Positions 1-36,748 of a stretch of DNA of 36,748 nucleotides are shown one piece after another; the first letter of the stretch is position 1; each line of letters starts with the position of its first letter. The translations under genes and the position numbers were made by a program. The notes under the pieces were generated by a model that was not told the origin of the DNA, searched no databases, and saw only the letters and a program-made list of their open reading frames with translations. Location of the stretch: contig JAMDBT010000026.1 in the NCBI GenBank assembly GCA_023487205.1, forward strand, positions 1 through 36,748, in the 5' to 3' direction. Origin of the DNA: Thermoplasmatota archaeon. Lineage in GTDB: Archaea; Thermoplasmatota; Thermoplasmata; Thermoplasmatales; Thermoplasmataceae.

Positions 1-83
1 CCGTCTTTCTCCTCAAGGGAGTGCCTTCCCGTTTCAGGGGTGGACAGATATTCATCCCTTGAGAAAATAAGAAGGTTTCCTTT

Positions 84-148
84 GAGGGAAGTCCGTGTAT
101 CCCACGGCTGAAGCCTGTGGGTTTTACTGCTTCCCTCAAACTCCTAAC
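84..148. repeat. IS200/IS605-like terminal repeat, copy A
   Basis: This stretch matches 19329-19390 closely: a shared block starting GAGGGAAGTCCGTG, then a hairpin, then an almost identical tail ending CTCAAACTCCTAAC. In this copy the hairpin at 101-121 is complete, with arms CCCACGGC and GCCTGTGGG around a short loop containing GAA. Subterminal hairpins of this type mark the ends of IS200/IS605 and TnpB elements. No transposase lies beside it in the window, so it is either a solitary end or the end of an element extending left of the window. It stops 14 bases from the 3' end of the tRNA-Ala gene. Family assignment is inferred from the hairpin style. Confidence 0.55.
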
Positions 149-162
149 AATATTGATAACTA

Positions 163-234
163 TGGACTGGAGGGGATTTGAACCCCTGGCCTCTTCCATG
201 CCAAGGAAGCGATCTACCTCTGATCTACCAGCCC
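163..234 (-). tRNA. tRNA-Ala (anticodon GGC)
   Basis: The minus strand folds into a full cloverleaf. The acceptor stem is GGGCTGG with CCAGTCC, the D stem GATC/GATC, the anticodon stem CTTCC/GGAAG with loop TTGGCAT, and the T stem AGGGG/CCCCT with loop TTCAAAT. Anticodon GGC reads the alanine codon GCC. The third acceptor pair is G3-U70, the main identity element for alanyl-tRNA synthetase, which supports the call independently. The discriminator base is A and CCA is not encoded. There is no intron. Confidence 0.95.
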
Positions 235-270
235 TTTTCCGTGCAGGAACCTATCGGGAATGGTCGATTT

Positions 271-277
271 CTATAAA
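271..277 (-). promoter_or_regulatory. TATA box for tRNA-Ala
   Basis: The minus strand reads TTTATAG inside an A+T-rich patch, 37 bases upstream of the mature tRNA 5' end. A start about 24-26 bases downstream would leave a leader of about 15 bases to be removed by RNase P. The box is seen in the sequence; its use is inferred. Confidence 0.45.
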
Positions 278-378
278 CATTTTTATCACGGGTCAAGGTT
301 TTCACGATATTCCACGTCCAAGCCTGTTGGTGTAAAAATAACTGATAGCAACGATAATTAATGTTGTGGAGAACTAAG

Positions 379-385
379 TAAATTA
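379..385 (+). promoter_or_regulatory. TATA-like box for the pilus/secretion operon
   Basis: TAAATTA is centred near 382, which predicts a transcript start near 407, a few bases before the GTG at 414. The inverted repeat at 392-406 lies between this box and the predicted start, where a bound repressor would block initiation. No better candidate is seen upstream. Confidence 0.35.
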
Positions 386-391
386 GGCAGT

Positions 392-406
392 AGGTGCAAC
401 TCACCT
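392..406. repeat. Inverted repeat AGGTG/CACCT at operon start
   Basis: AGGTG and CACCT are separated by CAACT, forming a 15-base dyad between the likely TATA box and the first codon of the secretion operon. It could be an operator, or a hairpin at the mRNA 5' end. AGGTG also resembles a Shine-Dalgarno core, but it is 18 bases from the GTG, too far for a normal ribosome site. Confidence 0.4.
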
Positions 407-413
407 GCAATAA

Positions 414-2003
414 GTGTATATATCTCAATCTCAATTTGAGATGGCAATGGCTGAAGTCGCACTAAGGAGAAGGACGAGGGCAAGAAGACCCGTTGTCAAG
501 ACTGTCGAAGCTGAGAATTTCGACCTGATAGAGAGATATGAAATAGTGAAAGGATTCGGTTCAGTGGAAATTCTGTGGAACCGAAATTCCCTTGAAAACG
601 TGTATACTGTTGTTGAACCAAATCTCACTGATTATGAGAAAATGCAGACAGGAATACTTCCCCACGAGATGGAAATGGTAATACCCAATCTGAAAAAGTT
701 CAAGATTGGATCCAAGGAGATTGACATCGGAAATCTTCTAGACGCGTATGTGGATGCGTACAATGTCAAACTGACGAAGGACTCCAAGGAAAAGATCAAG
801 TATTACCTGAAAAGAGACTTCGAGGGGCTTGGCCCCATTGAAATTATCATCAAGGATCCGTACGTAGAGGATATCTCCTGCAACGGATACCAGACGCCAA
901 TCTTCGTGTATCACCGAAAATATGGATCGGTCAAGACCAATGTGCGATTTTCCTCAAGGGCCATGCTTGACTCCTATGTGATCAAGCTTGCCCAGATTTG
1001 TGGGAAAGAGGTGTCAGTGAGTGAGCCCATCCTGGACGGTGCTACTCCACAGGGACACAGGGTCCAGGCCATATATGGTGAAGAGATTTCTACAAAAGGT
1101 TCTACGTTTACAATCAGGTTGTTCAGGGAAAAGCCGTTCACTCCTGTGGAACTGATCAAATTTGGAACCGCGAGTGCGGAAATGGTCACGTATTTTTGGT
1201 ATATGCTGGAAAATCTGAGCTCTGCACTCATAGCGGGCGTTCCTGCCGTGGGAAAGACCTCGACGATGAACGCCATATTGATGCTTGTGCCACCGAGAAC
1301 GAAAATTTTCAGCATTGAGGAAACGCGCGAGATAAACATTCTTCACCAGAACTGGGTCGCCACCTCCACCAGGGAAGGCGAGTTCGACATTCAGGACACG
1401 GGAGAAGCCAGCAACCTCAGGATTGATATGTTTGAGTTGGTGAAAATGGCTATGAGGCAGCGACCTACCTACATTGTGGTGGGAGAGGTCAGGGGCCGAG
1501 AAGCTTCGGCACTGTTTCAGGCAATGTCCACGGGCCATACCACTTATTCGACGATCCACGCGGATTCAATGGAGGCGACCGTAAACAGGCTCGAATCCAA
1601 CCCTCTCAACATCCCAAGAATCATGATAACTTACCTTAACACCGTAATATTTAACAAATTCGTAAGAAGCGGTGACTCTGTGATCAGGAGAATCACCGAA
1701 GTTGATGAGATGTCCGGATTCAATACCGAAACCGGAGAGGTGGTTTACAATAAGGTATTCACGTACGATGCCTATAAGGGCAAACACTCCTTCATGGGCT
1801 ACAGCAATCTCTACAAGAAAGTCCAGTTTCTTAAGGGCCTTACCGCTTCTCAATTCAAGCAGGAATTTGAGTTCAGGAGAAAGCTTCTGGAGGAGATGGC
1901 CAGATCAGACATAACAAACTATATTGAGATCAATAAGATCATAAGTACCTATTACAAAGACCCCGATCAAGCAATGTCTATGGCTTCTGGAGAATTAGAA
2001 TGA
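414..2003 (+). CDS. Type IV pilus/secretion ATPase (VirB11/TadA/ArlI family), paralogue 1
   Basis: This is a 529-residue cytoplasmic ATPase of the GspE/TadA/ArlI superfamily, which powers assembly of type IV pili and related filaments. Walker A is GVPAVGKT at 275-282, the strand before Walker B ends in VGEVRG with Glu358, and a His box STIHAD lies at 379-384. The Arg-containing IEETREINI segment is near 301-309. The N-terminal 250 residues form the usual N-domain. Start choice is uncertain: GTG at 414 sits just after the predicted transcript start, while ATG at 441 gives a protein nine residues shorter with no clear ribosome site. It overlaps the next gene by ATGA. A second ATPase of the same family (4271-5821) belongs to the same operon. 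No prepilin or prepilin peptidase is in view, so pilus versus secretion is undecided. Confidence 0.88.
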   Translation: MYISQSQFEMAMAEVALRRRTRARRPVVKTVEAENFDLIERYEIVKGFGSVEILWNRNSLENVYTVVEPNLTDYEKMQTGILPHEMEMVIPNLKKFKIGSKEIDIGNLLDAYVDAYNVKLTKDSKEKIKYYLKRDFEGLGPIEIIIKDPYVEDISCNGYQTPIFVYHRKYGSVKTNVRFSSRAMLDSYVIKLAQICGKEVSVSEPILDGATPQGHRVQAIYGEEISTKGSTFTIRLFREKPFTPVELIKFGTASAEMVTYFWYMLENLSSALIAGVPAVGKTSTMNAILMLVPPRTKIFSIEETREINILHQNWVATSTREGEFDIQDTGEASNLRIDMFELVKMAMRQRPTYIVVGEVRGREASALFQAMSTGHTTYSTIHADSMEATVNRLESNPLNIPRIMITYLNTVIFNKFVRSGDSVIRRITEVDEMSGFNTETGEVVYNKVFTYDAYKGKHSFMGYSNLYKKVQFLKGLTASQFKQEFEFRRKLLEEMARSDITNYIEINKIISTYYKDPDQAMSMASGELE

Positions 2004-3445
2004 CAGAGGATGAAAAACCAAGGTTTACGCAGAGAAGAAGGCCACGGAAGGGGCCACTTCTTGACTCTTCAACTTCAGAAAAGGGAACCGTTGTCGAAAA
2101 CCCTCCTTCATTGGCAAATCAAGGGGAGAAAGAGAACATCGAACCGACCAAACCGATAATCCCATCCAGGCCGATTGTTGATACTTCCAGTGTGGTGGTA
2201 GACGCTGGAACAATTGAATCTACGACCAGGCAAACGGGTCAGACGGAAAATGAAACCTCCCAGAAAGCAATAGCCGGATCTTTTCCCACCGGTTACACGC
2301 GCCGCGAGACCAGACGAAAGCTCAAGCTGGAATCGAAGGAGAAGAAGGGCCTCGCGAAAGGATTTACCGCTCCCGTACAAACTGAGTTAGCTCTTCGAGA
2401 ACGTACTCCAGGAAAAAAGAAGCGTTCCGAGGTCAAGATGGAGTCTGATCTCTCGGCTTCGCTTGTTGGAGAAGTGAGCAGGGCCAAACCACGCCAGGTA
2501 ACTGCTTCCAGGCTTTCTTCCCTATTTGGAAAGCCTAAACAGGACCAGGACGAATTCGCACAGATGATGAAGCTGTTCAAGCAGTCGTCCGCCCTGACGC
2601 GCTTGTCCCTCAGATTCTTCAGGAATTTTCTTTCACACAGAGCCGAGAAATATGAGAAGCTTGAGTCGAATCTAAAGAAGTCCAAGCTGCCATATTCCGC
2701 AATTCAGTATCTTTCCACGGTTATGTTCATCTCCGTGGTAGTTGCGATTGTGGTTGGAGTGTTTGTCATCGTGTTTGCTTCCCTATTGGGACCGTTCTGG
2801 ATACTCCCCGTGGTGTTTGGAGTTGTTTCTATATTGGCATTTGCAGGCATCTACCTTAACCGACCCTCCTCAATTGCCAAGAAAAGAAAGAAGGATATCG
2901 ATGCAAAGATACCGATGGCCATAGGTTATATCGCGACAATGGCGTCTGCGGATATGCCAATCGACAACATAATGTACGAACTTGGGCAGAGCGCGGAATA
3001 CGGGGAGGTTAGCAGGGAAGCCAAGAGCATATCCATGGCTTCCAGATTCTTTGGGAGGGACATAATTTCCGCCATGAGAGAGGGGGCAAAAAACTCCCCC
3101 TCGCCGAAGTTCGCTGAATTCCTTCAGGGGATTGTGACCACCGTGACATCAGGGGGAAACCTGAAGGAATATTTCAAGACAAAAGCCGTTCAATACCAGA
3201 GCGAATTGAGTACCCTCCTGAGAACCAACGCGGAATCGATAGGCATACTTGCAGAATCCTACGTAACGGTCGGCGTTGCATTTCCCCTCATGCTAATTGT
3301 GATTCTCGGAGTGGTTGCCTCGCTCCAGTCCGGTTCCAGTGGTATGATAATAGTGCTATACCTTATTGATCTGATGATTATTCCCCTGATTACTGTGACG
3401 TTTGCGTTTCTTGTATCAAGCACAATCAAGGAGGTTAACCTTTGA
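2000..3445 (+). CDS. T2SSF-domain platform protein (TadB/ArlJ N-half-like) with long basic N-terminus
   Basis: This is a 481-residue inner-membrane platform protein. Residues 1-185 are polar, rich in Lys, Arg, Ser, Thr and Pro, and probably disordered. Hydrophobic segments lie at about 238-262, 264-285, 421-443 and 447-473, and a helical T2SSF domain occupies about 300-415 in the cytoplasm. This is the layout of TadB/TadC and ArlJ proteins, which couple the ATPase to filament assembly. ArlJ normally carries two T2SSF units in one chain; here the second unit is the next gene. The start is ATG overlapping the previous stop as ATGA. The long charged N-terminal extension is unusual and could contact the ATPases or DNA/RNA; its role is unknown. 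Confidence 0.82.
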   Translation: MTEDEKPRFTQRRRPRKGPLLDSSTSEKGTVVENPPSLANQGEKENIEPTKPIIPSRPIVDTSSVVVDAGTIESTTRQTGQTENETSQKAIAGSFPTGYTRRETRRKLKLESKEKKGLAKGFTAPVQTELALRERTPGKKKRSEVKMESDLSASLVGEVSRAKPRQVTASRLSSLFGKPKQDQDEFAQMMKLFKQSSALTRLSLRFFRNFLSHRAEKYEKLESNLKKSKLPYSAIQYLSTVMFISVVVAIVVGVFVIVFASLLGPFWILPVVFGVVSILAFAGIYLNRPSSIAKKRKKDIDAKIPMAIGYIATMASADMPIDNIMYELGQSAEYGEVSREAKSISMASRFFGRDIISAMREGAKNSPSPKFAEFLQGIVTTVTSGGNLKEYFKTKAVQYQSELSTLLRTNAESIGILAESYVTVGVAFPLMLIVILGVVASLQSGSSGMIIVLYLIDLMIIPLITVTFAFLVSSTIKEVNL

Positions 3446-4269
3446 AGCTGAAATTCAAGGCTCTGGTTGCGGGCTACTTTGCCTCGCTTGTATTCATCAT
3501 AATGTATGTGATCATATCGATTTCGTACGGCATTGCGTTCAACTATCTCCTGTCCTTTTCCGTTTTCTTTATCATAATATTCATCCCTTATGGTTTCTTC
3601 GACAGCATAGAGATGAAGAAATTCTATGAGTCTGAACGGCGCGTTCCTGACTTCCTCCGGGATCTGGCTGAATATACCACCTTCGGAATGCCAATTTCTC
3701 AGGCCATTGTCAGGACGTCCAATGCCGATTATGGCCCGCTTTCCGACGAAATAAAGAGAGTGGCGTCACTTATTTCGTGGGGACTGCCGGTGGAAGATGC
3801 ACTTGCGGACTTTGGAAAGAGCATGGGATCGGATAACGTCATTAGGGCAGGTAAAGTGATAGTCAAGGCGAGCGAGTCTGGAAGCAACATATCCGATGTC
3901 ATGACCATGGTTTCCGACTTCAATACGCAGATGCAGCTCCTCAGGAATCAGCGATTCTCTGAGATGAAGAACTACACTATGGTCATGCTGATCTCCTTTG
4001 GAGTATTCCTGTTTGTTATTCTTGCTCTTGATGTTGATTTTCTGCCGCATCTTGGTGCGGGTGGTTTCTCCCTGGGCGGTGGCTCTGGTGGACCTACAAA
4101 CGTGAGTACCATCGAGCAGATATTCAACATAGGACTGCTCGTGCAAGGTGGCGGAACGGGCATACTATCTGGAGTCCTGAGAGATGGCAGGATAAGCTCG
4201 GGTGCATTTCTGGCCGGAATAATGCTGGCAGTAAGCGTAGTAATACTTGCGATGATTAGCGTGGTCTAA
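3442..4269 (+). CDS. T2SSF-domain platform protein (TadC/ArlJ C-half-like)
   Basis: This is a 275-residue membrane protein. Hydrophobic segments fall at about 5-28, 32-52, 179-197 and 252-273, with a less certain one near 223-242. A cytoplasmic helical T2SSF domain lies at about 60-175, and a Gly-rich external loop at 205-218. The start is TTG at 3442, supported by GGAGG at 3430-3434 and by overlap with the preceding stop (TTGA). Together with the previous gene it makes up the equivalent of one two-unit ArlJ platform split into two chains. It is followed immediately by the second ATPase, giving the order ATPase, platform, platform, ATPase. Confidence 0.82.
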   Translation: MKLKFKALVAGYFASLVFIIMYVIISISYGIAFNYLLSFSVFFIIIFIPYGFFDSIEMKKFYESERRVPDFLRDLAEYTTFGMPISQAIVRTSNADYGPLSDEIKRVASLISWGLPVEDALADFGKSMGSDNVIRAGKVIVKASESGSNISDVMTMVSDFNTQMQLLRNQRFSEMKNYTMVMLISFGVFLFVILALDVDFLPHLGAGGFSLGGGSGGPTNVSTIEQIFNIGLLVQGGGTGILSGVLRDGRISSGAFLAGIMLAVSVVILAMISVV

Positions 4270-4270
4270 A

Positions 4271-5821
4271 ATGCTGCGGAGAACTCGTAGGAAGCAGGAT
4301 CAGTTAGTAGAAATCCGCATGAACGAGAGTTCTGAGCCGGACGACCTGTCTTTTGATGAAATAGTTCAGGGGCTCGTATATTCCAGGGTATTTATGAGCA
4401 AGGAAGACCGGAGCGTAAAGTACCACCTTATCGAGCCCTATATCGACGACGAACTTTCAGACATAATCGAGGAAGTTAAGCAGAGAGTCATAGACAGGGC
4501 TAGCTTTGACAGACTCGCCACGGACGACAGGGAGAAGGATTTCGAGAAGGTATATTCCGGGATCATCAGTGAGCTTGCGCTGGACTTCACCCCTGCCGAG
4601 AATACCGTGATGAAGTACTATGTGAGAAGGGACGTAGTGGAACTGGGGAGGATCCAGGGGCTGATGTACGACCAGAGCATTGAGGATGTTTCCTGCGATG
4701 GACAAAACGTCCCTGTTTTCGTGTTCCACAGGGCGCACGGATTTATTCCGTCCAACGTTATTTTCAAGGATGAGGGGGAGCTCAATACCTATGTCAAAAA
4801 GATTGTCCAGGACTCAGGGAAGCACATCTCCATATCCGTTCCCATTATCGATGCAACGCTTCCTGACGGTTCCAGGCTGCAGGCATCCTATGGGAGATAC
4901 ATTACCAGCAACGGACCTGCATTCACCATTAGGAAATTCAGGTCGAATCCTCTCAGTCCTGTCAGCCTGATAATGACTGGATCGGTATCCGCGAGAATAA
5001 TGTCATATCTGTGGATCCTTACGGAGTACGGCGCAAACATGATGGTTGCCGGCGGAACAGGATCCGGCAAGACCACTCTCCTCAATGCCATACTGCTCTT
5101 CATTCCCCCGCAGATGAAGGTTGTAAGCATCGAGGATACGAGGGAAATCAACATTCCGCATGAAAACTGGATCGCCACTGTCACAAGGTCCGGGTTCGGT
5201 GCACTCAACAAGTCAACCGGTAAGAGGGCAGGAGAGATCGACATGTTCGATCTTCTGGCCGCATCCCTCAGGCAGAGGCCTAACTACATCATCATAGGAG
5301 AAGTCAGGGGAAAGGAAGCTTTCACCGTTTTCCAGGCGATGTCCGCTGGAAGGTATGGATTTGGGACGTTTCACGCAGAAGATCCCAAGACGCTGATCCA
5401 CAGGCTCGAGTCCCCTCCAATCAATATTCCAAGGACTCTGATTACTGCACTTGACGTCATAATAATGCAGTCGCAATTGAGCTATAACAACAAGATGGTC
5501 AGGAGGGCCACCAGCATCTCCGAAATCACTGGTCTCGACCAGGCCACAAATGACATCATCGTGAACAATATCTTCAAGTGGACACCTGCCAACGACGTCT
5601 TCACCTTCTCGGGATTCAGCTATGTAATGAACAGGATCGCAGAAAGGATAGGAAAGACAGAAAGCGACCTTGAGCACGAGGCGGAGAACAGGGAACGAAT
5701 TCTCAATAAGATGATTGAGAAGAAATTCTACACTTACAGGGACGTTACCAGGATGATCACCATGTTCTACAAGGACAAAGAGGAACTCCTGAAAGAACTG
5801 GAATTGAACCTGGAAACTTAG
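4271..5821 (+). CDS. Type IV pilus/secretion ATPase (VirB11/TadA/ArlI family), paralogue 2
   Basis: This is a 516-residue paralogue of the first gene of the operon. Walker A is a textbook GGTGSGKT at 261-268, followed by SIEDTREINI near 287-296, the Walker B region IIGEVRGKEA with Glu344, and the His box at GTFHAED (His368). The ATG is one base after the previous stop. The two ATPases align along most of their length, including the N-domains, so they arose by duplication. They may work as assembly and retraction motors, or in a mixed complex. The stop codon overlaps the stop of the convergent antiporter gene by three bases. Confidence 0.9.
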   Translation: MLRRTRRKQDQLVEIRMNESSEPDDLSFDEIVQGLVYSRVFMSKEDRSVKYHLIEPYIDDELSDIIEEVKQRVIDRASFDRLATDDREKDFEKVYSGIISELALDFTPAENTVMKYYVRRDVVELGRIQGLMYDQSIEDVSCDGQNVPVFVFHRAHGFIPSNVIFKDEGELNTYVKKIVQDSGKHISISVPIIDATLPDGSRLQASYGRYITSNGPAFTIRKFRSNPLSPVSLIMTGSVSARIMSYLWILTEYGANMMVAGGTGSGKTTLLNAILLFIPPQMKVVSIEDTREINIPHENWIATVTRSGFGALNKSTGKRAGEIDMFDLLAASLRQRPNYIIIGEVRGKEAFTVFQAMSAGRYGFGTFHAEDPKTLIHRLESPPINIPRTLITALDVIIMQSQLSYNNKMVRRATSISEITGLDQATNDIIVNNIFKWTPANDVFTFSGFSYVMNRIAERIGKTESDLEHEAENRERILNKMIEKKFYTYRDVTRMITMFYKDKEELLKELELNLET

Positions 5822-7107
5822 ATTTCCTGTTTCGGAAGCAGCTTCTTAGCAAGATAAGGTGCATATATGGTTTGCATCACGATCGAGAATATGACCACGT
5901 ACGAAACAGTGACATAGATCATCTGCCCCCAATGCATCAGCAAGGCGTTATTGTTAGCCAGACCAACGGTGTAAGGAATAAGGGACATAACGACAGAAAC
6001 CACGCCTCTTGGACCAACGAGCCCCATGAAGGATGCGATCTTCTTGTCTATCCTGTACCTGGAGGGGTACTTGCTGACCAGTCCCAGGGATGCAAAGACT
6101 GCAACTGGTCTGGCAACGAACATCACGGCCATTGCAAGGAGAATTCCAGGCACCATGTAAAGATACATGTCCCCGAGGGTGAGCACTCCACCAAGCAGGA
6201 TAAAAATGATCGCCCTGGAAAGGAACGAAAGGTTCTGCTGAAAACTTGCCTCCCTCTCCCAGAATATTCCCTTGTCCGAGTAATTGCCGACCACCGCCCC
6301 TGTTGCTATCAACGCAGGGAAAGGCGTTATCCCGGCAGCCTCAAACAGGGTGAATTCCATAATTATAATGCCAAGCATGAATCCCACCAGCAGATTGTCA
6401 AAGTTGAACAGCTTGTTCAGGTAGATAACCAGGAAACCGATCGCAACCCCGGTCACCGACGGAATTGCGAGCTGGAGGATCAGGTAGAACACGGGCGCAA
6501 GTACGGTCCCAACCTGGGTCGCAACCAGGCTGAACAGAGAAACGTAGGATGCTCCTGGCACTATGACTGCTACTCCCAGTGAAACCAGCAATATCCCCAG
6601 GGGATCGTTAAAAAGACTCTCTCCCACCATTATCCCGGAGATTTCCTCCTCGACCCTGACTTTTCTGAATACGGGTATCAGGCTTGCTGGATCAGTTGGC
6701 GCAATGATTGCTCCAAAAATGAATCCGATAACGAGCGGAGCGCCTGACAATAGTGAAAACAGCAACGCTGCGATCACCGCGGTCATTATGAGGCCGATCG
6801 TATCCAGCGCAGCTATCCTCACAAGTTCCCTGTTTATGATCCTGAAATTGATTGTGTGGCTTTCCGCATAGAGTATGATCGTGATTCCCAGAAGTCCCAG
6901 TCCCACAGATTGGAAGTTTGACAGAAGGCCGATGGAAAAGGAGTTGCCGATAATTCCCAGCACAGGTCCCACAAGAAAACCTATCCCGATAAGGACGGGA
7001 AGATCGACAACTGAGATCTTCCTTGATATTGGGATGGCAAACGCTGCCAGGATCAGGATGAGGCTTATCTCAAGAAAACCCGGATAAACTCCCAGGGAAA
7101 ATGTCAT
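5818..7107 (-). CDS. nhaP: Na+/H+ antiporter, CPA1/NhaP type
   Basis: This is a 429-residue membrane protein with about 12 hydrophobic segments. CPA1 hallmarks are present: the TDP motif in the unwound helix (residues 138-140), GESLFNDP with Asn167-Asp168 forming the ion-binding ND pair, and the later GPRGVVS motif typical of NhaP proteins. The ND pair argues for a CPA1 antiporter exchanging Na+ (or K+) for H+. For an acidophile this contributes to cytoplasmic pH and sodium control. The ATG directly follows the nadE stop (TGAATG), so the two are co-transcribed and translationally coupled. There is no cytoplasmic regulatory domain. Confidence 0.9.
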   Translation of the reverse strand: MTFSLGVYPGFLEISLILILAAFAIPISRKISVVDLPVLIGIGFLVGPVLGIIGNSFSIGLLSNFQSVGLGLLGITIILYAESHTINFRIINRELVRIAALDTIGLIMTAVIAALLFSLLSGAPLVIGFIFGAIIAPTDPASLIPVFRKVRVEEEISGIMVGESLFNDPLGILLVSLGVAVIVPGASYVSLFSLVATQVGTVLAPVFYLILQLAIPSVTGVAIGFLVIYLNKLFNFDNLLVGFMLGIIIMEFTLFEAAGITPFPALIATGAVVGNYSDKGIFWEREASFQQNLSFLSRAIIFILLGGVLTLGDMYLYMVPGILLAMAVMFVARPVAVFASLGLVSKYPSRYRIDKKIASFMGLVGPRGVVSVVMSLIPYTVGLANNNALLMHWGQMIYVTVSYVVIFSIVMQTIYAPYLAKKLLPKQEI

Positions 7108-7803
7108 TCAGGTTTTCCCGCGGAGAAGATTTTCCGGTGCCTTTCGTTTGTGCCAGGAATCTCTGTACAACTTTTCTACCACTCGATTATCGGTTTCTAT
7201 TCCAGATAGGATCTTCCCTAGCTCAACATCAAGTTCTTCATATTTTATTCCCAACTCCTTTTCATCTGTCTGGTTTTCCCACAGGCCTGCGGAAGGTGGC
7301 CTCGCGAGTATGCTTTCCGGCACACCGCACTGTGCTGCAAGTCTCCTTACATCACTCTTAAAAAGGTGCATGATGGGTTCGATGTCACACGCACCATCAC
7401 CGAACTTCGTGAAATAACCTGTCAAGTATTCAGAAAGGTTCGTAGTGCCAAGGACAATTCCTCCCAGCAGGTTGGAATAGTAATAGAGCGCCGTCATCCT
7501 GATCCTGGCTTTTATATTCCCGAGAAGTTTCACATCTTTCACGCCGAGGGTGGAGGAAAATGATTCTGTCAACCTTGAAATATTGACCACCTCAATCGCC
7601 GGACCGTTTTCTGAAAGCTTGGCTATATCCTGGTAATCCTGCCGGGGGGTGTTGCCGTCAGGCATGAAGTATGCGTGCAGTCTTGTGGCATCGAGGGCGG
7701 AAGCCAGCTTGTAGACAAGTGCACTGTCTATTCCCCCGCTGACCGCAAGCACCATAGGCTTGCCATCGGTAAATTTTCTGAGGAATTCGATGATTTCGTT
7801 CAT
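7108..7803 (-). CDS. nadE: NH3-dependent NAD+ synthetase
   Basis: This is a 231-residue enzyme that converts nicotinate adenine dinucleotide to NAD+ with ATP and ammonia. It has the N-type ATP pyrophosphatase P-loop SGGIDSA near the N-terminus, followed by GTTNLSE, the segment GYFTKFGDGACDI and the PIMHLFKSDVR region. There is no nitrilase-like glutaminase domain, so it uses free ammonia. The ATG at 7803 was chosen because it lies about 20 bases after the start predicted from the TATA box at 7846-7852; a longer reading frame upstream encodes an atypical N-terminus that runs through the promoter. It precedes nhaP with no gap. Confidence 0.92.
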   Translation of the reverse strand: MNEIIEFLRKFTDGKPMVLAVSGGIDSALVYKLASALDATRLHAYFMPDGNTPRQDYQDIAKLSENGPAIEVVNISRLTESFSSTLGVKDVKLLGNIKARIRMTALYYYSNLLGGIVLGTTNLSEYLTGYFTKFGDGACDIEPIMHLFKSDVRRLAAQCGVPESILARPPSAGLWENQTDEKELGIKYEELDVELGKILSGIETDNRVVEKLYRDSWHKRKAPENLLRGKT

Positions 7804-7845
7804 CGTTGTATTTGTTTTCGACAGCAGCACGATATTCCAGATAAC

Positions 7846-7852
7846 ATATAAA
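7846..7852 (-). promoter_or_regulatory. TATA box for nadE-nhaP
   Basis: The 65-base gap between folD and nadE contains TTTATAT on the minus strand inside a long A+T run. It predicts transcription starting near 7824, a short leader before the nadE ATG at 7803. NadE and the antiporter can therefore be expressed separately from gdh-folD. Confidence 0.5.
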
Positions 7853-7868
7853 ATAAATAATTTTGATG

Positions 7869-8741
7869 TCAGGTGCGGTCTCTTGCTTCGGTTGCACTTT
7901 CGATCGCGTTGGCACATGTCAGGAGGTTCCTGAACAGCATAAGTGACGTGATTGGACCGACACCTCCCGGCACTGGGGTGATTGTGATGTCCTTATCCCG
8001 GAGAGAATCCGCGTTTACGTCCCCCACAATCTTCCCTTCCAGTGAATTTATTCCCACGTCTATTACCGTCTGGCCCCCAGAAACCCATGATTCGTCAATT
8101 ATCCGTGCCCTGCCCGCCGCAGTCACTAAAACTTCGGAAGATCTCGTCACTTCCTTTATGCTTGTTGTTCTGGTATGGCATACTGCAGGAGAGTAATGCC
8201 TGTTCAACAGCATCATTGCCAGCGGCCTTCCTATAATGGGTGACCTGTTTACGATAGCAATTCTGCTGCCCTCCGGAATCTTCCGTGATATCATGACCTC
8301 AATGACCGCAGAAGCGGTTGCAGGGGTTACGAATTCCCTGTTCTGCATTATAAGTCCCTGATTCCACGGCGTAATGCAATCCACGTCCTTCTCCGGGGGA
8401 ATAATGCTTCCGAAGCTGACTTCTGAAAAAGATTTCGGGACCGGGAGAGAAACCATGACCCCCTGCACTTCACTATCATGACTCACTTCGTTGAGGGCAG
8501 CCAGAATCTCCTCCTTTCCCGTTCCGGATTGGAATTCGATCTCCTTTATTTCTGCGCCAAGCTTTGCGGCAGCAGTCCTTCTTGATTTCATGTAGGACAT
8601 TGCCTCCGAAGCGTCCCGGTTCATCAGAACAGCCATTACCGGCTTTCTTGAATATGCCTCGTAGAATTGATTAAACCTGAACTGCAGGTCTGATCTCAGA
8701 GAGTCGGCAATTGCCTTGCAGTCGATGATCTGCAGGCGCAT
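7869..8741 (-). CDS. folD: FolD-family methylenetetrahydrofolate dehydrogenase/cyclohydrolase, altered active site
   Basis: This is a 290-residue FolD-family enzyme, which normally oxidises 5,10-methylene-THF to methenyl-THF with NADP+ and hydrolyses it to 10-formyl-THF. The KDVD motif, the Rossmann segment NRSPIIGRPLAMML and the C-terminal ITPVPGGVGPIT are well kept. Aligned with E. coli FolD from memory, Tyr50 is kept, but the catalytic Lys54 is Arg54 (segment SYMKSRR) and Gln98 is Ser98 (VMVSLPVP). Both residues serve cyclohydrolase chemistry, so this protein may be mainly a dehydrogenase. The start ATG overlaps the gdh stop by one base (TGATG). Confidence 0.88.
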   Translation of the reverse strand: MRLQIIDCKAIADSLRSDLQFRFNQFYEAYSRKPVMAVLMNRDASEAMSYMKSRRTAAAKLGAEIKEIEFQSGTGKEEILAALNEVSHDSEVQGVMVSLPVPKSFSEVSFGSIIPPEKDVDCITPWNQGLIMQNREFVTPATASAVIEVMISRKIPEGSRIAIVNRSPIIGRPLAMMLLNRHYSPAVCHTRTTSIKEVTRSSEVLVTAAGRARIIDESWVSGGQTVIDVGINSLEGKIVGDVNADSLRDKDITITPVPGGVGPITSLMLFRNLLTCANAIESATEARDRT

Positions 8742-9817
8742 CAGCTCCAGTCAAGGGCAATCTTGATGGACTCGGGATTCCTTTCCGTGAACACCGACAC
8801 ATCAGACGGCTTCTTCTCGTCGGTGATCATGGAGGAAAGCGCCCCGGCATTCATTGAATTCCATCTGGATAGATAGGAGAGAGCCCTCGAATAGTGGACC
8901 TTCGCAGCGTCAACTGATCCGACTAGCGAGATATTCCGTTCAACTATGTGGTCAATATCCTTTCCGGTGAAATCTGCCGGTGGTGCCTTTCCGTTGGTCC
9001 CGAACATTACGGCTATGGAGTTATAGTTCATCCTCCTGATGAAGTTCAGGAGCGTGGCGGGATCTCCGCTCGTATCAATCAGCAGGTCAACATTCTCATC
9101 CGGAATCCCCTTGGAAGAGTCCACAAAATCCATTCCAAATGCATCACAGATTTTCAACCTGTTTTCGTCAATGGGATGCCTGTTCAATATGGAAGTGTTG
9201 AATCCGTATTCAGATGCCATCATGGAAAAAAGGAAACCTTCGGCGCCGGTTCCGATCACGTACGCATTTTTTCCCTCATAGGTGGAGTCTTCGGAGAAAT
9301 AGATTGACCTCCTGGAAACGGTCTCAAACACTTCGAATACCTTGACGACGTTCTTCAGCGGTTCCGTGAGAATTCCCACCCTGGCGAGCGCAGGGTCCTT
9401 CACTTTCACAAGGAATTCCGGGGAATCGGTGAACGATTCTCTCATGAATCCATTCATTCCGGTAATGCCGGCCTCGTGCTTTTTTCCATCCGAACAGTTA
9501 TCCTGTCTTCCGGTTCTGCAATTTATACACCCTCCTGGACGCCTGACCACCGGAACCACAATATCTCCTTCCCTGAATCCTGTCTTGCTGTCCGCCGAAG
9601 TGACCCTGCATATTGACTCGTGGCCCATGACTATGAAGTCCTGCTTGTCAGGATTATAGGAAAAATCGAGGTGCCCAAGGACCATTCCCCTGTCCGTGCC
9701 GCAGATTCCAGTGTAAATTGGGGAGAGCCCCACCGGACCATCTTCCCTCACGGTGACTCTTTCGTACCTAACTCCGCCTTTTGGGGCGTTTGTGGTTACC
9801 GCGTTTATTCCCGACAT
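8741..9817 (-). CDS. gdh: Zinc-dependent glucose 1-dehydrogenase (NAD(P)+), medium-chain family
   Basis: This is a 358-residue enzyme of the archaeal glucose dehydrogenase type, the first step of the non-phosphorylative Entner-Doudoroff pathway. Catalytic zinc ligands appear as Cys39 in GICGTDRG and His66-Glu67 in MGHES. A structural-zinc lobe holds Cys97, Cys100 and Cys108, and the Rossmann motif is GTGAEG. An Asn-Arg pair after the second Rossmann strand suggests NADP use. ATG at 9817 was preferred over the longer frame because the resulting N-terminus (MSGINAVTTNAPKGG) matches the family and the upstream codons overlap the promoter. It is the first gene of gdh-folD. Confidence 0.92.
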   Translation of the reverse strand: MSGINAVTTNAPKGGVRYERVTVREDGPVGLSPIYTGICGTDRGMVLGHLDFSYNPDKQDFIVMGHESICRVTSADSKTGFREGDIVVPVVRRPGGCINCRTGRQDNCSDGKKHEAGITGMNGFMRESFTDSPEFLVKVKDPALARVGILTEPLKNVVKVFEVFETVSRRSIYFSEDSTYEGKNAYVIGTGAEGFLFSMMASEYGFNTSILNRHPIDENRLKICDAFGMDFVDSSKGIPDENVDLLIDTSGDPATLLNFIRRMNYNSIAVMFGTNGKAPPADFTGKDIDHIVERNISLVGSVDAAKVHYSRALSYLSRWNSMNAGALSSMITDEKKPSDVSVFTERNPESIKIALDWS

Positions 9818-9840
9818 ACGGTTGATTAAGCCTCGAGCAA

Positions 9841-9851
9841 CATAACTTTTT
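9841..9851 (-). promoter_or_regulatory. TATA-like box for gdh-folD
   Basis: The minus strand has AAAAAGTTATG about 29 bases before the gdh ATG at 9817, predicting a near-leaderless mRNA. It is in the divergent spacer with the ribosomal protein promoter. Confidence 0.35.
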
Positions 9852-9928
9852 GCTTGTGCTTCCGGTACCACCATCCGAAGATTCGCCTTACCGCGGGACA
9901 AGTGCTGAAATCTGACGGCGATCAAAAC

Positions 9929-9936
9929 TTATATCG
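9929..9936 (+). promoter_or_regulatory. TATA box for the rpl44e operon
   Basis: TTATATCG is centred near 9932 and predicts a transcript start near 9958, so the mRNA has a leader of about 68 bases. This agrees with the strong Shine-Dalgarno site used by the first gene. The rest of the 208-base divergent spacer shows no other clear feature. Confidence 0.5.
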
Positions 9937-10013
9937 ATCATACAAATACGGTCTGGCATTAGCCTCTGTGATCTTCTGCAGTAATGCCATGTGAGAACGG
10001 GATCATGAGGAGA

Positions 10014-10020
10014 TGGTGAT
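10014..10020 (+). promoter_or_regulatory. Shine-Dalgarno site that sets the rpl44e TTG start
   Basis: GGTGATC exactly complements the 3' end of archaeal 16S rRNA and ends five bases before a TTG codon. It decides that the ribosomal protein starts at TTG 10026. Confidence 0.7.
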
Positions 10021-10025
10021 CAGGT

Positions 10026-10313
10026 TTGAAGTTGCCCAAAGTAGTGAAAATGTACTGTCCCCACTGTGGGAAACACACCGACCACGAGGTGGAAAGGGTC
10101 AGGAAGAGGAAGGCCAGCGAACTCAAGAAGGGCCAGAGGAGGTTCAGGCGCGTTACCAGTGGGTTTGGAGGATTCCCGAGACCAAGATATGAAGGCAGGG
10201 AGAAGCCCACAAAGAGGGTTTCCATAAAGTTCAGGTGCGTAGTCTGCAAGAGTGCAATTACCCCTCCTACGCAGAGAGCAAAGAAATTCGAGCTTGTGGA
10301 GGTTGAACAATGA
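10026..10313 (+). CDS. rpl44e: 50S ribosomal protein L44e (eL42)
   Basis: This is a 95-residue zinc-ribbon protein of the large ribosomal subunit, located at the E site. The metal ligands are Cys11 and Cys14 in YCPHC, and Cys71 and Cys74 in CVVC. The Gly-Phe-Gly-Gly segment near 46-50 is the family signature that contacts the E-site tRNA end. The start is TTG, supported by GGTGATC just upstream. The gene overlaps rps27e by ATGA. The order L44e, S27e, aIF2-alpha, Nop10, PAC2 is a conserved archaeal translation operon. Confidence 0.96.
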   Translation: MKLPKVVKMYCPHCGKHTDHEVERVRKRKASELKKGQRRFRRVTSGFGGFPRPRYEGREKPTKRVSIKFRCVVCKSAITPPTQRAKKFELVEVEQ

Positions 10314-10510
10314 CAGAGGAAAAGACGCTTGAGAAAATTAAGGGAACTCCAAAGAAATTCGTTAAGATACGCTGCAAAGACTGCAGTAATGAACAGGTCG
10401 TATTCTCGAGGATATCAACTAAGGTCGCATGCAATGTTTGCGGATCGACCCTGGCTGAGCCAACCGGCGGATTATTGAGTACGTACGGAGAATTTGTTGG
10501 AGAAGCGTGA
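10310..10510 (+). CDS. rps27e: 30S ribosomal protein S27e (eS27)
   Basis: This is a 66-residue zinc-ribbon ribosomal protein with ligands Cys22 and Cys25 (RCKDC) and Cys41 and Cys44 (CNVC). The C-terminal GGLLSTYGEFV-type tail is normal for the family, as is the length. The ATG overlaps the preceding stop, and the end overlaps the aIF2-alpha start as TGATG, so the operon is translationally coupled. Confidence 0.96.
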   Translation: MTEEKTLEKIKGTPKKFVKIRCKDCSNEQVVFSRISTKVACNVCGSTLAEPTGGLLSTYGEFVGEA

Positions 10511-11265
10511 TGGGTAAGGATATCCCCCAGGTTGGGGACCTAGTGGTAGTTACCGTCACTAACGTGAAGAACTTTGGGGCAATATGCAAGCTCGAAGAAT
10601 ACCCCGAAGTGGAGGGATTTATCCACATTGCTGAAGTCGCCACTGGATGGGTCAAGCACATAAGGGACCACATAAGAGAAGGCCAGAGAACAGTCTGCAA
10701 GGTTATCGGCATCAATAACGAAAGAGGAAACGTCGATCTTTCCCTGAAGAAGGTAAATGCACACCAGAAGAGGGAGAGGATAACTGAGTGGAAGGGTGAG
10801 CAGAAGGCAGAGAAGCTACTGGAAATAGTCGGAAAGGCCTTGAAAAAACCTGTGGATGACTGCTGGAAAGAGTTCGCAAACGATCTTGTTGAGAAATATG
10901 GAACCCTGTATGCTGCATTCGAGGATGCATCCTCTGAAAACGAGTGGCTTCCCGAAGTCAAGGGAAAGTGGAAAAACGCATTTGTCAAGGTTGCCAAGGA
11001 GAACGTCACTTCTCCAATGGTGTCCATAAGCGGCAATATGGATATTTATTGCCTCGCTTCTGACGGCATTGACAGGATAAGGAGCGTCCTTGCAACCGGG
11101 GACGCGGAAGGGGTCACTATCAGATATGGCGGGTCTCCCAGGTATCGGATGACAGCGATTGGCCCGGATTTCAAGATGACTGAAGAATTGCTGAAGACCT
11201 CGGTTCAGAAGATATTGGACGCAAGCAAGAAGAATTCCGTTGTGGCTGAGTTCACGAGGGATTAG
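10510..11265 (+). CDS. eif2a: Translation initiation factor 2 subunit alpha
   Basis: This is a 251-residue alpha subunit of aIF2, which delivers Met-tRNAi to the small ribosomal subunit. Residues 1-85 form an S1 OB-fold (KDIPQVGDLVVVTVTNV, then GFIHIAEV). A helical middle domain follows, and the C-terminal alpha-beta domain binds the gamma subunit. ATG at 10510 was chosen because it overlaps the S27e stop as TGATG and lies seven bases after GGAG; GTG at 10507 would add one residue. The eukaryotic Ser51 site position is not expected to be regulated here. Confidence 0.96.
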   Translation: MGKDIPQVGDLVVVTVTNVKNFGAICKLEEYPEVEGFIHIAEVATGWVKHIRDHIREGQRTVCKVIGINNERGNVDLSLKKVNAHQKRERITEWKGEQKAEKLLEIVGKALKKPVDDCWKEFANDLVEKYGTLYAAFEDASSENEWLPEVKGKWKNAFVKVAKENVTSPMVSISGNMDIYCLASDGIDRIRSVLATGDAEGVTIRYGGSPRYRMTAIGPDFKMTEELLKTSVQKILDASKKNSVVAEFTRD

Positions 11266-11281
11266 TTTGAGGTCTCTAATA

Positions 11282-11419
11282 ATGAAGTGCAGCGCATGCG
11301 GAAAATATACGCTGAAGGGGACCTGCGGAGTATGCGGAAAGAGCACGGTAATGGCTCTTCCCCCGAGGTACAGCCCAATTGACAGATTCCAGAAATACAG
11401 GCTAAAGGAGAGATTGTAA
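11282..11419 (+). CDS. nop10: Ribosome biogenesis protein Nop10 (H/ACA RNP)
   Basis: This small gene encodes 45 residues: a zinc ribbon with Cys3, Cys6, Cys15 and Cys18 (KCSAC and CGVCG), then the conserved ALPPRYSP segment and a basic tail YRLKERL. Nop10 is a core protein of H/ACA guide ribonucleoproteins and helps Cbf5 make pseudouridine in rRNA. A GAGGT ribosome site lies 8-12 bases upstream. The stop overlaps the next start as TAATG. Position between aIF2-alpha and PAC2 is the standard archaeal order. Confidence 0.93.
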   Translation: MKCSACGKYTLKGTCGVCGKSTVMALPPRYSPIDRFQKYRLKERL

Positions 11420-12177
11420 TGGAGAAAATCCTTATCAAACAATATAAGAAACCGAAACTTAACAAAACGGTGCTGATTGGAGGACTTCCCGGAATCGGGA
11501 ACGTCGGAAAAATCGCTGCAGATTACCTCATCGAGAAGCTAAAGATGCAAAAACTGGCCGAGGTCTTTTCCCAGTATCTTCCTCCCCAGGTTTTTATATC
11601 TGAAGAAGGGGTAACGTATCTCGTAAGGAATTCGGTTTATTACAAGAAGTTCCAGGGAAGGCCTGATCTCCTGATCCTGGTCGGAGACTTTCAGGGGACC
11701 ACCCAGGAAGGCCAGTACGAGATGTCCTACAGCCTTCTGGAAATGTTGAGGGAGTTTGATCTTGCCCGGGTCTATACTCTTGGTGGCTACAGCACTGGAA
11801 GAATGGTCGAGACCCCCAGGGTACTTGGCGCAGTCACCGATCCCGGCATGATAGACGATTTGCGCGGGAGCGGTGTCGTTTTCCCAAAGGGAGAGCCTGG
11901 TGGCGGAATTGTCGGCTCGGCTGGAATACTCCTGGGTCTGGCGAAAGAACTGTTCGATATTGACGGAGCCTGCCTTATGGGCGAAACGTCCGGCTATTTT
12001 GCCGATCCCAGGGGAGCTATGGAAGTGCTGAAGGTTATCATAAGCATCCTGGGATTCAAGGTGGACCTCAGAGACATAGAGGAAAGAAGCAAGCAGATGG
12101 AGCAATTAACCGGAAAAGTTCAGGAAGACATACAGAATAAGGCTCAGAAGAAGGAAGATCTGGGATACTTCGGATGA
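11419..12177 (+). CDS. PAC2 family protein (proteasome-assembly-chaperone-like)
   Basis: This is a 252-residue protein of the PAC2/COG2047 family, related to eukaryotic proteasome assembly chaperones. Typical parts are IGGLPGIGNVGK near the N-terminus, GDFQG in the middle, GGYSTGR, and the Gly-rich loop GEPGGGIVGSAG before MGETSGYF. The last 40 residues are charged and likely helical. Archaeal members sit at the end of the aIF2-alpha/Nop10 operon, as here, but their exact function in archaea is not settled. It starts at the ATG overlapping the nop10 stop. Confidence 0.9.
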   Translation: MEKILIKQYKKPKLNKTVLIGGLPGIGNVGKIAADYLIEKLKMQKLAEVFSQYLPPQVFISEEGVTYLVRNSVYYKKFQGRPDLLILVGDFQGTTQEGQYEMSYSLLEMLREFDLARVYTLGGYSTGRMVETPRVLGAVTDPGMIDDLRGSGVVFPKGEPGGGIVGSAGILLGLAKELFDIDGACLMGETSGYFADPRGAMEVLKVIISILGFKVDLRDIEERSKQMEQLTGKVQEDIQNKAQKKEDLGYFG

Positions 12178-12209
12178 ACGAACCCTCTGCGCGCTGCTTG
12201 GATAACTCA

Positions 12210-12217
12210 TTATATTA
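12210..12217 (+). promoter_or_regulatory. TATA box for the top6B operon
   Basis: TTATATTA is centred about 25 bases before the ATG at 12239, so the mRNA is probably leaderless. No ribosome site is seen before this ATG, in agreement. Confidence 0.6.
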
Positions 12218-12238
12218 GATTTCCAATAACGTCCGAGA

Positions 12239-14107
12239 ATGCCGAAGAAAACAAACGAGATTTCACGTAACAGAGAAATCTCTATATCTGAATTCTTTGA
12301 GAAGAACCGGCACATCCTTGGCTTTGATTCTCCTACAAAAGCACTTTACATGACTGTGAAAGAGGCGATCGACAATTCCATTGATGCATGCGAGGAACAT
12401 TCGATTCTCCCGGATATTTCAGTGTCCATTGACAAAGTGGATCAGGATGACTTGAGGATCACCGTGGAGGACAACGGCCCGGGCATAGATCCGCTTGAAG
12501 TGGCAAGCGTGTTTGGCAAGTTGCTATATGGTTCCAGGTTTCATGCAATGCGCCAGTCCAGGGGGCAGCAAGGCATTGGAATAACTGCTGCAGTCCTGTA
12601 TGGCCAGATCTCCACTGGATCCCACGCCGTCGTTAAGACGAAACAGGCTGCCGACGACGTTGCTTACTCGTTCGAAATTTCAATCGACATCACGAGAAAC
12701 GAAGGAATAGTCCACGAGAGGAAGTCATTCATCTGGGACCGCCAACACGGCACAAGCGTTTCCATTGCGATGAAAGGAAAATACCAGGTGGGAAGGCAGA
12801 GTGCGTTTGAGTATCTTAAGGAAACCGCAGTGGTGAACCCACACATGGACCTTCGATTCACTGACCCGAGCGGAAAGAACTTTCATTTTCCCAGATCTGT
12901 GGAAGTTCCTCCCAGTCCGTCCATTTCCATGAAACCTTACCCGCTGGGCCTTGAACTTGGGGAAATACAGCAGATGGCCCATCAGACGCAAAGCGAGAAG
13001 ATGAAGTCATTCCTCACATCCAGCTTTAACAGGGTAAGCTCCAATGTCGCGGATGAAATTCTCCAGAAAACCGGCATTTCTCCCGATTCTGATCCGAGAG
13101 AACTCACTGCCTCCCAGGCAAGATCCCTGATGAACGCGTTCAAGGAGGTCAAGCTCATGGCTCCTCCAACCGAAGCCCTGTCCCCTGTCGGCCCGGAATT
13201 CATCAGGAAGGGCCTGAAGAGCGTTTATGAGGATCAGCACCCGTCTTTCTATTCCAGACCCGTCCTGAGACCGCCAGGCGTTTACAACGGGAACCCGTTC
13301 CAGGTTGAAGCCGGAATAGTGTTTGGCGGAGATCTGCCCGTAGAGGAAAATGTCAGGATTGTACGGTTTGTCAACAAGGTCCCGCTCCTTTTTCAGCAGG
13401 GAGCCTGCGCCATAACACAGGCCGTATCAACAATCGACTGGAGGCCGTTTGGCCTGGACCAGAAGCAGGGAACCGGCATACCCTTCGGGCCAATGATAGT
13501 CATGGTTCACGTTTGCGGAACCAAGATACCGTACACCTCGGAATCCAAGGAAGCCATAGCTTCCGTGGAATCCATTTCGGAAGAAATTGTTCTGGCACTC
13601 CGGCAGGTTGGAAGAGACGTGCGGAGATTCCTCAACAAGCGGGAGAGAAGGAGCCAAATCAACGAAAAGTTCAGGCTGATCAGGGAACTGATTCCGGCAA
13701 TATCTGAGAAAGCATCTGTGCTGCTTGAAAAACCCGCTCCACCGATTGATCCGGTGATCGCAAAGGTTGCAAACGTAATCCTCATTGCCGAGGAATTCAA
13801 GACAACGGACGATTCGGTGAGTGTCAAGTGCACGGTGTGCAATTATACGAGATCAAGCAGATCTCTCAAGATATATCCGGACCCGCCCGCAGGCGAACTT
13901 TTGGGCCAGAAATTCTATGAAATCACAGACCTTGCTCCATCGCTTTCTTATGACTTTGCCTTCTCCATCAAGGGGATCTCGAAGAATTATGACGGCACCG
14001 ATTATTACTTCACCGGAATAGATCCCGTATTTGTGCAGGGTGCGGAACCGCTGCCGGCAGATTGGGAACTTGGGGGAATGAAGATTGAGGAGGAGGTTGA
14101 AGAATGA
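12239..14107 (+). CDS. top6B: DNA topoisomerase VI subunit B
   Basis: This is a 622-residue ATPase subunit of the type IIB topoisomerase. It has the GHKL fold: EAIDNSIDA with Asn46 (N box), VEDNGPGI near 76-83 (G1) and SRGQQGIGI near 107-115 (G2). An H2TH region and a transducer domain follow, and the QKQGTG segment probably carries the switch lysine. The last 100 residues resemble the extra beta domain seen in some euryarchaeal B subunits, which explains a length above the roughly 530 residues of crenarchaeal forms. It overlaps top6A by ATGA. Topoisomerase VI relaxes and decatenates DNA. Confidence 0.95.
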   Translation: MPKKTNEISRNREISISEFFEKNRHILGFDSPTKALYMTVKEAIDNSIDACEEHSILPDISVSIDKVDQDDLRITVEDNGPGIDPLEVASVFGKLLYGSRFHAMRQSRGQQGIGITAAVLYGQISTGSHAVVKTKQAADDVAYSFEISIDITRNEGIVHERKSFIWDRQHGTSVSIAMKGKYQVGRQSAFEYLKETAVVNPHMDLRFTDPSGKNFHFPRSVEVPPSPSISMKPYPLGLELGEIQQMAHQTQSEKMKSFLTSSFNRVSSNVADEILQKTGISPDSDPRELTASQARSLMNAFKEVKLMAPPTEALSPVGPEFIRKGLKSVYEDQHPSFYSRPVLRPPGVYNGNPFQVEAGIVFGGDLPVEENVRIVRFVNKVPLLFQQGACAITQAVSTIDWRPFGLDQKQGTGIPFGPMIVMVHVCGTKIPYTSESKEAIASVESISEEIVLALRQVGRDVRRFLNKRERRSQINEKFRLIRELIPAISEKASVLLEKPAPPIDPVIAKVANVILIAEEFKTTDDSVSVKCTVCNYTRSSRSLKIYPDPPAGELLGQKFYEITDLAPSLSYDFAFSIKGISKNYDGTDYYFTGIDPVFVQGAEPLPADWELGGMKIEEEVEE

Positions 14108-15189
14108 CTGATACTGCGGAAGTGCTGAAGGAGAAGCTTATCAGGAGGATTTACGGATATCTGAGCGAGGGAGAGGTGCCCTTTCTCTCCATGCCGTCGA
14201 GAAACAAGGAGAACATTGTTCTTGACGAGAAGTACATGGTGTGGAAGTACGGGGACAAATCCCTCACCCGAAGTGCCAAGACTGTGGATGGCGCAGAATA
14301 CATCCTGAAGAGCCTGTACGTTGCCGGCTTCATAGACGAGATGCTGAAAGGTAAAAAGACTTCCACCCTCAGGGAAATGTACTACATCTCAGAGGGCTGG
14401 GGCCCTGGCAAGTTCCATTCTCAGGACGAATCGGATATGCAGGCAGAGGATCTGGAAGTCCTGACCGCGCTGCTCAGGGAAGACTTTGGACTGAGGCCTG
14501 AGGAAAACGGTGCAAGCATCATCGGAGACGTCACCATTGAGGAGAGAAACAGGAAAGGGGAGTTCAAGAAGATCAACTGCAAGGACGATGTTGGAGACGG
14601 CGGATATACCATTCCATACAGCGTGGAAAATAACAAGCTGAGGTTGAAGGAGACGGGTGCAAAACTTGTCCTTGCCATCGAAACCGGAGGTATGTTTGAC
14701 CGGCTCGTGGAGAACGGGTTCGACGAAAGGTACAACTGCGTGCTGGTCCACCTGAAGGGACAGCCGGCCAGAAGCACAAGAAGGCTCCTCAAGAGAATGA
14801 ATGAGGAGCTTAAGCTCCCCGTTTACGTTTTTACAGACGGCGATCCATGGTCATTCAGGATATTTGCCTCCGTTGCCTATGGAGCCATAAAGACGGCCCA
14901 CATTTCCGATTATCTGGCAGTCCCCACAGCGGAATTCATAGGCATCACTGCATCTGACATTCTTTCCTATGATCTGCCCACCGACGTGCTGACCGATAAG
15001 GACGTACAGGCGCTGAACGCCGAATTGAAAGACCCACGGTTCCAGACTGAATTCTGGAAGAACGAGATCGGGACAATGCTGGGAATGAACAAGAAGGCAG
15101 AACAGCAGGCACTGGCCAAGTATGGACTGGATTACGTTACCGACAAGTACCTGCCGGACAAGCTCTTTTCGCCGGGAGACATGATGTGA
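14104..15189 (+). CDS. top6A: DNA topoisomerase VI subunit A
   Basis: This is a 361-residue DNA-cleaving subunit, homologous to Spo11. The catalytic tyrosine is probably Tyr94 in STLREMYY of the winged-helix domain. The Toprim domain contains AIETGG with its acidic residue, and TDGDPWS with the metal-binding Asp pair. Both halves look complete, so the enzyme should be active with the B subunit encoded just upstream. The end overlaps the next gene as GTGA. Confidence 0.95.
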   Translation: MTDTAEVLKEKLIRRIYGYLSEGEVPFLSMPSRNKENIVLDEKYMVWKYGDKSLTRSAKTVDGAEYILKSLYVAGFIDEMLKGKKTSTLREMYYISEGWGPGKFHSQDESDMQAEDLEVLTALLREDFGLRPEENGASIIGDVTIEERNRKGEFKKINCKDDVGDGGYTIPYSVENNKLRLKETGAKLVLAIETGGMFDRLVENGFDERYNCVLVHLKGQPARSTRRLLKRMNEELKLPVYVFTDGDPWSFRIFASVAYGAIKTAHISDYLAVPTAEFIGITASDILSYDLPTDVLTDKDVQALNAELKDPRFQTEFWKNEIGTMLGMNKKAEQQALAKYGLDYVTDKYLPDKLFSPGDMM

Positions 15190-15962
15190 GGATTCTCGTA
15201 AGCATAGCGCAGATGCAATCCTTCTCGAATCCCGAGGAAAACGTACACAAGTCGCTGGAATTCCTCCGTCACGTTCCTGGGGAAACGGGACTGGTTATTT
15301 TTCCGGAGTACCAGCTTTATCTTCCCGATTTTACCTCGGTTCCTCCTGCTTTCCAGGATGAACGGATCGTCACGCTTTTCTCCGATCATTCTGCGTACAG
15401 GTTCCTCATGGTCAATTATCCTCAACAATCCGGCCGTGCCAGGCCATATAACTGCAGTTCCACCATATACAACGGGAAGATTGTCTCCCAGTACAGGAAA
15501 ATTCATCTCTATGACGCCGCAAGGAGCAGGGAAAGCAATTCCTTCGAACCCGGGACTGGACTGTCTGAACCGTATGGGATAGGAGAGTTCTTTTTCGGAA
15601 ACCAGGTCTGCTATGATATCCGGTTTCCCGAAGCGAGCAGGAATCTCAGGATTGGTGGATCACGCGCAATTGTCTACCAAGCAGGATGGTTCTCGGGAGA
15701 AGGTAAGCTGGAACAGTGGAGAAGCCTCCTTATAGCCAGAGCTGTCGAGAACGGCTGCTACGTTCTTGGTTCGGCACAATGCGGCCCGCAATTTACCGGT
15801 CACAGCATGATTGTGAGCCCCTATGGCAGCATAGTCGCTGAGGCGGAGAATTCAGAAACCATAATCAGCGGGATTCTTGATTCCGACGTTCTGGAAAGAT
15901 ACGATGTGGATTACCCACTCCTTTCTCAGAGAAATCGCTTATCAGATATCGTCGATCATTAA
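15186..15962 (+). CDS. Carbon-nitrogen hydrolase (nitrilase superfamily)
   Basis: This is a 258-residue amidase-type enzyme. The catalytic triad is visible: Glu41 in FPEYQ, Lys105 in YRKIHLYD and Cys142 in VCYDIRFPE. The family cleaves C-N bonds in amides; the fold and RKIHLYD/CYDIRFPE motifs resemble Nit1/Nit2-type omega-amidases or deaminated-glutathione amidases, but the substrate cannot be read from the sequence. The start is GTG overlapping the top6A stop, so it belongs to that operon by position. The 3' end overlaps the convergent otsB gene by 21 bases. Confidence 0.85.
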   Translation: MRILVSIAQMQSFSNPEENVHKSLEFLRHVPGETGLVIFPEYQLYLPDFTSVPPAFQDERIVTLFSDHSAYRFLMVNYPQQSGRARPYNCSSTIYNGKIVSQYRKIHLYDAARSRESNSFEPGTGLSEPYGIGEFFFGNQVCYDIRFPEASRNLRIGGSRAIVYQAGWFSGEGKLEQWRSLLIARAVENGCYVLGSAQCGPQFTGHSMIVSPYGSIVAEAENSETIISGILDSDVLERYDVDYPLLSQRNRLSDIVDH

Positions 15963-16682
15963 TCTCATCAAATTCCTCATTGCCCTGTAATCGGGAATGG
16001 AGTACCTGGCGCTGCTTTCGTTGTTGCCAACATGAATCGTGATTGCTTCAGGATTGGCGACGAAGGCTTCCTCGTCTGTCGCGTCATCTCCAGCTATCAT
16101 GGCAGGATGGCCATTCCTGACTTTTCGGATCGCAGTTCCCTTGTCAATTCCGGGTATTCGAACCTCCATTACGTTTTTCCCCCGGTAAAAGGACATCCCA
16201 TATTCCCTGGCCAGTCCCTGTATCTCCTGCTGCAAATCCGGTATCAGGGCAGGATTCATGGCAATATGGTGGAATAGTACCCCGCCGTGCTTGTCGTACA
16301 TCACCATGCCCGGGAATCGTTTCTCCAGAAACTTGCAGCTGCCAAAGATGGTCGACGTGATCCTGGAGTATTCCTGTATTCGACCGCTCAGATCCTCGAT
16401 ACTCCCGTCGTGGTAGTACAGGGAACCATGGAGCGCTATGCAGGAATAGGCATCGCCCAGAAAGTCACGAATATCCTCCAGGGTCCTTCCCGTAACAATA
16501 ACTGTCGTGAATTTGCCCGAGAATTCAGCAAGAAGCGATTTCAGGTCCCCGTCGGGAGTGGCAAGCGAAGGCTTCGGCATAATCTGGGTGAGTGTGCCAT
16601 CATAGTCCAGGAAAACCATCAGGTCTCGGTGATCCATTCTTCTGGTCGCATCAAGAATCTCAGCGGTCACAGGGTCGGCCAC
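15942..16682 (-). CDS. otsB: Trehalose-6-phosphate phosphatase (HAD superfamily)
   Basis: This is a 246-residue phosphatase that removes phosphate from trehalose 6-phosphate. The HAD nucleophile motif is FLDYDGTL, with Asp26 and Asp28. Motif II is VTGRTLEDI, and motif IV is GDDATDEEAF, the OtsB signature. The start is GTG directly after the otsA stop (TAGGTG), so synthase and phosphatase are coupled. Trehalose serves as an osmo- and thermoprotectant. A later ATG at codon 16 is possible but would leave fewer residues before motif I. Confidence 0.92.
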   Translation of the reverse strand: MADPVTAEILDATRRMDHRDLMVFLDYDGTLTQIMPKPSLATPDGDLKSLLAEFSGKFTTVIVTGRTLEDIRDFLGDAYSCIALHGSLYYHDGSIEDLSGRIQEYSRITSTIFGSCKFLEKRFPGMVMYDKHGGVLFHHIAMNPALIPDLQQEIQGLAREYGMSFYRGKNVMEVRIPGIDKGTAIRKVRNGHPAMIAGDDATDEEAFVANPEAITIHVGNNESSARYSIPDYRAMRNLMRLMIDDI

Positions 16683-18023
16683 CTATTCTGCCACCCTGAT
16701 AACTTCCTTTCTTGACAGCTCCCTGATTCTTCTCACCCACCAGGACGAGTTGTGCCTGGAAACTTCCCTCTTCATTATTTCAAGCCGGGTTCGCCTTTCT
16801 TCCGGGGACATCCTGAAAGCTGAGTAAATTGCTTCTGCAAGATCCTCCCTGGAATTTGGGTTGACCTTAACTGCGCCATCCAGATATTCCGAGGAGCCAG
16901 CGAACTTGGAAATTATCAAGACTCCATCCCTGGAACTGGCAACAAACTCCTTTGCAACGAGATTGAGCCCGTCAAACAGTGGAGTGATCAGGGCCACCTG
17001 GCTAAACCTGTAGAACGCCATCAGAGACTGATCGCTGATCCGCTTATTCATGTAGACTATCGGAACCCAGGAAACGGTGGAGAACCTGCCGTTCAGTCTT
17101 CCGATCCGCATTTCCAGTTCCCTTCGATAAACCCTGTATTCCCATACCTGAGTCCTGCTGGGGCTGACCACCAGGTAGTAAACGAACTTCCCTGCGAGAT
17201 CCGGGTGTTCCTGGAGAAGGTATTCAATGGCGTTGACTCTCGACAGTAAACCCTTGGTATAATCCATCCTGTCAATCGAAAAAAGCACCATTTGCTGAGA
17301 CTCAAACGGTGATTTATGGACATCTTCTGACTTCTTGTGATAATAGGAGTAATCGATGCCCAATGGGACGGAGTGGACTTTGGGCCTCACTGTATCTGAC
17401 TCGCCGGTCAGCTGTTCCACTGAGTCCAAGAAGTTTCTCACATACAGGCTCGTATGGAACGTGATTATGTCTGCGGAAGAGATTGACCTGACGATCTGTT
17501 CAGACTCCGGGAGTGAGGAAAAAAATTCCCCGCTAACCCAGGGAATGTGCCACGTAAACACAACCGTGCTTTCGGGAATAGCCTCCCGTATCATTCCCGG
17601 CAACAGGGAAAGTTGGTAATCATGAACCCAGATTGTATCGCCTGGAGAGTAAGCCCTTATGATCGAGTCGAGGAATTGGCGATTTACGCGTTGATATGAT
17701 TCAAAAGTGGATGAGTTGTAGACAATGCGCTCCCGGAAGTAGTGGAACAGGGGCCACAGGGTGGAGTTTGAATACCCTTCATAAAATCCTTTCCTGTCGT
17801 TTCCGCTGACCAGAACCCTGACAATCCTGAAATTCTCAAGCCTTTCTTCTAAGTAATTCCGGTCGTTGTTGCCGTCACCCCAGCAAATCCAAGTCCCGCC
17901 TTCTTTTTCCATCAATAAGCGGAGGCTCGTGGAAACACCACCAGTGCTTTGCTTGATGGTTTCCTTGGACCCCACCTTCTCATGCGAGAATGGAGACCTG
18001 GTGGTCACGACAATATAACTCAT
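16683..18023 (-). CDS. otsA: Trehalose-6-phosphate synthase (GT20)
   Basis: This is a 446-residue glycosyltransferase of family 20 that makes trehalose 6-phosphate from a nucleotide-glucose and glucose 6-phosphate. It has the glycine-rich TGGVSTSL loop near residue 27, WVHDYQL, TWHIPW (catalytic-site His), the Arg-Lys pair in DRMDYTKG, and FDGLNLVAKEF with its donor-binding Asp and Glu. ATG at 18023 was chosen because a TATA box lies about 25 bases upstream, giving a leaderless mRNA; GTG at 18026 would add one residue. It is followed by otsB without a gap. Confidence 0.93.
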   Translation of the reverse strand: MSYIVVTTRSPFSHEKVGSKETIKQSTGGVSTSLRLLMEKEGGTWICWGDGNNDRNYLEERLENFRIVRVLVSGNDRKGFYEGYSNSTLWPLFHYFRERIVYNSSTFESYQRVNRQFLDSIIRAYSPGDTIWVHDYQLSLLPGMIREAIPESTVVFTWHIPWVSGEFFSSLPESEQIVRSISSADIITFHTSLYVRNFLDSVEQLTGESDTVRPKVHSVPLGIDYSYYHKKSEDVHKSPFESQQMVLFSIDRMDYTKGLLSRVNAIEYLLQEHPDLAGKFVYYLVVSPSRTQVWEYRVYRRELEMRIGRLNGRFSTVSWVPIVYMNKRISDQSLMAFYRFSQVALITPLFDGLNLVAKEFVASSRDGVLIISKFAGSSEYLDGAVKVNPNSREDLAEAIYSAFRMSPEERRTRLEIMKREVSRHNSSWWVRRIRELSRKEVIRVAE

Positions 18024-18042
18024 CACATTCTTATGGATTCAT

Positions 18043-18050
18043 ATTATAAA
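18043..18050 (-). promoter_or_regulatory. TATA box for otsA-otsB
   Basis: The minus strand reads TTTATAAT within TTTTTATAATATG, centred about 25 bases before the otsA ATG. This is one of the clearest leaderless promoters in the window. Confidence 0.65.
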
Positions 18051-18169
18051 AAGTAGGGGAATTTCAACATGGGCGTAACGATCGACAGAGTTTCCGTCCG
18101 TGGTTTTCGTGCAATAGTTGTCATTTAGAGATTTGACCGGTCAATAGGACCGGGAAAACCAAGCGCCGA

Positions 18170-19078
18170 TTACAGCGCGGTTGTGTTGTCGAGAGATTCG
18201 ACCTCGGTCAACGTCAAGTGCCATTCCGGGAATAGTCTTGACGCTTTGGAAAGCATCTCGATGTAATCATCCTTGTATAAAGATGGAAGTACCTCAACCA
18301 GGGTAAAATCCTCATTTATCAGGGTCTGAAACCTGCTTATTGCTGGGATAATAAGTTCGTCTTGTTTTGAAGACAGATACTTGAGCACAGGGTTATCTGT
18401 ATCCGCTTCGTAGATTCCATCCGAGATTTTCAATACATCCTCGGCTTTTATTTCCTTGGCACCATAGTAGACTCCCCTGATCCGTCCTTCGCTATCATTC
18501 GCCTTGACTTCCCTGCTCCAGTTAGAACCCATAGGATTCTTGTCTTCCGTGAATTCTTCCTTGGGGGGTATACTCCTTGCGACCACAACCGATAGTCCGG
18601 CATTCTTGTGGAATGTTTCTAGAGACTGTTTCAGTCCCCTTGACATTGAAATGCTTTCCACTTGCACGCTTGACGGCTTGTTTTCAGAAAGCAGGAGGTT
18701 CGATACCTCCTTCAGGGAACTGCTGTGAAATCTGTAGTTGAAGAAGTGCCTGCCACCGGAAACATAGACGTAATTCATCACCACAGATGGAATCTTTATT
18801 AAATCGCCAATAAATCTATACTCCACAAATGACTTGCTCGTCGCATACAGGGTAATGACTCCTCCACGTTTCCTGGCGTTATAAGTCCTGAGAAAAATGT
18901 CCACATCCCTTTTCCCTTCCACGTCCGAAGCTTTGAAATAATAGAGGGCTCCAATGTCCTGATCCCGGATGAACAGGACGGTCGGGATGAATATATTCTG
19001 CTGTACTGAAAACTTCTCCACCGGAAAGCCCTGGTTTGTCGTGAGCGTGAATTCCATATCTAGTTTGGAGGAAAACAT
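18170..19078 (-). CDS. Orphan protein, function unknown
   Basis: This is a 302-residue reading frame whose codon use and composition look like a real gene. I do not recognise it. There is no signal peptide, no clear membrane segment and no cysteine-rich motif. The N-terminal 130 residues alternate beta-type stretches (FVEYRFIGDLIKIP, then VVMNYVYVSGG). The C-terminal third is more helical and ends in EWHLTLTEVESLD. The start could be the first ATG or the one at codon 8. It is a single gene between the otsA promoter and a mobile-element patch, so it may be lineage-specific or acquired. A sensor or regulator domain is possible but not shown. Confidence 0.6.
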   Translation of the reverse strand: MFSSKLDMEFTLTTNQGFPVEKFSVQQNIFIPTVLFIRDQDIGALYYFKASDVEGKRDVDIFLRTYNARKRGGVITLYATSKSFVEYRFIGDLIKIPSVVMNYVYVSGGRHFFNYRFHSSSLKEVSNLLLSENKPSSVQVESISMSRGLKQSLETFHKNAGLSVVVARSIPPKEEFTEDKNPMGSNWSREVKANDSEGRIRGVYYGAKEIKAEDVLKISDGIYEADTDNPVLKYLSSKQDELIIPAISRFQTLINEDFTLVEVLPSLYKDDYIEMLSKASRLFPEWHLTLTEVESLDNTTAL

Positions 19079-19116
19079 AAGCGACCAGTGTACCGAATGG
19101 TATTAGCATTGCTACG

Positions 19117-19390
19117 TGACATCCTCCCACGACTAAAGCCGTGGGCTTCCTGCTTCAGCGACCATACTCGGTCCCTCACCACCCCAGGAGTTGCTCCCCC
19201 TGCCTCCGGGCAGGCCGGTTACGGAGGTATCGATCTCCACAGGCGTAACTTCCACACTGTCCGTGTGTAGATCACCTTTGTTTTTGACGACAAAAACAGA
19301 TACCGATACCAGCATTAGTCGTATTGTCGAGGGAAGTCCGTGTATCCTCCTGAAGCTGGTGGGTTTTACTGCTTCCCTCAAACTCCTAAC
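19117..19390. mobile_element. Short non-autonomous IS200/IS605-like element, copy B
   Basis: The left part has the hairpin CCCACG...CGTGGG at 19126-19145, and the right part (19329-19390) is near identical to the terminal repeat at 84-148. The hairpin in the right end is damaged: CCTCCTGAAGCTGGTGGG replaces the complete stem of copy A. Between the ends is about 180 bases with no transposase or TnpB coding, including two short hairpin-prone runs. This looks like an internally deleted, MITE-like relic. The ends are seen; the family is inferred. Only a search for full-length relatives would fix its true borders. Confidence 0.5.
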
Positions 19391-19531
19391 TGGATCATAA
19401 ATAGGTGTCATTCTTGGTCATGTATTGAAAGTGCTGTGATCTGGAAATAGAGGTGACCAGGCAAACGCATTGGAAGAACTAACAAGAACACTCGAAACGA
19501 CAAAGGGGAAGGAAAGAAGCAACCTGTGGAG

Positions 19532-19897
19532 TGGTTCCTGAACTACGCCATGGATCAGGAAGCTACGGAACAGATCCTGGCGACAAAGTACCAGAACTCC
19601 GGCGACAGGAAGGCACACAGAAGCTGAAAGACAGATCGCCCCCTGTTCTGCGCCGATGTATCCATGCAAGGGAGGGACATAGTGAAAACGTACTTCCAGG
19701 AGGATCGGGTTGAGATGGCGTACAGGCACCCGAGGGGTGACATTTCCCTCTCACCAGTCCTGTACCGGCTTCCCGGAAGGGTGGAATCACACCCATCGGT
19801 GTTGAAATTCTTCGCCTGCGAGATCATTGCTTTGGTCCTCTGGAATATAGAATCCGGTAATATGGGCATAGGATACGAAGATTTCATGGATGAATAG
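19532..19897 (+). pseudogene. Transposase relic (IS4/IS1634-like C-terminus)
   Basis: One frame reads WFLNYAMDQEATEQIL..., hits an in-frame TGA at 19625-19627, then continues LFCADVSMQGRDIVKTYF and QEDRVEMAYR, ending at TAG 19895. The second part resembles the end of IS4/IS1634 DDE transposases, where a D.S...DIVK.Y segment precedes an E..FR catalytic region. The first part recalls transposase sequence too, possibly of another family. With a stop, no start and no N-terminal two thirds, this is decayed. It stands next to copy B of the repeat. Confidence 0.45.
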
Positions 19898-20053
19898 CCA
19901 GAGATAAGCGAGGCCGTTCCAGTAAGGAAGGACAACGGTTTCCCAGGAAATGCAGAAACTCCCGAGACCCTTTGATGTCCCGTCGCCTCAGGCATAGTTA
20001 CTGAAATTGCCGATAGACAGGTTAAAGTAATACCTGAAAATCCAGAATTCCGG

Positions 20054-20095
20054 TGATGACGTCCACCCATAACCGCTGAAGCAGCTGATGACGTC
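20054..20095. repeat. Pair of 10-base direct repeats before the hydrogenase-like operon
   Basis: TGATGACGTC occurs at 20054-20063 and again at 20086-20095, 32 bases apart start to start, about three helical turns, so both copies face the same side of the DNA. Each contains the palindrome GACGTC. They lie 17-60 bases before the first ATG of the complex. A TATA-like GTTAAAGTAATAC at 20021-20033 would place them in the early transcribed region, as expected for a repressor site. Confidence 0.45.
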
Positions 20096-20112
20096 TGTTT
20101 CACAGTGAGAAT

Positions 20113-21060
20113 ATGACGCTGTTATGGGTAGAGACATTGATACAGATCGTCGGAGTCTTGGCTCTGGCACCTTTTGTCACAGGCATACTGAACAGGGCGA
20201 GAGCTAGGTTTGAGGCCAGAAAGGGACCTCCTATTTTCCAGCCATACTACGACCTGGCCAAGTACATCCGGAAGGAAATCCTGCTCCCTGCCAACTCTAC
20301 CAGGGTATTCTATCTGGTACCATTCTTCGTTTTCGGCATATACCTCCTCATATCATTCGTTATTCCCGTGATCCTCCCGTTTCCTGATTACCTTTCAGTG
20401 TCCGTGGACTTTCTCGGAGGGGGACTTCTGTTTGCGCTGACGTCTGTACTACTGATCCTCGGGGCACTGAATTCAGGAAACAACATTTCTGCCATGGGGG
20501 CTAGCCGGTCTGCCACTTTTTCGGCTTATGGAGAGCCAACACTCATAATGGTTTTCTTCGCAGTAGCGCTGATTTCCGGAACCAATAATCCTTACGTCAC
20601 AAATGCAGTCCTTTCTACGTCCATAACGGGCTACCTCGGGCTATATCATCTCTTTGCAATGGTCGCATTCTTCATGCTTCTGCTGTTCGAAACCGGCCAA
20701 TTGCCGCTTGAGAGCAGCTCCAACATGGAACTTGGCATGATAGACGAGGCTCGTGTCTACGAATATTCCGGACCCCATCTTTTCATGATAAAGTACTCTT
20801 CCATGATTAAGCTCTACCTGCTTGGATCCGTCTTTCTCAACGTTTTCGCCTTCCCATGGTTCATGCAGACAGGCATTTTCGGCTCGATTCTTGACATCCC
20901 CATAATGCTGGGGAAATGGTTGGTTCTCATTGTAATTCTTGTTTTGGTGAACGAGAGCCTAGGAAAGGTGCGGCTTTTCAAGATCCAGGACTTCCTCTCT
21001 ATCTCGTTTGCCCTTTCCGTGTTCTCGGTAATTACACTCACGCTGGGGGGAATCCAGTGA
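20113..21060 (+). CDS. NuoH/HyfC-like membrane subunit of Ehr-type complex
   Basis: This is a 315-residue membrane protein with about eight hydrophobic helices. It matches the NuoH/HycD/HyfC family, which sits at the junction between membrane arm and iron-sulfur arm and lines the quinone or proton pathway. Diagnostic segments are ARARFEARKGPPIFQPYYDL near residues 29-48, and FETGQLPLES followed by MIDEARVYEYSG, with conserved acidic residues. It is the first of six overlapping plus-strand genes and ends GTGA into the next. No convincing ribosome site precedes the ATG. Confidence 0.9.
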   Translation: MTLLWVETLIQIVGVLALAPFVTGILNRARARFEARKGPPIFQPYYDLAKYIRKEILLPANSTRVFYLVPFFVFGIYLLISFVIPVILPFPDYLSVSVDFLGGGLLFALTSVLLILGALNSGNNISAMGASRSATFSAYGEPTLIMVFFAVALISGTNNPYVTNAVLSTSITGYLGLYHLFAMVAFFMLLLFETGQLPLESSSNMELGMIDEARVYEYSGPHLFMIKYSSMIKLYLLGSVFLNVFAFPWFMQTGIFGSILDIPIMLGKWLVLIVILVLVNESLGKVRLFKIQDFLSISFALSVFSVITLTLGGIQ

Positions 21061-21677
21061 TATTCTCTGAAATAGAAGGAATACTTGGTGCCCTGATCCT
21101 TGGGTCCACCCTTGTCGTCCAGACGAGATTATACATCAGGCCGATGATAAACACCGTAGTGACTCAGTCAGTCATCCTTGCAATTACGGCAGCCATTATT
21201 GGAATCACCACCTCTGATCTTGACCTCATCATCCTGGCCGCATTGATAGTTGTAATCAGGGGAGTTCTGGTAAGGCACTTCCTGAGCCTGAGGCTTCCAA
21301 AGACCAGGATGTTCGTCAAGGAAACCTCACATGGAGTCTCCTCTGTGACCATGTACAGCGTCGTAGTGTTGATCTTGTCGTTTCTCATATACAGATACAC
21401 GTTCTTTCCAATCATCCAGTCCCCCCTTGGTGCAATTGGATTTTCGATGATAGTCCAGGGGCTTCTCCTCATCATCACCAGACGCAACAGCTTCGCTCAT
21501 TTCATTGGATATGTCGAGGAGGAGAACGGCATAATATTCATGAGCCTCACAATCGTGACATTGCCGTTCCTGATTGAGATTAGCGTTCTCCTGGACGTGC
21601 TTGCGCTAATAATCGTTGGAACGGGCCTTGTGACAGAGAATGTAGAGCATATGCGCGAAGAGGAGTTGATGGGATGA
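21057..21677 (+). CDS. HyfE-like membrane subunit of Ehr-type complex
   Basis: This is a 206-residue, strongly hydrophobic protein with about six helices, of the HyfE type found in group 4 hydrogenases; part of it is thought to correspond to NuoK-like helices. The start is GTG at 21057 in the overlap GTGA with the previous stop; longer frames upstream lie entirely inside the previous gene. A conserved acidic stretch EEENGIIFMSL appears near residue 155. It ends ATGA into the next gene. Confidence 0.85.
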   Translation: MIFSEIEGILGALILGSTLVVQTRLYIRPMINTVVTQSVILAITAAIIGITTSDLDLIILAALIVVIRGVLVRHFLSLRLPKTRMFVKETSHGVSSVTMYSVVVLILSFLIYRYTFFPIIQSPLGAIGFSMIVQGLLLIITRRNSFAHFIGYVEEENGIIFMSLTIVTLPFLIEISVLLDVLALIIVGTGLVTENVEHMREEELMG

Positions 21678-23017
21678 ATCTGACCATCCTCTTACTGATT
21701 GCATTACCGGCAGTATTCTCGCTGGGCTATTTCTCCAGGCAGTTCAAGCATATCGCAGTAATCTCGGCAGGGCTGACTCTGGCCATGGCCCTATACATAA
21801 TGGTCACGCAGCTGGATCTTTCTGGCTATTTCCTGGTGGATTATCTCTCCAGGTACTTCATCATGGCCATATCATCCATCTACCTGCTTTCAGTGGTCTT
21901 TGGAGTGGGATACCACCACAAGATGGGAGAGTCCAGAAACATGAGGCTCCACCTGTCCCTTATCGATCTCTTTGCCTCCAGCATGCTCTTCTCCATAGCT
22001 GTCAATAACTTTGGACTCCTCTGGTTCGGCATAGAAGCCACAACGGTGTCAAGCACGCTTCTCCTGGTCATCGAGAAAGAGCCGTTGAAGATAGAGGCCG
22101 CCTGGAGATATGTGATAATCGTTTCTGCCGGGTTAACCATCAGCCTGCTTTCCGTACTGGTGCTGTACTACGACTTCAACAATCTCACTATCAGTTACCT
22201 CCTTTCCCATCATCCGGCTTACCCGGAACTCACCGCCATCGCGGCAGGCACTGCCCTGATAGGATACGGTACCAAGATAGGCCTGTTTCCCATGCACACA
22301 TGGCTTCCGGATGCCCACAGTGAAGCTCCATCCGAGATAAGCGCAATGTTCTCAGGAGTACTCCTGCCGGTCGCAATATATGCCCTGTACAGGGTTTACG
22401 AGGTAACTGCAGCCCCCCGCATAACTGACCTTTTTATTTTCTTTGGAGTGGTAACAATCCTGTTCTCCACCATTATGCTGCCTTCCCAGCGCTTCTACAA
22501 GAGAATGTTTGCATATTCGACCATGGAGAACATGGGTCTGATCCTCATCGGCTTCACCATTGGTGGAATTGCGCTCACAGGGGCCTTGATTCTGCTGGTA
22601 ACCCATGCATTCGGGAAGGGTGCTGCCTTCTACTCCTCCGGAAACATACTTGAGAACTATGAGTCAAAGAAGATTTCTGACGTTACGGGGCTCAGGCAGA
22701 GAATGCCCTTCACATCCGTGTCACTCATACTATCCTCTCTGGCAGTGACGGGGGCGCCTCCATTCGGCACTTTCCTCGGCGAGTTCTTCATACTGACAGA
22801 GCTCTACCTAAACGGATATTTCCTGGCAGTAGCGCTAATCGTTGTATCTCTCCTGATTGCATTTGCAAGTGTCAACTTCCATGTCTCAAGGATGGTGTTT
22901 TCTGGACATGACGAACCAGTCTCTGAGTCTTCCAGGTCGCAAGTGGCGGTGGCGCTCAGTGCTTGTGCGATCACTCTACTGATTCCATTTCTATTCCTTG
23001 CATACGGGGTGATCTGA
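21674..23017 (+). CDS. HyfF/NuoN-like antiporter-type subunit of Ehr-type complex
   Basis: This is a 447-residue protein with about 13 hydrophobic helices, homologous to the ion-pumping subunits of complex I (NuoL/M/N) and Mrp antiporters. The key residues are kept: Glu121 in LWFGIEATT and Lys201 in GTKIGLFPMHTW, followed by LPDAHSEAPS. Their presence suggests active proton or sodium translocation. The ATG overlaps the previous stop (ATGA), and the end overlaps the next start (TGATG). Confidence 0.92.
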   Translation: MNLTILLLIALPAVFSLGYFSRQFKHIAVISAGLTLAMALYIMVTQLDLSGYFLVDYLSRYFIMAISSIYLLSVVFGVGYHHKMGESRNMRLHLSLIDLFASSMLFSIAVNNFGLLWFGIEATTVSSTLLLVIEKEPLKIEAAWRYVIIVSAGLTISLLSVLVLYYDFNNLTISYLLSHHPAYPELTAIAAGTALIGYGTKIGLFPMHTWLPDAHSEAPSEISAMFSGVLLPVAIYALYRVYEVTAAPRITDLFIFFGVVTILFSTIMLPSQRFYKRMFAYSTMENMGLILIGFTIGGIALTGALILLVTHAFGKGAAFYSSGNILENYESKKISDVTGLRQRMPFTSVSLILSSLAVTGAPPFGTFLGEFFILTELYLNGYFLAVALIVVSLLIAFASVNFHVSRMVFSGHDEPVSESSRSQVAVALSACAITLLIPFLFLAYGVI

Positions 23018-24240
23018 TGGTCGGGGAGGACGTGATAACAGGAGTCCTGGAATCCGGTGGAGGGGAATGCGAAATCACCTCGGGATTTGGTATCCCATCT
23101 TGGAAGAAAGCTGCTGGCAGCGACATTGATGGGCGCGAGGATTTCAAGGCGTGCGTAGGCAGGTTTGATGAAAAAGCAGAGGGTACGGACGTTTTCAATT
23201 TCACATACGGTCCGTCGGCCGGAGGATTGAACGAATCGTGCAAATTCAACATATACACCTACGGTGAACGAATCCTTTCGCTCAGGCCGGAACCCGCATA
23301 CAAGGACAGGAGGCTGGAGGTTTCTGGTTCGGGGCTGGTAATGGCAATCCTCAGGCTTGAACGCTACTGCGGGCCATTGAGTCCCTTCTATTCCGGCATG
23401 TTTGCTGCTGCAGTGGAAGCAATCATGGGAAATGGCGAGAACAATGATCTCCGGCTTGCAAGGGTAATCATGAACGAGGTGGGCAGGATCTCCGACCACC
23501 TGTACGTGATTGCAAAGCTTGCGGAAGGTGCCTCGCAGAACGTGGCGTACAACCTGCTCTTTGGCCTGAGGGAAAAGCTTCTCAGGCTGGTCTCAAGAAG
23601 GTTTGGCCACCGCTATTTCTTTGGGATCAATGGATTCGGGGGCCTCGCGAGGAGCGCAGACTTTGGGGGCATCTCCTCAGAGGTTGGAGCGATAGCGGAG
23701 GAGTTCCGGCAGTTATGGATCAGGCTGGAGAATTCTGGAATATTCATAGACAGGATCCAGGGGACGGCCACCCTCAGGAGGCCATGGATGGTCGGTCCGG
23801 CGGCGAGGGCTGCAGGTTTGCGCACGGACACAAGGATTGATGGTTCATGCCTGCGGTATGATGATCTTGATCTTGAAGTTGCCAGCGCGGCCAGCGCGGA
23901 CACCCTGGCCAGGAGCCTGGTGCGGAAGGACGAGATCTTTGCATCCGCACGCATCATAGAAAAAGCAGAAAGCATGATTCGTGAAGTCCCGGCAGCAGTC
24001 CGAATGAACTTAGGGGAAATCAGCGGCGAGATTTCAGTGAGAACAGAAACCCCGGGAGGAGATTCCCTTATGCGGGTCTCACTGGCAAACGGGGTTGTGA
24101 AGAAGATATACATCAGGCCATCGTCACTGCAGAATCTTGCCGTTTTCACTTACGCCATAAAGGAAAACCTGCTCACCGACTTCACTTTCGGGTACGAAGG
24201 GCTGGGCATCCATGTTTCAGAACTGGGAGGCGTCCTATGA
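23017..24240 (+). CDS. Hydrogenase/NuoD-like large subunit lacking Ni ligands (Ehr type)
   Basis: This 407-residue protein is homologous to the large subunit of group 4 [NiFe] hydrogenases and NuoD. Near the N-terminus it has YGPSAGGLNES, close to the family's GPQHP region. The first Ni motif CGxC has become ERYCGPLS: Cys118 remains but its partner is Leu121. The C-terminal CxxC motif is absent; the protein ends in GYEGLGIHVSELGG. So no [NiFe] centre can form. This is what defines energy-converting-hydrogenase-related (Ehr) complexes. The first 55 residues could be a shortened NuoC-like part. ATG 23017 overlaps the previous stop; the longer frame upstream is inside the previous gene. Confidence 0.88.
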   Translation: MVGEDVITGVLESGGGECEITSGFGIPSWKKAAGSDIDGREDFKACVGRFDEKAEGTDVFNFTYGPSAGGLNESCKFNIYTYGERILSLRPEPAYKDRRLEVSGSGLVMAILRLERYCGPLSPFYSGMFAAAVEAIMGNGENNDLRLARVIMNEVGRISDHLYVIAKLAEGASQNVAYNLLFGLREKLLRLVSRRFGHRYFFGINGFGGLARSADFGGISSEVGAIAEEFRQLWIRLENSGIFIDRIQGTATLRRPWMVGPAARAAGLRTDTRIDGSCLRYDDLDLEVASAASADTLARSLVRKDEIFASARIIEKAESMIREVPAAVRMNLGEISGEISVRTETPGGDSLMRVSLANGVVKKIYIRPSSLQNLAVFTYAIKENLLTDFTFGYEGLGIHVSELGGVL

Positions 24241-24869
24241 AATCGTGGCTCACGTATGGCCTGATGAGGAAGCGCCTGACCACCGGGTTCCCTTCAATGG
24301 AAGCCGAGGAGGTACCTCTCTGGACCACGACCCCGGTCAGTACCGGAACCGGAGAGGCACACTGCCCCGCCAATGCAATCAAAGGCACCACAGTTGAGAT
24401 GGGGAGATGCATATCATGCGGCTATTGCAGTCCAGCCTTCCAGCCGGACGGAGTCCCGGGAACATCGATCGTTAGGTCAACAGAGAAGGCATTCAGGAAA
24501 TCGTTCCACATCTATCTGTTCGATGCTGGGTCCTGCGGGTCCTGCAATCTTGAGGTGAAAGCACTGGGAAATCCTTACTATGATATGAGCCGCCTTGGAA
24601 TATCATTCTGTGCAACTCCCAAACATGCGGATGCACTCATTGTCGTGGGAGTACTTGCCGACGGGATGAGCGATCCTCTGAAGAGGGCGGTCGAAGCACT
24701 TCCTTCACCCAAGCTGATCTTTGCCCTTGGAGCGTGTGCGATCTCAGGTGGTATCATCGGAAAATCCATATCCGGGATAGTTGACGCGGACATTGTTGTG
24801 CCGGGATGCCCGCCAAACCCGTTCACCATCCTGGATGCCCTGCAGAGATCCAGGGGAGTCAGGTTATGA
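24237..24869 (+). CDS. Fused ferredoxin-NuoB-like iron-sulfur subunit of Ehr-type complex
   Basis: This is a 210-residue protein in two parts. Residues 35-70 are ferredoxin-like, with Cys43 in HCPANAI and Cys58, Cys61, Cys64 in CISCGYC: exactly the four ligands of one [4Fe-4S] cluster, while the second cluster of normal ferredoxins is lost. Residues 88-205 are the small subunit (NuoB/HycG) with Cys100 and Cys103 in CGSCN, Cys167 in LGACA and Cys191 in VPGCPPNP, the four ligands of the proximal cluster. This fuses HyfH and HyfI functions. The electron path is therefore intact although the large subunit has no metal site. It overlaps both neighbours by ATGA. Confidence 0.88.
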   Translation: MKSWLTYGLMRKRLTTGFPSMEAEEVPLWTTTPVSTGTGEAHCPANAIKGTTVEMGRCISCGYCSPAFQPDGVPGTSIVRSTEKAFRKSFHIYLFDAGSCGSCNLEVKALGNPYYDMSRLGISFCATPKHADALIVVGVLADGMSDPLKRAVEALPSPKLIFALGACAISGGIIGKSISGIVDADIVVPGCPPNPFTILDALQRSRGVRL

Positions 24870-26743
24870 TTCTTCCTCTGTTTCTGGTTGCAGCATTAAT
24901 TCCTGTTGTGATCTCAACGTTGAGCGTTAAAAACTCATACCGGGCAGGTACCGTACTCTATTCCCTCATAGCCGCGACTTCGTTGTACGCCCTGATGACC
25001 GGAACTACACATCATGTGGTCGTCAGCAGCTACCTTGCATTCTCCATAGATCCGCTGTTCTCTGCATTCCTGCTCATGATATCTGCTGTGTGGGCAATAA
25101 CCTCATTCTTCTCCATTGAATATGACCGAAAGTCTAGGCCAAACGCGTTTTCCTTCCACCTTGCGATACTGTCCATGATGGTCGTGATGACCTCCGAATC
25201 ATTTCCCCTGTTCCTTTCCGGATGGGAAGGAATGACAATATCCGGGTACTTCCTCATTGGCTTCAGGAAGGGCATGAACAGCATTCCACCCTATGTATTC
25301 CTTGTTTACGGCGAGTTGAGCACGCTTCTCATCATGGTGATGGGTGTGGGCATGTACTTCCAGTCAAGCACCATGCTGTTCATCGCAGACTCCTACAACC
25401 AGATCATCGTTTTCCTGGGAGTAATGGGCTTTTTTATCAAGATGGGTGTCATGCCATTTCAGATTACAGAATGGTTACCCATTGCTCACGGGAACGCCAG
25501 CACCAACGGTTCCATACTGTTCAGTGCAGCGATGACGACCGTGGCTCTTTACTCTATCTTGAGATTCATAACCATTTCAGATCCGGGTGAGGTGTTTGGC
25601 CTGCTCATAATGGGAATAGGCGCATTTTCACTTCTTTTCGGGTCAATTTACTCCGCCTCCGCTGAGCACGTTAAGATGCTGCCTGCCTACAGCACCATAG
25701 AGAACAGCGGTGCAATGCTCATCTTCACCGGGGCCTTCATTGTTCTGGGCGCACTTGGTCAGATGCAGATCGCAACATTTGCGCTTGCCGGCCTGTTGAT
25801 ATTTGCCTTTTCTCATGCGCTTTCAAAGAGCGGGCTCTTCATGTTCTCCGGGATCATGGAGCAAAGCACCGGAACAACGGAGATCAAGAGTTACCGCGGA
25901 GGCAACAATTCAACATTCTACGGGGCCGGAGGATTCCTGAGTTCCGTCTCTCTTGCCGGCATGCTGCCTCTTGGAGGTGGCGTGGGGGAGTGGATGCTCC
26001 TTGAGACTATCTTCGTCATGTCGATTCTTGGGAACTCCATCACAAGTCTCGTATCCATAATCGTGGGCGCCACCGCTGCCCTTGGCGGGGGGATATCCAT
26101 AATTTCCATGACCAAGATCTTCGGGTTTGGGTCAAGAGGAGCCCATGAGAAGGGCAGAAAAGAGGGACCGATGAGGATCTCCCTGCTGGCCATGGGTGCA
26201 GGCGTAATTCTCATCGGGGCATTCTCGACACTGTACGTTGCCTTGGTCAGCAACATGATAGGCAGGTATACCGGCATGGCTGCGACCACCATAATCAGTG
26301 GGGCACTCATTGTGCCGAATGGCTTCCTTCTGGCTTCATCCAGCAGCACTGGTTCATTCGGCGGGATATCCCCGTTTTTCACCGCACTATTCATAGCATT
26401 GTTCACCGGAGTCTTGCTCCTTTCATTCAGGGAGGCAAGATCCAGAACAGTCGTGAATTGGAATGGGGGGATAGAGGAGGAGGACAAACTGCACTCCTTC
26501 GCCTATGCCAACTCACTTCGTCTTACAATGAAGAGATTCTACCTCACCACTGAGGAAAGGAGGGGCAGCAAATACTCCGAGAGGACCTTCGATGCCTTCT
26601 GGTTGGTCATCATTTTCCTGGCAAGAAAGACGGTGGCCTTTTCAAGAATTGTGGGGATGAGGGTAATGAACAGCAGCCTGACGGCTTATGTGCTCTACAT
26701 AATGGTGGCGTTCTTTGCCGTCATGATTTACATTGCGATCTAG
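24866..26743 (+). CDS. HyfB/NuoL-like antiporter-type subunit of Ehr-type complex
   Basis: This 625-residue protein has about 14-16 hydrophobic helices of the NuoL/HyfB type. Glu121 in SGWEGMTISG, and the Lys in FIKMGVMPFQ before EWLPIAHGNAS, are the expected ion-channel residues. The LPDAH.EAP motif of relatives is altered to LPIAHGNAST. A charged segment of about 70 residues at 530-600 precedes the last helix and could form the lateral amphipathic arm seen in NuoL. ATG 24866 overlaps the preceding stop. It is the last gene of the operon; no T-rich terminator follows directly. Confidence 0.9.
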   Translation: MILPLFLVAALIPVVISTLSVKNSYRAGTVLYSLIAATSLYALMTGTTHHVVVSSYLAFSIDPLFSAFLLMISAVWAITSFFSIEYDRKSRPNAFSFHLAILSMMVVMTSESFPLFLSGWEGMTISGYFLIGFRKGMNSIPPYVFLVYGELSTLLIMVMGVGMYFQSSTMLFIADSYNQIIVFLGVMGFFIKMGVMPFQITEWLPIAHGNASTNGSILFSAAMTTVALYSILRFITISDPGEVFGLLIMGIGAFSLLFGSIYSASAEHVKMLPAYSTIENSGAMLIFTGAFIVLGALGQMQIATFALAGLLIFAFSHALSKSGLFMFSGIMEQSTGTTEIKSYRGGNNSTFYGAGGFLSSVSLAGMLPLGGGVGEWMLLETIFVMSILGNSITSLVSIIVGATAALGGGISIISMTKIFGFGSRGAHEKGRKEGPMRISLLAMGAGVILIGAFSTLYVALVSNMIGRYTGMAATTIISGALIVPNGFLLASSSSTGSFGGISPFFTALFIALFTGVLLLSFREARSRTVVNWNGGIEEEDKLHSFAYANSLRLTMKRFYLTTEERRGSKYSERTFDAFWLVIIFLARKTVAFSRIVGMRVMNSSLTAYVLYIMVAFFAVMIYIAI

Positions 26744-27253
26744 ACTCACACAGTCGCTGACTGCATCCGCAGCGTCTCACTTGCAAGACTTTGACGAAGA
26801 GTCCCCATGTCCTTGCAGCATCCTTCGGCAAATCAGACATCCATCGATTCTCCCGCTTTTCTTTGCTTCAGTGCAACCCATCTCAAGGGGTTTCAGTAAT
26901 GCTTTTCCTTTCCACCTGCGTATATGCCATGTCCCATAAATTCAAACAGGTTGCCTGGAAACAAGAAGAGAATGACGTGGACATACCGCCTGAAAACTGA
27001 GCACCATATGTGATCATACGCAAACCTGATTGAAAACAGGTCAGTGATATCCTGATCCTAGCCTGTTGAAGTTTCAGCGCCCATATCGTTTCAAGAGACC
27101 ATAGAATGCTGGGTCCGTGAATTTTACACGGTCTCGACAGACCTGCCAAGGGAATTGAACGATGATATCAGAATGATCGGTTCTGATGGTCAGCAATACC
27201 GGTCTCCTGTTTCTCCCTTCCAAAGGAATGCACTCCGGCCATCCGCCCAGAGT
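26744..27253. other. 510-base spacer without a recognised gene
   Basis: This lies between two converging operons. Short open stretches exist on both strands (for example 26791-27000 plus and 26883-27149 minus), but none shows a family motif, ribosome site or TATA box. A weak hairpin, CCGTG around AATTTTA with CACGG, lies near 27113-27129 and could help termination. The composition is compatible with decayed coding sequence. Confidence 0.4.
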
Positions 27254-27718
27254 TCAGTTTGTTCTGTTTAGTGTTTCTCCCAATGCCTTCAGTACACCAA
27301 ACATGGCTTTGATACCCCTTGAAGTGTCTGGGTCTTTCATCATCTTGGACATCTTCAGCAACGAAAGCGACTTGTGGTCCGGATCCTGCTCCAGGAATGC
27401 GTCCGCCACCCCACGAAGATTGAACATGATCAACTTTAACATATCGGATACCTGTTCATCCGCAAGCGCGTACATGACGCTGACAAGCAGGTTTGCGCTC
27501 TTAAGGGCTGCATAGGTAAATTCCCTGGAAGTAAAGAAATGGCCCAGGAATTCAACATCGGTGGGAAGGTAATCCTTGGTGATCTCGGCGATCAGGTTCA
27601 GTATTCCCGCCTCCTTGAGTCTCCTCACAAGAGGGATGAAAGCCAACACCACATCAGTATTTTCCTTCAACTCATTTAACAGGATTTCAACGGCGTCCTT
27701 ATCTTTGTCATTTTCCAT
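27254..27718 (-). CDS. DUF1641 family protein
   Basis: This is a 154-residue, mostly helical, soluble protein of the DUF1641 family. Recognisable features are the LNELKENTDVVLAFIPLV start, the GILNLIAE helix and the Gly-rich end RGIKAMFGVLKALG. Members commonly sit beside sulfide:quinone reductase-like flavoproteins or formate dehydrogenases, as here; the function is unknown, perhaps membrane docking or electron transfer. The ATG at 27718 follows GGTGG by a few bases. A longer frame overlaps the previous gene and was rejected. Confidence 0.8.
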   Translation of the reverse strand: MENDKDKDAVEILLNELKENTDVVLAFIPLVRRLKEAGILNLIAEITKDYLPTDVEFLGHFFTSREFTYAALKSANLLVSVMYALADEQVSDMLKLIMFNLRGVADAFLEQDPDHKSLSLLKMSKMMKDPDTSRGIKAMFGVLKALGETLNRTN

Positions 27719-27726
27719 TTTTCCAC

Positions 27727-28872
27727 CTACATTATTCCCCTTATCATTCCCGTAAAGTAAGTGTCTGAGGATGTCCACTTCAGAAAGTAGTCTGACTTGC
27801 TCTCATAGTTGACCCTTGGAGGCTTGTTATAGCTGAAGAACAGTGTTATTGCCCTGGACCCGCTTGTGATCGTGGTACATGCCACTTCACCGCCGTATGA
27901 CTCAAAGAACGCATTTCCGTTAACTTCGTTTGCCAGCCTGTTCGCCAGATATTCCGTCTCAAAGTGCGCCGTGGCACCAGCTTTTGAAATTGGAAGGTTG
28001 GTGGCATCCCCGATCACGAAAACGTTGTCATAGTCAGCGTAGTTCAGGCGGTTCCTATCAACGTCAATATACCCGCTCTCGTCTGCCAGGCCTGATTCGG
28101 TGATGACCTTCTGCCCCCTGTGCGGAGGGACCAAAACGAGCAAATCATAGTCCAGGGTTTCCCCTTCTATCGAATTCAGTCTCCTGATCTCCGGTTCCAC
28201 TGAATCCACGTTAAACATCTTGTGGATTATGATGCCTTTATCGTCCATCAATTTCTCTACGAAGGGCGCAACATTCGGGATCGTAAATACCCTGTTCAGA
28301 GGGTAGATGTAGTGAAGCTCGGTCTGTTTGCGGATTCCCCGCAGGTTGAGATACTGCTCCAGTTGGAAAGTGAATTCGTACGGAGCAGGAGGACACTGGA
28401 TCGGGATGCTTGCCTGCCCTATTACGATCTTTCCGCCGTTGAAATGGTTGAGCTTTTCCCTCAGAGCCAGAGAGGCTTCAAGGCTGTAAAAATGGGAAGC
28501 AGCCTTCTCGTATCCGGGCAGGTCCTCGTAAGCGAAGCGATCTCCCGTTGCGATAATCAGGTAGTCATAAAAGTACGATTTTCCCGAGCTTGCGATGACA
28601 GTGGAATTCTTCACGTCGATTGAGGCAACGGTTTCACGCACATAGTTTACGCCGAAGTTGAACAGTGACCTCGTGGGTTTCACACTGTTCCTGTAATCCT
28701 TGAATCCGAATGGTATGCTTACGCCATCCGGCTTGAAATAGTGCTTCTCAGAATTTCCCAGTACGGTTATCTGAATATCGGAAGGATCGGAATGGAAACG
28801 CAGCTTGTTGCCCATCATGGTTCCGGCGGCGCCGTCGCCCAGGATCAGGACTTTCTTCGCTGAGGGGCTCAT
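27727..28872 (-). CDS. Sulfide:quinone oxidoreductase-like FAD protein
   Basis: This is a 381-residue flavoprotein of the two-dinucleotide-binding (SQR/FCC) family. The FAD site is VLILGDGAAGTMMGNKL at 8-24, then IIATGDRF at 106-113 and FVIGDATNLP at 285-294. Redox Cys candidates are Cys160 in IQCPPAPYEF and Cys332 in VACTT; they correspond to the two central cysteines of SQR, while the third one of classical SQR is not seen. It may oxidise sulfide or a protein persulfide to reduce quinone. ATG 28872 was preferred; TTG at 28875 would add one residue. It lies between tusA and DUF1641. Confidence 0.82.
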   Translation of the reverse strand: MSPSAKKVLILGDGAAGTMMGNKLRFHSDPSDIQITVLGNSEKHYFKPDGVSIPFGFKDYRNSVKPTRSLFNFGVNYVRETVASIDVKNSTVIASSGKSYFYDYLIIATGDRFAYEDLPGYEKAASHFYSLEASLALREKLNHFNGGKIVIGQASIPIQCPPAPYEFTFQLEQYLNLRGIRKQTELHYIYPLNRVFTIPNVAPFVEKLMDDKGIIIHKMFNVDSVEPEIRRLNSIEGETLDYDLLVLVPPHRGQKVITESGLADESGYIDVDRNRLNYADYDNVFVIGDATNLPISKAGATAHFETEYLANRLANEVNGNAFFESYGGEVACTTITSGSRAITLFFSYNKPPRVNYESKSDYFLKWTSSDTYFTGMIRGIM

Positions 28873-28878
28873 CAAGAC

Positions 28879-29118
28879 TCACTTGACTTTTTTCATGACA
28901 ATCTCGTAGTAGCCATCCCTTGTGTACACTCCAACCAGTTCGTTCCCTGACTTCTGTATCCAGGCGGGAGCATCCTTCCTGGTCCCTTCGTCCGAGGAGT
29001 ATACTGAGATTACGTCCCCAACCTTTCCCTGTTTGTAGGCCTTGATCAATTCCATCAGCGGTCCCGGACAATAGCTACCTCTCGCATCAATTACCTTGGT
29101 CGGTTTCACGTCTTCCAT
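28879..29118 (-). CDS. tusA: TusA-family sulfur carrier
   Basis: This is a 79-residue TusA/SirA-fold protein. The CPxP motif ([10 protein letters not shown], Cys17) carries sulfur as a persulfide, which is passed between partner proteins. Length and fold are normal. It stands between a DsrE-like protein and an SQR-like flavoprotein, the pairing found in archaeal and bacterial sulfur oxidation clusters, which favours a role in dissimilatory or detoxifying sulfur transfer rather than tRNA thiolation. Only six bases separate it from the flavoprotein. Confidence 0.9.
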
Positions 29119-29131
29119 CTTATCTACCTCC

Positions 29132-29545
29132 TCACAGGAACAGGGTCATCTTTGATTCCCTGGCCATGTCTACGAACTGGGAAACGCCGATTATGTCCTT
29201 CACTATAGGATCAAGGTCATTTTTCTTGATTCCCATCAGGTCTGCAAACATTGCGCAGGCATAAACGTTCACAGTGCCTATTTCCTGCAACTTCTTAAGA
29301 GTGTCAAGCCAGGATGGGATCTTCTTTTCGGCCATCACCTGCATAATCTGCCCTGCCATATTCCCGGCATCAGGGCTGAGGGTGGGGGCCGGTCTGCCAT
29401 TCTTTTTGAGCTGCAGAAGTGCCCAAAAGGTCACGAATATGTCCACGTCCATCCCGTTGGCTACAGCTCCAGAAGAGATTATAGATCCTGCCATTAGCTT
29501 ATCCATTGCTCCCGAAAACAATATTATGGATGTTTTTTCAGCCAT
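29132..29545 (-). CDS. DsrE-like (COG2210) sulfur-transfer protein
   Basis: This is a 137-residue protein of the DsrE/DsrF/peroxiredoxin-like family. The start [13 protein letters not shown] is the usual first strand and loop, and Cys97 in [12 protein letters not shown] is the conserved sulfur-accepting cysteine of DsrE2-type proteins. Such proteins relay sulfane sulfur to TusA, which is the next gene. It is the first gene of the operon. Upstream is a TATA-like box and an 18-base palindrome. A membrane segment, found in some DsrE2 proteins, is not obvious. Confidence 0.82.
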
Positions 29546-29577
29546 AGGCTATCCACTCGTTATCTCGGATCTGCTGA

Positions 29578-29584
29578 TAATTAA
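29578..29584 (-). promoter_or_regulatory. TATA-like box for the sulfur operon
   Basis: The minus strand reads TTAATTA, centred 36 bases before the ATG, predicting a leader of about 11 bases. It is close to the palindrome at 29608-29625, which lies just upstream of it. Confidence 0.4.
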
Positions 29585-29607
29585 CTGTCCTTACAGGTTA
29601 GGTAAAT

Positions 29608-29625
29608 ATGCTGCATGATCAGCAT
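29608..29625. repeat. 18-base palindrome upstream of the sulfur operon
   Basis: ATGCTG and CAGCAT enclose CATGAT. The dyad lies about 25-40 bases upstream of the TATA-like box, where archaeal activators usually bind. An inner TGATCA adds symmetry. No second copy is seen in the window. Confidence 0.4.
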
Positions 29626-30149
29626 TTTTTGGAGTCTATATCGAACAATATGCGGAATCCAGACATAATTGAGACTGGGAGATCTGTTCTCCCGGCTCAT
29701 TTCATCCACGTCCTAAATCTCACTGGCCAATACGCGTCTCCAGGCGAACTCTCTCGTACAACTTACGTGGCTTATTGGTGGAATCTCCTGCCTCATTTGA
29801 TCCAGGCCCAGTTCGCGGAATATTCTGTTCTAATGGTGTCTTTCTTGTTCATGATTTTTACCTTATTTTTTTGTATCTCACATTCACCCCGTACCTGTTC
29901 CAGAACGCTGGAATGAAGAGAATTGCAAATATTTCTGTAATTTTACTCGTTTCATCGATTTTCCTATTTTCCTCCCGCATGGTGCCAGTCTGGTTCTGGG
30001 CGGGTGTGCATGGCATTTCATACGGATCAGTGTTTTCGGCCTGCGATGGGGCGATCATGGAATTGTTCGTTACTGTAAAAACGGGCTATTTAATCGCCCT
30101 GAGAGTCACCGCAGAGGTCAGATTCCGTAATTCTACTGACCCTGCATAA
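29608..30149 (+). pseudogene. Probable frameshifted membrane-protein relic
   Basis: Two overlapping plus-strand frames continue each other. The first (29608-29916) becomes hydrophobic at EYSVLMVSFLFMIFTLFF, and the second (open from 29775) continues at YLTFTPYLFQNAG, with ISVILLVSSIFLF and more hydrophobic sequence to 30149. They meet at a run of seven T at 29866-29872, so a one-base slip there would join them to a protein of about 175 residues with two to three helices. It resembles part of a transporter, perhaps MFS, but no motif proves it. The spacer around it (29546-30223) shows no other gene. Confidence 0.3.
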
Positions 30150-30223
30150 ACCTGATCGCAACTCCAGTTGGCTTAATGTCAAGGGTGCAGACCGGAATTT
30201 TATGTGTCTAGAACGAAAGAATG

Positions 30224-30231
30224 TTTTAAAT
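30224..30231 (+). promoter_or_regulatory. TATA box for the permease-dut operon
   Basis: TTTTAAAT is centred about 26 bases before the ATG at 30254, consistent with leaderless translation from that codon. A second, weaker box (TTTTATG near 30199) would suit the ATG at 30233 instead. Confidence 0.5.
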
Positions 30232-30253
30232 TATGCTGAGTTCTTTCCCCTCT

Positions 30254-31678
30254 ATGGCTTCCGAACAGTCGTTCGGTAATATGATTTCCAAATTCGAGGA
30301 GAAGCACGATATAGGGGAAATACCGGAATCGGAGAGGATTCGGAAACCATCGTCACTGTTCTTCATATGGTTTGGATCAAACCTGACCATCGGTGATCTG
30401 GCTCTGGGACTGCTTGCGCAATCATACGGGATGCCCCTCTTCTGGACACTGCTTTCCGTCACTTTGGGGACAATTGCAGGCGGGGTCCTTCTGTCAATCA
30501 TGAGTGTAATGGGCCCCAAGGCCGGATATCCGCAGATGATCATTGGTAGGCAGTCTTTCGGAAGAGCAGGTGGATCCATAATGGCTGCCCTGCAATGGAT
30601 AAACACCACCGGATGGCTTGTTTTCAATACCATCATAGCAGCATTTGCCCTTGCATTGCTCACCTACACCACGGGATCGATTAACCTTGCCGGAATGCCT
30701 GTGGGTCTTTACATTATTCCTATCCTTATCGTGTCTGCCTTTGTCTTCCTTCTGGCATTTATGGGCCACTCACTGGTTCATACTTTTGAGAAGATTATGT
30801 CCGTTGTAATAGGCGTTCTTTTTATCTACATTTCAGTGAAGAGCCTTCAGAATATTTCTGTGATTAGCGCAAGCGCTCCTGCAGCGCTTTCGATTCAGGA
30901 TCTAACTTTCTATTTTGCCGCCGTTTTCGCGCTGTCATTTTCATATATTATGAGCTGGGGGCCATATGCCTCTGACTATTCCAGGTATGTTTCTCCCAGT
31001 GCAAAGGGATCGAGGGTGTTCTGGATGACTTTTCTCGGTTCCGTTCTTTCAACTCTATGGGCAGAGCTTGCTGGCATCGCAATATTCATATTTACCAGTT
31101 CATTTGATTTCTCAAACCCGGCACCTGCAATACAGTCTTTCCTGGGCCCGCTGGCATACATTGGATTGATTACACTGGTCCTGGGCGGGTTATCTGCAAA
31201 TGCCCTGAACCTCTATTCGAACTCGCTTTCCTTTAAGACAATTGGATTCAGAACGAATAGAAAGGTACTGCTTGTGTTCACCACCATCGTAGCAGTTGCA
31301 TTTTCTTACTTCGGCTTCCTCTCCTTCTATCCAGGCTACGAGTCATTTCTCTTTCTGCTGGATTACTGGATAACACCATGGCTTGGCGTAATGATCGCTG
31401 ACTTTTTTCTGGTACGGCGAGGGACTTTTTCCATAAGGCAGCCTGCTTTCAACTGGAGAGGGATACTCTCGTACCTGATTGCAGTCCTGGTTTCCATTCC
31501 ATTCATTAACCAGTATTACAACACTGTCTACAGTTATGAGGGGCCCGTGGCGTACATGCTTGGTGGGACCTATGGCGCAGACATAAGCTACTTCATCTCG
31601 TTCTTCCTCGCAATGATACTTTATTCCATGTTCTTCAGGCTGGGGACCAGCAAAAGCATAAAGACTGCCACTACATAG
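30254..31678 (+). CDS. NCS1-family nucleobase permease (cytosine/purine permease-like)
   Basis: This is a 474-residue membrane transporter with about 12 helices. The N-terminal FIWFGSNLTIGDLALG and the motif GPKAGYPQMIIGRQSFG are typical of NCS1 cation-nucleobase symporters (cytosine, purine, allantoin and hydantoin types). Substrate cannot be decided from sequence; nearby pyrimidine genes (dut, carAB) favour a pyrimidine such as cytosine or uracil. ATG 30254 was chosen for its position 26 bases after TTTTAAAT; ATG 30233 would add MLSSFPS. The next gene follows after seven bases. Confidence 0.85.
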   Translation: MASEQSFGNMISKFEEKHDIGEIPESERIRKPSSLFFIWFGSNLTIGDLALGLLAQSYGMPLFWTLLSVTLGTIAGGVLLSIMSVMGPKAGYPQMIIGRQSFGRAGGSIMAALQWINTTGWLVFNTIIAAFALALLTYTTGSINLAGMPVGLYIIPILIVSAFVFLLAFMGHSLVHTFEKIMSVVIGVLFIYISVKSLQNISVISASAPAALSIQDLTFYFAAVFALSFSYIMSWGPYASDYSRYVSPSAKGSRVFWMTFLGSVLSTLWAELAGIAIFIFTSSFDFSNPAPAIQSFLGPLAYIGLITLVLGGLSANALNLYSNSLSFKTIGFRTNRKVLLVFTTIVAVAFSYFGFLSFYPGYESFLFLLDYWITPWLGVMIADFFLVRRGTFSIRQPAFNWRGILSYLIAVLVSIPFINQYYNTVYSYEGPVAYMLGGTYGADISYFISFFLAMILYSMFFRLGTSKSIKTATT

Positions 31679-31685
31679 ACGCGAG

Positions 31686-32180
31686 ATGGCAATCCTCACT
31701 GACAGAGAAATTGAGGAACTGGTAAAGAATGGCAAGCTAATCTCCGAGAAGTTCAGCCCCAGGTCCCTGACCCCCAACGGTTACGACATAACAATCGGTT
31801 CCGTCAGGCTTGGTCAGCAGGAGACTCAGGAAAAGGTGAGTGTCGGACCTATGAAACATTTCCTGGTTTCGAGCAAGGAATTTTTCAACTTTCCTGAAGA
31901 CGTTGTAGGCCAGATTTGGATTCGGTCGTCGTATGCACGGAGAGGCATTATCGGTTCGTTCGGCTTCATTGACGCAGGTTTCAGGGGAAATCTGACGCTA
32001 TCTTTCTTCAACTCCTCGGATGGCCAGGTAGAATTCGTTCCGGGAGACAGGATTGCTCAACTTGTATTTTCAAAGCTGGAAAATTCTGTCGCGAAATCAT
32101 ACGGGGAAAGATCAGGAAGTTACCAGGATAGCAGGGGGGTAACTCTCGCCAGCCCTGAAAAGAGGCTGTCCCGCAAATGA
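31686..32180 (+). CDS. dut: dCTP deaminase/dUTPase family enzyme, probably archaeal-type dUTPase
   Basis: This is a 164-residue protein of the Dcd/Dut fold. WIRSSYARRGI, GFIDAGFRG and PGDRIAQLVF are family motifs, and the C-terminal SYGERSGSYQDSRG matches the Dcd-like tail. In dCTP deaminases the strand after the GF.G motif carries a catalytic Glu (LE at this place); here it reads LTLSFFN with Ser106. Without that Glu, deamination is unlikely, while dUTP hydrolysis remains possible; an archaeal dUTPase group with this fold is known. It prevents uracil incorporation into DNA and feeds dTMP synthesis. Its stop abuts the convergent carB stop. Confidence 0.75.
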   Translation: MAILTDREIEELVKNGKLISEKFSPRSLTPNGYDITIGSVRLGQQETQEKVSVGPMKHFLVSSKEFFNFPEDVVGQIWIRSSYARRGIIGSFGFIDAGFRGNLTLSFFNSSDGQVEFVPGDRIAQLVFSKLENSVAKSYGERSGSYQDSRGVTLASPEKRLSRK

Positions 32181-35100
32181 TCAACTGTTGGCAATTTGGA
32201 GTCTGTCCAGGATTTCCCTCGGTCTAATCGCAACACTTGATAGTACAGACCTGAAGAACGTGTCAGCAAGCTTCAGGTTCGTGTATAGAGGAATTCCCCG
32301 GGAAAGCGCCAGCCTTCGAATCTGAAAACCGTCACGCAAGCCGGGCGAGGATCCCGGAAGGTTCACAACGACTGATACGTTTCCATTTGATATGGCAGAA
32401 GAGATCGTGGGTTCCCTCATGTCTTCCAATTTGTACACCTTGGTGGATTGTATACCGAATTTAGCAAGGAAATCGTGAGTTCCGGGAGTTGCAAGCAATA
32501 GAATCCTGCTTTGGTCCAGAAATCTTGCTATTGGAAGCATTGATTCCTTATACATGTCATGCACGGTAATGAGAACGGATACAGGTCTCTCTGATCTCTT
32601 ATTTGTGATCAGGAAAGCCTTCTTCAGGGCTTCCACTCTGCTTTCTCCAGATCCTACTCCTTCTCCAGTTGACCTCATTTCTGGACCAAGCAGAATATCA
32701 AGATCGCTGAACCTTTCGAATGGGAAAACGGGCACCTTCACGTAAACCCCGTTTGGAGTCCCGTCAGCGAAACCCGAAAGATTCGTGGTTCCGGTGATAA
32801 GGCCCACTGCGACCGAGATCCAGTCTGTTCTCGTAGCCTTTGACACAATGGGTATTGTGCGGCTAGCCCGAGCGTTCAACTCTATGATATAGAAAGTGCC
32901 GTCCCTGAATGCAACCTGAAGGTTTGCAACTCCAACTATCTTGAATTCCCTGGCAAGCGATTCCACGATTGCCCGGAGTTGTTCTGTTGCACCATGGTTC
33001 AACGATGCGGGAAGGACCATTGTTGCGTCACCTGAGTGGGTTCCTGCCTCCTCAATATGCTCCATTGTTCCGCATATGGCGACTTTCGAAGCATCTGACA
33101 CGAAGTCCACATCGAGTTCCATGGCATTTTCAAGGTATCTGCTGATTATGGCCGGATTTCTAGGATTCGCCGAAAAAATGTCCTGAACTCGCCTGAGCAG
33201 GTTCTTCCTGTCATAGATGATGTCCATTGATCTTCCGCCAATCACAAAACTGCTTCTTACTATGGCGGGCAGCCCAACGCTGTCTACCTTATGGGTTGCA
33301 TCCTCAAGGTTATAGACCGAGGTATAATCCGGCTGCCTGAATCCCAGCCTGTCAAGCGAAGCAGAAAACTGCGATCTGTCTTCTACCCTCATAATTTGTG
33401 AAGGGGAAGTCCCCAATATCATGGACTCACCGAACAGGTCAGATATCCCCCAGGACAGGTTCTGTCCGGTCTGTCCTGAAAACTGGACCAGAACTCCCAC
33501 GGGCTTCTCCATGGCAATTACGTTACTGACATGCTCCAGGGTGACTGGCTCGAAGAAGAGCCTGTCAGAAACGTCAAAGTCTGTTGAAACCGTTTCAGGA
33601 TTACTGTTAATCATCATGGCCGAATATCCTGATTTGCGGAGTGCCCTGACTGCCTTGACAGAACAGTAGTCGAACTCTATTCCCTGCGCGATCCTGTTTG
33701 GCCCGGATCCGATAACCAGGACCTTCTTCCTTTCATCCGGCTGCAGATAGTCTCCCTGTTCTTCATAGGTGGAGTAGAAGTACGGAGTTTCTGACTTGAA
33801 TTCCCCGGCACACGTGTCTATTGTCCTGAAACTTGGAAGCAGGCCGGACGAAATACGATGCCTTGTTATTTCCAGTTCCGGTATTCCAGACATCTTCGAT
33901 ATGATCCTGTCGCTTATTCCAAGCTTCTTAAGGGAAGCGAGATTCTCAGGAATCTGGCCGATGGTGATCTGGTTTGCCTCTTTTACAATGTTCGCGAATT
34001 TCTCAATGAAGTACTTTTCGTATCCCGTGAGGGCAGAGATTTCACTGGTTTCGTGACCCCTGAACAACGCTTCAAATACTGCGCGTATTCTCAGGTCCGA
34101 TGGCTTGGACAGCAATTCGATAAGATTCTGGCCGGTCACGTCCAGCCTGATGGAAGCGGAAATTTCGTTGTCAAGCGAAGCAATGGCCTTCATCAACGCC
34201 TCCTCCAGGGTCCTTCCGATCCCCATCACTTCGCCTATGGACTTCATCTGGACACCTATGCTCCTGTCCACCTGAAACTTGTCAAAGGGCCATCGGGGGA
34301 TTTTGACCGTTACATAATCCATCGATGGTTCGAATGCAGCATAGGTGTTTCTGGTAACGGGATTCATTATTTCCGAAAGGGCATATCCAACTGCGATCTT
34401 CGTGGAGAACCTGGCAATCGGGAAACCGCTTGCTTTCGATGCAAGTGCGGAGGAACGGGACGTCCTCGGGTTTACCTCAACTACATAGTACTGTCCGGAT
34501 TTCCTGTCGAGAGCAAACTGTATGTTGCACGCCCCCACGATCCCGATTGCCCTGACTATCCTGAAGGCAGCATCACGGAGCGTATTGTGCTCCCTATCGC
34601 TCAGTGTCTGGGCAGGAGTGACCACAATGCTCTCTCCAGTATGTATGCCCATCGGATCGACGTTTTCCATGTTGCAAACTGAGATGCAGCTATCACTTGG
34701 GTCGCGGATGATCTCGTATTCCAGTTCTATGAGGCCGGTGAGGGACTTCTCAATCTCCATCGTCGCTCCCGGATGACCGGCAAAGAATTCCTCACATATC
34801 TGGACCAGGGCCCCGCCATTGTCGACTATCCCTCCGCCGAGGCCTCCCAGTGAAAAAGAACTCCTTACTATGACGGGAAAGAAATCTACCTCTCCTACTT
34901 TAATCAGATAATCCCTCTCGGCAAGAGTGGCTGAAGCTGCCACGGGTTCGCCAATACTATTCATCAAATCATGGAAAAGTTTTCTGTCCTCGGCCGCCTC
35001 GATGGAGGCTGCGCTGGTACCAAGAATCCTGACTCCGAGCTTTTCCAGCTTTCCGGACTTCTCCAGAAGCATCACGGAATTCAGGGCAGTCTGGCCCCCA

Positions 35101-35369
35101 ACCGACGCTAAAATGGAGTCGACGCTCTCCCTCTGGATTATTTCCTCAATCATTTCCGGAATGACCGGCTCAAGGTACACCCTGTCCGCGACCTCCCTGT
35201 CTGTCTGGATTGAAGCGGGGTTGGGATTAAGCAGGACCGACCTTATCCCCTCCTCGCGCAGCGCCAGGCATGCTTGAGACCCCGAGTAATCAAATTCTGC
35301 AGCCTGCCCGATCACCACAGGACCCGATCCGATGACCAGGACGTTCTTGACATTCTTATCGAGAGGCAT
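32181..35369 (-). CDS. carB: Carbamoyl-phosphate synthase large subunit
   Basis: This is a 1062-residue enzyme that makes carbamoyl phosphate for pyrimidines and arginine from bicarbonate, two ATP and ammonia from CarA. It has the usual internal duplication: each half begins with a VIGSGP.. motif (LVIGSGPVVIGQAAEFDY near residue 10, VLVIGSGPNRIAQGIEFDY near 555) and contains an ATP-grasp domain. The last 140 residues form the MGS-like regulatory domain (LLLATPGTHDFL, then VVNLPGS). Length and domain order are normal. The ATG lies inside the end of carA (14-base overlap), so the subunits are coupled. Confidence 0.97.
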   Translation of the reverse strand: MPLDKNVKNVLVIGSGPVVIGQAAEFDYSGSQACLALREEGIRSVLLNPNPASIQTDREVADRVYLEPVIPEMIEEIIQRESVDSILASVGGQTALNSVMLLEKSGKLEKLGVRILGTSAASIEAAEDRKLFHDLMNSIGEPVAASATLAERDYLIKVGEVDFFPVIVRSSFSLGGLGGGIVDNGGALVQICEEFFAGHPGATMEIEKSLTGLIELEYEIIRDPSDSCISVCNMENVDPMGIHTGESIVVTPAQTLSDREHNTLRDAAFRIVRAIGIVGACNIQFALDRKSGQYYVVEVNPRTSRSSALASKASGFPIARFSTKIAVGYALSEIMNPVTRNTYAAFEPSMDYVTVKIPRWPFDKFQVDRSIGVQMKSIGEVMGIGRTLEEALMKAIASLDNEISASIRLDVTGQNLIELLSKPSDLRIRAVFEALFRGHETSEISALTGYEKYFIEKFANIVKEANQITIGQIPENLASLKKLGISDRIISKMSGIPELEITRHRISSGLLPSFRTIDTCAGEFKSETPYFYSTYEEQGDYLQPDERKKVLVIGSGPNRIAQGIEFDYCSVKAVRALRKSGYSAMMINSNPETVSTDFDVSDRLFFEPVTLEHVSNVIAMEKPVGVLVQFSGQTGQNLSWGISDLFGESMILGTSPSQIMRVEDRSQFSASLDRLGFRQPDYTSVYNLEDATHKVDSVGLPAIVRSSFVIGGRSMDIIYDRKNLLRRVQDIFSANPRNPAIISRYLENAMELDVDFVSDASKVAICGTMEHIEEAGTHSGDATMVLPASLNHGATEQLRAIVESLAREFKIVGVANLQVAFRDGTFYIIELNARASRTIPIVSKATRTDWISVAVGLITGTTNLSGFADGTPNGVYVKVPVFPFERFSDLDILLGPEMRSTGEGVGSGESRVEALKKAFLITNKRSERPVSVLITVHDMYKESMLPIARFLDQSRILLLATPGTHDFLAKFGIQSTKVYKLEDMREPTISSAISNGNVSVVVNLPGSSPGLRDGFQIRRLALSRGIPLYTNLKLADTFFRSVLSSVAIRPREILDRLQIANS

Positions 35370-36408
35370 TGAAATTCCTCACCAACGTTCCTATCGTGTC
35401 GAAAAAGCCGTCCATGTCATGTGGGCCGGGAGCACCCTCAGGGTGATATTGCGTTGTAAGAATTCCCATATCTGGGTTCCCGATCATTTCCACTGTACTG
35501 TCGTTAATATCCCACTGTTTCTCCTGCATAATAGTTCCTCTCATGGAATCCCTGGATACTGCGTATCCGTGGTTGTGTGCGGTCATCCAAGTCTTGGTTC
35601 CATCCGTCACAGAGTGATTGCCTCCCCTATGACCGTATTTCATCTTGTAGGTGCTGCACCCGGCTGCCAGCGATATGATCTGGTGTCCCAGGCAAACCCC
35701 TATAACGGGCTTAGTGCCCAGGACATCGGAAATAGATCCTCGGAGAGCTCGAAGTGATTCATGCGATGGGTCCCCTGGCCCATTTGGCAAGAAGACAAAA
35801 TCAAATTCGTTCAGCCGGGAATGAGGGAACTTGTCGAATGGCACGATGGTCAGGTTCGCTACAGTGGAAAGTCTTCTCATTAAGGACTTCTTTGCCCCCG
35901 TATCTAAGACCAAACATTCCAGATCTTTGCCTGATTCCAAAGTCATGATCTGGTTGCCAGCGACCTCCGAGACAAGATCCCGCAACATAGGATCCGGGAA
36001 TTCGCCCGGAACCTCGTCACTGTCTGATATGAAACCCTTCATTACCCCTTTCTCCCGTATCTTGAGAATCAGAGTCCTGGTATCGACAAGATCAATTCCT
36101 GGAATCTGGTATTCACTCAATACGGAATCCAGCGAGGAACCTCCCGAAAGCAAGGAGTGGGAATCCCTTGTTATGGCGCCCGAAACCTGGATAGTGCCGG
36201 ATTCCATTGCTTCCTGGATCCATGGGTAATTTGCGATGGTCGGAGAGGAAAAAACCATGATCTGTCCGCGATAGGAAGGATCGGTGAGAATCTCGACATA
36301 TCCGGTCATTGAAGTATTGAAAACAACTTCTCCAGATGCGTACCTATCAGAACCGATAGCCCTCCCCCGAAAGATGCTCCCGTCTTCGAGTATGAGAAAT
36401 CGATCCAG
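35356..36408 (-). CDS. carA: Carbamoyl-phosphate synthase small subunit, apparent CTG start
   Basis: This is the glutaminase subunit, which passes ammonia to CarB. The class I amidotransferase triad is visible: Cys in GVCLGHQ, and His and Glu in YHPEGAPG. The first ATG in frame (36309) would lack the conserved N-terminus. Upstream in frame, the DNA encodes DRFLILEDGSIFRG and then GEVVFNTSMTGY, a perfect CarA start, but the only codon available at the beginning is CTG (36406-36408), right after an in-frame TAA. No ATG, GTG or TTG exists between. I call CTG as start, giving 350 residues. A TATA box lies about 36 bases upstream. Confidence 0.85.
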   Translation of the reverse strand: MDRFLILEDGSIFRGRAIGSDRYASGEVVFNTSMTGYVEILTDPSYRGQIMVFSSPTIANYPWIQEAMESGTIQVSGAITRDSHSLLSGGSSLDSVLSEYQIPGIDLVDTRTLILKIREKGVMKGFISDSDEVPGEFPDPMLRDLVSEVAGNQIMTLESGKDLECLVLDTGAKKSLMRRLSTVANLTIVPFDKFPHSRLNEFDFVFLPNGPGDPSHESLRALRGSISDVLGTKPVIGVCLGHQIISLAAGCSTYKMKYGHRGGNHSVTDGTKTWMTAHNHGYAVSRDSMRGTIMQEKQWDINDSTVEMIGNPDMGILTTQYHPEGAPGPHDMDGFFDTIGTLVRNFNASR

Positions 36409-36440
36409 TTAGCCCTACCTACGACCCAACTCGCACGTGA

Positions 36441-36447
36441 ATAAATA
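36441..36447 (-). promoter_or_regulatory. TATA box for carA-carB
   Basis: The minus strand reads TATTTAT, predicting a transcript start near 36418, about ten bases before the CTG codon at 36408. This supports translation starting near CTG rather than at the internal ATG 109 bases further on. Confidence 0.5.
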
Positions 36448-36637
36448 GTGTTCTCTTGGCCGACCCTTCCCGACATCGGACTGTTAGACCGACTTCACAT
36501 ACGGTTGATATGAGCACTGGGTTCAACTCAATTTACCACAATTACTGGATGACCGGCGGTTTTTATTCAGGAGATTCCTCACAGGAAACTTCTGAGAGGG
36601 ATGATAGTATTGAGTAGAGCCCCGGATTTTCTGGGAG
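36448..36637. other. Spacer upstream of carA without a clear gene
   Basis: About 190 bases between the carA promoter and the probable RNA gene. A 35-codon frame starts at ATG 36510 and ends at TAG 36615, but has no ribosome site, well-placed TATA box or known motif. Confidence 0.4.
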
Positions 36638-36644
36638 TTTATTT
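36638..36644 (+). promoter_or_regulatory. TATA box for the probable structured RNA
   Basis: TTTATTT is centred near 36641 and predicts a start near 36666, at the GG just before the first hairpin. Confidence 0.4.
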
Positions 36645-36661
36645 GCCTACATGCTATGTGA

Positions 36662-36748
36662 GGGAGGTGCTGCTCACCCGGGAGGGTGAGGAGGAACCAC
36701 GGTAGTTACGCGAGTAATTCTATCCCAAAGTTGCACATAAATGAATCC
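36662..36748 (+). ncRNA. Probable structured RNA, cut by the window edge
   Basis: Two adjacent hairpins are both capped by GNRA tetraloops. The first has CTCACCC/GGGTGAG (7 pairs) with loop GGGA at 36680-36683. The second has AGTTAC/GTAATT (6 pairs, one G-T) with loop GCGA at 36710-36713. GAGGAACCACGG links them. A TATA box lies about 25 bases before the start. There is no open frame of note. A GNRA hairpin followed by GAGGAA recalls P3 and the start of conserved region I in RNase P RNA, but the rest of that region (AGUCC) is not there; the S domain of SRP RNA is another weak option. Identity is open. Confidence 0.4.

Follow-up and report, generated by a model that had tools for sequence, protein, structure and literature searches.

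The window, by which we mean the whole 36,748-nucleotide stretch of DNA from a Thermoplasmatota archaeon that was analysed, carries at 20113–26743 on the forward strand six overlapping genes for HyfC-, HyfE-, HyfF-, large-subunit-, small-subunit- and HyfB-like proteins, with an overlap of 4 nt or 1 nt at the junctions between adjacent genes (Table 1). This gene set, its order and its coordinates had been given in the original prediction and are borne out by Pfam matches that all lie over the cut-off (PF00146, PF00361 twice, PF00346 and PF01058), by NCBIfam models and, for the HyfE-like subunit, which had no match in the Pfam search, by similarity to E. coli HyfE. The large-subunit gene starts at the ATG at 23017 and not at the TTG at 22963. 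Roughly 55 loci of the order Thermoplasmatales have the identical six-gene order, and the arrangement is therefore not a product of chance; a scan of named genomes for close relatives returned only two.

Table 1. Features of the Ehr-type operon and its upstream region (positions in the window)
Feature	Position	Strand	Evidence or remark
Fluoride riboswitch aptamer RF01734 (crcB motif)	20043..20104	+	Score 49.0 bits (gathering score 34); E 9e-11 across the window
HyfC/NuoH-like membrane anchor	20113..21060	+	PF00146, E 3e-30
HyfE-like membrane subunit	21057..21677	+	GTG start, 4-nt overlap; 26 bits to E. coli HyfE
HyfF-like antiporter subunit	21674..23017	+	PF00361, E 7e-49; NCBIfam hydrogenase 4 subunit F, 480 bits, above cut-off
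Large (NuoD/HycE-like) subunit without Ni ligands	23017..24240	+	PF00346, E 2e-19
Glu73 codon (proton-relay-type), large subunit	23233-23235	+	
C118 codon, large subunit	23368-23370	+	
Small (NuoB/HycG-like) subunit with N-terminal half-ferredoxin	24237..24869	+	PF01058, E 2e-20
HyfB-like antiporter subunit	24866..26743	+	ATG 24866; PF00361, E 7e-18; NCBIfam hydrogenase 4 subunit B, 432 bits

As had been proposed, neither the iron-sulfur ligands nor the antiporter Glu/Lys residues have been lost. The HyfC-like protein keeps E141, R132, K50 and E217 as in HyfC/NuoH, and conservation is 100% for E121, K201, H215, K276 and E370 of the HyfF-like subunit and for E121, K192, K321 and K417 of the HyfB-like subunit; redox-coupled ion translocation by the complex is predicted from such conserved pump residues. 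The small subunit has the proximal-cluster cysteines C100, C103, C167 and C191, and fused to its N-terminus is a half-ferredoxin with one [4Fe-4S] motif (C43, C58, C61, C64), giving a wire with two clusters. All eight cysteines are kept in 54–57 of 57 homologues. The earlier reading of this DNA had missed both the half-ferredoxin fusion and the riboswitch that lies upstream.

Of the four Ni-ligand positions, the large subunit has cysteine at a single one, Cys118, the other three being without it, and the second CxxC is absent, the C-terminus reading DFTFGYEGLGIHVSELGGVL. The numbering of Cys118 and Leu121 in the original prediction, counted from 23017, thus stands, as does the lack of a C-terminal CxxC, but not the description of Cys118 as a Ni ligand that had been kept. 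Asparagine occupies this position in all five successive sister groups, which rules out a remnant ligand, and Cys118 is a later Asn-to-Cys change confined to four sequences. An equivalent of Glu73 is found in 57/57 large-subunit homologues, and the complex I quinone residues His38 and Tyr87 (Nqo4) are both absent from the aligned large subunit. An AlphaFold model of the large subunit, from three sequences, reached a pLDDT of 35 and was set aside.

The phylogenetic position of the large subunit, together with its motifs, supports an Ehr-type complex, not a hydrogenase, as the original prediction had held. It falls in a clade of 57 rows that lacks the Ni ligands (support 100/100), termed here EhrA, and a 100/100 branch has on one side both EhrA and EhrB, the separate HycE-domain Ehr of the phylum. 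Forcing the large subunit to group with hydrogenases is rejected by the AU test (p-AU 4e-69), and the genome, which is 96.5% complete, has no other candidate Ni-type subunit; nor was HypD found in it. The features shared with known Ehr complexes, of which some, the Sulfobacillus and acid-mine 'hydrogenase 4' forms, have six genes (PMC4378227, PMC3750248, PMC6349859), are large and small subunits like those of group 4 hydrogenases, a HyfC/E/F/B-like membrane arm that includes antiporter-like subunits, no CxxC Ni motifs and a tree position apart from both hydrogenases and NuoD. EhrA differs from EhrB, whose homologues retain both ferredoxin clusters, in that its ferredoxin part is fused and cut to one cluster. 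With complex I (NuoD/NuoB) the complex shares fold families and intact pump residues, but its proximal cluster motif is CxxC instead of the tandem CC found at N2, and the quinone-site His38 and Tyr87 are missing. A separate complex I is encoded in the genome by NuoB, C, D, H, I, K and L/M/N homologues.

The strongest functional clue, overlooked in the original prediction, is a fluoride riboswitch whose 3' end lies 8 nt upstream of the first ATG of the operon, that of hyfC. It scores above the RF01734 gathering threshold with a conserved P1 and pseudoknot, both of which show covariation; 94.7% of cells in the alignment are paired, six of nine pairs have changed on both sides, and the covariation score was reached by 0/500 shuffles. 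The aptamer is predicted to bind fluoride and to raise expression. Among 117 genomes of the order, 59 of 82 EhrA operons have a riboswitch at the same place, 0–19 nt ahead of the first start codon, two more have weak matches, and a further five or more pieces at contig ends likewise read from riboswitch into hyfC; it also precedes related EhrA operons outside the order. No riboswitch was found at the EhrB and true hydrogenase operons examined, or was detectable in an eight-member clade of EhrA paralogues, and fluoride control is therefore not universal in EhrA. In genomes at least 90% complete, the riboswitch is present in 37/38 with Ehr against 5/13 without (p = 1.6e-5, shared ancestry being ignored), and in the genus g15 the two are jointly absent from four of five genomes. 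Other riboswitches in these genomes stand before known fluoride genes (MutS, pyrophosphatase and CrcB).

Hyf-like genes annotated as 'formate hydrogen lyase' have been reported to carry the crcB-motif RNA in their 5' UTR (Weinberg 2010, PMC2864571; PMC11139923). The complex described here differs from that annotation in being an Ehr without a Ni site, in an operon without a formate enzyme, and in these archaea the published target is probably Ehr. Fluoride control of Ehr goes unmentioned in PMC4378227, PMC3750248 and PMC6349859. CrcB, the Fluc exporter, is absent from 113 of the 117 genomes of the order and lies above cut-off in only three, none of which has Ehr, and this mutual exclusion is suggestive only (p = 0.05, with shared ancestry ignored). 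In the Ehr-less congener G090 the riboswitch is followed by CrcB. Most genomes have a CLC-family gene whose ion selectivity is untyped, so other exits for fluoride may exist.

The recurrent pairing suggests that the Ehr complexes of these archaea are fluoride-induced ion pumps. For the operon in the window, we give about an even chance to a fluoride-induced, redox-driven ion pump acting against HF stress. HF is known to enter cells as a weak acid and to lower the proton-motive force, and only one target of fluoride riboswitches is commoner than Na+/H+ antiporters (PMC11139923). In acid, HF would diffuse inward and dissociate, so that H+ and F- build up in the cell at the cost of the proton-motive force, and the fluoride-bound riboswitch would uncover the hyfC ribosome site. 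Low-potential electrons would then enter, their most likely source being ferredoxin that 2-oxoacid:ferredoxin oxidoreductases have reduced (five POR_N genes lie above cut-off in the genome), and would pass from the half-ferredoxin through the proximal cluster to an acceptor in what was once the NiFe pocket. This acceptor would most likely be a membrane quinone, its protonation aided by Glu73, although quinone is a guess because the complex I quinone His and Tyr are absent. The energy would be spent on expelling H+, or on Na+/H+ exchange, restoring internal pH and membrane potential. A bolder proposal, to which we would give slightly less than an even chance, is that Ehr is the main fluoride-defence machine of the Thermoplasmata, a redox-powered pump that replaces the missing Fluc by expelling HF-borne protons or fluoride, the listed 'formate hydrogen lyase' target being Ehr at least in these archaea.

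Enolase and pyrophosphatase are among the metalloenzymes that fluoride inhibits, and the complex, once induced, could instead serve mainly to re-oxidise ferredoxin, or to reduce it by reverse flow driven by the large proton-motive force of acidophiles, rather than to repair pH. Such a metabolic bypass is unlikely but deserves weight, as the riboswitch-controlled 'formate hydrogen lyase' has been tied to a metabolic shift in a review (PMC11139923), the genome has its five POR_N genes and three paralogous Ehr operons have a POR-type pair close by; those three paralogues, however, fall in the riboswitch-free clade. That the complex is an ordinary respiratory ferredoxin:quinone oxidoreductase, with a riboswitch inherited but unimportant, would fit the wide distribution of Ehr, usually described without fluoride (PMC4378227, PMC10284858), and the paralogue clade lacking the element. 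It appears distinctly improbable given that the riboswitch and its covariation persist in a very divergent clade, both within the order and beyond it, and given the joint absence in g15. Export of F- or HF by the antiporter-like subunits or the whole complex, in place of Fluc, is encouraged by the near absence of Fluc and its separation from Ehr, and by CrcB occupying the riboswitch slot in G090. We nevertheless doubt it strongly, since the antiporter Glu/Lys residues are all of the usual proton-path kind, no anion-selective motif is recognisable and CLC is present.

An SQR-TusA-DsrE2 sulfur cassette lies nearby (27254–29545), and the original prediction had suggested a link to it. The link does not hold, as in synteny over the roughly 55 loci the cassette adjoins Ehr in this genome only, and no co-occurrence of DsrE2 with Ehr is seen (19/38 genomes with Ehr against 9/13 without; Fisher p = 0.34, shared ancestry ignored). 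A polysulfide reductase tied to the cassette is thus very unlikely, even though Pyrococcus MBS/MBX is likewise a Ni-less, membrane-bound group 4 relative without the Nqo4 His38 and Tyr87. MBS keeps two Ni-site cysteines, has a proximal-cluster loop three residues shorter and lacks the E21-type Glu (PMC7684303), whereas here the loop bearing two of the proximal-cluster cysteines aligns gaplessly to HycG and MbhJ, the two Ni-site cysteines are not left, and EhrA keeps the equivalent of MbhL E21, MBS being taken here as defined in PMC7684303. An FDH-NuoF partner, as in Riflemargulisbacteria, was considered and rejected (51K gene in 20/38 genomes with Ehr and 3/13 without, p = 0.11); NuoF and FdhA are encoded on another contig of this genome. 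A genuine [NiFe]-hydrogenase of group 4, or a formate hydrogenlyase, with which the Hyf gene order and subunit names agree, can practically be discounted, as the four cysteine Ni ligands are lacking from the clade save the derived Cys118, the Hyp maturation protein HypD is absent, and the AU test rejects the grouping.

What is new is a fluoride riboswitch tied to a Ni-less Ehr complex, recurrent across acid-loving archaea. The function of Ehr is a long-standing open question and the 'formate hydrogen lyase' fluoride target has been unexplained since 2010; here one conserved arrangement places a riboswitch of known ligand ahead of a complex whose role is unexplained, which makes fluoride at low pH a simple and testable inducer for it. 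Extreme acidophiles without Fluc are expected to face the strongest HF accumulation, and the arrangement suggests how they may cope.

The six-gene operon of the energy-converting-hydrogenase-related (Ehr) complex begins directly behind a fluoride riboswitch (crcB motif, RF01734), the only riboswitch match in the window's genome, and this placement is a new finding of the present analysis. The crcB motif was reported 5' of 'formate hydrogen lyase' in 2010 (PMC2864571), a target that a 2024 review still reads as formate oxidation (PMC11139923), while Ni-less 'hydrogenase 4' genes are reported from acid-mine Thermoplasmatales (PMC3750248) and a six-gene Ehr of unknown function from Sulfobacillus (PMC4378227). 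A limited literature search found no paper combining fluoride, Thermoplasmatales and riboswitch. The operon was confirmed as originally predicted, in the order HyfC-E-F-large-small-B, with Pfam and NCBIfam matching the subunit names; every pair of neighbours overlaps, by 4 nt or 1 nt, and some 55 loci within the order share this arrangement. The genome is a 1.56 Mb draft, 96.5% complete, and the nearest named relatives are 'Thermoplasmata archaeon' MAGs (large subunit 88 and 78% identical).

Features of the Ehr operon and its surroundings in the window
Feature	Position	Strand	Remarks
Fluoride riboswitch	20043-20104	+	Rfam, 49 bits, E 9e-11; 3' end 8 nt before first-gene ATG
HyfC-like	20113-21060	+	
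HyfE-like	21057-21677	+	
HyfF-like	21674-23017	+	
Large subunit	23017-24240	+	
Small subunit	24237-24869	+	
HyfB-like	24866-26743	+	
DUF1641 protein	27254-27778	-	downstream of Ehr operon
Type III SQR-like protein	27727-28875	-	downstream of Ehr operon
TusA	28879-29118	-	downstream of Ehr operon
DsrE2	29132-29545	-	downstream of Ehr operon

The order holds 121 riboswitch matches, spread over 91 of 117 genomes. Among the large-subunit genes of the Ni-less clade that includes the window protein (EhrA), 59 of 82 have a same-strand riboswitch 2.91-3.18 kb upstream, that is, at the operon start, a placement with a chance of about 6e-5 per genome; two further operons (L255, L256) have sub-threshold matches there, and five or more additional riboswitches, located at contig ends, lead into hyfC. 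Eight unlinked operons form a paralogue clade whose upstream DNA gave no match at E below 1; seven of its eight genomes have a riboswitch-linked copy besides, and 2-oxoacid:ferredoxin oxidoreductase genes occur close to three of the eight loci. One more unlinked operon (genome G035) has no riboswitch upstream; the remainder, apart from the one in genome G015, are truncated by contig ends. At two riboswitch-linked loci, L055 (G070:C3, ~752.7 kb) and L085 (G047:C3, ~233.7 kb), the large-subunit gene is split over two frames, by a real frameshift or an assembly error.

In 21 distinct aptamer cores 94.7% of cells are paired and six of the nine pairs in P1 and the pseudoknot vary on both sides. Their covariation score of 0.48 exceeds that of shuffles (0.15) and of slid structures (no higher than 0.17). 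Over 34 scored loci, the aptamer is followed after 0-19 nt by the start codon, a spacing that suggests control of translation. In L072 (1-230), and near the hyfC start in L089, L073 and L090, the 3' pseudoknot strand (ACGCC or GATAACGC) is duplicated next to the start codon; the second copy could be a competing partner that masks the ribosome site when fluoride is absent.

Outside the order, riboswitches precede EhrA operons at three loci above the gathering score (L158, L161, L162) and two below it (L159, L160); the L160 upstream region carries two weak matches on opposite strands, at 12213-12282 (-) and 12404-12480 (+). At the gathering score no match was found at seven loci of EhrB, a second Ni-less group, or at five true hydrogenase loci. 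A further 34 riboswitches were examined, and recognised fluoride-regulon members (PMC2864571, PMC11139923) lie behind some of them: a MutS-like gene behind 13, a pyrophosphatase behind one and CrcB behind one. Seven are followed by a small coiled-coil-like protein. In family f3, such a protein (~115 aa) directly follows the riboswitch at seven loci. Good-quality genomes have the riboswitch in 37/38 cases with Ehr versus 5/13 without (p = 1.6e-5, in a test that ignores shared ancestry), and both are missing from four of five genomes of genus g15. The exporter CrcB/Fluc occurs in just four of the 117 genomes, three above cut-off and all three of these lacking EhrA, and was not found in the window's genome; a genome of the window's genus without EhrA (G090) has a riboswitch followed by CrcB. 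A CLC gene bearing GREGP occurs in most genomes, 88/117 having a CLC match.

That the complex is Ehr-type and not a hydrogenase is borne out by the absence of Ni ligands across the clade and by phylogeny. In a maximum-likelihood tree of 100 sequences, the large subunit lies within a 57-row EhrA clade (support 100/100) separate from true hydrogenases, NuoD and the HycE-like EhrB (motifs ERISGDN...NLSYSGND); the deep branching order is uncertain because of long branches. Grouping the window subclade with hydrogenases was rejected (p-AU 4e-69). Nor does the 96.5% complete genome offer another candidate Ni subunit: its only other 49-kDa-type protein is a NuoD, encoded in a complex I cluster where NuoB, C, D, H, I, K, L, M and N all have homologues. 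HypD, required for assembly of the NiFe centre, was not found in this genome by a search positive for E. coli and methanogens. Elsewhere in the window's genome, L189 (G000:C30, 40-3845) encodes a NuoF-like protein, then a Mo/W formate-dehydrogenase-type protein with 2Fe-2S and 4Fe-4S domains, in contrast to a published survey in which Thermoplasmatales lack NuoEF. True group 4 [NiFe]-hydrogenases with all four Ni ligands do occur in the order (L169, L170; family f3), and genome G006 (L169) has an EhrA operon besides.

Cys118, previously read as a retained Ni ligand, instead arose later: the first Ni-ligand column is Asn in 43 of 53 EhrA sequences outside the window subclade, including its successive sister groups, and Cys only in the four subclade sequences. 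MbhL Glu21 has been described as the key residue for proton reduction in MBH (PMC7684303). All 57 EhrA sequences, all 11 of EhrB and all 29 hydrogenases have the aligned Glu, and none of the three NuoD sequences does; since EhrA retains it the pocket may still deliver protons.

Of eight cysteines conserved in the small subunit, four bind the proximal cluster with the C-x2-C spacing of hydrogenases, whereas complex I has a tandem CC; the others form an N-terminal half-ferredoxin (CPxxAI...CxxCxxC), at a position where EhrB has a complete two-cluster ferredoxin fused. EhrA has lost the first CxxCxxC as well as the last CP. With ligands assigned as is usual for 2[4Fe-4S] ferredoxins, this removes exactly one cluster, so that the electron wire is two clusters long.

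The suggested link to the neighbouring sulfur operon was not sustained. Its genes adjoin no other Ehr locus examined, and DsrE2, common in the order and unlinked to Ehr, occurs in 19/38 good-quality genomes with Ehr and 9/13 without (p = 0.34, from a table compiled by hand).

Gene content, residues and riboswitch conservation can be read directly from the sequences; for the physiological role we infer the following scheme. As a weak acid (pKa 3.4), HF passes into the cell and dissociates there into H+ and F-, so that pH and pmf fall; among riboswitch targets, Na+/H+ antiporters rank second in frequency (PMC11139923). An acidophile should be hit strongly by HF entry. Fluoride would switch on EhrA, which would couple oxidation of reduced ferredoxin, the putative donor, to reduction of quinone, the putative acceptor, at the former NiFe pocket, and electron flow in this direction would drive the pumping of H+ or Na+.
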